A stretch of 64,000 bases of DNA, from contig NZ_AUNE01000009.1 in the NCBI RefSeq assembly GCF_000447755.1, positions 62,001 to 126,000 of the forward strand, given 5' to 3'. The notes beneath the pieces were generated by a model that did no database searches, was not told the origin of the DNA, and saw nothing but the letters and a program-made list of their open reading frames with translations. This stretch comes from Bacteriovorax sp. BSW11_IV. Lineage in GTDB: Bacteria; Bdellovibrionota; Bacteriovoracia; Bacteriovoracales; Bacteriovoracaceae. The position numbers and the translations under genes are program-made. Positions 1 through 64,000 of this stretch are shown one piece after another (positions within the stretch are counted from its first letter, which is position 1; each line of letters begins with the position of its first letter).

Positions 1-1184
1 AGAACTTCTGGACGTGAAAGCATGAATTCAAATCCTTTTCTTCTTAATTCTTCAAATACGATTGCAAGTTGAAGCTCACCTCTACCTTTTAGTCTGTATA
101 CCTTTGGGTCTTCTGTGGCCTCAAACTGAAGTGCAACGTTAAGTTTACAAGCTTCTTGAAGAAATTCTTCAAGCTTTCTACTTGTAAGGTAGTCACCTTC
201 TTTACCTGAAAGAGGAGAAGTTGAAACTGAACAGTTAACAGAAACTGTTGGAGGCTCAACTGTAATTCTTGTAAGGGCTTCAGGTTTTTCAGTTGCAGAA
301 ATTGTATCACCAATTTTTGCATTTTCGTATCCAGCAAGGATAACGATTTCACCAGCTACAGCTTCTTGAACTTCTTTCATCGCAAGAGCATCGTAAACTT
401 GGATTGAAGTAACTTTGAAAGTTTTGTTCTTTCCAGCTTCATCCATACAAACAACTTGCTGGTTACGATTTACTTTACCTCTTTGAATTCTACCAACAAT
501 TAGCTGACCTAAAAATTGTGAGTAAGCTAAGTTTGTAACTAGAAGTTGTAGGTTATCACCTGGAGTAATTTTTGGTTCTGGATAGTAATCAGAAACCATG
601 AAGTCAAGAATAGGGAACATGTCCGATCTAACTTCTGAAGGATCAAGAGTTGCCCAACCATTTTTTGCAGAAGCGTAAAGAATAGGAATATCTAAATCAA
701 AATCTTCAATGTTAAGAAGTGAAGCAAGGTCAAGAAGTAGGTCTTCAATTTCACCTTTAACTTCTTCGATTCTCTCGTCCGGTCTGTCAATCTTATTGAT
801 AACAACACCAATTTTAATTCCGCGCTCCATTGCTTTTTGAAGTACGAAACGAGTTTGTGGAAGTGGTCCCTCTGAAGCATCTACAAGAAGTAGAACTCCA
901 TCAACCATCATCAGTGATCTTTCAACTTCCCCACCAAAGTCGGCGTGGCCAGGAGTATCGAGTAGGTTAATCTTTGTATCTTTCCAAATGAAGGCACAGT
1001 TTTTGGCCGTGATGGTGATACCTCTTTCTTTTTCAATATCGCCTGAGTCCATGACACGTTCTACGATTTCTGCTCTTTCGTCGAATGTATTTGACTGTTT
1101 TAAAAGTTCATCAACCATGGTTGTCTTACCGTGGTCAACGTGGGCCACAACAGCGATGTTTTTGAGCTTTGTTACGCTACTCAT
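1..1184 (-). CDS. typA: Ribosome-associated GTPase TypA/BipA, 3' end cut by the window edge
   Basis: Translational GTPase of the EF-G/LepA class that acts on ribosomes in assembly and stress adaptation. Translating the minus strand from ATG 1184 gives an open frame to the window edge, about 394 codons of the usual ~600. The G-domain motifs are clear: AHVDHGKTT (G1), RGITI (G2), DTPGHADF (G3) and NKIDRP (G4). Domain II follows (LLVTNLAYSQFLGQLIVGRI), and the visible part ends in domain III at MLSRPEV, which matches the TypA family. The start is supported by an AAGGA Shine-Dalgarno (SD) sequence just upstream. The gene is divergent from the ABC-F gene across about 100 bp. LepA and EF-G are less likely because the SRPEV region is TypA-like. 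Confidence 0.95.
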   Translation of the reverse strand, partial: MSSVTKLKNIAVVAHVDHGKTTMVDELLKQSNTFDERAEIVERVMDSGDIEKERGITITAKNCAFIWKDTKINLLDTPGHADFGGEVERSLMMVDGVLLLVDASEGPLPQTRFVLQKAMERGIKIGVVINKIDRPDERIEEVKGEIEDLLLDLASLLNIEDFDLDIPILYASAKNGWATLDPSEVRSDMFPILDFMVSDYYPEPKITPGDNLQLLVTNLAYSQFLGQLIVGRIQRGKVNRNQQVVCMDEAGKNKTFKVTSIQVYDALAMKEVQEAVAGEIVILAGYENAKIGDTISATEKPEALTRITVEPPTVSVNCSVSTSPLSGKEGDYLTSRKLEEFLQEACKLNVALQFEATEDPKVYRLKGRGELQLAIVFEELRRKGFEFMLSRPEV

Positions 1185-1283
1185 AAAATAATTTCCTTTA
1201 GGATGGGGATTGGTCAATCTTGAGTCGATAGTGTAGTCTCAGAATCGAAATTTGTAACGTATTTTATGGGGTATTAGGTCAAA

Positions 1284-3122
1284 ATGATACAGGTAAGTGG
1301 GCTAAGTAAGCATTATGGGTCTCAAGTTGTATTCGAAGACATCACATTTCAGGTCGGAAGTCGCGAACGTATAGGCTTAGTGGGCAGAAACGGAGCAGGG
1401 AAGTCGACACTGTTTAGGCTGATATTGGGCAATGAGTTGCCAGATGGCGGACAAATTTCAATACCTAAAGGGTATCAAATAGGTGCTCTAGACCAGCATA
1501 TTTCCTTTACTAAAAGCACTGTTCTCGATGAGTGCTGCCAAGTTCTTAAGGGTGACGCCGTATATGACCAATATAAAGCGGAAAAAATTCTATTTGGATT
1601 AGGCTTTACGAAAGAAGATTTGGATAAAGATCCAAAGTCGTTCAGTGGTGGTTATCAGGTTCGCATTAATTTGTGCAAGGCCTTATTGTTGGAGCCGAAT
1701 TTATTACTTCTCGATGAGCCTACCAACTATCTCGACATTGTTTCATTGCGTTGGTTGAAGGGCTTTCTTCGCTCATTTGATGGGGAAGTAGTTATAATTA
1801 CACACGATAGAGACTTCATGGACAGTGTTGTTACCCATGTGATGGGGATTAGTCGTTCAAAACTTAAAAAAATAAAGGGCGATACAGCAAAATTCTATGA
1901 GCAACTTCTACAAGATGAAGAGCTTTATGAGCAGACGCGTTTGAATCAAGAGAAGAAAAAGGCCGAGCTTATGAAATTCGTAGAACGCTTTAGGGCCAAG
2001 GCCTCAAAGGCCGCTCAAGCACAGTCTAGGCTTCGCCAAGTTGAAAAAATTGGAACAATGGACTCACTGGCAGCACAGGCCAATTTAGATTTTGATTTTC
2101 AGTACAAAGATACACCTGGAAAAATTTTGTTAGAAGTTGATGATCTTTCATTTTCATATACAGGAAAAATGGAAGATGCACTTTTCAAAAACTTAAAATT
2201 TCATGTTGGAAAAAGCGATCGCATAGGAATTATTGGAAAAAATGGTAAAGGAAAATCGACACTTCTAAATGTTCTCGCCAAAGATTTAAAACCAATCACG
2301 GGGAATATGTCATTTCATCCAAGCGCTGTTCTTGGTCACTTTGGACAAACGAATATCAAAAGATTAAGTGATGGTAATACAGTCGTTCAAGAAGTTGCAA
2401 GTGCGAACCTTGATCTTTCAAATACAAAAGTTAGAAATATTTGTGGGACGATGATGTTCGAAGGTGATCTTGCGGACAAAAAAATAAGTGTATTATCTGG
2501 GGGAGAGAAAAGTAGAGTAATGCTTGGAAAAATCCTCGCAGGTGCTTCAAATCTACTTTTTCTAGATGAGCCTACAAACCACTTAGATATGGAATCAATC
2601 GAGTCATTATCCGAGGCCATTGAAAATTATCCTGGGGCCGTATTAATTGTAACTCACAGTGAATCACTTCTTAGAAACACTGTTAATAAGCTTGTTATCT
2701 TCCATGAAGGACGGGCCGATTTCTTTGATGGGACATATGATGAATTTCTAGAAAAGATAGGATGGGAATCTGAAGAGGAAAAAGTTGTAGAGATAGTTGT
2801 TCCAAAAAAAGATAAGAAAGAAGTTCAAAAACTGAGACAACAAACAATCATGGAGAGGTCGAAAGTTATTGGACCTATGAAAGAAAAGATTGAAAAACTT
2901 GAAAAGCAAATCATGACTTTGGAGAGTTACTTAGAAGTTAAAAATAATGAAATGACAGAGGCATCTTCAAAGGCCGATGGAAAAAAGATCACAGAACTTT
3001 CACAAGAAATTTCTCTAGTGAATAAGAAAATTGATGAACTATTCTTAGAGCTTTCTGATGTAAGTGAGACGTATGAGATTGAAAATTCTAAGTACGAAGA
3101 TATTTTGAAGTCATTGGAGTGA
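1284..3122 (+). CDS. ABC-F family ATPase (duplicated ABC domains)
   Basis: Soluble ABC-F protein of 612 aa with two nucleotide-binding domains and no membrane segment; family members act on the ribosome as translation factors or antibiotic-protection proteins. Domain 1 has Walker A GRNGAGKST (residues 34-42), an SGGYQVR signature and Walker B LLLLDEPTNYLD. A charged linker of about 80 residues (EQTRLNQEKKKAELMKF region) follows, as expected for the ABC-F P-site tRNA-interaction motif. Domain 2 has GKNGKGKST, LSGGEKSR and LLFLDEPTNHLD. The last ~100 residues are a Lys/Glu-rich coiled coil as in Uup/YheS-type members. The subfamily cannot be fixed by eye, so no symbol is given. It stands alone, divergent from typA. 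Confidence 0.93.
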   Translation: MIQVSGLSKHYGSQVVFEDITFQVGSRERIGLVGRNGAGKSTLFRLILGNELPDGGQISIPKGYQIGALDQHISFTKSTVLDECCQVLKGDAVYDQYKAEKILFGLGFTKEDLDKDPKSFSGGYQVRINLCKALLLEPNLLLLDEPTNYLDIVSLRWLKGFLRSFDGEVVIITHDRDFMDSVVTHVMGISRSKLKKIKGDTAKFYEQLLQDEELYEQTRLNQEKKKAELMKFVERFRAKASKAAQAQSRLRQVEKIGTMDSLAAQANLDFDFQYKDTPGKILLEVDDLSFSYTGKMEDALFKNLKFHVGKSDRIGIIGKNGKGKSTLLNVLAKDLKPITGNMSFHPSAVLGHFGQTNIKRLSDGNTVVQEVASANLDLSNTKVRNICGTMMFEGDLADKKISVLSGGEKSRVMLGKILAGASNLLFLDEPTNHLDMESIESLSEAIENYPGAVLIVTHSESLLRNTVNKLVIFHEGRADFFDGTYDEFLEKIGWESEEEKVVEIVVPKKDKKEVQKLRQQTIMERSKVIGPMKEKIEKLEKQIMTLESYLEVKNNEMTEASSKADGKKITELSQEISLVNKKIDELFLELSDVSETYEIENSKYEDILKSLE

Positions 3123-3187
3123 TCTCACTTGATATTATTTAGGTCTGTGGCATCATAGAAATAAGACTTAAACACGATAGGTGAGTA

Positions 3188-3592
3188 ATGAAACTTGAAG
3201 ATATACTGACGAAGAAAGTTCTTGTTGTAGATGATATGCCATCAATTAGAGATAATATCGTTTCATGTTTGAAAACAATTGGATTCAAAAAAGTTAATCA
3301 AGCTGAGAATGGAAAACAAGCGCTGGGAAAAATTAGAGAACAAGATGAAAATCAATTTGAATTCATTTTTACAGATATCAATATGCCAGAAATGAATGGA
3401 ATTGAGTTTGTAAAAGTTCTAAGAGCAGACCCCACATTTGATAATACCCCCATCATTGTGATCTCTACTGAAAACGAGTCCGCAACGGTTATGGAGGCCA
3501 TATATGCAGGGGCCAGTAACTATATTATAAAGCCATTTCGTCCAGATACTTTAAAACAAAAGATCATGGAAGTTTTTAAAATCAAAGATTAA
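3188..3592 (+). CDS. Single-domain CheY-like response regulator
   Basis: Receiver domain of 134 aa with no output domain. It has the acidic pair D15/D16 (LVVDDMP), phospho-acceptor D63 (FTDINMPEMNG), S93/T94 and K115 (IIKPF), so all catalytic residues are present. An AGGTGAG SD precedes ATG 3188. Stand-alone receivers act as diffusible switches, for example at a flagellar motor, or as phosphorelay intermediates. The next gene, convergent and sharing the TTAA at its stop, is a membrane kinase with a CheA-like ATPase; partnership is plausible from position but not shown. Confidence 0.93.
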   Translation: MKLEDILTKKVLVVDDMPSIRDNIVSCLKTIGFKKVNQAENGKQALGKIREQDENQFEFIFTDINMPEMNGIEFVKVLRADPTFDNTPIIVISTENESATVMEAIYAGASNYIIKPFRPDTLKQKIMEVFKIKD

Positions 3593-6027
3593 AGTGGAAG
3601 CAAGAAGGTGAAGGCCGAACCTTTGCCTTTCTTGGATTCTATTTCTAGTTTCCCACCAATTTTATCCAAACTATCTTTTATTGCACTCATACCAATTCCG
3701 CGACCAGATAATTCTGTAACTTCATCTTTTGTAGAAAAATCTGGTAAGAATATACATTCAAAGAGTTGTTTATCAGAATAGTTCGCGGCTTGATTCACGC
3801 CTTTGTCGATCATTTTTTGACGAATTTTATCTGTGTCAAGACCTCCACCATCGTCTTGAATTTTTAATTGAAGATACTTTTCATCACTACTAATAATTTT
3901 CTCTGCTTCAACTAGGATTTGACCCTCATAATCTTTTTGAAGTTCTTCGCGCTTCATGCTGTCTTCAATTCCATGATCCATGCAATTTCTAAAAAGGTGT
4001 ACAAGTGAGTTAAAGAACTCTTGATATTTTTGTTGATCAACTTTGTAGTCACCATTTTTTATAATGATAGGCTTCATCGGTTTATTAATACGTTCAGATA
4101 TCTTTTCGACAAGTTCTACATACTTTTGCATGGATTCGTTGATAGACACATACTCAAAGCGTTCAGTGAAATTTTCAATGAGAATTTGATTATTTTGCTT
4201 ATTTAGGAGCTGCTTAAACTCAATAAGATCTTGTGCTTTTACTTCTTTAACGTTGTCACTCATTCCCAATGTCTGGGCCAGTTCTTCTAGTAGATCTTCG
4301 ATTAAACCTAAAAGGAGTTGAGAACGATCAATAATAATATCGATTAATTTGTCAGGTGTGCTCTCTGTGATGAGCTGCTCAGTTTGTCTCGCAAATAAAC
4401 TAATATGAGAAACGTGAAATGTTGCAAAAGTTCCATTCATTGTATGAAAAACAATCATGGCATCGGCATGAGTGGCCTTGTTTTGCTGCGCTTTACTGAT
4501 AAGGATATTTAGCATTTCCTTTGATTCATCAATAAAGTTGAAAAAATCACTTCTGTTTTTAATTAATTTTAGAATCATTGATACATATGCATCTTTTTCT
4601 TGGAATGCCTGGATAGCTTTAACTTCAGAAGTTACATCAGTCGCAACAGTAACCACATTAGTGAGTTTATCTTCTTCGTTTTTCATAGGGAAGTACTGAA
4701 TCTTAACGGATTTAAAATCATCTTCTTGTTGATAAGTGCGTTCTTTAATTCCAAGTTGCTTGGCACTATCAAAAGGTAACATATTAGCGAAAAGCATCTT
4801 TGACCACTTGTTGAAATTTTCAATTTCCTTGTCATCGAGCTTTAGAACTTTTGAAAAATGTTGTCCTTTCGGATTAACTTCAAATATATCTTCAGTGGCC
4901 TTTGTGTAGATGTCAGAACAATTTCCATTTTCGTCGAAAACAAAGAGTCCTTGATCAAGAGAATTGATCATCGCTTCAATAAAATTATTCGCACTTTGAA
5001 GTTCAGCAGTTCTTTCAGCAACCATCTTTTCAAGATTCTCATTATAATCTTGAAGTTTTTCGATCATGACTTCTTTTTCTGAAAGCAGTTCTTGGATTTC
5101 AGACGACATATGATTTACAGAATCTCCAAGAATTTTTAGTTCATCATTTGTATTAATGGTAATTTCTGTATCAAAATTACCCCTGGCAATTTCTTTTGTC
5201 TGATTTATTAACTCAAGAATTGGAATGATAATTTTATTAGAAAATAGAATTGTTAAAAGAAGGCATCCGCCTAAAACAGACATAGAAAAGAAGATATTCT
5301 TAAGCATGAGTGCTTTGAAAACAAAAAATGCACTTTCTTTAGTAATTACATTGAGAAATGTGTAGTTGTTATCTTTTCTCTTTGAGTATGAAACAAGATA
5401 ATCTTTCTTTCCATCTGTAAGAGTCAGAGTTCCTTGCTCAGAATTATTTTTTACGATTCCATTGATAACAGTAGGAGGAATGTTTGTTTTTAAAAACGTT
5501 TTCCCGGTGTTATCAACGAGAGCATTAGAGAAGATTTTATCTTTCATGAAATTCAAGTTGATATCGCGAAGACTTATGAGCATATGAAATTCAAAGTCTC
5601 CTGTTTCAATAGCTAAAATAGCTTTCCCATCAAAGTTCGATGGTATTACTTGAACTTTCTGTGTTCGTTGAATTGATTTGTCGTTGAGATCAATTGCATT
5701 GGTGTTCTTTAAGATTGTCCATTCTTGATCTTGCTTATTTCTATATGAGAGGTAGTCTACATCGTCGTTTTCAGAGACGATTTTGGTTAGATCATCAATA
5801 TTAAGTCCACCACTTGAGATAATATTGAGAATATTTATGTTCTTTTGAATATATGATGTGAATTGATCAGAGCTTGATTCAATCTTATTTAAACCATTTT
5901 CAAAAATATAAGCGGTTTTATCCTTCTCTAATACTCTTTGCGAGAAAACGAGATTGAGTCCGATCGCCAAGACCAAAATGATACTTATACTAAGAACCAT
6001 TTTGTGTTTGATTCCAAAACGAGTCAT
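3589..6027 (-). CDS. Membrane sensor kinase with HAMP, PAS, Hpt and CheA-like ATPase
   Basis: An 812-aa inner-membrane sensor. It has TM1 (residues ~10-29), a periplasmic sensor region (~30-240), TM2 (~241-262), HAMP (~263-315), a short coiled coil, PAS (~350-465), and an Hpt-like helical domain with the probable phosphorylated H528 (VFHTMNG). The C-terminal ATPase looks like CheA rather than an orthodox kinase: FRNCMDHGIE (N box), DDGGGLD (G1) and SGRGIGMSAI (G2). There is no HisKA dimerisation box. The protein therefore fuses a chemoreceptor-like input to a CheA-like core but lacks a CheW-like P5 domain. The stop codon overlaps that of the convergent CheY-like gene (shared TTAA). An SD AAGGA lies upstream of ATG 6027. 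Confidence 0.88.
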   Translation of the reverse strand: MTRFGIKHKMVLSISIILVLAIGLNLVFSQRVLEKDKTAYIFENGLNKIESSSDQFTSYIQKNINILNIISSGGLNIDDLTKIVSENDDVDYLSYRNKQDQEWTILKNTNAIDLNDKSIQRTQKVQVIPSNFDGKAILAIETGDFEFHMLISLRDINLNFMKDKIFSNALVDNTGKTFLKTNIPPTVINGIVKNNSEQGTLTLTDGKKDYLVSYSKRKDNNYTFLNVITKESAFFVFKALMLKNIFFSMSVLGGCLLLTILFSNKIIIPILELINQTKEIARGNFDTEITINTNDELKILGDSVNHMSSEIQELLSEKEVMIEKLQDYNENLEKMVAERTAELQSANNFIEAMINSLDQGLFVFDENGNCSDIYTKATEDIFEVNPKGQHFSKVLKLDDKEIENFNKWSKMLFANMLPFDSAKQLGIKERTYQQEDDFKSVKIQYFPMKNEEDKLTNVVTVATDVTSEVKAIQAFQEKDAYVSMILKLIKNRSDFFNFIDESKEMLNILISKAQQNKATHADAMIVFHTMNGTFATFHVSHISLFARQTEQLITESTPDKLIDIIIDRSQLLLGLIEDLLEELAQTLGMSDNVKEVKAQDLIEFKQLLNKQNNQILIENFTERFEYVSINESMQKYVELVEKISERINKPMKPIIIKNGDYKVDQQKYQEFFNSLVHLFRNCMDHGIEDSMKREELQKDYEGQILVEAEKIISSDEKYLQLKIQDDGGGLDTDKIRQKMIDKGVNQAANYSDKQLFECIFLPDFSTKDEVTELSGRGIGMSAIKDSLDKIGGKLEIESKKGKGSAFTFLLPL

Positions 6028-6109
6028 GCGTATTTTTCCTTATTTGAAAAAACAATAGATTATATTACATTTATTATAGAAACTTTTATTATTGAGACAA
6101 GAGTGGAGC

Positions 6110-8026
6110 ATGTTGCAAGATAAGTTTGACCGTATTGTTTTTTCGATAGGTGCCATTTTTTTGGTGGGTGGCCTTGTGCTCGGAAATTTCTTTGAGTTAA
6201 ATTCTCAGTCTTTAAGTGGAAATAATGTTTCAATTGCTCAGGTTTCAAAAATTAAAAAAAGTTCTAAAAGAAAAATAGAAGGTTCTCTTTCATGGAATGA
6301 AGTTAAGTTAAATGAGGATTTATATCAAAATGATCTCATCCTAACTGACAGTGGAGAGGGGATCAATGTCCAATATAAAAACAATATCGAAGTCTTCATC
6401 GATGAGAACTCCCTTGTAAAAATAAGTCTTTTAAATAATGTTTTCGATCTTGAGGTTTTAAAGGGTACTTTAGATGTCAATATAAAGGGACAGAATGATA
6501 AAATCCAAATTCGTTCTGGTAATAATATTAAATTACTGGAAGGAAAGAACGCTCAGTTTTCTGTAAACTCTGATGGAAGTCTTTTAAATACCGCGATCAA
6601 AAGTGGGCAGGTTAGGCAGCAAGATTTAGGGGTTAAGAAGCAGCCTCTACCATTAAAGAAAATTGCTAAAAAAGCGCCAATGTTTTCTCTCGAAAAACAA
6701 ACTTTTGATCCAAATGTAGAGAAGACTTTTAAAGTTAGCAATATTGCTGGCAAAAAAAGCTCTATTCAGATGTCTACAACAAGTTCATTTTGGAATCCCC
6801 AGACGATTGAACTGGGTGAAAATGGTGCAGTTGTAAATTTACCAACACCCGGGCAATACTTTTTAAAAGATGAGTTAGGCCATATTGAAACATTTAAGGT
6901 TAGCGCATATGTTGCACCTGTGTTTGAGTCAAATGAAAGAATATTCAATATTATTCAAGGTGAACCTTTAAGTATTCAACTTAAGGGTGGAGAAGATATT
7001 GAATATGGAGTTAGACTTAGTGGTGCCATGGAGAAGAGCTTTGAGCAAAAAGGAAAAATTATTTCTTTTATTCCATTGAAAGCTGGAGATTATTCTATTG
7101 AAATTTTTCCAGTAGGCTCAGAAAATGCAAAATTGGTAGAAAGCATTAAGGTGAATTTTACCAGCCCTATAGGCTTAGAATCTGTCAGAGTTGCCCATCG
7201 TTTAAATAAAATCGGAGAATACAAATTTGCAGATGTGACAATTTTGGGAATGGATAAAGAAGCTAGCTTTAAAAAACAAATCGCCATTGAAGATGGTGAG
7301 GGAAAGATTATTAGACCAACCACTGTCTCTAAAACAAAAGCTGTCTTTAAGAATCTCAAGTTAGGGCAATATAAAGTAGTGGCCACGAATGCGAAGGCAA
7401 CTATACCATTGAAAAAAATTGAAATCCAACAGAAGGTTTCTGCAGAAGTCGTGCTTTATAAGAAGAATCAATTTATTGAAAATCCTAAGGCGATAAAGGC
7501 CAATCTAATTTGGAGTGATGAGAAAGTTTCGAATTATAGAGTCCTTGTTTCGCAAACAAAAGATTTTAAAGTCTTAGAAATAGATACGATTACTGATAAA
7601 AATACGTTAGCTGTTAATTTAAAAAGACCGGGGTCTTATTTTTGGAAGGTAGGGCCTGTTGATAGACCCGAAATACTATCTTCTAATATCCAAACACTCA
7701 ATGTGATTTTTCCTCAAATGATAAAAATTGCAAATGCCGAAAAAATTATCCTTAAAAATGTCAAAAAGAAGGGCATTGTTTGTTATGAGTTTGAACTTCC
7801 AACTTTCGAGAAAATAAATAGATATGAATTGGAAGTTTATAAAGATTCTGAATTAAATGATCTCGTCTTTGAGAGAAAGATGAATAAAAATACAGGTTGC
7901 TGGTATTCTAGTAAAAGTGGACGCTTTTATTACCGCTATAGAGTAATCGATGAGTGGAGCAGGAAGAGTGAGTTTTCTCCAACTGGAGAAATTATTTTCC
8001 CAATTTCACCTTTGACAGAGTTTTAA
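6110..8026 (+). CDS. FecR-domain membrane-anchored protein
   Basis: About 638 aa from ATG 6110; a TTG 18 bp upstream is possible but has no SD. A single N-terminal membrane anchor (IVFSIGAIFLVGGLVLG) precedes a FecR-like domain (about residues 45-140: GSLSWNEVKLNEDL, DLILTDSGEG, IFIDENSLVKI-type strand pattern). The rest is a string of beta-rich, Ig/FN3-like segments with no motif I can name. FecR domains of this stand-alone type occur in envelope proteins of many predatory and gliding Deltaproteobacteria-like groups, often with LysM. Two envelope genes follow in the same direction, the first with no gap (TAAATG), so this looks like a three-gene envelope operon. Function unknown. Confidence 0.75.
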   Translation: MLQDKFDRIVFSIGAIFLVGGLVLGNFFELNSQSLSGNNVSIAQVSKIKKSSKRKIEGSLSWNEVKLNEDLYQNDLILTDSGEGINVQYKNNIEVFIDENSLVKISLLNNVFDLEVLKGTLDVNIKGQNDKIQIRSGNNIKLLEGKNAQFSVNSDGSLLNTAIKSGQVRQQDLGVKKQPLPLKKIAKKAPMFSLEKQTFDPNVEKTFKVSNIAGKKSSIQMSTTSSFWNPQTIELGENGAVVNLPTPGQYFLKDELGHIETFKVSAYVAPVFESNERIFNIIQGEPLSIQLKGGEDIEYGVRLSGAMEKSFEQKGKIISFIPLKAGDYSIEIFPVGSENAKLVESIKVNFTSPIGLESVRVAHRLNKIGEYKFADVTILGMDKEASFKKQIAIEDGEGKIIRPTTVSKTKAVFKNLKLGQYKVVATNAKATIPLKKIEIQQKVSAEVVLYKKNQFIENPKAIKANLIWSDEKVSNYRVLVSQTKDFKVLEIDTITDKNTLAVNLKRPGSYFWKVGPVDRPEILSSNIQTLNVIFPQMIKIANAEKIILKNVKKKGIVCYEFELPTFEKINRYELEVYKDSELNDLVFERKMNKNTGCWYSSKSGRFYYRYRVIDEWSRKSEFSPTGEIIFPISPLTEF

Positions 8027-9091
8027 ATGAATAAATTTGTTTTCTTTCTTAGTTTACTTTTTTCTACTTTGAGTTTTGCTGAATCAGTGAATTTTAAAGA
8101 TTTTGTAATGGAAAATAGAGAGAGAGTAAAACTCATTCGAGTTAACTATATACCTTTCCAAGAACAGCACCTGGCCAATCTTTATAAAACTTTCGTCCTT
8201 GATGATGCCGTTGTTAGTAAGAATACTGAAATGGTTCAAAGGACGATGAGAGAAAACACTCATGTCAAAGATTGGACTAAGGTTCCAGCTGGGAAGAAAG
8301 TTAAATTATATATCTCACTCGATGTAATTGATTTTGATAAGCTTAAGGCCTATAAAAAATCAATTTATGATAAAGTTGTCGCTCTCAAAAATAAAAGCGA
8401 TAAAATTGATCAGGCCAACAACAAATTACTACCTAAAGGATTAAAGGCATCTGTTTTTTATATGGCCTCATATGGTAAATTTACGCAGTCAAATCCTGCT
8501 CAGGCCAATATTACATTCTTGCAAAACTCCCCAATATCTCTTGGATTAGCTGTGTCTTTTTATCCAGAGAATAAGAATTATTCATTCTCATCATCAGTGT
8601 ATTTTTCTTACTTATTAACAGCAGGAAATAATATCAATAATCAGGATGTTTCCATTCCGCTAGAGATTGGTGGAAATATTTATGGGGAATACCAACTCAA
8701 AAGAATGGGATTTTCTGTATACGGTGGCCTTGATTTTGAAAAGATGTCTACCTTCAACTTAGAAGGCGTCAGAAATGAGAGAATTATCTATGTCGATGAG
8801 TCGAGTATCGGCTATTTGACAGTCGGTGCTTCAAGAAGTTTTTCTTTAATGAATAAAACATTTTTTACAAAACTTAGTTTCTCAAAATCTATTTTTTCCA
8901 CTCGTGATGTTAGTTATGCTGCTTCAGTTGATCATAGTTCATTCGAAGGGAGTAAAATACTCTGGTATTTGTTTCATAAGATAAATGATCGATATTTTGT
9001 CCATTCACTCTTTAAGTACCACTGGATGAGTGGTCCATCTGACCTAACTGTCACAAGAATTGGTGTTGGTTTCGGTTACATCTTGTTCTAG
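8027..9091 (+). CDS. Exported protein, probable outer-membrane beta-barrel
   Basis: A 354-aa protein with a clear Sec signal peptide (MNKFVFFLSLLFSTLSFAES, cleavage after SFA). Residues ~30-140 are mixed and charged, with a predicted coiled stretch near 110-130. From ~140 on, short alternating polar/aromatic strands (such as KNYSFSSSVYFSYLL and FSVYGGLDFEKM) suggest an outer-membrane barrel, and the chain ends in GVGFGYILF with a terminal Phe typical of BamA-recognised barrels. It starts directly after the FecR gene (TAA-ATG), which implies translational coupling. No family recognised. Confidence 0.65.
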   Translation: MNKFVFFLSLLFSTLSFAESVNFKDFVMENRERVKLIRVNYIPFQEQHLANLYKTFVLDDAVVSKNTEMVQRTMRENTHVKDWTKVPAGKKVKLYISLDVIDFDKLKAYKKSIYDKVVALKNKSDKIDQANNKLLPKGLKASVFYMASYGKFTQSNPAQANITFLQNSPISLGLAVSFYPENKNYSFSSSVYFSYLLTAGNNINNQDVSIPLEIGGNIYGEYQLKRMGFSVYGGLDFEKMSTFNLEGVRNERIIYVDESSIGYLTVGASRSFSLMNKTFFTKLSFSKSIFSTRDVSYAASVDHSSFEGSKILWYLFHKINDRYFVHSLFKYHWMSGPSDLTVTRIGVGFGYILF

Positions 9092-9157
9092 TTCTAGGGG
9101 TAAAGAAAAATTCCTGATATCCGAAAAGTTTCTTAGGAAATGATAAAGGGTATTGAT

Positions 9158-9823
9158 ATGAAGAATTGGATTTTATTATTATTAGTTTTATCAAGTGCTG
9201 CTTGTTCGATGAATAAAGAACAAAAATCTCAAGAATTAGCAAGCTCAGAGAAAGAAGACTTCACAATTAATGATGATGTTCTTGTTTTTGATGACGGTGC
9301 TGATATGGAGCTCGAAAGTACTATTTCTGGTATGTCAAAAGTTGAAGCTGATAGCATCTATGATGATCAAAACAAAATTAAAGGAATTAAAAATGAAATC
9401 GCTAGGGAAGTTGCTAGTATCGAGCAAAGTCAGTTCCTAGAATATACTGTAGAAGATGGCGATACATTAATGCTTGTTGCATTTAAGATTTATCGCGATA
9501 GTGACAAGTGGAAACACATCAGTATGTGGAATGAGGAGCTTCTTAAGGGAAGAACGCAACTTCAAGCAGGTCAGCAATTGAAGTATGTTCCAGAAGATAG
9601 TATCCCAAATTGGCCACCTAACGGTAATCCTTATCTCATTTTGAGAGGGGATTATCTAACAAAAATTTCAAAAAAATTATATCAGGATAATGGGAAGCAT
9701 TGGAAAAATATTTGGGAAAATAATAAAGTACAAATTGTTGATCCTGATATGATCTTCGCTGGATTTACACTTTATTATTTGCCAAAAGAGCAAGTGTTAG
9801 AACGTGGTCCTGCCAATTTTTAA
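9158..9823 (+). CDS. LysM-domain lipoprotein
   Basis: A 221-aa protein from ATG 9158, chosen over ATG 9140 because AAAGGG lies 7 nt upstream and because it gives a clean lipoprotein signal (MKNWILLLLVLSSAACSM, lipid-modified Cys near residue 17). Two LysM-like modules follow: YTVEDGDTLMLVAFKIY near residue 100 and YLILRGDYLTKISKKLY near residue 160, the second degenerate. LysM binds peptidoglycan glycan chains. Last gene of the FecR/barrel/LysM cluster; the three may form an envelope-spanning assembly (inference). The stop codon abuts the stop of the convergent oxidoreductase gene. Confidence 0.8.
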   Translation: MKNWILLLLVLSSAACSMNKEQKSQELASSEKEDFTINDDVLVFDDGADMELESTISGMSKVEADSIYDDQNKIKGIKNEIAREVASIEQSQFLEYTVEDGDTLMLVAFKIYRDSDKWKHISMWNEELLKGRTQLQAGQQLKYVPEDSIPNWPPNGNPYLILRGDYLTKISKKLYQDNGKHWKNIWENNKVQIVDPDMIFAGFTLYYLPKEQVLERGPANF

Positions 9824-11944
9824 TTATCTCATATAGCGATTATATTTATCTAAAAGGCCCATAAGAAATTGTGGGCCTTTTTGTTTTTTCCAATTACCCG
9901 CTAGATAGCGGTTACCTTCATTTATTGTTGGATAAGGTTGAATGGGGCGTAAGATAAAATTCAAATCTTTATTAAAAGTAATAGCTTGAATATATTGTTG
10001 AATTAATGTCGATGCTTGGGGATGAACAATTGTTGCGCCAATGATTTTTTGGGTATTCTTATTTAAAAGTACCTTTATTTTACCAAAATTTTGTTCATCA
10101 ATTATGGCACGGTCAAGGTCAGATAGTTCATACTCTTGTACTTCATAGTTTATGTTTTTTTCAATGGCCATCTTTTCATTTACGCCAGCAGTTGCAACTT
10201 CGGGAGAAGTATAGGTCACCCAGGAAAGAGTATTGTAGTTAATTTTAAATTTTAAAAATTTCCCAAAAAGGGCATTAATGGCACAATACCATGCTTGATG
10301 AGATGCTGCGTGAGTTAGTTGAAAAGGTCCTGCGACGTCTCCACATGCGAAGATATTTGGAAAAGAAGTTTGCATATATTGGTTTGTTTTGATTGTTCCG
10401 GACATATTGAGTTCAAAATCTAAATTCGTGAGATCGCTGATATTTACTGCTCGACCTATGGCCATTAGGCAATAATCAAATTCAATAGTCTCTTGGATGC
10501 CTTCACAGTTTATTGAAGCACTATTTTTGTTCTCAAAACTGTTTATAGTAGTATTAAGTTTTATAGAGATATTTTCTAGACGAAGTTTTTGAAGAAGAAT
10601 ATCTGAAATATCACGATCTTCTTTTGATAAAATGTGTGAGTCTTTGTCAATAATTGTAACTTTACTACCTAAACGTGAAAATGCCTGACCTAGCTCAAGT
10701 CCAATAGGACCTGCTCCTACGATAAGTAGTCTTTCAGGACAATGGTCTAAATTCCAGATTGTATCACTCGTTAAGTAGTCTATCTTTTCAACTCCAGGTA
10801 TCTTTGGAATTATGGGAGAGGCCCCTGTGGCAATCGTAATATTTTTTGCAGTATAACTAACTCCATCAATTTCAACAGACCAAGGATTTTGGATTTTCGC
10901 ATTACCCCTTAGACATTCAACTCCTAGGGATTGATATCGCTCAATCGAGTCATGTGGTTCTATAAGTTTGATCTTTTCAGTGATGCTTTTCTTTACTTGT
11001 TTGAAGTCTACTAAAAGATCTTTGTGATGAATGCCAAATTGTGATGATCTCCTGACTTCATAGACCTTATTTGCAATATTGATTAGCGCCTTTGAAGGTA
11101 CACAGCCAGTATTGAGACAGTCTCCTCCCATTTTATCTTTTTCTATGAGAAGAACTTTGGCCCTGGCCATTGCACAGATATAGCTAGTAACTAACCCGCC
11201 AGCACCAGCTCCAATTACGATCATGTTGTAGTCATACTTAACTGGACGCTCAAAGTTTTTATAGAGCTGATTTGTTTTGATGTTTTTTAGAATGAATTTT
11301 GCCATAAGAGGTAAAAGTCCAAGGAGTGAAAAAGATACGATTATTTTAAAATCAAAAATGTCTTCAACATTTGTAATAGATGAGAGTTGAACCCCTGCGT
11401 TGATATATACAATGGTCCCTAGAAGCATACCAACTTGAGAAATGAAAAAATAAATTATTGTCCTAATTTGCGTTAGACCCATAAGTATATTTATTAGGAA
11501 AAAGGGGATAACGGGAATTAGTCTTAAGCTCAAAAGATAAAACACTCCATCTTTTTCAAATCCATTATTTACTTCTTTCATTTGTGTTGGGAACTTCTCT
11601 TCGAAATAATTTCTTAAGAGATAGCGTGAACTTAAAAAAGATAAAGTCGCACCAATTGTGCTTGCAAATGAAACAATAAGTACACCCAACCAAAGTCCAA
11701 ATATACTACCTCCCGCTAACGTTAGGATTGTTGCTCCTGGAATTGAAAGGGTTGTGACAATGACATATATAATAAAATATATCCCAATAAAGAAAATTGG
11801 CCTTTGATTATATTGCTGGATTAGCTCTAGGTGATTTTCTTTTAAAAATGAAAGTGAAAAGTAGTCACTAAAATCGAAATAATAAAAAATGGTAAAAAGA
11901 GTAATAATGATTGATATCAAAATCAACTTATTATTCTTCTTCAT
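9824..11944 (-). CDS. DedA/TVP38-type membrane domain fused to FAD disulfide oxidoreductase
   Basis: A 706-aa fusion. Residues ~1-225 are a TVP38/TMEM64 (SNARE-associated, DedA-superfamily) membrane domain with about five TM segments and the family motif [10 protein letters not shown] and [10 protein letters not shown]. Residues ~240-706 are a class-I pyridine nucleotide-disulfide oxidoreductase: FAD motif GAGAGG (245-250), redox pair C276/C281 ([13 protein letters not shown]), NAD(P)-binding [10 protein letters not shown], second FAD motif ACGDVAG and a dimerisation domain. The closest look is mercuric reductase or dihydrolipoamide dehydrogenase, but there is no HMA domain and no C-terminal Cys pair. 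The ATGA overlap with msrB upstream points to one operon. Substrate unknown; a membrane-tethered thiol or quinone reductase is plausible. Confidence 0.88.
9852..9887 (+). terminator. Rho-independent terminator of the FecR-LysM operon, inside the convergent gene
   Basis: A 10-bp stem AAAAGGCCCA / TGGGCCTTTT (9852-9861 with 9872-9881), a 10-nt loop and a T-rich tail to ~9890. It lies about 30 nt after the LysM stop but within the 3' coding end of the convergent oxidoreductase gene. The A-run at the other side may make it act weakly on the opposite strand too. Confidence 0.75.
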
Positions 11945-12489
11945 TTAGCTTGATCCTTCTTAAGAACTAGCGAAACAGAGTTTATACAATAGCGCAGACC
12001 CGTTGGCGCTGGACCATCATCAAAGACGTGTCCCAAGTGCGCTTTACAACGAGAACAAATGACTTCTGTTCTCGACATTCCAAATTTTCGATCTTCTAAA
12101 AGCTCAATATTTCCCTTGTTGATTACATCGTAAAAACTTGGCCAACCAGTTCCTGAATCAAATTTCGTTTCTGATGAGAACAGAACTTGTCCACAATTTG
12201 AACATATATAAGTTCCATGATCGTGAGCATCCCAGAGATGACCAGTGTAAGCGCGTTCAGTGCCTTTTTGTCTGGTTACATAATACTGGAGAGGGGTGAG
12301 GTTCTTTTTCCAGTATTCATCACTTTTATTGGACCAATCACTTTGTGAGGCCATATTTGTTAAGTGATGACCCACTTTAGAAATTTCATTTTCATCAGCT
12401 GATTTTCGAGAGTAATCAAAGGCGAGTACTCCAACAATAATCAGTGCAAAGAAGGTCAAAAGAGAAAGTACTTTTTTCTTGGATAACAT
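11941..12489 (-). CDS. msrB: Peptide-methionine (R)-S-oxide reductase, exported/anchored
   Basis: A 182-aa MsrB that reduces methionine-R-sulfoxide in proteins. An N-terminal signal anchor ([21 protein letters not shown]) places it outside the cytoplasm. The zinc-binding CxxC pairs (CSNC, CSRC), the GTGWPSF motif and the catalytic Cys in RYCINS are all present. The N-terminal helix [20 protein letters not shown] is typical. It overlaps the downstream oxidoreductase fusion by 4 nt (ATGA) and follows hemJ with a 1-nt gap, so the trio is probably co-transcribed. The pairing suggests that the fusion protein could supply reducing power for envelope repair (inference). Confidence 0.95.
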
Positions 12490-12490
12490 T

Positions 12491-13018
12491 TTATCCTCGC
12501 AGTTTTTTATATCCTTTAATACCGAGCATAAGTGCTCCTGTAAAAATTATGAGCCCAATGATACCATTTGCCATACTTAATACATCCTTAAGGACCACAA
12601 GAAAGACAATTGCGACAAGAAAAATTGTGGCAACTTCATTCCATACTCTTAACTTAGTGCTGGAAAGGGGGAATTTGTTACATTGAAGATTTTTTAAGAT
12701 ATATCCACAACTTAGATGATAGAGGAATAATCCAAAGACAAAGCATAGTTTTACTATTAGCCAAGGGTGATCAGTCAAAGGGAAGAAATTGTGAAAAAGA
12801 CTTAGGCCAAAAAGAATTGTTAGTACACATGATGGCCATGTGATTCCATACCAGAGTCTCTTTTCCATAATCTTAAATTGGTTTTGTAAGATCTCTTTTT
12901 TAGTCTCTTCTAGTTCATTTGCTTCTGTATGGTAGATGAATAGTCTAACTATATAGAATAGGCCCGCAAACCAAGTTACGACAAAAATTATGTGCAGTGC
13001 CTTTAAGTAAAAGTACAT
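12491..13018 (-). CDS. hemJ: HemJ-type protoporphyrinogen IX oxidase
   Basis: A 175-aa polytopic membrane protein with four or five TM helices. HemJ (UPF0093) oxidises protoporphyrinogen IX to protoporphyrin IX in haem synthesis. Family features seen: [27 protein letters not shown] at the N-terminus, with the His residues thought to bind haem, and [16 protein letters not shown] in the middle. An AAGGAG SD sits 6 nt before ATG 13018. First gene of the msrB/oxidoreductase operon. Confidence 0.88.
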
Positions 13019-13069
13019 GATTTCTCCTTATCTCTTGATGTTTAAAAAAGTACCACGTACCCTATAGGA

Positions 13070-13675
13070 ATGAAAACGACATTTTACCTCTTTAGACACG
13101 GCCTCACAGACTGGAATAAACAAAGAAAATTACAGGGAAGAATTGATATCCCTCTAAATGATGAAGGTCGTGAACAGGCCAGGGAGCTTCGACTTTTCAT
13201 AAAGAATCTTCCCATAGACATTGTCTATTCGTCCCATCTTAAAAGGGCATTTGAAACGGCCATAATCGCAGCGAGTAGCGATGGGCGAGAGATCGTAGAA
13301 GCTATGGAATTACAAGAATTAGATTTTGGAGATGCTGAGGGACTAACGATGGAAGTTGCTCTTGAACGCTTTGGCAAAGATTTATGGAATAATTTTTCAG
13401 ATACCAAAGAATCTTCTCTCGATATTTCTTTTCCAAATGGTGAAAAAAAAGGTGTAGCTCTACAAAGAATGAGAACTTTGATTAGTAAAATTTGTGAGGG
13501 TCCTCACCGCCATATTGGTATTAGTACTCATGGTGGAACTTTAAGATGTTTGTTACATTCTTATTTACCTGAAGGGACGAGTCCAATTAGTATTTCAAAT
13601 TGTACAGTCTATAAACTTGAGATCGATGAAAAGGGTCACATTGTTACTGGGCCCATCTTTCCAGGATTTTTATAA
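13070..13675 (+). CDS. Histidine phosphatase (phosphoglycerate mutase-like)
   Basis: A 201-aa protein of the branch-2 histidine phosphatase superfamily. The phosphohistidine motif is LFRHGLTDWN near the N-terminus; RIDIPLNDEG, ELDFGDAEG and the second catalytic His in ISTHGGTLR are also present. Members include phosphoglycerate mutases, alpha-ribazole phosphatase (CobC) and broad phosphatases, and the length fits CobC/GpmB-like enzymes; no cobalamin genes are nearby, so the substrate is open. The 3' end overlaps the convergent solute-binding gene by 32 bp. SD AGGA is unusually close to ATG 13070. Confidence 0.88.
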   Translation: MKTTFYLFRHGLTDWNKQRKLQGRIDIPLNDEGREQARELRLFIKNLPIDIVYSSHLKRAFETAIIAASSDGREIVEAMELQELDFGDAEGLTMEVALERFGKDLWNNFSDTKESSLDISFPNGEKKGVALQRMRTLISKICEGPHRHIGISTHGGTLRCLLHSYLPEGTSPISISNCTVYKLEIDEKGHIVTGPIFPGFL

Positions 13676-14354
13676 TTTCTGACTTTATATCGTCTCTTTT
13701 TAAGAGTTTATTAAAATCATTTTTTAAATCAGAATCACGCTTTTTGAAAGCAATACTCACTTCACTTGGATGTTGTGATTTCTTAATTTCATATAGTTCT
13801 ATTTGGTGTTTTTTTGCTAAGTAATGTCCGACATATCTAGGCATTATTGCCGCAGATATATCGCCTTTAATAAGACCTTCTATAGATTGCTCTTTGGTTT
13901 TGAATTTTTTAAACCTAATACTACTTTTAATAAGTTCATGGTTTAATTGTGAGTCTTCATCTGCGCCAACAAAGTGTCCTTTTAAACTCTTTATTGTTTT
14001 GAATTTTGTATTTTTAAGACTAAATAGGGTGGAGGCTCTTGAGTAGAGAGAATCCGAAAAAAGAAAGCGCCTATCTCTCTCTGGACCACGCTCAATTCCC
14101 CAAATGCAATCAATGTTATCAGTGAAGTTAAATTTGCTAATGACATCACTCCAATTCATTTGAACAATTTTAATTTTGAAATTTGTTTGTTGTGTGAATG
14201 AATTTAAAATCTCTACATCTATTCCTGCTGGCCTGTCGTTTTCAACGAATTGGAATGGAGGAAAGCCAATTGCCATTGCACAGACAAGCTGGCGTTCTTT
14301 GCTATGAACGATTGATGAGAATAAAAAAAAAATGAGAAGGAGGGTACGTGTCAC
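13644..14354 (-). CDS. Periplasmic solute-binding protein, family 3 (amino-acid type)
   Basis: A 236-aa exported protein with GTG start 14354 and signal peptide TRTLLLIFFLFSSIVHS. It has the SBP family 3 pattern: GFPPFQFVENDRPAGIDVEI at the N-lobe and FLFSDSLYSRASTLFSLK at the hinge. No ABC permease or ATPase gene is adjacent, so it may be an orphan binding protein or a sensor-type domain. It follows the DASS transporter by 12 bp and probably belongs to that operon. The 3' end overlaps the phosphatase gene on the other strand by 32 bp. Confidence 0.8.
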   Translation of the reverse strand: MTRTLLLIFFLFSSIVHSKERQLVCAMAIGFPPFQFVENDRPAGIDVEILNSFTQQTNFKIKIVQMNWSDVISKFNFTDNIDCIWGIERGPERDRRFLFSDSLYSRASTLFSLKNTKFKTIKSLKGHFVGADEDSQLNHELIKSSIRFKKFKTKEQSIEGLIKGDISAAIMPRYVGHYLAKKHQIELYEIKKSQHPSEVSIAFKKRDSDLKNDFNKLLKRDDIKSEIIKILERWAQ

Positions 14355-14366
14355 CTTCTCATTATA

Positions 14367-15809
14367 TCATGCCAGAAGAAATGTTCCCAAGAAGATTCCT
14401 AGGGCAAGAAGGGCAAACGAAATAAAGTTTAATCCAAGACCCTCTTTAATCATATCAGAGAGTTTTACTTCGCCACTACCATAAACTATGGTGTTAGGAG
14501 GGGTTGCTACAGGTAGCATAAATGCCATATTACAAGCAAGGGCCACCCCAATTGTTGCAATGAGAGGCGAGTGACCATTTTGAAGACTTGCAGCTATAAT
14601 CATAGGAATAATAATATTGGCTGAAGCTGTATTAGAGGCAAGTTCTGTAAAAAATATTGTAATAAAAACGACTACAATAATTGATAGTGCAAATTGTAAA
14701 TCTGAACCCCCACCAAGTAAGGCTTGGGAGGCAAGCTCAGCAAGACCTGTTTTAAAAAGGATCCCACCTAGAGATAGTCCCGAGCCAAAAAGAAATAGCG
14801 ATGGGTAATCAATTTCTTTTGTATGTTCGAGTGATAGTATTTTCACTCTATCATTAAGCGGAAATAAAAAAAGTAATGAAGCGCAAAATACTGAAACGAC
14901 ACCTGCAGTGAGTTTTGTTTTTATAAAAATCGCAAGACTACTTTCAGGGTTTGGAATAAGACCTATAAAACTTGGAACAAACCACAAGATCACAGCAATT
15001 GAAAAGATTATCATGACAGTTCTTTCACTTTTCGTCACATGCCCCATTGTTTTTTTCTCTTCAATTAAGGCGGTATAAGGAAAACTATTTTCTTGATCAG
15101 TTATTCGTCTTGTTGTGTAGAGATATAAAAAATAAATCATGATTACAACAAGTGGCAGGCCAAAAAGCAACCATTGTAAGAATGTAACTTTAATATTAGC
15201 TAAGTTGTTAAGCATTCCTAAAGCAATGAGATTGGGAGGTGAACCAATCGGTGTGCCCAGTCCTCCTATCGTCGCAGCATAAGCAACACCTAAAAGTAGT
15301 GTTGACTTTAATTCTCTCTCTTTAAGCTCCAATCCTTTAACAATTCCAATCACAATTGGAATCATCATTGCGGTTGTCGCTGTGTTTGAAACCCACATAG
15401 AAAGCACAGCAGTAATTGCATAGAGAGCTAAGATAGTTCTTTTTAAATTTCCGGCAACATAGGGAAGAGTAAGAAGATGAAGGGCAATTTTCTTATCAAA
15501 GCGCAAGACTTCTAGGGCCTTTGCGAGTAAGAATCCACCCATAAAAAGAAAGATGATATCATCACTAAAGGGAGCAAAAGCTTCCTTCGTAGTTGTGACC
15601 CCCATCAATATGGACAAGCACACACCAAAAATTCCCGTTATAAAAAGAGGGACTGAGGTGAGAAGCCATTGGCAAATGACCCACGCAAAAATGGCCAAGA
15701 AACGTTGTTGAATAACAGTGAAGCCAGTATCTATAGAGAGAATCACTAAAAACAAAAAGGGACCGATAAACAGTCCCTTTTTGTAAATATTAAGAACGAG
15801 TCTTTTCAT
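14367..15809 (-). CDS. DASS/SLC13-family sodium:dicarboxylate symporter
   Basis: A 480-aa inner-membrane transporter with about 12 hydrophobic segments. DASS signatures: FLMGGFLLAKALE, SNTATTAMMIPI (the SNT sodium/substrate motif of the first half), GTPIGSPPNLIALG, and the second-half repeat TELASNTASANIIIP plus PVATPPNTIVYGSG. The family moves C4-dicarboxylates, citrate or sulfate with Na+. It lies 2 bp after pckA in the same direction; import of succinate, malate or fumarate feeding oxaloacetate to PckA is a coherent pathway (inference). Confidence 0.92.
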   Translation of the reverse strand: MKRLVLNIYKKGLFIGPFLFLVILSIDTGFTVIQQRFLAIFAWVICQWLLTSVPLFITGIFGVCLSILMGVTTTKEAFAPFSDDIIFLFMGGFLLAKALEVLRFDKKIALHLLTLPYVAGNLKRTILALYAITAVLSMWVSNTATTAMMIPIVIGIVKGLELKERELKSTLLLGVAYAATIGGLGTPIGSPPNLIALGMLNNLANIKVTFLQWLLFGLPLVVIMIYFLYLYTTRRITDQENSFPYTALIEEKKTMGHVTKSERTVMIIFSIAVILWFVPSFIGLIPNPESSLAIFIKTKLTAGVVSVFCASLLFLFPLNDRVKILSLEHTKEIDYPSLFLFGSGLSLGGILFKTGLAELASQALLGGGSDLQFALSIIVVVFITIFFTELASNTASANIIIPMIIAASLQNGHSPLIATIGVALACNMAFMLPVATPPNTIVYGSGEVKLSDMIKEGLGLNFISFALLALGIFLGTFLLA

Positions 15810-15811
15810 AT

Positions 15812-17398
15812 TTACTCACGGCCAAATGTTGGCGCTCCTTCAATATTTGTGTTGTAGAAATCACCAAATTTCTTCATTTGCTTATGGAAGCTTGTTGCAA
15901 GTTCTTTTGCTTTTACAACGTAGTCGTCAGAATTTGGCCAATTCTTTTGAGGCTGAAGAGTTGCAGTTGGAATGTCTCTAACACCAGCAGGAATTTGAAG
16001 ACCAAAGATAGGATCTTTTTCCATTGGAGCATCATTTAGTTCATTCGCTTGAATTGAACGGATAAGTTCTCTTGTTACTTTTAGTGGGAATCTGTTACCA
16101 ACACCATATGGACCACCTGTCCAACCAGTGTTTACCATCCATACTTTGATATTGTGACGGTCAAGGTATTCCCCTAGAAGTTTAGCATACTCACTTGGGT
16201 GTCTAAGCATAAAAGGAGCACCAAAACATGGAGAAAAAGCAGCTTGAGGTTCTTTAATTCCAATTTCTGTTCCTGCTAGTTTTGCAGTGTAACCTAGTAC
16301 AAAGTAGAACATTGCTTGTTCTTTTGTCAGTTTTGCAACTGGAGGTAGTACTCCAAAAGCATCTGCAGACAAGAAGAAGATATGACTTGGTAATTTACCT
16401 TTTGAAGATGTTTCAAGGTCTCTAATGAATGAAAGTGGGTAAGATGAACGACCATTTTCAGCAATGCTCATATCGTCGAAATCAACTGTACCTGTTTTAT
16501 CATTCATTACAACGTTTTCAAGAAGAGCACCAAAACGATTTGAAGCTTCAAAAATTTCTGGTTCTGTCTCTTTAGATAGTTTGTATGTTTTTGCGTAACA
16601 TCCACCTTCAAAGTTGAAGATTCCTTCGTCTGAAAGACCGTGCTCATCATCACCAATTAGGAATGTTCCTGTATCTGTTGAAAGAGTTGTCTTACCTGTT
16701 CCAGATAGACCGAAGAATACAGAAGTTTCCATATTCGATAGACGGCTTGCTCCTGCGTGCATTGGCAGAATTCCACGAGTTGGCATTTCGTAGTTCATTG
16801 CTGCAAACATTGATTTTTTAATTTCACCTGCATAAAGAGTTCCAACGATAATTGTTGTGTTTGTATCAAAGCATGTGATGATTGCAGTTTCTGATTTAGT
16901 ATTAAATTCTTTTGGATCCAAAGTTAGTAGTGGAGCGTGAAGAATTGTGAAGTCATTGTCGTTGAAATTGCGTGTCGTTTCTCTGAAAAGGTGACCAGAG
17001 AATAGAGCGTGACTTGGGTGTGTTGTAATTAGTCTTGCACCAAGGTTGTGCTCAGGGTGAGCTCCAACAGATCTCTCAGTAATGAAGAGTTCTTTTTGCT
17101 CATTTAAAAAGTTCACAACTTTTGTTTTAAGGGCCGCAAAGTTGTTTGGAGTCATTGGGTTTAGGTTGTTTTCCCACCAAATTGTCTTTTCAGTTTTTTC
17201 ACTTTTTACAATGTAACGGTCGTTTGCTGAGCGCCCAGTGTGCTTTCCTGTTAGTACGACAAGGGAACCATCTTTTGTAAGACGACCTTCGCCTCTTTTA
17301 ACAGATTGTTGAATTAAAAATGAAGGAACTGGGTTAACGAAAACATTATCACCAAATTTCTCTACATTTAGGCCTAAATTTTTGTAGAAATCCAACAT
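15812..17398 (-). CDS. pckA: Phosphoenolpyruvate carboxykinase (ATP)
   Basis: A 528-aa ATP-type PEPCK: oxaloacetate + ATP to PEP + CO2 + ADP, the entry to gluconeogenesis. It has the kinase-1a loop GLSGTGKTTLS, the metal-binding stretch LIGDDEHG, the EGGCYAKT segment (kinase-2 region), RFGALLENVV and NTGWTGGPYGVG. The length is normal for the family (~530-540). Upstream SD AAGGGG. It heads an operon with the DASS symporter and the solute-binding protein and is divergent from alaS across a 175-bp gap. Confidence 0.97.
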   Translation of the reverse strand: MLDFYKNLGLNVEKFGDNVFVNPVPSFLIQQSVKRGEGRLTKDGSLVVLTGKHTGRSANDRYIVKSEKTEKTIWWENNLNPMTPNNFAALKTKVVNFLNEQKELFITERSVGAHPEHNLGARLITTHPSHALFSGHLFRETTRNFNDNDFTILHAPLLTLDPKEFNTKSETAIITCFDTNTTIIVGTLYAGEIKKSMFAAMNYEMPTRGILPMHAGASRLSNMETSVFFGLSGTGKTTLSTDTGTFLIGDDEHGLSDEGIFNFEGGCYAKTYKLSKETEPEIFEASNRFGALLENVVMNDKTGTVDFDDMSIAENGRSSYPLSFIRDLETSSKGKLPSHIFFLSADAFGVLPPVAKLTKEQAMFYFVLGYTAKLAGTEIGIKEPQAAFSPCFGAPFMLRHPSEYAKLLGEYLDRHNIKVWMVNTGWTGGPYGVGNRFPLKVTRELIRSIQANELNDAPMEKDPIFGLQIPAGVRDIPTATLQPQKNWPNSDDYVVKAKELATSFHKQMKKFGDFYNTNIEGAPTFGRE

Positions 17399-17541
17399 AA
17401 GGAACCCCTTTTATTGCGTTGTGTATAAATAGTGCTATTTTTTAACTGATAATACCCATTAAATCTATGATTGAAAGCATCTTTTGCTATGAAATTGATT
17501 GATTTTTAAACCTCACTCGCGATAATAAGTTTTTTTTGGTA

Positions 17542-17547
17542 TATAAT
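17542..17547 (+). promoter_or_regulatory. alaS: Candidate -10 element for alaS
   Basis: A perfect TATAAT lies about 50 nt before the probable alaS start, inside the pckA-alaS divergent gap. I see no good -35 hexamer at 16-18 bp, so this is only a candidate. It is the only strong -10-like string on this strand in the gap. Confidence 0.35.
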
Positions 17548-17594
17548 GTAGGATTAATCTCAAAATTAACTTTATGCGCAAGGTTGAAAAAGCT

Positions 17595-20204
17595 ATGAAA
17601 AAAATGAGCTCGCTCGAAATTAGAAACAAGTTTCTTGAGTACTTTGAAAAGAACGATCACCTTAAAATTGGTGCCGCTTCAATTGTTCCTCAGAACGATC
17701 CGACACTTCTTTTCATCAACTCGGGGATGGCCCCGCTTAAGAGTTATTTCTTAGGAAAAGAAACACCTCCAAGTCCAAGACTTGCAAACTTTCAACCTTG
17801 TATTAGAACAAAAGATATCGATGATGTTGGTGACAGACACCACCTCACAATTTTTGAAATGATGGGCTCATGGTCAATCGGTGATTACTACAAAGATAGA
17901 GCATGTGAACTTGCTTATAATCTTCTTGTTGGAGAAATGGGTTTCCCAGCTGAAAAATTATATTTCACCGTTTATGGTGGAAATGAAAAGCTTGGCATTA
18001 AACCAGACTTTGAATCAGTAGAAGCTTGGAAAAAATGTGGTGTTCCTGAAGACCATATCGTTATGCTTGGAGATGATAACTTCTGGGGTCCAGCTGGTGA
18101 CACTGGTCCTTGTGGTCCATGTACTGAAGTTTTCTTTGACTGTGGTGAGCAATACGGTCCAACTTATAAACCGGGTGGCCATTTTGATGATGTAAGCCGT
18201 TACATCGAAATTTGGAACGCAGGTGTATTTATGGAACTTAATAAGCAAAAAGATGGAACATTCGAACCTCTTCCGCTTAAGTCTGTTGATACAGGTTCTG
18301 GTCTAGAGCGACTTGCGATGGTTATCAACGGTCATGATTCAGTTTATGACACAGATCTTTTAAAGCCACTTGTCGATATGTTTGGTGAAATGATCGGTGG
18401 TTCTAAAAATGAAAATGATATGAGAAAAGTTAGAATGCTTTCTGACCATACTCGTGCAGCGACTTGTATTCTTGGTGAAGGGGTTATGCCTGGAAATGAG
18501 GGGCAAGGTTACATTCCAAGAAGATTGATCAGAAAATGTATTGCTGCTCTTATTTCTAAAAAAGTTAAAAATATTGATTTCACTCCAATGGTTGATAAGA
18601 CAATTGAAATCCTTGGGGACTTCTATCCACAGATGAAGGCCGCGCGAGAAGCAATTATTTACAATATGCAAACAGAAGTAAGTGAGTTCACTCCAATCGT
18701 TGAAAAAGGTCTTTCAATGATTGATGAAATCGTAGCGAAAGCGCCTGCTAAAATATTCTCTGGTGAAGAAGCTTTTGATCTTGTTTCAACTCACGGACTT
18801 CCACTTGAGGTAATCAAGTCACACCTTGCTGACCTTGGTCTTTCATTAGATGAAGAAAAATATGAGAAATGTTGGGAAGAACACAGAAAAGCTTCAAGAG
18901 TAATTTCTAGAAAAGGTGGATTGTCTGATGATCAAGAGAAAATTGAGGCCATTTTTACTGAAGGAGAAGCGACAGTGTTCAAAGGCTATGAAGCTTTAAA
19001 TCACGCTTCTATTGTTAATAAGATTGTAAAAGGAACAGATGTTGTAGAATTTGTTTCTAAAGGTGATGAGTTCTCTTTTACAACTACAGAAACATCATTT
19101 TACGCTGAAAGTGGTGGTCAGGTTGGTGATAAAGGTATGGTCGTGGCCCCTGCTGGTAAGGCCGAAATTGTAGATACAGTTAAAGTTAAAGATAAGCACG
19201 TACATATTGCGAAAGTAATTGAAGGTGAAATCAAGTCATCTGATAAAGTAGAGTTAAAAGTTTCTGAAAATGAGAGACAATCAACAAAGAGACATCACTC
19301 TGCGACTCACTTACTTCATTCAGCTCTTCACCAAGTTCTAGGTAAGCACGCAACTCAAAAGGGATCACTTGTTAAGTCTGATCGACTTCGTTTTGACTTT
19401 CAACACCCTCAAGCTGTAACGAAAGAAGAGCTTGAAGAAGTTGAAAAACTTGTAAATAAGTGGATCATGGAAAATGCGAAAGGAAGCGTAAAACTTTGCG
19501 GATATGAAGAAGCTATCGAATCTGGTGCCATGGCCCTATTTGGTGAAAAGTATGATTCAAAAGTTCGCGTCATCTCTTTTGGTTCTGAATCTGTTGAACT
19601 TTGTGGGGGAACTCACGTAGAGGCAACTGGTGATATTGGTTTATTTCTAATTGCTTCAGAAACATCTGTCGCTAAAGGTATTAGAAGAATCGAAGCCGTT
19701 GTTGGTGCACATGCAGTAGAGTTGATGCAACAAAGAAATAGAGAGTTAAATGCTGCTGCCAACGAACTAAAAGTTAAGACTTCAGATATCGTTGCCAGAA
19801 TTCAAGAGATGAGAAAACAAGCGAGTGCAAAGAAAAAAGAAGCACCTGCTGTTAATGCTAGCAGTGCTCAATTTGTAAAAGAAGTGAAAAAAGAACTGCA
19901 CGGTGTAAGCTTTTTTGCTGGAGAGATGCAAGTGGAGCCAAGTACTCTTAAAGAGCTTGGTGATCAAATGATTGATAAGGCCGAGAGTAAAATTGTTTGT
20001 CTTCTAGGTAAAGATGACAAATCAATTAAGGCCTTTGTATGGGTTCACAAAGATATCGCTGGAAAAGTGAAGGCCGGTGATATTCTTAAGCAAATTCTTG
20101 CTCCTGTTGAGGGAAGGGGTGGCGGTAAGCCTAACTTTGCCCAAGGTGGTGCCCCAAGTCTTGAGGGAATGGATAAGATCTTCGGAGCTATTGAATCTCT
20201 GTAA
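17595..20204 (+). CDS. alaS: Alanine-tRNA ligase
   Basis: Charges tRNA-Ala. The class II core with FINSGMAPLKSYFLG and PRLANFQPCIRTKDIDDVGD-type motif 2, WNAGVFMELN and GSGLERL motif 3 is followed by the editing domain with zinc ligands (HHSATHLLH and the Cys/His of ELCGGTHVEATGDIG) and the C-Ala domain ending in GRGGGKPNFAQGG. All expected residues are present; about 869 aa. The frame is open from ATG 17574, but that start has no SD; ATG 17595 has AAGG 11 nt upstream, and ATG 17604 (MSSLEIR) aligns best with the family, so the true start is one of the last two. Followed by a strong terminator. Confidence 0.97.
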   Translation: MKKMSSLEIRNKFLEYFEKNDHLKIGAASIVPQNDPTLLFINSGMAPLKSYFLGKETPPSPRLANFQPCIRTKDIDDVGDRHHLTIFEMMGSWSIGDYYKDRACELAYNLLVGEMGFPAEKLYFTVYGGNEKLGIKPDFESVEAWKKCGVPEDHIVMLGDDNFWGPAGDTGPCGPCTEVFFDCGEQYGPTYKPGGHFDDVSRYIEIWNAGVFMELNKQKDGTFEPLPLKSVDTGSGLERLAMVINGHDSVYDTDLLKPLVDMFGEMIGGSKNENDMRKVRMLSDHTRAATCILGEGVMPGNEGQGYIPRRLIRKCIAALISKKVKNIDFTPMVDKTIEILGDFYPQMKAAREAIIYNMQTEVSEFTPIVEKGLSMIDEIVAKAPAKIFSGEEAFDLVSTHGLPLEVIKSHLADLGLSLDEEKYEKCWEEHRKASRVISRKGGLSDDQEKIEAIFTEGEATVFKGYEALNHASIVNKIVKGTDVVEFVSKGDEFSFTTTETSFYAESGGQVGDKGMVVAPAGKAEIVDTVKVKDKHVHIAKVIEGEIKSSDKVELKVSENERQSTKRHHSATHLLHSALHQVLGKHATQKGSLVKSDRLRFDFQHPQAVTKEELEEVEKLVNKWIMENAKGSVKLCGYEEAIESGAMALFGEKYDSKVRVISFGSESVELCGGTHVEATGDIGLFLIASETSVAKGIRRIEAVVGAHAVELMQQRNRELNAAANELKVKTSDIVARIQEMRKQASAKKKEAPAVNASSAQFVKEVKKELHGVSFFAGEMQVEPSTLKELGDQMIDKAESKIVCLLGKDDKSIKAFVWVHKDIAGKVKAGDILKQILAPVEGRGGGKPNFAQGGAPSLEGMDKIFGAIESL

Positions 20205-20246
20205 AAAACTTAGACAACCTATCATTTAAATAACTAGTTTTTAGCG

Positions 20247-20276
20247 AAAATGGTGCCTATAAATGGCACCATTTTT
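20247..20276 (+). terminator. Rho-independent terminator after alaS
   Basis: An 11-bp perfect stem AAAATGGTGCC / GGCACCATTTT (20247-20257 with 20265-20275), a 7-nt loop and a short T tail. It lies 43 nt after the alaS stop. The MurA-like reading frame opens only 6-15 nt after it, so that gene needs its own promoter. Confidence 0.85.
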
Positions 20277-20279
20277 GCT
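20264..20279 (+). promoter_or_regulatory. Candidate sigma-54 (-24/-12) promoter overlapping the terminator
   Basis: TGGCAC-N5-TTGCT, with the GG at 20265-20266 and the GC at 20277-20278, exactly the 10-bp separation that sigma-54 promoters need. Only the base after TGGCAC (C rather than R) departs from the consensus. The predicted start is near 20290, directly before the ATG at 20291. It shares bases with the 3' arm and T tail of the alaS terminator, so it could be coincidence. A sigma-54 activator gene is present at 44.9-46.1 kb. Confidence 0.4.
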
Positions 20280-20290
20280 TTATGGGGGGT

Positions 20291-21688
20291 ATGAAAACAA
20301 TAATCTATACCCTCATTCTTCTCTCGCTGAATACTCACGCTGTTTGTACACAGGAATTTCAAAGAGCTTTCTTTGATACAAATTCCAAGAGATTGAGCTC
20401 TGTCGTCGATGATCTTGCTCTTAAGGGAGTAGGGAAAAAGATTGTAGTAAAAGGACCATTTAAGCTCTCTGGTGAAATTAAAATCAACACGGCCAAAAAT
20501 GCTTATCTTCCAATCTTAACAAGCGTCATTCTTTCCGATAAGCCTGTTCATTTATATGATCTTCCAAAGATTAGTGATGTTAACAAGCTCAAAATTATTT
20601 TGAGTGAGCTTGGTGTAACGATTACTGAAAAAGGTAATGTAACAACTTTTGATTCAAGCACATTGAAAACAAATATGGCCGTTTGTGACATGGTCACGAA
20701 GATGCGTGCCTCAATTCTTTTTTTAGGCCCACTAATTGCTCGTTATGGTGCTGGAAAGGTGGCCTTGCCTGGAGGATGTCCTATTGGTGCTCGTCCAATT
20801 GATCTACACCTAGAAGGTTTAAAGGCCCTCGGAGTGAATTTTGAAGAAGGCGATGACTTTGTTCAAGGAATTGGAAAGTTTAATTCCTTAGTCGGCTCAG
20901 ATATCAGTTTATATTTTCCTTCTGTAGGAGCTACTGAAAATATCATGAGTGCGGCCATACTAGCTAAAGGCGAAACTATTATTAGAAATGCTGCTAAAGA
21001 ACCAGAGATTGATGATCTAATGGATTTTCTCAATGCCATGGGTGCAAAGATTAGTTGGATCGGTGATGGAGTCATGAAAATTGAAGGAGTAAGTGAACTG
21101 AAAGAAGTTCACTACAGGGCCATCGGTGACCGTATTGAGGCCGGAACTTATGTCTTAATGGGTCTAATGAGTCGCTCTCATGTGAAAATTAGTGGATTTA
21201 ATCCAGAGCATTTAGGCGACGCTTTAAACGTTTTAAAAATGATGGGTGCCAATATGAAAGTTGGTCCAGACTATATTGAAGTTTTTCCGAGTCAACTAAG
21301 ACCTGTTGATGTAACAACGCTTCCGCACCCAGGTTTCCCAACAGATATGCAGGCCCAATTAATGGCCCTACTTACAACAGTTGAAGGTCAATCAAAAATT
21401 ACTGAGACACTTTTTGAAAATCGATTTATGCATGCTGAATATTTTAATAAGCTTGGTGCAGATATTACCGTTGAAGGAAATAAGGCAACGATTAATGGAA
21501 AAGAGAATTTTGTGCCTAATAAAGTGGTGGCCACTGACTTGAGAGCTGCGGCCGCATTAATAATGATGGCCTCTAGAATTGAAGGTGTTACAGAAATCCA
21601 TGATGTGAAACATCTTTTTAGAGGCTACAGCGATATCCTCGAAAAATTAGAAGAACAAGGTGTTGATATAAAAATGATTAATGAGTAA
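20291..21688 (+). CDS. murA: UDP-N-acetylglucosamine 1-carboxyvinyltransferase with a signal-peptide-like N-terminus
   Basis: MurA transfers enolpyruvate from PEP to UDP-GlcNAc, the first committed step of peptidoglycan synthesis, normally in the cytosol. All key residues appear intact: Lys/Asn in [22 protein letters not shown], the catalytic Cys in [14 protein letters not shown], the Asp in [16 protein letters not shown] and the Arg of FRGYSDI. The oddity is ~55 extra residues before the usual family start (KKIVVKGP). They read as a Sec signal peptide ([17 protein letters not shown], then VCTQEF). No in-frame ATG or GTG lies nearer the family start; a TTG near 20391 is the only alternative. 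ATG 20282 lacks an SD. A cytoplasmic MurA with a mis-set start and an exported paralogue are both possible. The next gene, 9 bp on, encodes an exported protein. Confidence 0.88.
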
Positions 21689-21697
21689 GATTTCTAA

Positions 21698-22234
21698 ATG
21701 AAAATACTTATCTTATCTTTAATTACGTTCTCAGTAATGGCCAATGACCAGGTTGCTCAATGTGGTGCTGAACCTGGTTTTTTTCAAGATCTTTTCACCA
21801 ATGCTAAGCACGTTCGTGAAATTTGTCTTGAAACTTTAAGAAAAGAAAATGAAAAAAAGAAGTACGAAGAATTAGCAGAAATTCAAAATGGTATGAAGGC
21901 CATTGATAAAAGACTTAAAGAAGTTGCCTATAAGTATAATTATCCCAATATACACTGTGAAGCTTCTGCGTCTCAGCGACCCAATGAAGAGCGAACTAAA
22001 GAATGTCGCGCTTTGATTCGTTCAAAATCTGCACTTATCGATAGAATGAATTATTTGATGGGTTGGGATTCAAAACCAAAACAAGTTGAAAAGGGAAAAG
22101 AACCAGCTCCGTCTCAGTTAGATTGTCCTTCTAAGAGTGAGCTGGAAAAAATTAAACCGGTTCGATACTTCAACAAAAAGCTCTATCAAACTTGGGAGAG
22201 ATGTGTTGTGTTGAAGGCGGATGAATTCTATTAG
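21698..22234 (+). CDS. Small exported Cys-containing protein, function unknown
   Basis: A 178-aa protein with a Sec signal peptide (MKILILSLITFSVMA, cleavage before NDQ). The mature part has six Cys (in AQCGAEPG, REICLE, IHCEAS, TKECRAL, LDCPSK and ERCVVL), consistent with disulfides, and a Lys/Glu-rich helical middle (RKENEKKKYEELAEIQN). No domain recognised. It begins 9 bp after the MurA gene and is probably co-transcribed. The stop lies 2 bp from the stop of the convergent asnB. Confidence 0.6.
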   Translation: MKILILSLITFSVMANDQVAQCGAEPGFFQDLFTNAKHVREICLETLRKENEKKKYEELAEIQNGMKAIDKRLKEVAYKYNYPNIHCEASASQRPNEERTKECRALIRSKSALIDRMNYLMGWDSKPKQVEKGKEPAPSQLDCPSKSELEKIKPVRYFNKKLYQTWERCVVLKADEFY

Positions 22235-22236
22235 AA

Positions 22237-23823
22237 TTATTCGCCAGATTTTCCATAGTTTGGTAGCACCCTCGCGCTTGGATCAATAACATCACAGTTT
22301 TTCCATTCTTTATTTGGCAACCAAAAGTCTTTTACTAAATAAGACATCCCAGAAAATTTCTTTTCGAACATTTCTCTGTACATAAGGGCCTCTTTCGTTT
22401 GAGGGGTTGCATGTTCGTAGTGTTTCTTGGCCATTTCAAATTCTTCATCAGTATAAAGAGATTCAGCATGGGCCTTTAAATAATCAACAACAGCATGTCC
22501 CTGAGCATCTGAAAAAGCTGCTTTCTCTCTCATTAATATTTCTTCTGGAAGATAGTCATCGTCTTCAAACGCCTTTCTTAAAAGATATTTTCCAATACCT
22601 GTTGTATTCATTTTGAGAGAGGGATCAATACTCATAACAAATTCCACAAATTCTTTATCACTAAATGGAACGCGCGCTTCGAGAGAGTTGCTCGCAATAC
22701 AACGATCAGCTCTTAAAACGTCGTACATATAAAGTTCATCAATTCGCTTCTTTGCTTCTTTTTGAAACTCTTCTGCACTTGGTGCGAAGTCTGTGTACTT
22801 ATACCCAAAAAGTTCATCACTTACTTCACCAGTTAAAACAACTTTAATATCTGTTTTTTCTTTAATGTATTCACAAACGAGGTTCATGCCCATAGATGCT
22901 CTAATCGTAGTTATGTCATATGTCTCTAGGTGATAGATGAGATCTTCAAGAGTTCTAAATATATCGGCCTTTTTAAAGAGCACTTCGTGGTGATCACTGC
23001 CAATATAATCAGCGACGATACGAGCGTATTTTGTATCAATTGGCCCTTCTTCAATCCCAACTGCAAATGTTGTTATTTTTTTTCCAGTAAGCTTATGAGC
23101 GATCGCACAGACGAGACTTGAATCAAGCCCACCACTAAGAAGAAAACCAAGAGGTGCATCTGAGTGTAATCTTTTTTTTACTCCACTTGTAAGTAGCTCT
23201 CTAATTCCTTTGAGTGCTTTGTCTAGATCTCGAATATATGTTTTTGGAGAAGTTGTATCAGCAAAAGCACAGAAGTCTTTTCCATCAAAATAATGACCAG
23301 GAGGAAAAGGTTTAATGTCGTCACATAAATCAATTAAGGCCTTTACTTCTGAGGCGAAGGCATATTCTCCAGTAGTTTTAGCTTTACCATAAAACATTGG
23401 ACGAATACCCATATGATCTCTTGCCGCTATAAAACGATCTTCTTTTTCATCATAAAGAACAAAGGCAAATTCTCCATCGAGTACTTGGCAAGTTTTCTCA
23501 ATTCCATGGTAGAGATATAAAGGTAGAAGGACTTCACAGTCTGAATCAGATTTAAAGGGAAACGTATCTTCAAAGTCAGATTTAATAAATTGAAAGTTAT
23601 AAATTTCACCATTACATACTGCGTATTTGTCCTGATGATAAAAAGGCTGGTTCCCTTTTCCGGTGAGATCCATAATCGCAAGACGGTGAAAGCCGATGTA
23701 GACATGATTTTTTGCAAGGACAATTTCTGTATCATCGGGCCCTCTGTACTGTATTTTAGCAAGAGAGTCTTTAAATGTTGCTTCTTCCTTGTCGCTGAAT
23801 TTACCTATTAAAAAACCACACAT
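22237..23823 (-). CDS. asnB: Asparagine synthetase (glutamine-hydrolysing), AsnB type
   Basis: About 528 aa. The N-terminal glutaminase domain uses the catalytic Cys exposed after removal of Met1: ATG 23823 gives M-C-G-F with Cys2 and has GGAGG 6 nt upstream, so it is preferred over the TTG six bases earlier. Other class II amidotransferase motifs: RGPDDTEIV, GFHRLAIMDL, CNGEIYNF. The synthetase domain has the PP-loop LSGGLDSSLV, EVSDELFGYKY and RADRCIASNSLEARVPFSD. The reaction is Asp + Gln + ATP to Asn + Glu. It is divergent from an Lrp/AsnC-family regulator, which suggests amino-acid-responsive control. Confidence 0.95.
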   Translation of the reverse strand: MCGFLIGKFSDKEEATFKDSLAKIQYRGPDDTEIVLAKNHVYIGFHRLAIMDLTGKGNQPFYHQDKYAVCNGEIYNFQFIKSDFEDTFPFKSDSDCEVLLPLYLYHGIEKTCQVLDGEFAFVLYDEKEDRFIAARDHMGIRPMFYGKAKTTGEYAFASEVKALIDLCDDIKPFPPGHYFDGKDFCAFADTTSPKTYIRDLDKALKGIRELLTSGVKKRLHSDAPLGFLLSGGLDSSLVCAIAHKLTGKKITTFAVGIEEGPIDTKYARIVADYIGSDHHEVLFKKADIFRTLEDLIYHLETYDITTIRASMGMNLVCEYIKEKTDIKVVLTGEVSDELFGYKYTDFAPSAEEFQKEAKKRIDELYMYDVLRADRCIASNSLEARVPFSDKEFVEFVMSIDPSLKMNTTGIGKYLLRKAFEDDDYLPEEILMREKAAFSDAQGHAVVDYLKAHAESLYTDEEFEMAKKHYEHATPQTKEALMYREMFEKKFSGMSYLVKDFWLPNKEWKNCDVIDPSARVLPNYGKSGE

Positions 23824-23959
23824 CGCCAACCTCCAAGTAGTGATTTCTTAATAAATTTCGACTTATTGTGAAAATTTATCAAATAATTATTTCTATTAAT
23901 GATGATTATTTAATTTGAGGGCTATTTTTGTGATAAAATGTTAAAAAATGAGGTGTAAA

Positions 23960-24427
23960 GTGACCCATAATTACGAAATTGATAATCTTGATCTTAAAAT
24001 CCTTGGAGAATTGCAAAAGGACGCGAGGAAGCCTTTTTTGGAAATTGCTAGAAAGCTCTCCGTTTCTGGTGGGACCATTCATCAGCGAGTGGAGAAGCTT
24101 AAAGAGATGGGTGTGATTTTGGGCACAAGACTCATAGTAGATCATAAGAAACTTGGTCAGGGCGTCTGTGTAATGCTCGGAATTCACCTCCACAATGCCA
24201 AAGATATTCAAAAAGTAATAAGTAAGTTACAGAAAATAGATGAAGTCGTAGAAACGCATTACACGACAGGATCTTTTGGTCTTATGATAAAAGTCTATGT
24301 ACGTGATATAGATCATTATCATCAGTTCTTGGTTGGAAAATTGCAGGCCATTGACGAGGTTTTATCCACAGAATCGTTTATATGTTTATCTTCTCCAATC
24401 GAAAGGGAATTAAAATTAATTAAATAA
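23960..24427 (+). CDS. Lrp/AsnC-family transcriptional regulator
   Basis: About 155 aa from GTG 23960, chosen because GAGG sits 6 nt upstream; ATG 23948 is in frame but has no SD. An N-terminal winged-helix HTH (LDLKILGELQKDARKPFLEIARKLSVSGGTIHQRVEKL in outline) is followed by the RAM effector domain (GVCVMLGIHLHNAKDIQKV, VVETHYTTGSFGLMIKVYV). Members are octameric feast/famine regulators that sense amino acids. The divergent placement next to asnB suggests it controls asnB and itself from the 130-bp gap (inference). Confidence 0.93.
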   Translation: MTHNYEIDNLDLKILGELQKDARKPFLEIARKLSVSGGTIHQRVEKLKEMGVILGTRLIVDHKKLGQGVCVMLGIHLHNAKDIQKVISKLQKIDEVVETHYTTGSFGLMIKVYVRDIDHYHQFLVGKLQAIDEVLSTESFICLSSPIERELKLIK

Positions 24428-24545
24428 GAATATAAAGGGGTTAATTCACTAAATCGGCAAAATTTATAAAAATTAAATTTATCTTAATTAATTCTCTTAC
24501 GATAACCGATCATAATAAAGAAAAGTTTTAAAATGAGAGGGGAAT

Positions 24546-27017
24546 ATGGGGAAGTTATCGCTGAAAGCAAAATTAATCTTAATCTTGATTCTGGCCGGTG
24601 CCTTACCATCATCAATTATTGCAATTCTTGCATTTAACAAAAGCTCAGAAGCTCTAAACCAAGAGGCGATGACTAAGCTTGTTGCAGTAAGAGAGTCAAA
24701 AGCATTTCAACTCGAAGAACTTTACAAACTCATGAGAACACAAATTCAAAATTTAGGTGAAAGTACTCTTGTTAGAGATTCACTCATTGAATTTGAAAAA
24801 GGTGTAGAAAATTATAGTTCAGAAACCCCTGATGTTAATGCTTCAGATATAAAATCAAAGCTTACAAGTTATTATGATGCTCAATTTGTAAAAAAATATA
24901 ACGAGATAAATAATACTTCAAAAAAAGGTATTGATTACATCCAATTTTTAAGTGATGAGCAAATTGAAATTCAAGATGCTTTCATTAGCAGTAACAAATT
25001 CCCATTCGGTGAAAAAGCAAAGCTTTCAGATCTTGAAAATGGAACGACTTACGCGAAGGCACATAGTAAGTTTCATCAATCATTTAAAAACTATATTGAG
25101 CAGTTTGGCTATTACGATTTATTTTTAATCAGTGCAAAGTCTAATAAGGTCGTATATACCGTGACCAAAGAAATAGATTTTATGGCCGATCTTACAAAAG
25201 GAGAATTTTCAAATTCTTCTATTACTCAGCTATATAAGAAATCTCTTACAACTGATGGTGTACATATTTCAGATATTGAAAAATACTTCCCAAGTTTTAA
25301 TGCTCCCTCTCAGTTTGTTTCATATCCTATTATTGCAGATGGGAAGAAGATCGGCGTGCTCGTTTTTCAAGTACCAGTTGATAAAGTGAATATGATTCTT
25401 ACGGGAAATCAAAAATGGAAAGAACAAGGGCTAGGAGAGTCTGGAGAGACTTATATTGTTGGGAAAGACCATTTTATGAGAAGTGTTTCACGCTTTCTAA
25501 TTGAAGATAAACCACAGTATTTGGAATCTATGAAAGGTGCAGGACTTTCTGGAGAGCAGATCACTTATATCGATAAACAAAATACTTCTGCATTGGCCGT
25601 TAAGCTTGAATCAAGCGCGATTAATCATGTAATCGAAGGAAAAAGTGGCTTTGAAATAACAAAAGATTATCGTGGGGTAGATGTTATTAGTGCTTATATG
25701 CCAATTAAAATAGAAGGTCTTGAATGGTTTATGTTAAGTGAGTTTGACCAGGCAGAAGCACTTGTTCCTGTCGTGGCACTTCGAAATATCGTTCTTGTTG
25801 TTGTTGCTGTTTCACTTCTAATTATTATTGTCGGAGCATTTACTGTCTCAACAGCACTTTCAAATCAAATTATTAAGATTGCAACTCGTCTGAATGAAGG
25901 GGCGAAGAGTGTTCTAGATAGTTCAACAAAAATTGCAGAAGGTTCTACGGAGCTTTCAAGTACAACGGATGAGCTTGCTGCCAGTGTGCAAGAGACTTCT
26001 TCATCAGTGAGTGAGATTTCGGCCATGGTTACTAGAAGTTCAGAGTCTGCAGATGTCGCGGCCAATAGAAGTTTGGAGAGTCGTGAAAAGGCCATTAGAG
26101 GGAAGAAATCGGTTAATGAGGTAAAGAGTATTATTGAACTGATTCATAAGAGTAATGAGGATATTGTTCAAGGTGTTGATGAGAACAATCGTCAGATTGA
26201 AGAAATTAAGGCCGTTATTTCTGAGATTTCAGAAAAAACCAAAGTTATTAACGATATCGTTTTCCAAACAAAACTTTTATCTTTTAATGCCTCTGTAGAA
26301 GCGGCCAGAGCGGGAGAGCACGGTAAAGGTTTTTCAGTAGTTGCTGAGGAAGTTGGAAATCTTGCATCAATGTCAGGGAATGCGGCCAATAGTATTACGA
26401 CATTATTAGATCAAAGTACTAAAAAAGTGAACGATATTGTCGAGAGTTCAAAAGCTAAAATGATTACAATTATTGATCAAGCTAAGCAGAGAGTTGAAAG
26501 TGGTGTAAGTAAATCTGTAGAATGTGAATCAATATTAGATGATGTTCTAGAGAGTTTTGAAATTGTAAATAACTCAGTAAATGAAATTGCAAATTCCGCT
26601 AAAGAACAAGCTTCTGGTGTAAATGAAATCACTCAAGCAATACAAGAAATTGATAATGCTACTCAACAGAACTCTATTGTCGCAGGAGAATCTTCGGTTC
26701 GAGCGGAGGAACTTAGAGGTCAATCGAATGTCCTTTCTCAAATCGTTGTAGAAATGCAGAGAATTGTTTATGGAAACAAAGAAGCACCACTAAAGAAAGA
26801 ACAGAGTTTTGATAAGAGAATTGAGAATGAAGAGCCTCAATTTATTGAGAAAAAAGTAGAAGTAAAACCAGAGCTTAAGGTTGTAAAAGCGAAAGAGAAA
26901 GTAAAAGTTGAGCCAAAAATTGAAAAACCGATCGTAGCAGAACCTCGTTCAAGTGAAATTGAGGTAAGTTTAGAAATTCCAAGTAGTGATGATTCTCGAT
27001 TTGAGGATGTCGGTTAG
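24546..27017 (+). CDS. Methyl-accepting chemotaxis protein
   Basis: An 823-aa transmembrane chemoreceptor with TM1 (~8-28), a large periplasmic dCache-like sensor (~30-405), TM2 (~410-433), and a long cytoplasmic coiled coil. The signalling hairpin ([18 protein letters not shown], then [16 protein letters not shown]) is conserved. I do not see a clear HAMP after TM2. The C-terminal ~70 residues are Lys/Glu/Pro-rich ([20 protein letters not shown]), a flexible tail. SD GAGGGG before ATG 24546. It shares the TTAG stop region with the convergent binding-protein gene. Confidence 0.93.
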
Positions 27018-27712
27018 TATTTCTTAAAAATTTGATTGAGAGATTCTTTGAAATTTTGGTTTTGAAGAATCTTTTCAATTTCGAGATAGTTTTTTTTCAG
27101 ATCTTTAGAATAAACGAGATGTCTTTTGTAAAGCAGCTGAGAATTACTATCTATAAAAAAATGATCTTTGGGCAGTTTATTTTTCTTCAATAAGTAATTT
27201 AGTGTCGAAAGGCTTATAACTCCTACATCAACTCTTCCTCGATCTACCATGTCAAAGACTTGTTCTTCTTTTAAAACATCTATTCTTTGATGTGAACTCT
27301 CTTTGAAGACCACATATACATTTGCTGCAATAACGGCGATCTTTAAATTTCTATCCTTTTTGATATCGATAGGCCTTTTCTTATTAGAGATATAAAGATT
27401 TTGATCCTCGGCTATAGGTGATGAATAGAGGAAACTCTCTTTGTTTTCATCATTTAGCCATACTTCATTTGTAAAAAGCATAATTTTACTTTTTATCTTA
27501 TTAATTCTTGTGCGTGGTAATAGTTGGAGCTCGTATTTTGTTTTGGAATATTCATTCAAAATACTTACAAAATCATAGGCGAGACCAATTTGTTTTTTTG
27601 AATTGATAATAAAAGGAGGCTTATCTTGGTAGATATACACAGGTATTTGTTGAGCAATGGCATTATTAATAAGATAAAATAGTGTTATAAAAAAAAGTGT
27701 TAATGGCCTCAT
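27014..27712 (-). CDS. Exported periplasmic-binding-like protein (SBP family 3-like)
   Basis: About 232 aa from ATG 27712, which has GGGGA close upstream and yields a clean signal peptide ([21 protein letters not shown]); an upstream in-frame ATG at 27736 would hide it. Mature part: [29 protein letters not shown] resembles the N-lobe of family 3 binding proteins, and [23 protein letters not shown] the second lobe. No transport genes adjacent. It follows the large exported protein gene closely and probably shares its transcript. Confidence 0.7.
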
Positions 27713-27748
27713 ATTATCCCCGAAGATAGAGACCATTATACGTTGATT

Positions 27749-29752
27749 TTATTTCTCTTGAAAGATTTTTACTTTAGAGGCCATCTCTTTTATGTCTCTA
27801 ATATTCGCATTCAGTTCAGGTGTTGCTGTGCCTTTAGTTATCTCTTTTCTTTTCCCTCTAAAAAGATAGTAGAGGTAATCCATCATATTATCTTCATCAA
27901 TACTCTGATGATTCTTTTTAATTCGTTTAAGTTCACCTAGGAGTTCTGCACAAAAGCCTAGAGTTGCTATTGCAGCAGGTCTTGGTTTTCCCAAGTCTGA
28001 TTTATCAATATTATATTCCTTTTCTATTAATTCAGGAATTCTCTTCAGTTGAGTTGGTCCACGACTATTTGAACTTTCATTACCATCAATCCATTTTTTC
28101 AGACTTACGAGCACGGGAAGAGTTTCTTTAAGAGTATAGCGCCAATGTGTTCCCATTTGGCTTTCTGGCTTCATGACTCCAAAAGAAAACTTTGCCAATA
28201 GGTTGTATTCGTCATTTGTTAAATTATAGAGAGTCATTAGTTTTTCTTTTTCATCTTGTAGGGCCTTTAAGAAGCCTGTAAGTAGCTCACTTTCTTGTAA
28301 TTGTGTATCTGTAAGAGTTATTTTAATTTTCTTGTACTCTCTTCCACTCGTATGAGTATAGTTATAGGCATAGTAGTTTTCTGGTGTAATATTTTTCTTA
28401 AAAAGAAGTTCTCCATCTTTAACAATCAGTGTGCTCGTTTGTTCTTTTGGCAGAACAACCACTGGTGTGTTAGGGGCGAGATTAAGTCTTAGGCCACGAC
28501 CTAGCGGGCGGATCTTGTTATTATTTTGATCTTGAATAAAAAGCTCACCGTTTTGACCGATTTTATTTAAACGATATACACCAGCGCCGCTAGTGAGATA
28601 GCGATCATCGGTTTCAATTTCAGTTCTTTCTTCTCTAATGAGTTGACCCTCACGATTAAAGTATTGAATTTTTCCTAATTGTGGATCAACGATGACATAG
28701 TTGTCTAAATTGGCATGGTGTGCGAACGATTGCACTCTTTGCTTGAGTTCAGGAATATCATTGATCGTTTCTTGAATTGAAAGTATTTTTTGAATTTCAT
28801 CTTTTGATTCTCCATAGATTTTCCAGGGTTTTGTCTCAATTACTTTTGCTTGTTCAACATTAGATTCAGAGATAGGGAGAAATTCAAAGATGGCCTTGCC
28901 TTTATAGCGGGCCACTAAATCATTTTTTAATGAAATGGTATTTAATTCATCTAAACTAATTTTTGAACTTAACTGATCTAGACCGACATTAATGAGATTT
29001 TGAAAATAGTTTTCATCAAATTTACATGCACCAGCAAATAATCCTTTTTCATCCAGGCATCCAATAGATTGTAAGTGTGATTTTAATGATCCTTCAATTT
29101 CATTCAATGTGCTTGCATAGTTTTTAACATGATTCTTTTTTAGATTATCTAGCTCACTTCGAGTTAAGGGACGTTTATTATTCGCAAATCCTGAGTAGTT
29201 TGTAAGAATACTAGAAATAGAAGTCTTGTTGTAAAGAGCAGAGTATTTTCCATACAGCTCTTCTGAAGCATTGTTAATTTGGGCGGCAAACCACAGAATT
29301 GAAATATCATTTTCATTAAATGGTGAATCTTTTGCAATAAGCATATGCGATAGGGCAAAGGCCGAAGCATCTTTATTGGAAAAGCGAAGATCCTTTTTGT
29401 AGTAATTGGCCTTGCGGTAGAAATCGTCAATTTTTTTCAAATCAAGTAAATAGGCCTGATTTTGATAATTGTTTTTTAAAGAGTCCAGATCCTTTCGATC
29501 ATTTTCACTTAATGAATTGAACCACTCTTTTGAATACTCTTCGATAGTTTTCAAGTTATCACTATTCGATAGGGAGGCCATTTTTAACATAGTGATATGG
29601 AATTGTTCAGAAAGAAGTTCTTTTCCTCGAGGTGAAGTAAGAACTTGCTCTAAATAAAGCAAACTTTCATCGTGACAATCATTCAGATCAAGTGGCCTTG
29701 CTTGGACAATAAAATTTAGGAGAATTGAGAATAAAATAATAATCGTTTTCAT
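27749..29752 (-). CDS. Large exported protein of unknown function
   Basis: A 667-aa protein with a Sec signal peptide (MKTIIILFSILLNFIVQA, then RPLDLND). The first ~330 residues look mainly helical. A central beta-rich segment (about residues 345-455) reads YVIVDPQLGKIQYFNREGQLI, then YLTSGAGVYRLNKIGQNG, which superficially recalls L,D-transpeptidase (YkuD) strands, but I cannot find the catalytic HGxx...SxGCxR motif. The C-terminal part is helical and contains GTHWRYTLKETLPVLVSLKKW. No family assigned. It is upstream of the binding-like protein in one leftward unit. Confidence 0.6.
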   Translation of the reverse strand: MKTIIILFSILLNFIVQARPLDLNDCHDESLLYLEQVLTSPRGKELLSEQFHITMLKMASLSNSDNLKTIEEYSKEWFNSLSENDRKDLDSLKNNYQNQAYLLDLKKIDDFYRKANYYKKDLRFSNKDASAFALSHMLIAKDSPFNENDISILWFAAQINNASEELYGKYSALYNKTSISSILTNYSGFANNKRPLTRSELDNLKKNHVKNYASTLNEIEGSLKSHLQSIGCLDEKGLFAGACKFDENYFQNLINVGLDQLSSKISLDELNTISLKNDLVARYKGKAIFEFLPISESNVEQAKVIETKPWKIYGESKDEIQKILSIQETINDIPELKQRVQSFAHHANLDNYVIVDPQLGKIQYFNREGQLIREERTEIETDDRYLTSGAGVYRLNKIGQNGELFIQDQNNNKIRPLGRGLRLNLAPNTPVVVLPKEQTSTLIVKDGELLFKKNITPENYYAYNYTHTSGREYKKIKITLTDTQLQESELLTGFLKALQDEKEKLMTLYNLTNDEYNLLAKFSFGVMKPESQMGTHWRYTLKETLPVLVSLKKWIDGNESSNSRGPTQLKRIPELIEKEYNIDKSDLGKPRPAAIATLGFCAELLGELKRIKKNHQSIDEDNMMDYLYYLFRGKRKEITKGTATPELNANIRDIKEMASKVKIFQEK

Positions 29753-29830
29753 AGGGTCTTTATCGGTTAATCATGCTTCAAACTATAACATGGTTGAGCG
29801 AATTGATCGGTCATGTAAAAAAGCATATAG

Positions 29831-30901
<1,071 letters not shown>

Positions 30902-30927
30902 ATTTATTTTTTTTATTCTGATAAATT

Positions 30928-31011
30928 GTCCGAGTAGTGATTTCTCATTACTCGGACGAGATGCGCCGTACCCGGTTAAGACAAGACGACGCCTTTAATT
31001 TTTTAAAGGAG
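30928..31011 (+). promoter_or_regulatory. Guanidine-III riboswitch (ykkC-III) with SD-masking hairpin
   Basis: The core 30952-30992 (CGGACGAGATGCGCCGTACC, then CGGTTAAGACAAGACGACGC) matches the ykkC-III consensus. P1: TCGG 30952-30955 pairs with CCGG 30972-30975. The pseudoknot GCGCCGT 30963-30969 pairs with ACGACGC 30986-30992, with one C-A mismatch. Upstream, a 13-bp hairpin (30928-30940 with 30945-30957) consumes the P1 5' strand and so competes with the aptamer. Downstream, CCTTTAA 30992-30998 pairs with TTAAAGG 31003-31009, burying the SD AAAGGAG. This reads as translational control in which guanidinium opens the SD. The next gene is an SMR exporter, the classical target. Confidence 0.88.
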
Positions 31012-31016
31012 TTGTT

Positions 31017-31337
31017 ATGTCAAATGCATGGTTTATTCTTGTTGTTGCAGGATTCTTAGAGGTCTGCTGGGCCATCGGCCTTAAGTACACAGAAAGTTTT
31101 ACTAAAATTGTTCCAAGTTTATTAACAGTCACTGCGATTGTTTTAAGTATGTTTCTTCTTTCAAAAGCTGTTCAAGTTTTACCTGTAAGTACTGCATACG
31201 CCGTTTGGGTGGGGATTGGGGCCCTTGGAGCGACTATCTTTGGAATAATTTTACTAGGTGAGCCAGTAAATACCGCAAAAATAATCTTTTCAATTTTACT
31301 AGTCGTATCGATTATTGGTCTTAAACTTTCGGCCTAA
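31017..31337 (+). CDS. gdx: Guanidinium exporter, SMR family (Gdx/SugE)
   Basis: A 106-aa small multidrug resistance protein with four TM helices that works as an antiparallel dimer and exchanges guanidinium for protons. TM1 carries the essential Glu (AGFLEVCWAIGLKYT, the SugE/Gdx form rather than the EmrE form). AYAVWVGIGALGATIFGIILLGEP is the conserved TM3 region. The preceding guanidine-III riboswitch gives independent support for guanidinium as substrate. SD AAAGGAG, partly hidden in the leader hairpin. Confidence 0.95.
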   Translation: MSNAWFILVVAGFLEVCWAIGLKYTESFTKIVPSLLTVTAIVLSMFLLSKAVQVLPVSTAYAVWVGIGALGATIFGIILLGEPVNTAKIIFSILLVVSIIGLKLSA

Positions 31338-31375
31338 TCTAATGCGGTGAGAGTTTAAACTTCTTTTTCGAAATA

Positions 31376-31381
31376 TATAAT
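31376..31381 (+). promoter_or_regulatory. Candidate -10 element for the small exported protein
   Basis: A perfect TATAAT 22 nt before ATG 31403, in the 65-bp gap after gdx. The base context 17 bp upstream (GTTTAA) is only a weak -35. Confidence 0.4.
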
Positions 31382-31402
31382 AAAGAAAAATGAGGAGACC
31401 AC

Positions 31403-31717
31403 ATGAAAAAGTTAATCGTACTTACAGCATTAATTACTGCGACATCTGTATTTGCATGGCCAAGAGCTACAAGAAGCCTAGAAGGTGATGTTAGTTGGAA
31501 TAAAGGTAAATGGACTTGCAGTGTAACAAATTCTTTAGGTCGCGCTATTGAAACAACAGGATTTCGTTTTGAGGGTGATACTAGAAGAGGCGGATCAGGA
31601 TCTTTCTACGCTAAAAAAAGCACTATGTTAAATGATGGTGAAAAACTTTCTGTTACAAAATATGCAGTTGGTTCAGTGGATTATGTGAGAAATTGTTTTT
31701 TAGTTTACATTAAATAA
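31403..31717 (+). CDS. Small exported protein, function unknown
   Basis: A 104-aa protein with a Sec signal peptide (MKKLIVLTALITATSVFA, then WPRAT). The mature ~86 aa form a short beta-rich domain with two Cys (KWTCSV near the start and RNCFLVYI at the end) that could form a disulfide. GAGGAG SD 5-6 nt before ATG. No family recognised. It has its own -10-like element and is followed by a strong bidirectional terminator. Confidence 0.65.
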   Translation: MKKLIVLTALITATSVFAWPRATRSLEGDVSWNKGKWTCSVTNSLGRAIETTGFRFEGDTRRGGSGSFYAKKSTMLNDGEKLSVTKYAVGSVDYVRNCFLVYIK

Positions 31718-31732
31718 GTTTTTTAAAAAATG

Positions 31733-31759
31733 GGTCATCAGCATTGCTTGCTGATGACC
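31733..31759. terminator. Bidirectional terminator between convergent genes
   Basis: An 11-bp perfect stem GGTCATCAGCA / TGCTGATGACC with a 5-nt loop. The plus-strand tail is TCGTTTTA; the minus-strand tail is the T-run complementary to 31722-31730, so it serves both the small exported protein and the hybrid kinase, whose stop is at 31765. Confidence 0.85.
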
Positions 31760-31764
31760 TCGTT

Positions 31765-34506
31765 TTATTGCTTTGGAAGTAAAAGATCTTTTTTAATTCT
31801 TAGTATTGCTGATAATAATGATTCCTTTGTTACAGGTTTTGAGACAAAGTCATTCATACCAACCTTAAAACATTTTTTCTTATCTTCAGCGCTCGCACTT
31901 GCCGTAAGTGCAACAATCCATGGCCTCTCGCTATCTTTAGTAATTGATCTGATAGTTTTTGTTACCTCATATCCATCGAGTTCAGGCATATGAATATCTA
32001 GTAAGATGGCATCATAGCTTTTAAGAGCGATTGCTTTTAAGACTTCTTTACCATCGTTTACGATATCAGCTTCGTAGCCAAATTGTTCGAGAAATTTTTT
32101 AATAATGAGTCTATTTGTAGAGTTATCATCAGCAACTAAGAGCGATAATGGATTTGATTCAGCTATTTTTATGGAGTTATCTTTAGGTAAATTGTGTCCT
32201 TCAAAATTAATACTATTACCTTTTTTAAATCTCATCGTGAAAAAGAAAGTAGAGCCTTTGCCCGGATTACTTTCTACCCAAATATTCCCACCCATTGCCG
32301 TACAAATACTCCTTGAGATAGCAAGGCCAAGGCCACTTCCACCGTAAGTTCTGGAAGTAGAATTATCAGCTTGTTCAAATTGATTAAAGACTCTTTGTAG
32401 GGCCTTTTTATCCATTCCAATGCCTGTGTCAGAGATTGTTACTTGAAAAGTATATTCACCACGGTCAAAGCTTTTCAACGAATAACTTACTTCAATTTGC
32501 CCTTTCTCTGTGAACTTTAAAGAGTTGCTTATAAGATTTGAAACAACTTGTTTAAGTCTTGAAGGGTCACCTGTTAACCATTCGGGGGCATTATTATCTC
32601 TTTTTATAATTAATTTAAGTCCTTTCTCTTTTGCTTTGGGATAAAAAAGTGAAACAACATGAGAGATTGTTTCGTCGAAATTAAAATTGATTGATTCGAG
32701 ATTTATTTTTCCTGCCTCAATTTTAGAGAAATCAAGAATATCATTGATAAGATTAAGAAGATCTTGACCACTATTTAGCATAGTCGAGACATACTTTTTA
32801 CCGTCTTCGCTGAGGTTTTCTTCTTTTAGGAGTGTCGCCATACCAATGACCCCATTTAATGGAGTTCGAATCTCATGGCTCATTGTCGCAAGGAAATTCG
32901 CTTTAGCTTGGGCCGCCTCTTTTAAATAAAGTTCTTGTTCTTTTTTTCCAGTAATGTCGAATCGAATTGCTACATATTTTTTAATCATGCCTGAATTATC
33001 AACAAAAGGTACAAGGGTAGAATCAACCCAATAATAGTCTCCATTTTTTTTCTTATTTCTTATTTCACCATGCCAAACGTTTCCAGATTGGATAGTATCC
33101 CACATATTCTTAAAGAATTTCTTAGGGTGAAGACTTGAATTGAGCACTCTATGATCTTTTCCTAAAAGCTCACCACGCGAATAACCAGAAATCTTACAGA
33201 AGTTATCATTAACGTAAGTGATTTTTCCTTTTAAATCTGTTTCAGCAACGATTGCAGATGCGTCGAGAGCATATTGCTGAACTTTTAACAAGTTATTCAT
33301 TTCAAGAATATCTCGAGACATTGATATCAAAATATGAGTGAGTTCACCAATTTCATCTTTAGAATTCACTTTATACATTTCTTCTGGAATTTCTTTGTTG
33401 TTAATAAAGTGTTGAGTGAGCTTACGAAGTTGTTTAATTGGCGCGACAATATTTCGTATATAAAGATATGAAATAAAGATCATTAGGATACTTATAAGAA
33501 AAATAATAGCAGTGTCACCCAAAAGATTACTGTTAACTTGTGAAATGATACTTGATTTATCTACTAGAACGACAAGTTTAAGAACATCGTTATAGTTTAA
33601 TTTGTTATAATGAAGTTCAGAAGTCGTGATAAGTTTGTTCTCAAATTCGATAATATTATCATGTGAACTTTTTTCTAATAAGGTTGAAATTGGATAGAAT
33701 GTATCGAGGTGTTTTAGTTTATCATTATCAATAAAACGGTTGATTTCAAAGTTTGAATGGAGCAGGATCTCATTTTTATTATTTAAGAAAACATATTCCG
33801 TATTTCTTTCATTAAGTGCGCCAAGATCGAGAATCGTCTTATTGTAATTCATATTTATGATTACTATTCCAAAAATATGATTGGGTGACGAATAAATTGG
33901 TACGGCTGCCCTGAGAGTAAGTTCGTAAGGAATTGTTATTTTTCCGTAATCTTGATTTAAATTTATTTCTGAAAGATAAACGTTGTTAGGAGTAATTTGA
34001 ATGGCCTCTTGGAAATATTTACGACCACCCTTTTCTTGAAGATCTTCTTCAGCAGATCTGAATATATGATTACCTCTTCTTTCAACGCGAAGGATTTCTT
34101 TACCGTTGTTGGCCGTTCCAATATAGCGAATTTGTGAGTAGTGGGGCTTAGCTCTTAAAAGTTCCGTAAAAATAGTTGTTAATCTCTCTTCCCATTGAAG
34201 AAGTGAAGAGCTATCAATCTTATCGCTTCCTTTATTTGATTTGGCCCTTAGGATACCTTTTATGGGCGGTGTTTCAGAAAGGAAGATAGCATCACTTTTT
34301 AAATCTGAAATTTTCGCATTCATTGTGCCCATAATGAGTTCGGTTTGGGCCTGTTTTTCTTCAAATTTATTATGGATCAGAAGTTCTCTTGTTTTAACTG
34401 TATGAAAGACAGTTATGCATAACAAACTTGCAATAAGGGTCGCTAAAATGGTCAATACTAACTTGGTTGAAATGCTTTTCAAAATATCACCTGTGAAAAT
34501 TGTCAT
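31765..34506 (-). CDS. Hybrid sensor histidine kinase (dCache-like, HAMP, PAS, HisKA, HATPase, REC)
   Basis: 913 aa. TM1 (~14-34), a periplasmic Cache-like sensor (~35-328) with YLSEINLNQDYGKITIPYELTLRAAVPI, TM2 (~330-350), HAMP, PAS/PAC (~410-525), HisKA with H544 (MSHEIRTPLNG), an ATPase with DTGIGM and GGSGLGLAIS, and a C-terminal receiver with D837 (LLDIHMPELDGYE). Receiver phosphorylation implies a phosphorelay through an Hpt protein; none is adjacent, but the CheA-like kinase at 3.6-6.0 kb carries an Hpt-like domain. ATG 34506 has no SD; TTG 34482 has AGGTG about 5 nt before it and may be the real start. Confidence 0.92.
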   Translation of the reverse strand: MTIFTGDILKSISTKLVLTILATLIASLLCITVFHTVKTRELLIHNKFEEKQAQTELIMGTMNAKISDLKSDAIFLSETPPIKGILRAKSNKGSDKIDSSSLLQWEERLTTIFTELLRAKPHYSQIRYIGTANNGKEILRVERRGNHIFRSAEEDLQEKGGRKYFQEAIQITPNNVYLSEINLNQDYGKITIPYELTLRAAVPIYSSPNHIFGIVIINMNYNKTILDLGALNERNTEYVFLNNKNEILLHSNFEINRFIDNDKLKHLDTFYPISTLLEKSSHDNIIEFENKLITTSELHYNKLNYNDVLKLVVLVDKSSIISQVNSNLLGDTAIIFLISILMIFISYLYIRNIVAPIKQLRKLTQHFINNKEIPEEMYKVNSKDEIGELTHILISMSRDILEMNNLLKVQQYALDASAIVAETDLKGKITYVNDNFCKISGYSRGELLGKDHRVLNSSLHPKKFFKNMWDTIQSGNVWHGEIRNKKKNGDYYWVDSTLVPFVDNSGMIKKYVAIRFDITGKKEQELYLKEAAQAKANFLATMSHEIRTPLNGVIGMATLLKEENLSEDGKKYVSTMLNSGQDLLNLINDILDFSKIEAGKINLESINFNFDETISHVVSLFYPKAKEKGLKLIIKRDNNAPEWLTGDPSRLKQVVSNLISNSLKFTEKGQIEVSYSLKSFDRGEYTFQVTISDTGIGMDKKALQRVFNQFEQADNSTSRTYGGSGLGLAISRSICTAMGGNIWVESNPGKGSTFFFTMRFKKGNSINFEGHNLPKDNSIKIAESNPLSLLVADDNSTNRLIIKKFLEQFGYEADIVNDGKEVLKAIALKSYDAILLDIHMPELDGYEVTKTIRSITKDSERPWIVALTASASAEDKKKCFKVGMNDFVSKPVTKESLLSAILRIKKDLLLPKQ

Positions 34507-34775
34507 TTAATTTATTTTAAAATTATAAGAGGTCTAAGGACCTAGATATATTAATAAATTTATAATTTTACAGAAGGTGTTAATTTAATAAAAACAGGTG
34601 ATTAAGTCTCTTTTAGAGAAGGAAAAAAAGGTCCTGATTTATGCTAATTTAAGTTTTCTTATAAATGGAAAAAGTGGCAAATAGTTGTGGGTTTTAGAGA
34701 AGTAGTAGAGTGAAAGCATTGGATAAATTACTAGTGAAAATTCTTTATATCGAATTTTTTTGTCGATAAGTTCTT

Positions 34776-35240
34776 ATGGCAAATTCACTTAAGAAATTTT
34801 GTAAAGATTATATTGGTACTAATATACTAAGGATCAAAAATTATATTGAACAATCTAAGTCTTCAAACACGGTGACGATTCAGATCCCAATAAATAATCT
34901 CTTCTTATCTTTGATTAATAATGCCTATATCGAAGGTGAGCTAACTAAAGAAATATTGAATGAAAATAAAACTGAAATTTCAAAGTTAATCATGGCCGCT
35001 TCTAAGGCGAGAGTTGATCTCAAGAATGAAAGTTATGGATCAAAATGGCACATAAGAAGCGGATCCAATGATCTCATTGATAATCTATTATACAATCTGG
35101 AATTTTTCGATGAGCATGGTTTTTCAAATATTATCAAAGAAGGATTAGTGACCTTAAGAGATGATATCATTAAAAATCCGTCAGACTATCCGCAAGCACT
35201 AAGGCAGAAAGTTCAAAAGCTTTATAGTATGGGTGAATAG
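34776..35240 (+). CDS. Hypothetical helical protein
   Basis: A 154-aa soluble protein with no signal peptide or TM, predicted mostly alpha-helical. It contains KNESYGSKWHIRSGSNDLIDNLLYNLEFF and a basic C-terminus (ALRQKVQKLYSMGE). I see no good SD before ATG 34776, and the 270 bp upstream are AT-rich with only a short inverted repeat (AGGTC-TAAG-GACCT at 34530-34543). I do not recognise the family. Codon use looks like its neighbours. Confidence 0.55.
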   Translation: MANSLKKFCKDYIGTNILRIKNYIEQSKSSNTVTIQIPINNLFLSLINNAYIEGELTKEILNENKTEISKLIMAASKARVDLKNESYGSKWHIRSGSNDLIDNLLYNLEFFDEHGFSNIIKEGLVTLRDDIIKNPSDYPQALRQKVQKLYSMGE

Positions 35241-35265
35241 AGGAAAATTGCTATGAATTAAAAAG

Positions 35266-35351
35266 TGGTGGCCCGGGCGAGACTCGAACTCGCACACCCG
35301 TGAGGGCGGCGGATTTTGAATCCGCTGCGTCTACCATTCCACCACCAGGCC
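35266..35351 (-). tRNA. tRNA-Leu (anticodon CAA)
   Basis: The minus strand folds as a class II tRNA. Acceptor GGCCTGG pairs with CCGGGCC (one G-U), then discriminator A and an encoded CCA (35266-35268). D arm with GGTAGACGC; anticodon stem GCGGA/TCCGC with loop TTCAAAA, giving anticodon CAA (reads UUG). Long variable arm of leucine type (CGCCCTCACGGGTG). T arm GCGAG-TTCGAGT-CTCGC. Confidence 0.95.
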
Positions 35352-35397
35352 ACTTATAGAATAGATTGATCTTAATTAACTGGCCGCCACCTGTCAA

Positions 35398-36354
35398 TTA
35401 CTGAAGTTTTAATAATTCTAAGGACTCACGTGTTGAGAAGCGAAAGGTATTATCTAGCAGGTGTTTCTTGATCTCTGAATTATCGATAATGCATGAGTAC
35501 TTAATGTAATCCAATAAATAATCTGGAAAAGTCCAAAGCTTTTTGACGATTTTGGCCATGGGCTCAAGCCCTACAATGGGAACATTTAGGATTGGCAGAC
35601 CAATAACTTCCTTGGCCTGACGGATTGAAATGGTCTCATCAGGCGCAACATTATAGATTCCCGTAGGAACGCTTGAGAGGCACTCAACTAGTACCTTTGC
35701 CATATCGAATTCATGGATGAATTGAAACATTGGGTTAAAATCAAGGCCCACGGGGGCGTAGGGTGTTTTCAAATATTGTGTGATGGAATTATTAATTTGA
35801 GGCCCAATAATATTGCATGGTCTCAGTACAACAGTTTCAATATTTTGTTGATGTTTCCACATCCAATTTGTACACAACTGATCCATCTCTGTTACATCGC
35901 GAAGCTCAGGATATTTGATACTTGCTTTCAAGGGTGAATCTTCATTAATAAAAACAGGATTGTCATGAAGGGCCCCGTAAACATGGTGGGTACTCAGAAT
36001 GATAACTTTCTTTGTATTATTTCTTAGGCATAAATCGAGAATGCGATTCGTCCCCATAATGTTGATATCAAGTCTTTGAGCAACATCAGCATGGGTTGAA
36101 CCCTTAGAGTGACCAAGTCTTCCTAGGTGGTAGACGATATCGAATTGATGTTCACGAAACAGTGATTCAAATTGTCCTCTAGTATATTTTATTCTTTTGA
36201 ATTTGAAATTGGGTCTAATCATAGGAGCATGATCATCGCGTGTATCAACACCAAGAATATTATGATGAGGAAAGTCTTTGCATATAAGACCTGCTGTTAT
36301 TCTTGCAAGGCCACCGGCCGCACCAATAATGAGAATGTTTTTAGATTCGCTCAT
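35398..36354 (-). CDS. NAD-dependent epimerase/dehydratase-like SDR, active-site motif apparently lost
   Basis: A 318-aa extended short-chain dehydrogenase/reductase with an N-terminal Rossmann motif (ILIIGAAGGLARI) and YHLGRLGHS. STHHVYGAL is the usual Ser/Thr strand region. Where the family has YxxxK, the sequence reads YPELRDVTEMDQ, and aligning the RD leaves no Lys, so the protein may be non-catalytic or use a variant site. The start lies inside the 3' end of the acyltransferase gene (14-bp overlap), so the two are translationally linked; such SDR-acyltransferase pairs point to lipid or cell-surface metabolism (inference). Confidence 0.82.
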   Translation of the reverse strand: MSESKNILIIGAAGGLARITAGLICKDFPHHNILGVDTRDDHAPMIRPNFKFKRIKYTRGQFESLFREHQFDIVYHLGRLGHSKGSTHADVAQRLDINIMGTNRILDLCLRNNTKKVIILSTHHVYGALHDNPVFINEDSPLKASIKYPELRDVTEMDQLCTNWMWKHQQNIETVVLRPCNIIGPQINNSITQYLKTPYAPVGLDFNPMFQFIHEFDMAKVLVECLSSVPTGIYNVAPDETISIRQAKEVIGLPILNVPIVGLEPMAKIVKKLWTFPDYLLDYIKYSCIIDNSEIKKHLLDNTFRFSTRESLELLKLQ

Positions 36355-37219
36355 TTTTTTTTCTACTTTCTGTTACTTGGTTTGCAAAAAAGGGTCTTCT
36401 GTTTTCAAGACCTCTATCGATCAATTCTTTAATTCTTCTTTCGATTTCATAAATATGCTCATCTATTTCCCTGTCCGTTGCATCAGGTGAAATTTTTGGA
36501 AGAGGAAATTCTTCGCCAATATGAATGTCGATGGGAGATGGCAGAGGGAAGTAGTTTGCGCTTAGAGGAAGAGCAGGCAATCCTAATTTTTTCGCAAGGC
36601 CACTGGCCTGGACAACGTAAGGAAAAACTTCTTCCGCGCCAACTACGGCAACAGGTAAAATAGTTGTGCCTGATGACAAGGCCATTCTAAAAAAGCCACG
36701 AGTAAATTTCTGAAGCTTATAAAAGTCTTTGGTACTTTTTGAAACTCCACGCACACCTTCAGGGAATACGAGAATTGATTCGCCCTTTTGCAAAAGTTGC
36801 ATGCAGTTGTGTCTATCTCCGAGAACTGCTCCCCCTTGCTGGGCCCATAATCCAATAAATGGCAGACCAGTAAAGAAGCGCTCTACCATGGATCTTAAAA
36901 CGCGAGCAGGTCTAATTTCAGTCGCAAACGCCGTCGAAATAAGCATGCCATCAATAGCAATTTGGCCGGTGTGATTGGAGACGACAATATAGGGCCTATC
37001 ATTGACGTTTTCTTTACCAAAGAGACGGACTTTGAAGTAGTTCTTATAAATAGGGTAGATGTATTCGAGATTACGTCTGGCCTTCTCTAAATTGAGTCCC
37101 CAAGGATCTTCGCCGTTTGGATATTTTTTTAACAATTCCTCTACGGACTGATCTACTTTCTCATTGTCCTCAGATTCCATTTTTAATTTACTAAATATTT
37201 TAGATACTTGTTCAATCAT
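36341..37219 (-). CDS. Lysophospholipid acyltransferase (PlsC/LPLAT family)
   Basis: A 292-aa acyltransferase. It has block I NHTGQIAID (a longer H-to-D spacing than the classic NHX4D, as in the DAGAT-like LPLAT branch), the block III motif LVFPEGVRG, and KFTRGFFRMALSSGTTILPVAVVG. It moves an acyl chain to a glycerol-phosphate or related acceptor at the inner membrane. First gene of a two-gene leftward unit with the SDR. Divergent from a small coiled protein gene. Confidence 0.87.
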   Translation of the reverse strand: MIEQVSKIFSKLKMESEDNEKVDQSVEELLKKYPNGEDPWGLNLEKARRNLEYIYPIYKNYFKVRLFGKENVNDRPYIVVSNHTGQIAIDGMLISTAFATEIRPARVLRSMVERFFTGLPFIGLWAQQGGAVLGDRHNCMQLLQKGESILVFPEGVRGVSKSTKDFYKLQKFTRGFFRMALSSGTTILPVAVVGAEEVFPYVVQASGLAKKLGLPALPLSANYFPLPSPIDIHIGEEFPLPKISPDATDREIDEHIYEIERRIKELIDRGLENRRPFFANQVTESRKKNERI

Positions 37220-37284
37220 AACTGACCATATTGGTTAACAATGAAATGTGTTTATTTGCGCCTATTTTACCAGATCGTCAATTC

Positions 37285-37313
37285 TTCACAAGAATTGATA
37301 TGTGCTATATACT
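37285..37313 (+). promoter_or_regulatory. Sigma-70-type promoter of the small helical protein gene
   Basis: TTCACA (37285-37290), a 17-bp spacer and TATACT (37308-37313): each hexamer is one base off consensus with ideal spacing. Predicted start near 37320, about 40 nt before ATG 37362. Confidence 0.65.
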
Positions 37314-37361
37314 TTTCCCAGTAGTAATAAGAGTGATTGATCAAAACTCTAGGAGATCGCT

Positions 37362-37730
37362 ATGCAAAAACAACCTCAGTGGAAGAATCGTTTTAATGAA
37401 ATCCTTGGCTCTTGCCAAGAAGAGATTAGAAAAACGACAGAGATTGGCAAGCGCATGTTGTCTGCTTCTAAAACTAATTCATGTCTACATGACTCACTAG
37501 AAGAGCTTGGCAGTATGGCATTCCAGGCCTTGGAAAATGGAACCCTAAAGTGGGAAGACCCAAAAGTGAGAGAGCTGGTTTGTAAAATTAAGGATTGCGA
37601 AGAAAGCTTGAAACTGATTGAAAAAGAAGTGAATAAAATTAAGTTTTACTCTGGTATTGAAGACGTTTCAAAAAAAGAAGAAATAAAAGATGTAATGAAA
37701 GAAGTAATTAAAGAAGAGAAAAAGGATTAG
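37362..37730 (+). CDS. Small helical cytoplasmic protein, function unknown
   Basis: A 122-aa, highly charged helical protein; its second half (VRELVCKIKDCEESLKLIEKEV onward) is probably a coiled coil ending in a Lys/Glu tail. Four Cys (GSCQEE, NSCLHD, LVCKIKDC) with no zinc-site spacing I recognise. AGGAG lies 6 nt before ATG and a good promoter sits upstream. The stop shares TTAG with the convergent engB stop. Family not recognised. Confidence 0.65.
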   Translation: MQKQPQWKNRFNEILGSCQEEIRKTTEIGKRMLSASKTNSCLHDSLEELGSMAFQALENGTLKWEDPKVRELVCKIKDCEESLKLIEKEVNKIKFYSGIEDVSKKEEIKDVMKEVIKEEKKD

Positions 37731-38419
37731 TTTCCTTTTTCCTCTTCAATCTTCTTTTGTAAAGCAGCTCTATCTAAAACAAAAGTAATAATAGAACCTA
37801 GTAATTGATCCATTCCCTGTCCAGACTCTGCCGAAATGAAATGAATTTGTCTTACCCATTTAAACTCTTTGAAAAGAAGTGGCTTAAGCTTATTGAGAGC
37901 GGCCCTTTCGGATTGTTTCTTCAATTTATCTAGCTTGTTAAAAACAACAAAAGTTTCAAACTTCTGTCCCTTTAAATAATCATGAAATTCTTGATCTGAT
38001 TTTTGATTTGGATGTCTCGCATCTTGGATATTAACCATTAATGTATGACGTGAGGCCAATTGGAAAAAATGTCCCATCAACTGATCCCAATTATCTGACA
38101 TATCTTTTGAAACTTTAGCGTGCCCATACCCTGGTAAATCGTAGAAAAAAAGTGGGGGAAGATCATCTTCACTTTTACCTTTTTCGCCAATTTCAAAAGT
38201 AAAAATATTAACTTCGCGCGTTCTTCCTGGTGTCTTTGAAACACGTGCGGCCGCTTTGCCAAAAAGTGAATTTATCGTAGAAGATTTTCCAACATTTGAG
38301 CGTCCAACAAAACTCACTCCAATTGCATTGGGGTTTTCTTGTAACCACTGTTCAAGTTGTTCTGGGTTACTAATTCCATAACGAAATTGAGTGTTCCCTT
38401 TTAATACTTCTAAGGCCAT
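37727..38419 (-). CDS. engB: Ribosome biogenesis GTPase EngB/YsxC
   Basis: A GTPase for 50S subunit assembly, about 230 aa from ATG 38419, which has AAGGA 6 nt upstream; the frame opens 21 codons earlier but those residues are outside the family. G1 GRSNVGKSS, G2/switch I TPGRTREVN, G3 DLPGYGHAKVS, G4 NKLDKL and G5 SAESGQG are present. The C-terminal tail is Lys/Glu-rich. It is convergent with the small helical protein and divergent from the stator-like module. Confidence 0.95.
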   Translation of the reverse strand: MALEVLKGNTQFRYGISNPEQLEQWLQENPNAIGVSFVGRSNVGKSSTINSLFGKAAARVSKTPGRTREVNIFTFEIGEKGKSEDDLPPLFFYDLPGYGHAKVSKDMSDNWDQLMGHFFQLASRHTLMVNIQDARHPNQKSDQEFHDYLKGQKFETFVVFNKLDKLKKQSERAALNKLKPLLFKEFKWVRQIHFISAESGQGMDQLLGSIITFVLDRAALQKKIEEEKGN

Positions 38420-38754
38420 CTTTTTTCCTTCACTAAATTCAAATGTGAAAATCCTTTTCCCATAAATGCTGCTAAAGGTCAAGGAATCTTGATTTATTAA
38501 TAGTTCAAAGGAAAAAACATTGAAAATAAAGAAAGAAGCATTATTTAATTCTAACTAGTTCATATCGCATCATAGAATTTTTAGTGCACAAAAATAGTGG
38601 CAAAAATTGAGAAAATTCAACGCGCTAAAAAATGTTGTTTTTTTCATTTTTTTCAAAAAAAAATTACTCCTATATAGACAAAATTATTAGAGATCAAAAA
38701 TTAGCATTCAAAAAGTAGCTGATATCACTGTAAGTGAGTTTATTTTTACGGCTT
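38420..38754. other. Gene-free AT-rich stretch upstream of the MotB-like operon
   Basis: No ORF with coding character. Contains long A and T runs (around 38640-38665) and AT-rich strings that could hold promoters for both engB and the module, but no hexamer pair stands out. Likely the control region of the divergent transcripts. Confidence 0.5.
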
Positions 38755-38832
38755 AATATATCTGGTGCGAAACCCGAAGCGTGAAATTACAAAGACCCAA
38801 TAAGGGAACTCCAGAAACAGGAACAGGCAATC
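38755..38832 (+). promoter_or_regulatory. GC-richer 5' leader of the MotB-like operon, possibly structured
   Basis: After ~250 bp of AT-rich DNA, the last ~75 nt before ATG 38833 change character. CTGG 38762-38765 can close on CCAG 38811-38814 around an internal CCC-AATAA-GGG hairpin (near 38795-38806), with conserved-looking purine joints (GCGAAACCCGAAGCG). I could not match it to c-di-GMP, SAM, preQ1 or other riboswitch classes. An AGG 6 nt before ATG serves as a weak SD. Confidence 0.3.
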
Positions 38833-40776
38833 ATGGCATTTGACTACGATAAGGCAAAAAGAAAGGCATCTGACTCGTCAGATCACTGGACTTCAAACTC
38901 CGACCTTTTTATGGTTTTGTCAGTTGTATTCTTACTTCTATATGTCGTTGCAAGTGTAAGAAATGGAACGAGCAATATTACACAGGCCGTGCAACTGCAA
39001 CAGATAGCAAGTCAGAAAGAAGATCTTCAAAGACAGTTGCGTGCATACAATGCTTTAAAGAATGAGGCCCTCGAAAAAGACTCTAGTGAAGAAGAAGTGA
39101 AGATGTATCAAGAACTAATGTCAAAACTTGATCTCTTACAAGATGAGACAGATAAGGAAAGAAAAGATCTAGAAAATCAAGCGAAGGCCAATGCTGATAA
39201 AGTCGAAGCACTTAATCAGTACCAACAAATGGTTCGTAATATCATTAATACAAATTTACTCGCTAAGAAAAGAATTGAAAGAAGAGACAAAGTTATTGTT
39301 GAGAAAAAAGAAATTATTACTGAGCAGGTTCAAACGATTAAAGGCCTTGATGAAACAATTCAAGAACAAGCTCAAGATATTGAGGAAAAGGCCAACGTTA
39401 TCGGCCAGAAAGAGCAGTTAATAAGTAAGCAAAATGAAGAAATTGAAGAAAAAGAGAAAGAAATCGCAGAAAGAAAAGTTGCGATTAAAAATTTAGAATC
39501 TGAAGTTGATCAGAAAAAAGAAGTCCTCGCTAAAAATGCACAAAGGATAGATGACTTAAATAGTAAACTTGATGGCAAAATCGTAGAACTTCAAGAACAG
39601 TATAAGAAACAAAATAAAACGGAAGCTGAAATGAGACAGGCCGTTTTAAAACTCAGATTAGCAAGTCGTAATGAAGTTAAAAAACTTAAAGAAGAAAAAG
39701 ATCAAGTTGCAAGTCGTTTGACTAATTTGAACGAGAAACTAGAAGCTGCCAATGTTGAGCTTTCAAGTGCGAGTCGTAAAATCGAAGAACAAGAAAATAG
39801 AAAAGAACAACTTGAAAATGAATTAAAGCAAGCTGAAATCAGCTATCAAAAACAGATGAAAGATCTTGAGAGCGACTTTAATAGTAAAGTGGCATCACAG
39901 AGGGAAGCGCTTGAATCTAAGTTGAATCAAGAAAAAGCAAGCGCTAAAGAGAAGGCCCAGAAGCTTGCAGAATTCAAAGAACAAGCAGCAAAAGAAAGAG
40001 AAAATCTTCAAAGTGCTCTTGGTGAACTGCAAGGGAAAGTTTCAAAAGTTAAAGGTGACTTAAAAGAAATGAGCGAGAAAGCTAAAGAATATGCTGATAA
40101 GCTTGCTGATGCAAAAAAAGATCATGCGAACTATCTTGCTTCTATTTCGCAGCTGAAGTCTGATAAGGAAAACTTATCAGGCGATTTGGAACGAGTTAAA
40201 AAAATTGCGAATGCTAAAAAAGATCTTGCCAATAAAATTGCTGCCAACTTGAAAAAACAAGGTGTGAAAGCAAACGTAGATCCAAAATCAGGTGACGTTA
40301 CTCTTTCATTTGGGGATGAATACTTTGATTCTGGACGTGCCGATTTAAAAGCAAATATGCAAAAGACACTACAGAAGTTCATTCCTGAATATGCCAAGTC
40401 TCTTCTTGAAAATGATGAAATTGCAAAACAGGTTCAGTCTGTAGAAATCGTGGGTTTTTCATCTCCAACTTATAAAGGGAAGTACATTGATCCTCAAAGT
40501 TTAAAGGCTGAGGATAGAGCGGCCCTGAATTATAATTTGGATTTGTCATTTAAAAGAGCAAAGGCAATCTTCACATATATGACTGATACAGAAAAAATGA
40601 ATTATACCTATCAGAAAAAGATTCAACCTTTAATTAAAGTTACAGGTCGAAGTTATCTTGCTGATGGTGTCCAAGGACGAGGAATTGCTTCTGGTATTTC
40701 TCGTAAAGAATATTGCTCAAAATATGATTGTGATAAATCTCAAAAAGTTATCGTTAGATTTAACTTAAAGGACTAA
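38833..40776 (+). CDS. MotB/OmpA-like stator subunit with a very long coiled coil
   Basis: 647 aa. A short basic cytoplasmic N-terminus is followed by a single TM (~25-43: LFMVLSVVFLLLYVVAS) entered by D24, the position of the proton-binding Asp in MotB/ExbD/TolR. Then comes ~420 residues of heptad-like, Glu/Lys/Gln-rich coiled coil (about 50-475). A C-terminal OmpA/MotB-like peptidoglycan-binding domain (~485-647) has DVTLSFGDEYFDSGRADL, VEIVGFSSP and LDLSFKRAKAIFTYM. Ordinary MotB has only a short plug and linker between TM and OmpA domain, so this insert is exceptional. The MotA-like gene follows 6 bp later. By analogy the pair is an ion-driven stator; what it drives is unknown. Confidence 0.8.
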   Translation: MAFDYDKAKRKASDSSDHWTSNSDLFMVLSVVFLLLYVVASVRNGTSNITQAVQLQQIASQKEDLQRQLRAYNALKNEALEKDSSEEEVKMYQELMSKLDLLQDETDKERKDLENQAKANADKVEALNQYQQMVRNIINTNLLAKKRIERRDKVIVEKKEIITEQVQTIKGLDETIQEQAQDIEEKANVIGQKEQLISKQNEEIEEKEKEIAERKVAIKNLESEVDQKKEVLAKNAQRIDDLNSKLDGKIVELQEQYKKQNKTEAEMRQAVLKLRLASRNEVKKLKEEKDQVASRLTNLNEKLEAANVELSSASRKIEEQENRKEQLENELKQAEISYQKQMKDLESDFNSKVASQREALESKLNQEKASAKEKAQKLAEFKEQAAKERENLQSALGELQGKVSKVKGDLKEMSEKAKEYADKLADAKKDHANYLASISQLKSDKENLSGDLERVKKIANAKKDLANKIAANLKKQGVKANVDPKSGDVTLSFGDEYFDSGRADLKANMQKTLQKFIPEYAKSLLENDEIAKQVQSVEIVGFSSPTYKGKYIDPQSLKAEDRAALNYNLDLSFKRAKAIFTYMTDTEKMNYTYQKKIQPLIKVTGRSYLADGVQGRGIASGISRKEYCSKYDCDKSQKVIVRFNLKD

Positions 40777-40782
40777 TATACC

Positions 40783-41883
40783 ATGGGACTACAAGAATTG
40801 ATTCAACAGATGATTGATGGGCTGGTAGCATTTTCTACCGATTTATTACTGCCTTTCATGGCCTTAACATTTCTCTTTGGGGTGACCATGAGATGTCTTA
40901 TTTGGTGGACTCTCAGAAGAGAATATTGGTTTGCAGAGGAATTTCAAAAAAGGGTGTTACGCTTTATCAATAGTGCAGATGATGACAAAGAGCTATCGTT
41001 CTATGTTGTTACAAAAAGGCTGTTAGAAATTACATTTTATGAGGCCTTTGAAATCCGCTCTATTATGAAAAGACGTAATCCAGATGCCATCATGACATGG
41101 GCAGATAGACTCTTTTTAATTCAGCAGGGTGCCGCGAAAATTGTTAACGATACTCTTAAGCAAATTCGTTATATCAAATACGACCGTGAAAAACCTCGTT
41201 TTCTTGAAATAAGTAAAACTGTATTTCAGAACAACCCATGTTTTAATAAAGTTTTTGGTATTATTCCAATTTCAGCTTTCAATGAGTTTTTAAATATTTT
41301 ACCCAATCTTTTTATTGTAGGAGGTATCTTTGGTACTTTCCTAGGAATCATGAAGGCCCTTCCAGAGCTTGGTGGGATGGATCTTGCTGATGTTGAAAAT
41401 AGTCGTGTTGTAATGGATACATTCTTATTGAAAATTTCGTTTTCAATGTCGACTTCAATCATTGGTATTGTCTTGTCTGTTTCAATGACTTTTATGAATA
41501 CATTTTTAAATGCAGAGAAATTATTCATCAACACTGTAGAAGGTTTCGATAACAATCTTAGTATTCTTTGGACAAGATGCTCTCATAACACTTTACCTAA
41601 AAATATTGAAGACTTTGATGAAAATAGAGACCCAATCGAGGTTTTGGCCGAAGATGTAGTTACAAGAGAGTTACAAGTAGAAACAGGTTTTGTACATCTT
41701 AAAAAGCCAATTCAAGGTTGGTGGTTAAAAGACAAAAAAGGGCAGAGACCAGTTCTTGCTGATGAAGAAAAAGAAAAAATTATAAAAGAATACGAAAGTA
41801 CAAAAGAGAATAAGAATCATGATCTTCGTGAAAGTGTTAATGAACAAGAAGAACATGTTGAAAGTGATGAGAAAGTTGCTTAA
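40783..41883 (+). CDS. MotA/TolQ/ExbB-like proton-channel subunit
   Basis: 366 aa. TM1 ~19-41 (LLLPFMALTFLFGVTMRCLIWW), a cytoplasmic section of ~125 residues, TM2 ~171-192 (PNLFIVGGIFGTFLGIM), TM3 ~217-241 (KISFSMSTSIIGIVLSVSMTFM) and a charged ~120-residue C-tail. GxFGTFLGIM and the Ser/Thr of SMSTSIIG are the MotA/TolQ/ExbB signature and look most like the ZorA branch. Three rather than four TMs fits the TolQ/ExbB/ZorA topology. SD AAGGA upstream. Expected to form a pentameric ring around dimers of the upstream MotB-like protein (family knowledge). Confidence 0.82.
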   Translation: MGLQELIQQMIDGLVAFSTDLLLPFMALTFLFGVTMRCLIWWTLRREYWFAEEFQKRVLRFINSADDDKELSFYVVTKRLLEITFYEAFEIRSIMKRRNPDAIMTWADRLFLIQQGAAKIVNDTLKQIRYIKYDREKPRFLEISKTVFQNNPCFNKVFGIIPISAFNEFLNILPNLFIVGGIFGTFLGIMKALPELGGMDLADVENSRVVMDTFLLKISFSMSTSIIGIVLSVSMTFMNTFLNAEKLFINTVEGFDNNLSILWTRCSHNTLPKNIEDFDENRDPIEVLAEDVVTRELQVETGFVHLKKPIQGWWLKDKKGQRPVLADEEKEKIIKEYESTKENKNHDLRESVNEQEEHVESDEKVA

Positions 41884-41906
41884 TTAAGCTTTGCAAAGGA
41901 TGAACT

Positions 41907-44744
41907 TTGGGACAGCAAAAGTTAAAACCATATAGGCTTGTTTCGGATGAAAATGACCAATTAGATCATGAGCTTTTGCCTCATATTCCATCTGATAACT
42001 ACAGAACAAGTTCATCTTTAGAAGAGAGCTATGGTGAATTGAAGAGAATTCGCAAAAGCTTGGAAAAGGAAGAGGGACGTAAAAGCGACCTCCATCTTGA
42101 TCTTGATAAGATTCGTCGCAGTATTGGGCAAAAACGATCTGAATTAAAAATATTAAACGAAAAGAGTAATGCTCAAAATATAGAGTTTTTGAAAATTAAG
42201 AGACTGATAAATGATGAGAGGACTCAGCTTCAGGAGATAAATGAAAAGAAGAATTTATTAAAGGAAGAGCTTGAGAGAATCTCTTTCGATAAAAATGATA
42301 AAGAAACTAAGCTGGGACAACTTAATCTTAGAATCCAGAAATCTGAAGAAGATTATAAAATTAATTTAAATAAACTGAATATAATTGAAGAGCAAAAGAA
42401 ACAGGCCATATCTGAGGCACAGGCGTTAAATAGGGATCTTGACGTCCAAAAGAAGATGTTCACGAACGATTTTGAAACGTTGAAAAGCTCTTTTGATTTT
42501 AAAATTGAGAAATTGGATACTGAATATAAAGAATTAACATATAAAATTTCTGAGAGTAAAAAATATCTAGATGGATTAATCGGTAAGGCGAATGTTTACG
42601 AATCAGAAATAAAAACGTTGTTGAAAAATCAAGAAGGACTAGAAAATTCTAATAACTTAATTCTAGAAACTCAGAATGAGAAAAGACGAAATGTACAAAA
42701 ACTTGAGGATCAAATTGAAAAATCTCAAGGACAACTTCTTTTGTTAAATTCGGAAATAGATGATTTATTGTCGAAAAAGACTGCACTGGGTCAGACTTTG
42801 AAAAATCTGGAATTTGAAGAGGAAAAGCAAAGAAAAAGATTGGCGGAAGAAGAAAAGAAAATTGCAATGGAGCTTGAGTTGCAAAAACTTCGTCATGATT
42901 ATGAGATCGAAAGTCGAATGGAAAATCTTGAGAGAACGCTAAAAGAGAATGAAAAGAATTGGTATAGCGAATTTGAGAGAAGAAAAAGTGCGCTTGAAAG
43001 TGATTACCAGGGACAAAAAAACTATTTAGAGAAAAAACATATAGAAAAGATTTCAGAATTAGAAAGAAAGCAAAATGATATTGTTGATAAGGCCAACAAA
43101 GAGGCCCAGAGAATAATTATAAACTCTCAACAGTTGGCCTTAGAGAAAGAGGCCAAAATTCAAGAAATGTATGTTCGCGCTGGTGAGATTAAGTTAGAGG
43201 CGCAGACTGAAGTCGCTCAAAAAATTGAAGAGGCAAATCGGATCTTTGATGAAAGACGAGGAGAGTCGAATGCGTTACTAGCAAGAGCGCAGGAAGAGTA
43301 TAGAAAGAAATGCAAAGAAGCAGAAACAATAATAAATAGTGCAAAGACCCGTGGTAATGCAATTTTGCAAAAATCAGAAATTCAAAAAAATGAGATCTTA
43401 AAAGAAGCGATTAATGATCGTCATGCTCATGAAAAGAGACTTAGAGATATTGAGCAATCATTTGAAAATGAGTTTAATGAGCAAAAGTATAAATTAAAAA
43501 ACTATATTGCGTATAGAAAAGAAAAAGCAAGAATTGCTAGAGCAAAAAGTATTGATAATGAAAAAGCTAGGATTGAAAAAACTCAAAAACACGCTTTAAT
43601 GAATGTTGAAAAAATGAAAAGGAATGAGTTTAAAAGAATAGCTAAAAAGAGAAATGAAATTTTATATAAAGCTACAGAAGATCTGATCTCTCAAAAGAAT
43701 AAGCTAAGAGAAATGAAAAAGACTGAATTAGAATCGTTCTATAGTGAACGATCTAACTTAATGAGAGAAGCAGAAGAATATAAAAGACAAAAAGAAAAAG
43801 AAGTACATGAGTGGCAACAAGAACAGAGAGACTTAATTGAACAGTTAAAACGAAATCAGATTGAAGAACTTAATATTAAAAAAATGGATTTCGAAAAAGA
43901 GTTCGAGAACAAAATTGGACGAGAGAAAAAAGAATTTGAAAATTTGAAGTCGAAAAAAATCGAACATGTTCATAACTGTGTTTATAATTATATTATCAAC
44001 GAACTCCAAGGGGAACTTAAAGAAATAGATATCGAAAAGAAAAAAGAGATCAAGGCCGGTATCCACGATGTTCTTAAGTCTTCACTAAGTAATGATCCAA
44101 AGAAAATGGCCCGAAGTGCGGGGTTGGAAGTAGACACTAATCAACAAAAAAGTATTGGCAAAATTTTTGTTAAATATTCATCAAGAGTGCTTCCTGTCGC
44201 TTTACTAGGGCTTGTCGCATTCTTTGACTTAGCTGGAATTAGAACAACAACCAAAAATACGATTATGACCTTTCTTGAAAACCGACGCGCAGAGGCCCAA
44301 GTGGTGCAAGATAAAAAGGTGCAAGATTTACAAGAAGTGAGAATCTATAAACCGGATCAAACTCCAGGTTATAAAGTAACATATACTGATAATGTTATCT
44401 TCACTCCAAAATTTCACAGTACGTATGAGAGTGATACTTTTCAGAATGAGTGGATTTTAAGTGTTCATGAATTTATGCTTAGTGAGTTGGAACTTTCGGA
44501 AGAATTTGCCATTAACTTTGTATCTTCAGAGGGGACACTTATTAAAGAGCTTTCAAAGATGAGAAGTGAGCTTGATCCGCGCTTTTTAGAAAGAGGTGTT
44601 GAAAAAATGAGATTAAGGGAGCAGGAATTTATAAACTGGGCGAATCAAGGTTTTGTTAATCAGGAAAACTCAGATAAATTTAATGCTTTTAAGATGAAAT
44701 TTTACGAAGACTTTGTTGTATCAAAGGGGAGCTCGATTGAGTAA
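41907..44744 (+). CDS. Giant coiled-coil inner-membrane protein
   Basis: 945 aa from TTG 41907, which has AAAGGA 6 nt upstream; the ATG at 41900 opens only a short frame. Residues ~35-730 are almost continuous, highly charged coiled coil, followed by a single TM (~760-778: VLPVALLGLVAFFDLAGI) and a ~165-residue C-terminal domain that would lie in the periplasm. The N-terminal coil would be cytoplasmic, on the order of 100 nm if fully extended (0.15 nm per residue). It has no Walker motif, so it is not SMC/Rad50. It starts 23 bp after the MotA-like gene and is followed by a terminator, so the three genes form one operon. It may be a separate cytoplasmic tail or scaffold for the stator (inference). 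Confidence 0.75.
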   Translation: MGQQKLKPYRLVSDENDQLDHELLPHIPSDNYRTSSSLEESYGELKRIRKSLEKEEGRKSDLHLDLDKIRRSIGQKRSELKILNEKSNAQNIEFLKIKRLINDERTQLQEINEKKNLLKEELERISFDKNDKETKLGQLNLRIQKSEEDYKINLNKLNIIEEQKKQAISEAQALNRDLDVQKKMFTNDFETLKSSFDFKIEKLDTEYKELTYKISESKKYLDGLIGKANVYESEIKTLLKNQEGLENSNNLILETQNEKRRNVQKLEDQIEKSQGQLLLLNSEIDDLLSKKTALGQTLKNLEFEEEKQRKRLAEEEKKIAMELELQKLRHDYEIESRMENLERTLKENEKNWYSEFERRKSALESDYQGQKNYLEKKHIEKISELERKQNDIVDKANKEAQRIIINSQQLALEKEAKIQEMYVRAGEIKLEAQTEVAQKIEEANRIFDERRGESNALLARAQEEYRKKCKEAETIINSAKTRGNAILQKSEIQKNEILKEAINDRHAHEKRLRDIEQSFENEFNEQKYKLKNYIAYRKEKARIARAKSIDNEKARIEKTQKHALMNVEKMKRNEFKRIAKKRNEILYKATEDLISQKNKLREMKKTELESFYSERSNLMREAEEYKRQKEKEVHEWQQEQRDLIEQLKRNQIEELNIKKMDFEKEFENKIGREKKEFENLKSKKIEHVHNCVYNYIINELQGELKEIDIEKKKEIKAGIHDVLKSSLSNDPKKMARSAGLEVDTNQQKSIGKIFVKYSSRVLPVALLGLVAFFDLAGIRTTTKNTIMTFLENRRAEAQVVQDKKVQDLQEVRIYKPDQTPGYKVTYTDNVIFTPKFHSTYESDTFQNEWILSVHEFMLSELELSEEFAINFVSSEGTLIKELSKMRSELDPRFLERGVEKMRLREQEFINWANQGFVNQENSDKFNAFKMKFYEDFVVSKGSSIE

Positions 44745-44835
44745 AGCTTCTATACCATTCAGTTAATCTTGATCTTTATTACGAGAATTAACTCCTTAGA
44801 ATACTAAAGAAATTTAGGCATAAGTTTTGAATAAT

Positions 44836-44861
44836 GGCCCTCTAAACGGAGGGCCTTTTTT
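44836..44861 (+). terminator. Rho-independent terminator of the stator-like operon
   Basis: A 7-bp stem GGCCCTC / GAGGGCC (44836-44842 with 44849-44855), a 6-nt loop and six T residues. It ends exactly one base before the ATG of the next reading frame. Confidence 0.85.
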
Positions 44862-46136
44862 ATGAATACAATTATGAAACGATCTCAATCTAGTGAACCT
44901 ATCGCCAAAGGTGGTTTACGTTTTTATGATAAGATGATTATTACACCGGCCTTTGGTCGAAAGAAAGAAATTAGACTTAATCGTACCAAATTTGAAATAA
45001 AGACCTCTCAAGAAGAAACAAAATTTTTGAATAGTTCAATTTCTCTGAAACAAATAGGCAATGAACTTTATGAGTTTGATCTAGAACTTATAAATGATTA
45101 TTCAACAAAATCCTCGGAAGATGCTGGACGATATTTGCTTAGAGTAAAAAGTGAAAAGGCGATTTGACATAATGGAAATTATGTTTTTGAAGCATTTCTC
45201 AAAAGAGGGGATGAAATACATTTTCAATATAATAAAATTACTTTTCAGGATGATTCTGAAGAGCATAATGAAGATTTGCCTTTTAATAAAAATATTATTG
45301 AAAGTAATGTCTCATTACTTCTTGAGGGGGAAACGGGAACTGGTAAGTCTTTTTTGGCCAAGAAAATACATGAAAATAGCAATCTTCTAGGACCTTTCAT
45401 CCATGTGAACTTATCATCTTTTTCATTATCGTTGATTGAAAGTGAGCTCTTTGGGCATTCGAAAGGGGCCTTTACAGGAGCAGTTACTGATAAGATTGGA
45501 GCACTAAGGGAGGCGAACCGAGGGACATTGTTTTTGGATGAGATTGATTCTCTGCCAATTGAAGTTCAAACAAAACTATTGCTCTTTCTTGATTCTGGCC
45601 TAGTCCGTCCAGTTGGAGCAATGAAAGAATATGAAAGTCAGGTTCGTCTCATCTGTGCTTCAGGACAAAATTTAAAAAAACTTGTGGAGCAAGGAAAGAT
45701 GAGAAAAGATTTCTTTTTTAGAATTAGTTCTGGATTCCAATATAGCTTGGCTCCACTACGAAAAGAAAAAGAAAAAATCGCTCAAGTTTGCATGTCCTTT
45801 GCCCAGGACAATAATATACAAGTTGAAAGTAAACTCATTCATTATTATCAAAACTGTGAATGGCCAGGTAATATTCGTCAGCTTATTGGGCATTTACGAA
45901 AAAAAACGATTTCAACCAAGGGAAGAGTTCTTTACTTTGATGAAATAGATCAAAGTCTTGGTCACGATATCGCTGTTAGCAATGAGATTCTTGGAGGAGT
46001 AAAAACACTTAAAGAAGTTCAAACTCAGTATTGTCTTCGTGTTTTTCATGAATGTGGGGAAAAGGTATCAGAGGGGGCCCGGATTCTTGGAATTACTCCT
46101 GCGACCTTGAGAAGCTATTTACGTCAAATTAATTAG
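44862..46136 (+). pseudogene. Sigma-54 activator with FHA-like N-terminus, interrupted by an in-frame TGA
   Basis: One frame of 424 codons is broken only by TGA at 45165-45167 (codon 102). Before it is an FHA-like beta domain (KEIRLNRTKFEIKTS, YEFDLELINDY). After it the same frame continues with the FHA tail pattern (HNGNYVFEAFLKRGDEIHF), then the AAA+ core: Walker A GETGTGKS, GAFTGA loop, LFLDEID, RKDFFFRI, CEWPGNIRQL. A Fis-type HTH follows (VSEGARILGITPATLRSYL). The bases are TGA where a TGG (Trp) or CGA (Arg) would restore the domain. Options: recent nonsense mutation, readthrough, base-calling error, or re-initiation (only a TTG at 45276). The ATG has no SD and abuts a terminator. Confidence 0.75.
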
Positions 46137-46998
46137 CAAGAAGAGAATGAATGTAAACGTCTTCAACTTCGCCTTTAATCTGAAGGTCTTTAATGAGGGC
46201 GTTTACTTCTTTTTTGATTTTATTCTTTATAATTGTTTTACCTTCTTCTTCCAGTGAAAAATCCGTTAAGAAGGGCTGTACAGTAGAGCTGAGACGATCC
46301 CTTAGAAGGGTTTCATTATTCATATCAAAGAAATATTCACGAATATATCTATTTGAAGAAATGATGGTAAAGTCCATAATCAATGTGTTGAGATGCTTTT
46401 GCGATTCTACATAAACAGGCATTTGTACATTGCCTAGTCTTAAGCTTCTCTGATCAATTAAGTGAAGATCTCCTCCACGCTTTTGAACATACTTTGAGAT
46501 GACACTGGCCGGAATACGTTCAGCTTCTGTTGTTTTTTCAACAATACTCTTCGATTGAGTATAGACAGTAATTCCTGTTAAGCTTGTGGCCGCACCGGCG
46601 ACAATAAAGCTCACAACGGTCATAGGCTTAAGCGATAGATACCACATTTTTAATTTGAGAAGCCTTGGTCCAAAGAGGGCCAATAAAATTACCCCAATTT
46701 TTTTTAGGTCTATTGATTTCCAATCGAAGCTCTTTGCTTTGCGGGCCTTTTGTGATGCTTGCTCAATTTTTTGTTTGGCAAGTTTTGTTGAATTGTGTGC
46801 AAGTTTATTTGCTTTTTCTTTGGTCTTATCAAGCTGACCACGCAAATTCGATTTGGTATTAGAAGCAACTTTTTTGCTTTCGCGAATTGTTGTTTTGATT
46901 TTAGAAGGAGTTAATTTTTTGATAAATGAACCAAGAAGAGCAAAAAATGTTCCCAAAATATTATTGATAATTTTTTCAATTTTTAGCCACAAGTTCAA
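46129..46998 (-). CDS. FliL-like membrane protein
   Basis: 289 aa from TTG 46998, supported by AGGAGG about 6 nt upstream. A basic, helical N-terminal half (KIKTTIRESKKVASN to QKARKAKS) precedes a TM at ~126-146 (MTVVSFIVAGAATSLTGITVY). A C-terminal domain (~185-289) matches the FliL pattern: VYVESQKHLNTLIMDFTIISSN, then LLRDRLSSTVQPFLTDFSLEEEGK, then EVNALIKDLQIKGEVEDVYIHSLL. FliL binds flagellar stators. The gene lies head-on to the sigma-54 activator (8-bp overlap) and within 1.4 kb of the MotA/MotB-like operon, a telling neighbourhood. No other flagellar gene is in the window. Confidence 0.62.
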   Translation of the reverse strand: MNLWLKIEKIINNILGTFFALLGSFIKKLTPSKIKTTIRESKKVASNTKSNLRGQLDKTKEKANKLAHNSTKLAKQKIEQASQKARKAKSFDWKSIDLKKIGVILLALFGPRLLKLKMWYLSLKPMTVVSFIVAGAATSLTGITVYTQSKSIVEKTTEAERIPASVISKYVQKRGGDLHLIDQRSLRLGNVQMPVYVESQKHLNTLIMDFTIISSNRYIREYFFDMNNETLLRDRLSSTVQPFLTDFSLEEEGKTIIKNKIKKEVNALIKDLQIKGEVEDVYIHSLLAN

Positions 46999-47198
46999 AA
47001 TGGCCTCCTCTTACACTCAACTTATCGGTTTAGCGGCCAAAGAAGTTAAGTGGTTATTCTTATTTTAATTCAACAATATTAATTCTTGATAACGGCCCTA
47101 AACTTAAGGCTTTTTAAAGGCAAAAATGTCCACTTAGAGCTGTGTTTATGGGGCTTTTCTAAGGATTTGGGCCGACCTTTCGACAAGAAAATGCAGTT

Positions 47199-47220
47199 GC
47201 CCTGTTTATAGGGCAGGAGG
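47199..47220 (+). promoter_or_regulatory. Hairpin abutting the SD of the BamE-like lipoprotein gene
   Basis: GCCCT / AGGGC (47199-47203 with 47210-47214) with a 6-nt loop, directly followed by AGGAGG (47215-47220), 4 nt from ATG 47225. It could modulate translation or mRNA stability; it is too short for a strong claim. Confidence 0.35.
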
Positions 47221-47224
47221 AAAT

Positions 47225-47872
47225 ATGTCGAAACTAAAATTTGTTTTGTTTTTTCTGCTTATGTCGCAGTTTTATGGGTGTGCCGAATTGTTAGCGCAAA
47301 GAAGCTATATCGATGAAATGGACAGAGAAACAGACGGCCTTTTTGTTGCTGGTCGCGATTTTCCTGTGACTCCTGGGGATACGGGACAGGCCTATAGGTC
47401 ACGAGAAGAAATTTTAGACAGAACTCCTGCATCTGCTGCCGAGAGTGAGCAAAATGAATACGATGAATCTATTCGCAATGAACTTGCTCGCAAATTAAGA
47501 GGCCTATCTGAAGGGGAATATGCCGATTTTAAAAAAGTAAGCGATTATTTTGAAAATGATTCAGAGCGCATCTATTATTTACAACTTTCTAGCTATGAGA
47601 AAAGAGAATACCTCTACCAAAAAGGGGTTATGGGTCGCGATTATGCCCAAACTCGTGGCGTGCAATTTCTGCGTTCCCAATCTGTTCGTAATAACGAAAT
47701 TTTCATGGGAATGAGTAAGGATCAGGTAGTTGGTGCATGGGGAAGACCGACACGTATCGACGTTGCTGGTAATCCTCGCAATCAGAACGAGAGATGGGCC
47801 TTTTATAACAATGGAAAATTACAATATGTCTATTTTGAATCAGGCGTTGTACAGGGATGGGCCTTAGAATAG
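47225..47872 (+). CDS. Lipoprotein with SmpA/BamE-like C-terminal domain
   Basis: A 215-aa lipoprotein with signal MSKLKFVLFFLLMSQFYGC and lipidated Cys19. A middle helical region (ARKLRGLSEGEYADFKKVSDYF) is followed by the BamE/SmpA fold at the C-terminus: FMGMSKDQVVGAWGRPTRIDVAG, then ERWAFYNNGKLQYVYFESGVVQGW. BamE stabilises the BAM complex; the motif also occurs in other envelope lipoproteins, so it is not named bamE. Strong SD AGGAGG. Confidence 0.78.
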   Translation: MSKLKFVLFFLLMSQFYGCAELLAQRSYIDEMDRETDGLFVAGRDFPVTPGDTGQAYRSREEILDRTPASAAESEQNEYDESIRNELARKLRGLSEGEYADFKKVSDYFENDSERIYYLQLSSYEKREYLYQKGVMGRDYAQTRGVQFLRSQSVRNNEIFMGMSKDQVVGAWGRPTRIDVAGNPRNQNERWAFYNNGKLQYVYFESGVVQGWALE

Positions 47873-47882
47873 GCCCTTCATT
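47859..47882 (+). terminator. Possible weak terminator overlapping the lipoprotein stop
   Basis: GGGCC 47859-47863 can pair with GGCCC 47872-47876 around the stop codon, followed by TTCATTT. Short stem and impure T tail, so weak. Confidence 0.3.
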
Positions 47883-47956
47883 TCAAAACCCTTATCTACA
47901 GCAATTATTCGCTTTAAAAGTCACTATTTTTTTACCAGTTTTCACTGCGTCATCCA

Positions 47957-47985
47957 TTGAGTTATCCTGCTAAACGTACTATTCT
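47957..47985 (+). promoter_or_regulatory. accA: Candidate sigma-70 promoter of accA
   Basis: TTGAGT (47957-47962), a 17-bp spacer and TATTCT (47980-47985), each 4/6 to consensus, 57 nt before the accA start. Confidence 0.4.
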
Positions 47986-48042
47986 CGATAAAATTTACCA
48001 ATAACAATACAGCTCTCAATTCACAATTTCACAGGAGTGGTT

Positions 48043-49020
48043 ATGAGCGATCTATTAAATAACTATACCCTTGAGTTTGAAAAACCAGTTCGCGATTTAG
48101 AAAATCAAATCAAAGAACTTAAAGAGGCCACGAAAAAATCTGATTTAGATATTTCAAAAGAAGTAAAGGCCCTACAAAGTAAAGTTGATACCCTAATGAA
48201 AGAGATTTATGAAAATCTTACTCCATGGGAAAGAGTACAACTTTCACGTCACCCTAATAGACCCCATGCAATCGATTATATCGGTAATGTTATAACTGAT
48301 TTTCATGAAATTAGCGGGGACAGATTTTTTGCAGACGACGCCGCAATTATTGCAGGCTTTGGTTACATCGATGGTCAAAAAGTGGCCGTAGTTGGAATTG
48401 AAAAAGGTCGTAAGACAAAAGAAAAAGTTCACCACAATTTTGGTATGCCAAGACCAGAAGGTTACAGGAAAGCTCTTCGTGTTATGCAAATGGCAGGAAG
48501 ATTCAATATTCCAGTAGTAACTTTTGTTGATACTCCAGGTGCTTATCCGGGTATCGGAGCTGAAGAGCGCGGTCAAGCAAGTGCTATCGCTGAAAACTTA
48601 GCAGAGCTTTTTGATGTTAAAACACCAATCATCTCAATCATCATTGGTGAAGGTGGTTCTGGTGGTGCTCTTGGAATTGCTATCGCTGATAAAGTTTTTA
48701 TGATGGAATATTCTGTTTACTCAGTTATTTCGCCAGAATCATGTGCTTCAATTCTTTGGGCCGACCCTAAGAAAGCTGAAACAGCGGCAAATGCTTTGAA
48801 CTTAAGCCCACAAAAGGCGCTTGAGCTAAAAGTTGTTGATGACATGATCAAAGAACCAACGGGTGGTGCTCATAAAGATCCTGAAGCAACTTTTGAAACT
48901 GTTAAGAAAATGCTAACGAAAGAAATTAAAGCACTTCTTAAAATGGATAAAGAAAAGCTTATGGATGCGCGTTTTGAAAAATTCCGCGCCATGGGTAACA
49001 CAACAATTACTGAAATTTAG
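48043..49020 (+). CDS. accA: Acetyl-CoA carboxylase carboxyltransferase subunit alpha
   Basis: About 325 aa from ATG 48043 (AGGAG 5 nt upstream; an in-frame GTG two codons earlier overlaps the SD). AccA and AccD transfer the carboxyl group from biotin to acetyl-CoA, giving malonyl-CoA for fatty acid synthesis. Family features: LENQIKELK N-terminal helices, LSRHPNRPHAIDYI, GRKTKEKVHHNFGMPRPEGYRKALR, VTFVDTPGAYPGIGAEERGQ, IIGEGGSGGALGI. accD is not in the window. It heads the yicC-gmk-rel run with short gaps. Confidence 0.97.
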   Translation: MSDLLNNYTLEFEKPVRDLENQIKELKEATKKSDLDISKEVKALQSKVDTLMKEIYENLTPWERVQLSRHPNRPHAIDYIGNVITDFHEISGDRFFADDAAIIAGFGYIDGQKVAVVGIEKGRKTKEKVHHNFGMPRPEGYRKALRVMQMAGRFNIPVVTFVDTPGAYPGIGAEERGQASAIAENLAELFDVKTPIISIIIGEGGSGGALGIAIADKVFMMEYSVYSVISPESCASILWADPKKAETAANALNLSPQKALELKVVDDMIKEPTGGAHKDPEATFETVKKMLTKEIKALLKMDKEKLMDARFEKFRAMGNTTITEI

Positions 49021-49029
49021 GAGTACGAT

Positions 49030-49905
49030 TTGGCCATTCAATCAATGACAGGTTTTGGAAGTGGGGAAGCAGCAAACGATGAATACACGGTTAGTGTAGA
49101 AATCAAGTCTGTTAATAATCGTTTTAAAGACGTACGTTTTAAAATGTCTTCACTATTTTCTTCTGTTGAGCTTGATTTGAAAAAGGCCCTTGGCGACTAT
49201 TTCAAGCGCGGAAGTTTTGATGTCTATGTGAACTACAAAAGAACTGAATCGACTTCACGCTTTGATGATATTGATGAAACTAAAGTTAAAATCTATCTTG
49301 ATAAGGCCGTTAAGATGGCCAAAACTTCTGGGGTTGATATTCAAGTATCGGCCACAGACTTCCTTCGCTCAGAGTTCTATAAGGACATTGACGATGCGAG
49401 GACGGAATCAACACTTTCCCTTGTTCTGGAGGCCTTTAAAGGTGCTCTAGACACTCTGAAGGAGTCGCGCCTACAAGAAGGGGCTAAGCTCGTAGAGGTC
49501 ATTAAAAGCCATAAAGAAAATTACTTTTCTCACTACCAGATCGTTACTGGTCTTGCCGACTCATTCCAGGCCCATGTTCAGGATAAACTAAAAAAGAGAA
49601 TTGCCGATACGGCTAAGGAAATCTCAATTGATGAGCCTCGATTTATGCAAGAGGTGATTTTTTACTTAGAAAAACTTGATGTCCACGAGGAGATCAACCG
49701 TATTCAATCACACCTGCAAAAATTGGATGGCCTCTTGTCTAGCGATGGAGAGATTGGTAGACAAGTAGACTTTCTCATACAGGAACTCAATAGAGAAACT
49801 AATACGATTGGTTCCAAATCAGGTATGCAGGATATCTCGGATGCAGTTGTACAAATGAAAGTACAGTTGGAGAAAATCCGCGAGCAGGCCCTCAATTTGG
49901 AATAA
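49030..49905 (+). CDS. yicC: YicC-family protein (endoribonuclease-type)
   Basis: A 291-aa protein from TTG 49030 with AGGAG 6 nt upstream. N-terminal IQSMTGFGSGEA and SVEIKSVNNRFKD, and C-terminal DEPRFMQEVIFYLEKLDVHEEINRIQSHL plus FLIQELNRETNTIGSK, are hallmarks of YicC (PF03755 and DUF1732). YicC is reported to be an RNase that affects small-RNA turnover in E. coli. The yicC-gmk adjacency is widely conserved in bacteria. Confidence 0.93.
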   Translation: MAIQSMTGFGSGEAANDEYTVSVEIKSVNNRFKDVRFKMSSLFSSVELDLKKALGDYFKRGSFDVYVNYKRTESTSRFDDIDETKVKIYLDKAVKMAKTSGVDIQVSATDFLRSEFYKDIDDARTESTLSLVLEAFKGALDTLKESRLQEGAKLVEVIKSHKENYFSHYQIVTGLADSFQAHVQDKLKKRIADTAKEISIDEPRFMQEVIFYLEKLDVHEEINRIQSHLQKLDGLLSSDGEIGRQVDFLIQELNRETNTIGSKSGMQDISDAVVQMKVQLEKIREQALNLE

Positions 49906-49926
49906 AAAACGCAAAAAGAGTTGTCC

Positions 49927-50505
49927 ATGACTGCGAATGCGCACGGAAAAATTGTCATTATCATCGGTCCATCAGGGACTGGAAAATCTACTTTAATTCA
50001 AAGAGTGAAGGAGTCTTTTCCTGAACTTATTGAATCTATATCTTATACAACTAGACCTCGTCGTGAGAAAGAGGTTGATGGTGTTCACTATTTCTTCATT
50101 AGCAAAGAGAAGTTTTTTGAAATGCGAGATGAGGGAGAGTTTTTAGAGTGGGCCGAGGTTCATTCTGAGTACAAGGCCACTGGTAAATCTTTCGTTGAGA
50201 AGAAGCTAAAGGAAGGAAAATTCCTTCTATTTGATCTCGATGTGCAAGGTGCCGATTCGATTATCAATGTGTTTCCTAATGAGTCTAGGGCCATTTTCAT
50301 TGCGCCCCCAAGTCTTACTGAACTTGAAAAGCGCTTAAAGGGAAGAGGCACTGAGGATGAAAAATCATTAAAGGTTCGCCTTGAGAACTCTAAAAAAGAG
50401 ATTTTACGCAAAGATGACTACGATTATTGTATAATAAATGATGAAGTCGAAGGGGCCTTCCAGAGACTTAAGGAAACGGTAGCGGCCATTTTAAAAGGCG
50501 ATTAG
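49927..50505 (+). CDS. gmk: Guanylate kinase
   Basis: About 192 aa: GMP + ATP to GDP + ADP. P-loop GPSGTGKST, the GMP-binding SYTTRPRREKEVDGVHYFF, EWAEVHSEYKATGKS, and FDLDVQGADSI are clear. ATG 49927 is preferred because AAGAG is 6 nt upstream; the in-frame TTG 49921 directly abuts that SD. GMP supply links it to the (p)ppGpp enzyme encoded next. Confidence 0.95.
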   Translation: MTANAHGKIVIIIGPSGTGKSTLIQRVKESFPELIESISYTTRPRREKEVDGVHYFFISKEKFFEMRDEGEFLEWAEVHSEYKATGKSFVEKKLKEGKFLLFDLDVQGADSIINVFPNESRAIFIAPPSLTELEKRLKGRGTEDEKSLKVRLENSKKEILRKDDYDYCIINDEVEGAFQRLKETVAAILKGD

Positions 50506-50515
50506 GAGTTTGTAA

Positions 50516-52705
50516 GTGTTTCAACAACTGGATTTTTCACATGAGAGAAATCTTACAATTGATGAAGTTATTAAAAGGGTAGAATCCTACTATCCTGATG
50601 CAGACTTCGCTCTTTTAAGAAAGGCCTATTACTTTGCAGAGAAAGCGCACAAAGGTCAAATGAGAAGCTCTGGTGAAGAGTATATCATTCACCCTCTAAA
50701 CGTTGCCGCTACTCTTGTTAAACTTCGCATGGATATCGACAGTATCGCAGCAGGTTTTCTACACGATGTTGTTGAGGACTGTGACGTTACTCCTGAAGAA
50801 TTAGAAAAAGAGTTTAACAGTGAGATCGCTCAAATTGTTGTCGGTCTTACAAAAATTTCAAAAATTAAGTTCAAAACAAAAGAAGAATCTCAGGCCGAAA
50901 ACTTTCGTAAGATGGTTGTGGCCATGGCAAAAGATCTACGAGTTATTATTGTTAAGCTCGCCGATCGTATGCACAATATGAGAACTCTTCAATATGTATC
51001 TGATGAGAAGCAAAAGAAGATCGCTCAAGAGACTCTTGATATCTACGTTCCGCTAGCGAGTCGACTGGGTATCAACTCTGTTAAGACTGAGCTTGAAGAT
51101 CTTTGCTTAAGATTTTTACACCCTGATATTTACTACCGTCTTGCTGAGAAGATCGCGATGAAAAAATCTGATCGCGAAACCTATATTAAGCAGACGATTG
51201 AAATTATCGAAGAAAAGTTACTTGAATACTCTATGAAGGCCTATGTAAAAGGTCGTCCGAAGCACTTCTTCTCAATTTATAAGAAGATGGTAGCAAGAGG
51301 CGTAGACTTCGATCAGATTACTGATATTCTGGCCTTCAGAGTTATCGTAAGTAATATTACAGAATGTTATAAAGGTCTTGGTATTATCCACTCAGCGTTT
51401 ACGCCAATTCCTGGTCGATTTAAAGACTATATTGCCATCCCAAAAGTAAACAACTACCAGTCTCTTCACACCACTGTAATTGGCCCACAGGCCGAGAGAA
51501 TTGAGATTCAAATTAGAACTCAAGACATGGACGAAGTTGCTGAGCGCGGGGTTGCTGCTCACTGGAAATATAAAGAAGGGCTCGTCAGTGGTTCTAAAAA
51601 ACTTGATTGGATTCAAGAACTTCTTGAATTCAACCAGGCCGTTGAAAGTAACTCTGAATTCATGGACGTTGTTAAAAATGACCTTGATATCGGTGGTGTT
51701 TTTGTCTTCACTCCTAAAGGTGACGTCCAAGAACTGCGTTACGGTGCGACTCCACTAGATTTTGCTTATGCCGTTCACACAGAGGTTGGAAATCATTGTG
51801 TAGGGGCCAAAGTAAACGGAAGAATGGTTCCTCTTCGCTATACATTAAAGTCTGGAGATACGATTGAAGTCTTAACAAGTAAGACGCAAAATCCTTCAAA
51901 AGACTGGATGAATATTGTTAAGTCGTCTAAGGCGAAATCTAAAATTCGTCAATGGCTTCTAAAAGTTGAACGCGAAAGAAATAGAGAACTTGGTGAGCAA
52001 ATGCTTGATAAGGCACTAAAAGTCTTTTCAAGTTCAATTAAATCTACAATCAAATCTGGAGAGATGAAACAAGCTCTTAAAGAACTTAAGTGTAGAAATG
52101 AAGATGAACTCTATCAATATATTGGTTCTGGAAAATATACTGTTCAAAATGTCATTGAATATATCCCAACGCTGAAGGCCTCTCAAAAAGAGGATGAGCT
52201 TAAAAAGAAAATCGAAGAAGTGGATACACTTTCTAAGAAACTTTCTAAATCCGCTCGTCGTAAATCAAATAAAGATAATGCCGTAATCGTTGATGGTATG
52301 GATGATGTTCTTGTAAGGATGGCCAGATGTTGTAACCCAATTCCTGGGGACCCAATTCTTGGATTTGTCACTCGTGGACGTGGGATCACTGTACATAAGG
52401 AAGACTGTGCAAGAATTGAACTCGATATGTCTCGTCGAATTCACGTAGAATGGAACCCTGACTTTAGTTTCAAGCATCCAGTGAACGTTAGAATTATTAC
52501 TCATGATAAGCCGGGAATTCTTTCTACAATTTCTAAGGCCATCAATAATATCGGAGTTAATATTCGTTCTGCCCTTGCGAAATCTCTACAAGATCGTAAA
52601 GGTTCATTTGTTTTTGAAATTGAAGTTAAAGACTATTCTGAACTTTTAAAGACAATCAGTGCGATTGAAGCAATCGAAGAAGTAATCACTGTAACAAGAG
52701 CTTAA
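50516..52705 (+). CDS. rel: Bifunctional (p)ppGpp synthetase/hydrolase, Rel/SpoT
   Basis: A 729-aa long RSH enzyme from GTG 50516 (AGGAG 7 nt upstream). The HD hydrolase domain is intact (HKGQMRSSGEEYIIHPLNVA, FLHDVVEDCD, KLADRMHNMRT). The synthetase domain has RPKHFFSIYKKM, RFKDYIAIPKVNNYQSLHT and EIQIRTQDMDEVAERGVAAHW. A TGS domain (VFTPKGDVQELRYGATPLDFAY), a zinc-finger/CC-type domain (RMARCCNPIPGD) and a C-terminal ACT domain follow. Stringent-response control. rpoZ, often found between gmk and spoT, is absent here. The stop shares TTAA with the convergent DUF218 gene. Confidence 0.96.
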   Translation: MFQQLDFSHERNLTIDEVIKRVESYYPDADFALLRKAYYFAEKAHKGQMRSSGEEYIIHPLNVAATLVKLRMDIDSIAAGFLHDVVEDCDVTPEELEKEFNSEIAQIVVGLTKISKIKFKTKEESQAENFRKMVVAMAKDLRVIIVKLADRMHNMRTLQYVSDEKQKKIAQETLDIYVPLASRLGINSVKTELEDLCLRFLHPDIYYRLAEKIAMKKSDRETYIKQTIEIIEEKLLEYSMKAYVKGRPKHFFSIYKKMVARGVDFDQITDILAFRVIVSNITECYKGLGIIHSAFTPIPGRFKDYIAIPKVNNYQSLHTTVIGPQAERIEIQIRTQDMDEVAERGVAAHWKYKEGLVSGSKKLDWIQELLEFNQAVESNSEFMDVVKNDLDIGGVFVFTPKGDVQELRYGATPLDFAYAVHTEVGNHCVGAKVNGRMVPLRYTLKSGDTIEVLTSKTQNPSKDWMNIVKSSKAKSKIRQWLLKVERERNRELGEQMLDKALKVFSSSIKSTIKSGEMKQALKELKCRNEDELYQYIGSGKYTVQNVIEYIPTLKASQKEDELKKKIEEVDTLSKKLSKSARRKSNKDNAVIVDGMDDVLVRMARCCNPIPGDPILGFVTRGRGITVHKEDCARIELDMSRRIHVEWNPDFSFKHPVNVRIITHDKPGILSTISKAINNIGVNIRSALAKSLQDRKGSFVFEIEVKDYSELLKTISAIEAIEEVITVTRA

Positions 52706-53358
52706 TCTAAGTAGATTTGCTGTTCCGATTCCCATAAAAGTAAAAAGAAATATGTGCGGAGGTATTTAAAGGCCTCCGTATATAGAATCTTTAGACTTCT
52801 TGGCCTTGAATAATCTGTTGGTACACCCGCATAGTTAAAATTGTAATCATCTTCTGATACTTTTACCTTATCTAAAATAAGTTTGATTCTCATAATATGA
52901 TAATCACTTGAAACAATGAGTACTGTTTTAATACCATTTTTAGTTCGTAGAAACTGAAGAGTCGCTAAAACGTTCTCAACAGTATTGCGAGCGAGATAGT
53001 CAATATTCAAAAGATCAGGGTCTACAAGCCCTTCCAGATTCAAAGGCTGAATCAAAGTATTAACCGAGTTTTTAGAATAAACACCAGTAATAAAAATATT
53101 GGACTGATTATATTCTTTTGCAAGTTCCATGGCATGAGGAATTCTTCCTTGGTCACCAGTGAATACTACAATGAGATCGGGAGGTCGTTTGAAAAAGGCT
53201 TCTTTTGAAAGGGTCGTTTCGTTTTTGGAGACAATAAGAAAGAGTAGGCAGAAGATGGTGTAGAAGACACCACCTATAAAAATCAGGAATGAGGTATTTT
53301 TTAAATACCTCAAGGTCCTGGTTCGTCGTGTTTCGAATAAATACTTACTCTTAAACAT
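52702..53358 (-). CDS. DUF218 (YdcF/ElyC/SanA-type) membrane protein
   Basis: A 218-aa protein with one N-terminal TM (FLIFIGGVFYTIFCLLFLIV) and an extracytoplasmic DUF218 domain: PDLIVVFTGDQGRIPHAMELA, IFITGVYSKNS, ARNTVENVLATLQFL, VLIVSSDYHIMRIKLIL. Relatives ElyC and SanA affect envelope biogenesis in E. coli; the biochemical role is not settled. Last gene of the leftward maeB-ridA unit, 1 bp after ridA. Confidence 0.85.
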   Translation of the reverse strand: MFKSKYLFETRRTRTLRYLKNTSFLIFIGGVFYTIFCLLFLIVSKNETTLSKEAFFKRPPDLIVVFTGDQGRIPHAMELAKEYNQSNIFITGVYSKNSVNTLIQPLNLEGLVDPDLLNIDYLARNTVENVLATLQFLRTKNGIKTVLIVSSDYHIMRIKLILDKVKVSEDDYNFNYAGVPTDYSRPRSLKILYTEAFKYLRTYFFLLLWESEQQIYLD

Positions 53359-53359
53359 C

Positions 53360-53743
53360 CTATTTTGCTGCGATTACTTCGATTTCAACAAGAGCACCTT
53401 TTGGAAGTGCAGGCACTTCAACACATGATCTTGCTGGGTAAGGTGCTTGAAAATATTTTGTGTATGCTTCATTAACAAGACCAAAGTTTCCAAGGTCTGT
53501 TACAAAGATACTTGTTTTAATAATATTTTCACGAGTTAATGAACATGCTTCTAGCAGACCATCAATATTGGCAAGGATTTGGTCAAGCTGAGCTGCAAAT
53601 CCTTCCTTAAGGGCCATAGTGCTAGGCTCAAGACCAATTTGTCCTGAGAAGTAGTATGTTCCGTTATGCTCAACCCCTTGTGAGTATGTTCCAACTGCTG
53701 CAGGGGCCTTATCTGTATTAATAATATTTTTCTTAAAGCTCAT
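53360..53743 (-). CDS. ridA: RidA-family enamine/imine deaminase
   Basis: A 127-aa YjgF/YER057c/UK114 protein that hydrolyses reactive 2-aminoacrylate-type imines. Signature features: AVGTYSQGVEHNGTYYFSGQIGLEP near the N-terminus and the substrate-binding Arg in PYPARSCVEVPALPKGALVEIE near the C-terminus. AGGA SD 6 nt before ATG. It lies 11 bp after maeB. Confidence 0.95.
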   Translation of the reverse strand: MSFKKNIINTDKAPAAVGTYSQGVEHNGTYYFSGQIGLEPSTMALKEGFAAQLDQILANIDGLLEACSLTRENIIKTSIFVTDLGNFGLVNEAYTKYFQAPYPARSCVEVPALPKGALVEIEVIAAK

Positions 53744-53754
53744 AAAAATTCCTA

Positions 53755-56061
53755 TTACTTTTCTTTCTTTGTTTCTTCTTCAAGAGCAAGAAGGGCATTT
53801 AGAATTACCATGTTAATAATCTCTGATACCGGAGCTGTTCTTTGAACAATATTTACTGAAGATTTCATCGGAACAAGAATTGGTCCAATGGCATCAGCAT
53901 CAGAAAGTTGTTGAAGAAGTTTGTAGCTGATGTTTGCAGAGTTTAGCTCTGGGAAAATCAGAATGTCGGCAGCTTGATCAAGTTCACTGAAGTCGAAAAG
54001 TTTTTTCATAATGTTGTGGTTAACTGCAACGTCTGCTTGCATTTCACCTTCAACTTTTAGTTTTGGATATTTCTCTTTAGTAATCTGAACAGCTTTTTTC
54101 ATCTTTTTAACATCATCAGTGTTGTTTGATCCAAAGCTTGAGTAGCTTAAGAAAGCAATTCTTGGCTCTTTCTTCATTAGATTACGGTAAAGATCTGCTG
54201 TAGAGTTAGCGATCTCACAAAGTGACTCTGCACTTGGATTTATTTGGGCCGTACAGTCAGCAAAGAAAAGAATTCTATTTTTGAACATTAGGATATAAAC
54301 ACCTGCGGCCAATTTCTTTTCTTTAGTTCCAACAACACTTAGAATTGGTTTCATACATTCTGGATAGGAAAGAGTTGGTCCTGCGATAAGTGAATCTGCA
54401 AGTCCTTTTCTAACCATCATTGAACCAAAGTAGTTCTCTTGAGACATTAAATCTTCAGCATGGTAGATGCTCACACCATTTCTTTGTTTTTCTTTACAGT
54501 ATTCAGTATAGAATTCTGTAAATTTTGGGTGCTTACTTGGTTTGATGATTTCAACTGATTTAAGTTCTTCAAGTCCAAGAGCTTCCATTTTATTATGGAT
54601 TGATTTTGGATTTCCAAGAAGTACCGGCTCGATCTTATCATCTTCAAGAAGAGACTTAACAGCTTGAAGAACGCGTGAGTTTGAACCTTCTGCAAAAACA
54701 GTTCTAACTTTTTTACCACGTTTTTTTACAAGAGATGAAACTTTATCACGTAGACCTTTCATGAAGGCACCGTTTGTTCCCAGCCTGTCTTCAAGTTGTG
54801 AAGCGTACTCTTTTAAATCGTAAATTTTATGACGTGCTACTCCTGAGTCCATAGCTGCTTTAGCAACTGCTGGAGCTAGACGAGTAAGTACTCTTGTATC
54901 AAATGGTTTTGGAATAAGGTATTCACGACCAAATGAGAACTCTTCGTTTCCATAAGCTAGTTTTACCTCTTCAGGCACTTCTTCTTTTGCAAGATTTGCA
55001 AGAGCGTAAACTGCTGCAAGTTTCATTTCATCGTTAATCTTAGTTGCTCTAACATCTAGGGCACCACGGAAGATAAAAGGGAAGCCTAGAACGTTGTTAA
55101 CTTGGTTAGGGAAGTCTGATCTTCCTGTTGCCATGATAACGTCAGTTCTCACTTCGTGAGCTTCGTGTGGATAGATTTCTGGTTCAGGGTTTGCCATAGC
55201 AAAGATGATTGGATCTTTGGCCATAGTCGCTACCATTTCTTTTGTAAGAACACCGCGAGCAGAACATCCAATAAATGCATCAGCATTAATCATAGCGTCT
55301 GCAAGAGTTCTATCAGAAGTTTCTACAGCGAATTCCTCTTTATACTTATTCATACCATCAGTTCTACCTTTGTAGATAACTCCTTTAGAGTCACACATTA
55401 GTAGGTTTGCAGGGTTAACGCCCATTTTATAAAAAAGTTTTGCACATGCCATAGCTGCAGCACCGGCACCAGAGAAAACAACTTTTACTTCATTGATTTT
55501 CTTCTTAGAAACTTCAATAGCATTTATGAAACCTGCCGAAGCAATGATTGCAGTTCCGTGTTGATCATCATGGAAAACTGGAATATTCATTTTTTCGATA
55601 AGTTGTTGTTCGATTTCAAAACACTCAGGTGCTTTGATATCTTCAAGGTTAATACCACCGAAAGTAGGCTCAAGAGCGCTAACAACTTTTACCATACCAT
55701 CAATTGTATTTTCATTTACTTCAATATCGAATACGTCGATGTCTGCAAATCTTTTAAAAAGAACACCTTTACCTTCCATTACAGGTTTTCCTGCAAGGGC
55801 ACCAATATCACCAAGACCAAGAACAGCAGTACCGTTAGATACAACTGCAACAAGGTTTCCTTTTGAAGTATATTTGTAAGCTAGTTCTGGATCTTTAGCG
55901 ATCTCTAGACAAGGTGCTGCTACACCTGGAGTATAGGCCTTAGAAAGATCGTTGGCCGTTAGACATGGCTTCGTTGCGACTACTTCGATTTTTCCTGGGC
56001 GACCAGAAGAGTGGTAATCAAGGGCCATTTGTTTTTTTTCATCAGTATTATTGTTTGCCAT
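53755..56061 (-). CDS. maeB: NADP-dependent malic enzyme with phosphotransacetylase-like domain
   Basis: A 768-aa hybrid malic enzyme. The N-terminal ~420 residues are malic enzyme: [24 protein letters not shown] in outline, [37 protein letters not shown] and [15 protein letters not shown]. The C-terminal ~330 residues are a phosphate acetyl/butyryltransferase-like domain ([33 protein letters not shown]), which in MaeB is regulatory. Reaction: malate + NADP to pyruvate + CO2 + NADPH. With pckA and the DASS symporter it fits growth on C4 acids. AAGGA SD. Confidence 0.96.
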
Positions 56062-56162
56062 AAAAGCATCCTTTTTTGAGTAAAAATTGAAACGCCTTAA
56101 GCATACGCTAATTCACTCGGAATGACATTCCATGGACAGCTTTTTTCTAAGTTTGTGCTGTG

Positions 56163-57581
56163 TCATTTTGATCGAATATTCGCTACAATTGAGCTAATCA
56201 CGAGCCCGATGGTAGTTGCGAAGATTCCTGCATACAATTCGTCTACATTTTGCCAAAAACCTGTGTGTTGAGCGTTGCGCCAATAGGTCGTGGCCACCAC
56301 GCCAAGAAGGCATGAAAAAACGAATTGTTTGTCTTTGATTCGGTTGGGAAAGATATATCCATAAAGAACAGGTAATAGCAAACAAGCGGCAGAGTAGCTG
56401 CCCAAGGTTTTCCAAACTTTTTTAATATTTCCATCAAAAGAATTTGCAAGAATAATGGCAAGAATACCTGTTGCTACAACACCAATATGGTGGAAGTTTA
56501 CTTTGGCACTTATTTTTTTGGGAATCATGTCATAAGTAATAGTTGTTCCAGCTAAAAATAAGTAAGAATCAAGTGTCGAAAGAATAGTGGCCAAGATACC
56601 GGCCAAGAAAAAACCGCGAAGTCCATCAGGAAGAAGTTGAACAGCGTATGTAAGATACGCTGTATCTGAAGCAGCATTTGGAATAATCGCCTTGGCATAC
56701 ATGGCCCCAAAAGTTGTACAGATATCAAAACAAAACCAAATAAACGTCGAAACAAGAATTCCGTTGCGAGCAACTTTATTTGATTTTGCCGCAAAACATC
56801 TTTGATAAAAGTTTGGATCTACTAGAGTCGAAAGAGCAATAAAGCCCCACACAAGAGTTGTTCCAAGTCCCACAGTTCCTGTTGGATTGAAATAACTTTG
56901 CGGTAGATTTTCTTGAAGAAAACCAAGTCCACCAAATCCTGTGATTGAAAAAAGCAGAACGAGAAATACGCCCAAGCACATGACAAAAAATTGAATTAAA
57001 TCGGAAAAAACAACGGCCCTTAGCCCTCCCCAAATCGAATAGAGAAGAACGAATGTAATTCCAATGGCCATATTTGTAACAAGTTCACCACCAAAGATCA
57101 TTTTGAGAAAAATTCCCAATGAAATCGTATAGGCGATAGGTAGGACATTGAAGAAGTTAAAAACAGCACTAAGTTTTGCCGATTTTGGTCCGAACATTTT
57201 TTCTATCAAATCAGGTAAAGTCATCGCTTTATAAGAATTGACTTTGTTTACCATAAAAAGAGCAAAGATAATGTATGAGACATACCAGAAAGCACCTTGG
57301 GTAACAAAATTGTATATCCCATTATTAAATGCGATCTCGGTGACACCAAAAATTCCACCATACCAAGTTGCAACAAGTGTTGCGGTAAACATTGGGAGAG
57401 TTAATTTTCTTCCCATAAGAAGAAGGTCTAGAAAATTGTCTTCTTCAGAATTTACATTGGCCTTGAGTCTATTCCCATAGAGAACACTTGCTACAGTAAT
57501 GAGAATAACAATAAAAAACACTGTCCAGTCTAGGGGTGTGATCGTTTCGTAAATGTTGATGGATTCTTGGATTGTCGGCAT
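56163..57581 (-). CDS. Sodium:solute symporter (SSS) family, predicted thiamine-type transporter
   Basis: About 472 aa from ATG 57581 (AAGGAG upstream). A polytopic SSS/SLC5 protein: GRKLTLPMFTATLVATWYGGIFGVTEI, NSYKAMTLPDLIEKMFG, SIWGGLRAVVFSDLIQFFVM, ILATILSTLDSYLFLAGTTI. The sequence alone does not show the substrate, but a TPP riboswitch occupies its leader, so uptake of thiamine or a thiamine precursor is the best inference. SSS transporters under THI-box control (ThiV-type) have been predicted in other bacteria. The SD lies at the 3' edge of the riboswitch. Confidence 0.88.
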   Translation of the reverse strand: MPTIQESINIYETITPLDWTVFFIVILITVASVLYGNRLKANVNSEEDNFLDLLLMGRKLTLPMFTATLVATWYGGIFGVTEIAFNNGIYNFVTQGAFWYVSYIIFALFMVNKVNSYKAMTLPDLIEKMFGPKSAKLSAVFNFFNVLPIAYTISLGIFLKMIFGGELVTNMAIGITFVLLYSIWGGLRAVVFSDLIQFFVMCLGVFLVLLFSITGFGGLGFLQENLPQSYFNPTGTVGLGTTLVWGFIALSTLVDPNFYQRCFAAKSNKVARNGILVSTFIWFCFDICTTFGAMYAKAIIPNAASDTAYLTYAVQLLPDGLRGFFLAGILATILSTLDSYLFLAGTTITYDMIPKKISAKVNFHHIGVVATGILAIILANSFDGNIKKVWKTLGSYSAACLLLPVLYGYIFPNRIKDKQFVFSCLLGVVATTYWRNAQHTGFWQNVDELYAGIFATTIGLVISSIVANIRSK

Positions 57582-57582
57582 G

Positions 57583-57673
57583 AAATCTCCTTTCGACAGT
57601 ATTAACTGTATCAAGTTGTAAGAGTAGAAGGCGCGTCCTTCTTCTCGGCCATCGCGTATGGCACCCCTGATTT
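57583..57673 (-). promoter_or_regulatory. TPP (THI-box) riboswitch controlling the SSS symporter
   Basis: Read on the minus strand: P1 AAATC (57673-57669) pairs with GATTT (57587-57583). Then GGGGTGCC, P3 GCCAT-ACGCG-ATGGC, the pyrimidine-binding CGAGA, an optional P3a AGAAGG/CCTTCT, ACTCTT closing P2, and the 3' domain CAACTTGATACAGTTAATAC then TGTCGAAAGGA. That domain aligns base for base with the conserved GAACCTGAT...TAAT...CGTAGGGA block. Stem P5 is ACAG/CTGT. P1 and the terminal purines include the SD AAGGAG and the bases just before ATG 57581, so TPP binding should block translation initiation. Confidence 0.9.
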
Positions 57674-57712
57674 GACTGCAATGACTTTATCAATTAATGA
57701 CTGTGGTGAAAA

Positions 57713-57744
57713 GAGAATAAAAAAAAGGGCCTCATTTGAGGCCC
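57713..57744 (-). terminator. Terminator of the small beta-repeat protein gene
   Basis: Stem GGGCCTC / GAGGCCC (57727-57744, 4-nt loop), followed on the minus strand by eight T residues. It lies 10 nt after the stop at 57754. Confidence 0.85.
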
Positions 57745-57753
57745 TGTGAACAA

Positions 57754-58059
57754 TTAAGCGGCTTTTTTCTTTGTAAAAAATATCATATAAGCTGCGCCAC
57801 CTGCACCTGTGTGATTTCCACCCTCATAGTGTCCTATGATGTTGTGGTGACTATCAAAAATTTCTCCATCTCCAAAATAGGCCATCACGCTATCTCTGAG
57901 ATTTACAATAGTGTTGCCTGCGATGTAGCCGAGTGTTTCGTTGTCAGAATTTGTTACTTTGTTATTTACGACATGACCAATAACACGGCTGCCGACTTTG
58001 ATGTCGTCACCGTCTACTGAGCCTAGATCAAAGTAACTTGTGTCTTTAAATGATGACAT
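57754..58059 (-). CDS. Small beta-repeat protein (five-bladed beta-flower-like)
   Basis: About 101 aa from ATG 58059 (GGAG 7-8 nt upstream; an in-frame TTG lies 2 codons earlier). It has no signal peptide. The chain consists of short degenerate repeats of ~16-18 residues ending in a Gly-x-(Ile/Val/Tyr) turn: VGSRVIGHVVNNKVTN, NETLGYIAGNTIVNL, DSVMAYFGDGEIFDS, HNIIGHYEGGNHTG. This pattern resembles the five-fold beta-flower family, named here by look only. The C-terminus is Lys-rich. It has its own extended -10 promoter and terminator. Confidence 0.6.
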   Translation of the reverse strand: MSSFKDTSYFDLGSVDGDDIKVGSRVIGHVVNNKVTNSDNETLGYIAGNTIVNLRDSVMAYFGDGEIFDSHHNIIGHYEGGNHTGAGGAAYMIFFTKKKAA

Positions 58060-58094
58060 AGGCAATCTCCTTCGAAAGGGATTAGGGTACTTTA

Positions 58095-58103
58095 ATTATA
58101 TCA
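58095..58103 (-). promoter_or_regulatory. Extended -10 promoter with overlapping inverted repeat
   Basis: TGATATAAT on the minus strand (TGn plus perfect TATAAT), 36 nt before ATG 58059. Immediately upstream, TCAC-GAAAA-GTGA (58101-58113) is an inverted repeat that overlaps the TG motif and the spacer, a possible operator. Confidence 0.55.
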
Positions 58104-58164
58104 CTTTTCGTGAAAATCAATACCAATCCCATCTGTGCGAAATCGCACCATTCTTAAAGAATGC

Positions 58165-61100
58165 CTACGGCAAGAAGTATTCTGCAACTCCATAGAGCCC
58201 ATTTTGTTCAAATGGGAAAATCAATGAGTTGTTTGTTGGATTGTAATCCATACCAAGTCCACGACAACTTAGATTTGAAATTTGCCAAGGTAAGGCACCC
58301 ATATCAGTGTTGGTCGTAATATTGTGTTGATAGATAATACCGTTGTCATGGCAATAGTATAAGTACTCAGTAGAGCCTACTTTCAAATATTGGTAACCAT
58401 ATATCGCTCTTCTTGCAAGGTATGCAATTTGATCAATAGTTCCACCTTGAGTCATTGAATAAATCTCACGACCTGCCGATGTACTTTCTCTGTTACGAGT
58501 AAAAATCCAACGAGAGTTTGCTCCATCCCAAAATGGAAGCCCTAGATAACTATAGTAAGGCATTTTACATGTCGCCGCAGTAGAACCAGAGGCGCAAAGA
58601 CCATTGTATCCACCAGTATAGGTTTCAGTTCCGTTAGTTCCAGCAAGGTGAGACTGTCTGTAAGAATCAGTCGTGTCGTACAGTTTATACATGAAGTCTT
58701 CATAGTGAAGCTCTGTACCATTGTACTTCATATTTGATGTCAGAAGATTAGTTCCATCAAAACCAAGAACTAAAGTATATGTCTGGTTACCATTACATCT
58801 TTTCGATACACCAGTTTGTCCATCGTTATCCCAATAGTAATTACTTCCACAGCCAATGACCCTTTCATAAGTGCCCGTAGATCTATTTAGTCTCATAACT
58901 GGGCCATGGTAGTTTTCGCGCATATAAACATCACCATTTGCTTTGTTGGCCGCCCACCAGCTACCGTCATAGAATCCTAAAGTTGTGGCCTGACTCGTTT
59001 TATTTGGTTCTGTTTGGTAATTACCATTACCCGCAACGATATTGATATTTCCTTCAATTTCAAATTCTTTAATATAGTAAGAAGTATTATCACCAACGAG
59101 GATTTTTCCATTATTTAAGCGAACAACATTATTGATATTATCAAATCTTGCATTGAGAGCGTTTACACCATCTCCGTAAGAACGTCTTTGACCAAATAAT
59201 GTCACCACTTGTCCATTTTCATCAACAGTTCTGATCTGACCACCTTCAAGCATGTAGATCTTACCACTTGTACTAATAAAGAAGTCTTGAAGGTCCATAT
59301 TACAAGATGTCGCATTCGTTCCATCTGCACAAACTCCTCGTGTTCCTGAACCTAGGATACGAGTGGCCGTTCCGTCAAAGTTGATTCTATTTAGGTAACT
59401 TCTATCGCCAAAAGCGTAAACATTTCCGTCCATACCAGTGGCCACAAAACTTATGTAGTAACTCATATGTCCATCGTAGGCAGAGATTGCAGTGAAAGTT
59501 GCAGGATCGTAGTAACTTACAACATAGCGATCACCGCTTGTTGTTGCAGGATTATTGTCATTATCACAATCAGGATAGTTATAGTGACGATAATTATTTG
59601 TTCTAACTCCTGTTAATTCTGAAGTTGAAATATCAAAGCGAAGCCCTGGATTGTGAAGACGACACTTCATAAGATCTGTCGTGGCGTCGTAGTTATCCCC
59701 ATTACCTGTGAAGTACTTACTGATAACTTGACCAGTTGAGGCCTTGTAAATTCTAATTCTGTAAAACGTTTTATTGTAATCTTTAAGAGCATAGTCGGAA
59801 TGGAAATAGATATCACCATTCGGAGTAGCAAAGAAAACCATCCCTCTTGTCGTCCAAGAGTTTGATGAGTGAGTATAGATTGAAACATCAAGTGGGTTTG
59901 CCACGGTGTCACCAGTGTCAGAACCTCCACCAATTATCGTTTCAATTGTTGGTGTTGATTGATTTAAATCCACTCGTCTAATTCTATTTGTATCCATGAT
60001 AAGTAGACGACCTTGATAGTCTAGCGCTATCTTTGTCGGATATCTTAGAGTCGCACTTTCTGCTGGACCACCGTCACCAGATGACGTACCCGTCGTTGGG
60101 ATGAAAACTTTTTGCTTTCCATCTGTTGGATCAATTGTGAGAATTCCTCGTTTATAGTCGGCCACAAAAAATCGACCATTGTTTGTTACGACTAGAGAGT
60201 GAGGGTCTGCTTCACTACCGTTTTTACGTGTAAAAAAGAGTGCAGTTTGAGCAGAACCACCAAGTCCTGATTCAGTGTTACCAGCAATGATTTTAATAGT
60301 GTCAGAGTTCATTGGATTTGAAACAAGTTGTGTACTTGTTCCATCAGCGTCAGTGACTTTTACACGAATTTTGTATGAAGTATTTAGAGGAGATCCCCCT
60401 GTCCACTTATAACAACCTTCATCAGCTTGTAGAGAATAACCTGTACAGCCATGATTTGCTAAACTAAGTCCAGATACGATTTCTGTGAAGCTAATTTCAT
60501 CGGCAGTATAGTATAGAGTGATTCCGTTTGTTGGAATGGCCGTATTATCAGAAGTCTTCCAACGAACATAAACATCACTACCTGCAGGAACTGAAGATTG
60601 CGCTCTTGTTGGAGGGTTTGTCATATTTGGATCATTCCCGGCCACAACGTCCCAGATTGTTGGAGGCTGACCAGGGTCATATGTTCTTGAAAGAGTATCT
60701 ATTCCATCTGTACCTGCTCCGGCAGCAGAAAGATCAGAAATATTTTTTGCTTCATCCATTACCCATACAAAAACATTATAGGTAACAGGTGACCAGCCTA
60801 GGAGATAAGAATAATTAGTTAAGCTCAAGCTTGGAGAAAGAGCTTGCCCCACAGAAGGAGAGTTGACTGCGATAAAGCATCCATCATCAGAAAGTGGTTT
60901 AGTCGAGTTATTAGACTTAATACACATATGGGAGATATTAACTTCTGAATTGGCAGAAGTTGCACTTAAGTTCACTGGGATGAAACTTGAAGTTGTTGGG
61001 TCAGGGGCAGTCGTTGAGAAAGATGAGACTGTTGGAATATTTGTTTCTCTAATCCAATCGACAGACACTGTCGTCGTATTAGAAGTGGCATTTGTTTGAG

Positions 61101-64000
61101 CAAATGAATAAGTTCTTGTCGCATCTGTAGTATTCGAAGCTGTTGTGAATGACCATGTCCCTGAAGTACAAGTTGTGGTTGTCGACTGCGCTCCTGAAAC
61201 AGTAATTGTTAGACCGTCTTCGCAGTTACCTGTGAAAGTTTCTGTGTCAGTATTCGATTTAACAAGTGTCTTAGCGATTGTAAGTGCAGGACCTGTTGTG
61301 TCTCTTGTCCAATTTAAAGTTAGTGTAGAAATATTTCCTGCTGAGTCTGTTTGATTAAATACAAACGATCTCGTCGCATCTGTTGTGAATGTTGGAGAGT
61401 TCCAAGTCCAGCTCGATGAAGAACATGAGAATGTATTCGTTGCATCTCCAGTTACTTGAATAGTATTTGTCCCTTCACAGCTTCCTGTTAATGAAACAGA
61501 GCTTGCATTATTTAAAAGATTTTTTGTACCACCGCTAGAAAGGGCAAATGGTGCTGTCACCGCAAATGCTGGAGGAGTTGCATCACGCTCCCATGATAAA
61601 GTTAGTGGAGGAGCCGATGTATTTCCTGCAGCATCAGTTTGAACGAGGTCATAAGAATAAACACCATCGACAGTTTTACTTGACGGTGTCCAAGACCAAG
61701 AACCAGAAGTACAATTAAATGTTGTCGTCTGACTTCCTGATACAGAAATTGTATAGTTCCCTTCACACACACCTGACCAAGCATTTGGAGTGTTGTTTTT
61801 TGTAAAGTCTGGAGAAATTCCACCTGTCTTAGTCATTACAGGAGCAACCTCATCTCTAATAAGGTCTCGCGATACTGTCGTAATATTACCTGCGGCATCT
61901 GTTTGAGATAGGTTAATAGTCTTTGTACCATCATTGTCTGAAAAGTTAACGAGCTGATTAAATGAACCACCAGAACAAGCAATATTGAATGTCGCTTGAA
62001 TATCACCACTAAACGTAATATTTAAACCAGTTTCACATGTACCTATTAAAGTTGCACTTGATCGGTGATAACTATTATTGGCCGGCGATGAAATCGCTAA
62101 TGCCGGTGCAATTGAATCAATTGTGAAATCTGCTGATGTAACAGTATTTGAATTTCCTGCACGATCTGTGAAAGATACTCTAAATTTAGCGTTAGAAATA
62201 TTTAACGATGGAACTGTCCATGATTTTGTGAAGGCCGTATTACTTAAAGGTCCAGTAGTTGATGCTGTTGTTCCTATCGTTGACCATGCACTTCCGTTAT
62301 AGAAATCTACTGTGAAGTTAAGCGATGTTGTTGTATTAAGTTCAGTCGCTGTCCATGCTAAAGAATAAGTTTGTCCACCGCGAACAGGTGGTGGATTTGT
62401 TAAGGCAAAAGTTGGTGCAACTGTATCATATACAATTGATGCATTTGTCGAAGTTGTTGAAACGTTGCCATAAGTGTCTTTAGACCAGACTTTTAAAGTG
62501 TGACTTCCTTGTGATGTCGATGTTGTATAAGTGATGGCATTGGCTGAAGTTGAGCATGCTTGCCATCCACTATCCCCAGCGAGAGGAGCAGACGATTCAT
62601 TTACTAGTAAAAAAGGAGTGTCTGTACAGCTCGAGGCCGTAAATGTAATTGCCGTTGAATTTGTATATACAGCAGAAGACAGTGCAATAGCTGGAGCAGG
62701 GGCAGGTGTTTTATCATTTATTGTGAATGAAATTGTTGCCACTGCGGCCGCATCAAGTGAGCCGTCGTTTGCAATGTAAGTAAAGCTATCACTACCATTA
62801 TAGTTAAGAGTTGGTGTGAATGTACAAGTAAGGTCCGTACCATAACTACCTGTTGTAATACAATTTGAAATTGCTCCATGAGTTGGAGCCGTTACTATTT
62901 TGTAGCTCAAACTACCTGAGTCGATATCTGTCGCATTATTAATAGTGAAATTAATTGGAGTTATATCATCTGTTGTAAATGATTGGTTTGCTCCCATTAC
63001 TGGTCTGTCATTAACAGGGTTTACTGTAATTGTAACTGTTGCGATAGATGAATCGAGGGCCCCATCATTAACTTTGTAAGTAAAAGAATTAGAACCGTTA
63101 AAGTCTGGATTTGGTGTGTAAGTACAAGAACGGCTTGAACCGCCTGTGCATGAAATAGTACCATTCGCTGTATTTGTGACTTTTATGTATGTTAATGGAT
63201 CAGATTCAATATCAGAGCCCGCTTGAAGGTCAAATGTTACCGGAGTATCTTCATTTGTTGATACGCTTTGAGTTGATGCTAAAGTTGGAGCATCATTAAC
63301 TGCTGTAATATTGATCGTAACTGTCGCTACAGCAACTGAGTCAACAAGCCCATCGTTAACTAAATATGTAAAAGAATCACTTCCATTTAAATTAGGATTT
63401 GGAGTGTATGTACAAGTGAGATCTGTCGAGTATGACCCCGTAGAGATACAATTACTAAGAACACCTTTTGTCGGGCCACTCACAACCTTGTAGCTTAAAG
63501 TTTGCGATGGAAGATCAATGTCTGCACCATTGTTAATTGTGAAATTTAGCACCGTGTCTTCGTTGGTGGCCAAAGTTTGATTAGCACCAAGAGTTGGAGC
63601 ATCGTTTGTTGGATTGATTGTAACTGTAACAGTCGCAACACTCGAATCAGCCGTCCCATCATTAACTTTATATGTGAATGAGTCACTTCCGTTATAGTTT
63701 GCGTTAGGAGAATATGTACAAGCTCTACTTGTTCCACCTGTACAACTTAATGCTCCATTTGTTGGATTCGAAACAATGATATAGCTTAGAGTAGAGCCTT
63801 CAATATCACTTCCAGCATTAAGTGAGAAATTTAGCGCTACATCCTCATCAGTACTTACTGATTGAGTCGCGGCCACTGTTGGGATGTCATTTACTGCAGT
63901 AATTGTAAAAGAAACGCTGGCAACTGCAGAAGAGTCTGCAAGGCCATCATTAACTCTATAAGTAAATGAGTCAGAACCGTTGTAATTAGCAGACGGTGTA
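58165..64000 (-). CDS. Giant secreted repeat protein (cadherin-like, Ig-like, NHL-type), 5' end beyond window
   Basis: At least 1945 codons, open to the window edge. N-terminal part seen: cadherin/tandem-95 repeats of ~95-103 aa (YNGSDSFTYKVNDG, then NDAPTL at each junction). Next, ~6 Ig-like modules with a paired Cys pattern (GSCEGTN...FSCSS; GNCEDGL...TTCTSG) and QTDAAGN / RDxxxP linkers. The C-terminal ~800 residues have NHL/beta-propeller-like strands (IIAGNTESGLGGSAQ, YPTKIALDYQGRLLIMDTNRIRRVDL, GNGKILVGDN-type). High Ser/Thr/Asn, no Cys-free stretch typical of cytosol. Probably a cell-surface adhesin or contact protein; in a predator it could meet prey (inference). The secretion signal lies outside the window. 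Confidence 0.88.
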   Translation of the reverse strand, partial: TPSANYNGSDSFTYRVNDGLADSSAVASVSFTITAVNDIPTVAATQSVSTDEDVALNFSLNAGSDIEGSTLSYIIVSNPTNGALSCTGGTSRACTYSPNANYNGSDSFTYKVNDGTADSSVATVTVTINPTNDAPTLGANQTLATNEDTVLNFTINNGADIDLPSQTLSYKVVSGPTKGVLSNCISTGSYSTDLTCTYTPNPNLNGSDSFTYLVNDGLVDSVAVATVTINITAVNDAPTLASTQSVSTNEDTPVTFDLQAGSDIESDPLTYIKVTNTANGTISCTGGSSRSCTYTPNPDFNGSNSFTYKVNDGALDSSIATVTITVNPVNDRPVMGANQSFTTDDITPINFTINNATDIDSGSLSYKIVTAPTHGAISNCITTGSYGTDLTCTFTPTLNYNGSDSFTYIANDGSLDAAAVATISFTINDKTPAPAPAIALSSAVYTNSTAITFTASSCTDTPFLLVNESSAPLAGDSGWQACSTSANAITYTTSTSQGSHTLKVWSKDTYGNVSTTSTNASIVYDTVAPTFALTNPPPVRGGQTYSLAWTATELNTTTSLNFTVDFYNGSAWSTIGTTASTTGPLSNTAFTKSWTVPSLNISNAKFRVSFTDRAGNSNTVTSADFTIDSIAPALAISSPANNSYHRSSATLIGTCETGLNITFSGDIQATFNIACSGGSFNQLVNFSDNDGTKTINLSQTDAAGNITTVSRDLIRDEVAPVMTKTGGISPDFTKNNTPNAWSGVCEGNYTISVSGSQTTTFNCTSGSWSWTPSSKTVDGVYSYDLVQTDAAGNTSAPPLTLSWERDATPPAFAVTAPFALSSGGTKNLLNNASSVSLTGSCEGTNTIQVTGDATNTFSCSSSSWTWNSPTFTTDATRSFVFNQTDSAGNISTLTLNWTRDTTGPALTIAKTLVKSNTDTETFTGNCEDGLTITVSGAQSTTTTCTSGTWSFTTASNTTDATRTYSFAQTNATSNTTTVSVDWIRETNIPTVSSFSTTAPDPTTSSFIPVNLSATSANSEVNISHMCIKSNNSTKPLSDDGCFIAVNSPSVGQALSPSLSLTNYSYLLGWSPVTYNVFVWVMDEAKNISDLSAAGAGTDGIDTLSRTYDPGQPPTIWDVVAGNDPNMTNPPTRAQSSVPAGSDVYVRWKTSDNTAIPTNGITLYYTADEISFTEIVSGLSLANHGCTGYSLQADEGCYKWTGGSPLNTSYKIRVKVTDADGTSTQLVSNPMNSDTIKIIAGNTESGLGGSAQTALFFTRKNGSEADPHSLVVTNNGRFFVADYKRGILTIDPTDGKQKVFIPTTGTSSGDGGPAESATLRYPTKIALDYQGRLLIMDTNRIRRVDLNQSTPTIETIIGGGSDTGDTVANPLDVSIYTHSSNSWTTRGMVFFATPNGDIYFHSDYALKDYNKTFYRIRIYKASTGQVISKYFTGNGDNYDATTDLMKCRLHNPGLRFDISTSELTGVRTNNYRHYNYPDCDNDNNPATTSGDRYVVSYYDPATFTAISAYDGHMSYYISFVATGMDGNVYAFGDRSYLNRINFDGTATRILGSGTRGVCADGTNATSCNMDLQDFFISTSGKIYMLEGGQIRTVDENGQVVTLFGQRRSYGDGVNALNARFDNINNVVRLNNGKILVGDNTSYYIKEFEIEGNINIVAGNGNYQTEPNKTSQATTLGFYDGSWWAANKANGDVYMRENYHGPVMRLNRSTGTYERVIGCGSNYYWDNDGQTGVSKRCNGNQTYTLVLGFDGTNLLTSNMKYNGTELHYEDFMYKLYDTTDSYRQSHLAGTNGTETYTGGYNGLCASGSTAATCKMPYYSYLGLPFWDGANSRWIFTRNRESTSAGREIYSMTQGGTIDQIAYLARRAIYGYQYLKVGSTEYLYYCHDNGIIYQHNITTNTDMGALPWQISNLSCRGLGMDYNPTNNSLIFPFEQNGLYGVAEYFLP
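62700..63873 (-). repeat. Four tandem cadherin-like repeats in an A-B-A-B order
   Basis: Repeat borders are near 63873, 63590, 63285, 63000 and 62700, with part of a further repeat up to 64000. Repeats 1 and 3 (type A) carry SCTGGxSRxCTYxP; repeats 2 and 4 (type B) carry SNCIxTGSYxTDLTCTxTP and are slightly longer. The alternation shows that a two-repeat unit of about 590 bp was duplicated as a block. Confidence 0.8.

Follow-up and report, generated by a model that had tools for sequence, protein, structure and literature searches.

A candidate peptidoglycan-anchored, ion-driven motor with its cytoplasmic rod on a separate membrane protein in Bdellovibrionota

The window analysed here is a stretch of 64,000 nucleotides from Bacteriovorax sp. 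BSW11_IV (NZ_AUNE01000009.1, positions 62,001 to 126,000 of the forward strand; coordinates below are those of the window). Three of its genes lie in the order B-A-C on the plus strand: B (38833–40776), encoding a MotB/ZorB-type subunit of 647 aa, A (40783–41883), encoding a ring subunit of 366 aa assigned to the ZorA/TolQ-like type by profile and fold search, and C (41907–44744), encoding a coiled-coil membrane protein of 945 aa that lacks a forkhead-associated (FHA) domain. The open reading frames were found where the initial annotation had placed a three-gene operon, with gaps of 6 bp between B and A and 23 bp between A and C, and the three genes are one tight operon. At its 3' end lies a terminator-like hairpin (44836–44855, plus strand; 8-bp stem with 6 G-C pairs, followed by T6), identified by consensus match alone. 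The DNA beyond it (44862–46136, plus strand) encodes a sigma-54 AAA activator, the upstream part of which may be a degenerate FHA-like sensor region; the frame is split by a single in-frame stop (45165–45167), possibly corresponding to a pseudogene or a sequencing error. Convergent to the operon is a gene for a protein of 289 aa (46129–46998, minus strand), which matches FliL weakly (Pfam 0.0022) and has an N-terminus that is long and helical. None of the neighbours in the window (EngB, the FliL-like protein, the sigma-54 activator and a 122-aa protein) recurs near the trio at other loci.

Subunit B starts with a transmembrane (TM) helix (residues 24–42; 38902–38958, plus strand) that has the putative ion-path aspartate, D24, at its beginning. 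This Asp, which had been predicted to be conserved, is invariant in all 41 homologues aligned. The helix is followed by a predicted periplasmic coiled coil (residues 53–478; 38989–40266, plus strand), the length of which, 426 residues, agrees with the linker of about 420 residues initially proposed; it contains no proline, 8 glycines and 40% charged residues, with a hydrophobic period of 3.5 residues and a heptad score of z = 6 against shuffled sequences. Among relatives this spacer of B ranges from 295 to 1548 residues. The proposed OmpA/MotB fold of the C-terminus was also borne out, as residues 497–589 (40321–40599, plus strand) form an OmpA-type peptidoglycan (PG)-binding domain, recognised by Pfam OmpA (1.6e-5, slightly under the gathering cut-off) and by the PADLOC ZorB1 model (8e-32). 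Residues N568, L571, S572 and R575 of this domain are invariant, as is the cysteine pair C628/C633, and the position of the PG-site histidine of ZorB is occupied by phenylalanine in 27 of 41 B proteins. The positive-inside rule gives no clear orientation for B. When fully extended (0.1485 nm per residue), the coil of the window B would measure about 63 nm, more than the periplasm can accommodate in an upright position; the coil must therefore be slanted, run along the wall or be folded back.

Subunit A has three TMs (residues 14–32, 169–187 and 215–233). The segment from TM2 to TM3 (residues 169–233; 41287–41481, plus strand) carries T185 and S225, both invariant in 61 of 61 homologues and aligned with T147 and S184 of ZorA (8qyh). 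In the published ZorAB structures, the ZorB Asp is ringed by conserved Ser/Thr residues of ZorA (PMC11890865), and the TM Asp of B together with the Thr/Ser ring of A corresponds to the residue signature of the ion-driven 5:2 stators (MotAB, TolQR and ZorAB). Taken alone, A matched Pfam MotA_ExbB at only 0.009 and NCBIfam ZorA at 5e-6, the ZorA and ZorB family matches of A and B being under the NCBIfam curated cut-offs. A profile of 13 A proteins retrieved only ZorA chains from the PDB (best value 2e-8), with no flagellar MotA chain among the matches, and a fold search with the AF2 model of A returned ZorA (8qyk and 8qyd) as the closest structures, followed by TolQ/ExbB, with probabilities near 1, yet with E-values of 2e-3 and up. 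The earlier assignment of A as ZorA/TolQ-like rather than flagellar therefore stands. TolQR and ExbBD share the 3-TM type of A, but the B subunit of the trio is long and OmpA-type, in contrast to the short TolR/ExbD, and no TolA/TonB transducer was seen.

In the A proteins of both clades described below, an unalignable linker leads to a C-terminus of two small residues, the typical endings being -K-A-A and -K-A-S. A small-residue tail (DEKVA in the window; 41866–41880, plus strand) is present in 57 of 60 homologues versus 37 of 616 neighbour proteins (Fisher p 2e-33, without correction for kinship), and the strict A[AS] ending in 34 of 60 versus 8 of 616. The codons of the tail differ synonymously, so the constraint acts on the protein. 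Reasoning from ssrA-type signals, we suggest that the A tail may act as a ClpXP degron or as a peptide for docking.

Most of protein C is a predicted cytoplasmic coil (residues 36–735; 42012–44111, plus strand; z = 6.7, period of about 3.6), comprising 700 residues in the window and 420 to 1078 among relatives; the extended rod of the window C would be about 104 nm long (0.1485 nm per residue). A single TM (residues 760–778; 44184–44240, plus strand) follows, in accordance with the initial description of a coil of about 700 residues plus one TM, and its flanking charges indicate an N-in/C-out topology (mean flanking K/R of 4.9 versus 2.6 in 30 homologues). The conserved C-terminal, predicted periplasmic domain (44334–44741, plus strand) has about 165 residues and is all-helical in the AF2 model, with block means of 94–98 pLDDT over most of its length. 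It had no Pfam match, TonB-like domains included, and a fold search against the PDB gave no match to solved folds. An N-terminal FHA domain was detected in seven of the nine C-type third-gene proteins scanned (E-values of 5e-13 to 3e-15), and most sequences of a wider C alignment have the phosphothreonine-binding pattern (R, S-x-H, N-G-T), which is degenerate in L042 and L127. At L042 (8964–12236), the C gene is also broken by an in-frame stop at about 9935, and its FHA lacks the phosphothreonine-binding residues. The FHA domain is absent from the C proteins of the window and of L047, and the window C thus looks like a derived, FHA-less copy. Given this degeneration or loss in the window's lineage, phospho-input must be dispensable in that lineage. 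The suggestion that a ZorA-like tail could be a separate protein thus holds as regards a long coiled-coil TM partner, but it is only half the story, as C typically has an FHA-coil-TM-periplasmic domain architecture, and a signalling input to the motor through C is likely.

Of 369 Bdellovibrionota genomes, 184 contain subunit A and 135 contain the C-terminal domain of C. When the listed coordinates were paired, 114 of 139 C matches followed A on the same strand at a distance of less than 7 kb, and for A matches of at least 400 bits C was the next gene in 103 of 118 cases, most of the exceptions having C on another contig. The B-A-C order, with B homologues 5' of A at other loci, recurs among relatives, and the expected three-gene synteny is thus conserved in other Bdellovibrionota. 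The contig scan detects close relatives only, and the trio may also be present beyond this phylum. One Bdellovibrio-like genus, which we would guess to be Bdellovibrio itself, has both A and C in 20 of 24 genomes, and the trio has neighbours there that are common to three or four sampled loci; searches of plasmid and phage collections yielded no homologue of the trio. From this prevalence, the shared neighbours and the absence from plasmid and phage collections, the trio behaves as part of the core genome. The scope of the module had to be corrected accordingly: it is widespread in Bdellovibrionota, the Bdellovibrio-like genus among them, and the copy in the window is apparently derived. We found no description of the trio in the open-licence literature.

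The association of the three genes is not strict. A third gene is missing from some B-A pairs, C is located apart from A in a few genomes (G173 and G029), and it occurs without A at L146 and L147; C may therefore have a role of its own. Genes of the FHA-coil-TM (C) type distant from A-B pairs were observed at L146, L147 and L148 and at L141 and L142, the FHA sometimes being degenerate or absent, and G029 carries two stand-alone C-type genes plus a truncated form of 466 aa adjoining A. At L126 (4943–7402), an A-type channel domain lies within an open reading frame of 819 aa, with no B gene adjoining.

In the phylogeny of A, a sister clade (support 1.0), the sampled members of which all belong to the window's family, has C replaced by a protein of about 155 aa (D). 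The D protein of L053, the only one scanned, contains a cyclic nucleotide (cNMP)-binding domain (Pfam 1.6e-18) and showed no further confident domain and no recognised output domain. The remaining 13 D proteins align with it, with conservation of the FGE.VL..E..R.A motif, and 10 of the 14 have an A[AS] ending. These B-A-D modules (L050–L063) include B proteins of up to 1758 aa (L055). The composition of the trio as initially described is therefore not general, since the same motor is paired in this clade with a cNMP-binding protein instead of C. The FHA domain of C, together with a cNMP protein without recognised output domain, leads us to read the third protein as a regulator rather than as the output of the system.

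We consider it probable that the trio is a non-flagellar, PG-anchored, ion-driven motor, with its activity set by a cytoplasmic signalling partner and with C as a ZorA-like tail provided in trans. The anatomy of this motor, PG-anchored and ion-driven, with a long tether in the periplasm and C as a long arm on the cytoplasmic side, is well supported; the A5B2 stoichiometry, the rotation, the A-C contact and the direction of control are inferred. By comparison with ZorAB and MotAB, five A subunits would form a ring around two B TM helices (5:2), and the flow of protons or sodium past the B Asp and the Thr/Ser ring of A would turn A relative to B, which would be tethered to PG by the OmpA-type domain at the end of its coil. 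Protein C would be a single-pass membrane protein, its conserved domain lying in the periplasm and its rod of about 100 nm in the cytoplasm, and could act as the cytoplasmic arm of the motor; in ZorA this job falls to the C-terminal tail within one and the same polypeptide. Among most relatives the FHA domain would lie at the far end of this rod, where docking or gating of the motor would result when a Thr-phosphorylated protein binds, and in the sister clade the small cNMP-binding protein would take this regulatory place.

The nearest known relatives of A and B are ZorA and ZorB, A best matching ZorA in both sequence and fold and B having its best family match to ZorB. The trio shares with Zorya the TM Asp with a Thr/Ser ring, the OmpA-type PG-binding domain and a long cytoplasmic rod, C resembling the ZorA tail in trans. 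It might then be a Zorya-like envelope sensor, in which B senses PG deformation and A and C relay the signal into the cell to an effector bound by FHA, phages or other attackers being possible targets, and such a role would fit the published model of Zorya, according to which activation is triggered by PG (PMC11890865). However, the rod of the trio resides mainly in a separate membrane protein that has a TM and a periplasmic domain of its own, the B spacers have 295–1548 residues, and the core-genome distribution of the trio, with common neighbours in one genus, is unlike that of a patchy defence island. Furthermore, no PADLOC defence model, those for ZorC/D and ZorE-type effectors included, matched any of the ten flanking genes, in agreement with the initial annotation, and together with the lack of plasmid or phage homologues this makes an envelope sensor unlikely. 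A second candidate is a motor for gliding or invasion on the pattern of Agl-Glt, in which C would be a GltG-like adaptor passing force through the periplasm. AglR/Q/S and GltG likewise combine an ion-channel stator with a partner bearing an N-terminal FHA and one TM, GltG having an FHA-TM-periplasmic architecture and binding the TolQ-like AglR (PMC3169522), although this likeness concerns most C relatives and not the window copy. In addition, a 2026 review terms the motor of Bdellovibrio gliding unidentified (PMC13104615). In contrast to C, GltG has a mid-chain TM, a TonB-like C-terminus and no giant coil; the B of the trio is OmpA-type, the extra length of C is mostly cytoplasmic rather than periplasmic, and the same genome holds two apparent Agl-Glt clusters elsewhere. 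Homology of C to GltG was rejected, since their C-terminal regions show no detectable similarity (hhalign probability 0.2%), and an Agl-Glt-like motor seems distinctly improbable. These two apparent Agl-Glt cores of the window's own genome, L075 and L076, contain TolQ/TolR-like genes as well as GltG-like FHA-TM proteins, and the TolQ-like protein of L076 ends in KKAS. Bd0474 was also rejected as a known homologue: the published protein is of the dual-FHA/TPR kind, and its gene shares an operon with tadC, a type IVb pilus gene.

The MotAB-like parts of the trio, whose B resembles MotB in the N-terminal TM Asp and the C-terminal OmpA domain, and the presence of flagellin in 336 of 369 genomes could point to a flagellar stator, either accessory or alternative; in the C-less subclade, G354 and G355 (L131 and L130, one genus) have a flagellin gene about 650 bp from A. 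However, A has the three TMs of the ZorA/TolQ type rather than the four of MotA, the coiled coil that forms the linker of B is hundreds of residues long, and C occurs in only 135 genomes. The trio is also retained in G269 (97% complete) and G271 (99% complete), in which no flagellin was detected, and on the strength of these carriers we reject this highly improbable reading. Both flagellar use and Zorya-type defence are thus disfavoured, and for the PG-anchored, signal-controlled motor a constitutive role at the envelope or surface is more probable than one in swimming or in defence against phages, judging only from the distribution of the trio. More tentatively, and with considerable doubt, we suggest an undescribed, phylum-wide PG-anchored rotary motor with its rod on a separate membrane protein, switched by Thr phosphorylation through FHA or, in the sister clade, by cyclic nucleotides, and driving an envelope or surface process, possibly as the missing gliding/invasion motor.

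Few ion-driven stators are known, serving swimming, gliding and the type IX secretion system (T9SS), the Ton/Tol systems and Zorya. If our interpretation is correct, the trio would be another conserved kind of stator, in which a motor is tied to phospho- or cyclic-nucleotide signalling via a rod of about 100 nm, and in which the periplasmic coil of B exceeds the width of the periplasm. With the trio in 20 of 24 genomes of the Bdellovibrio-like genus, a role in predation, gliding or cell-wall growth would be directly testable by deletion.
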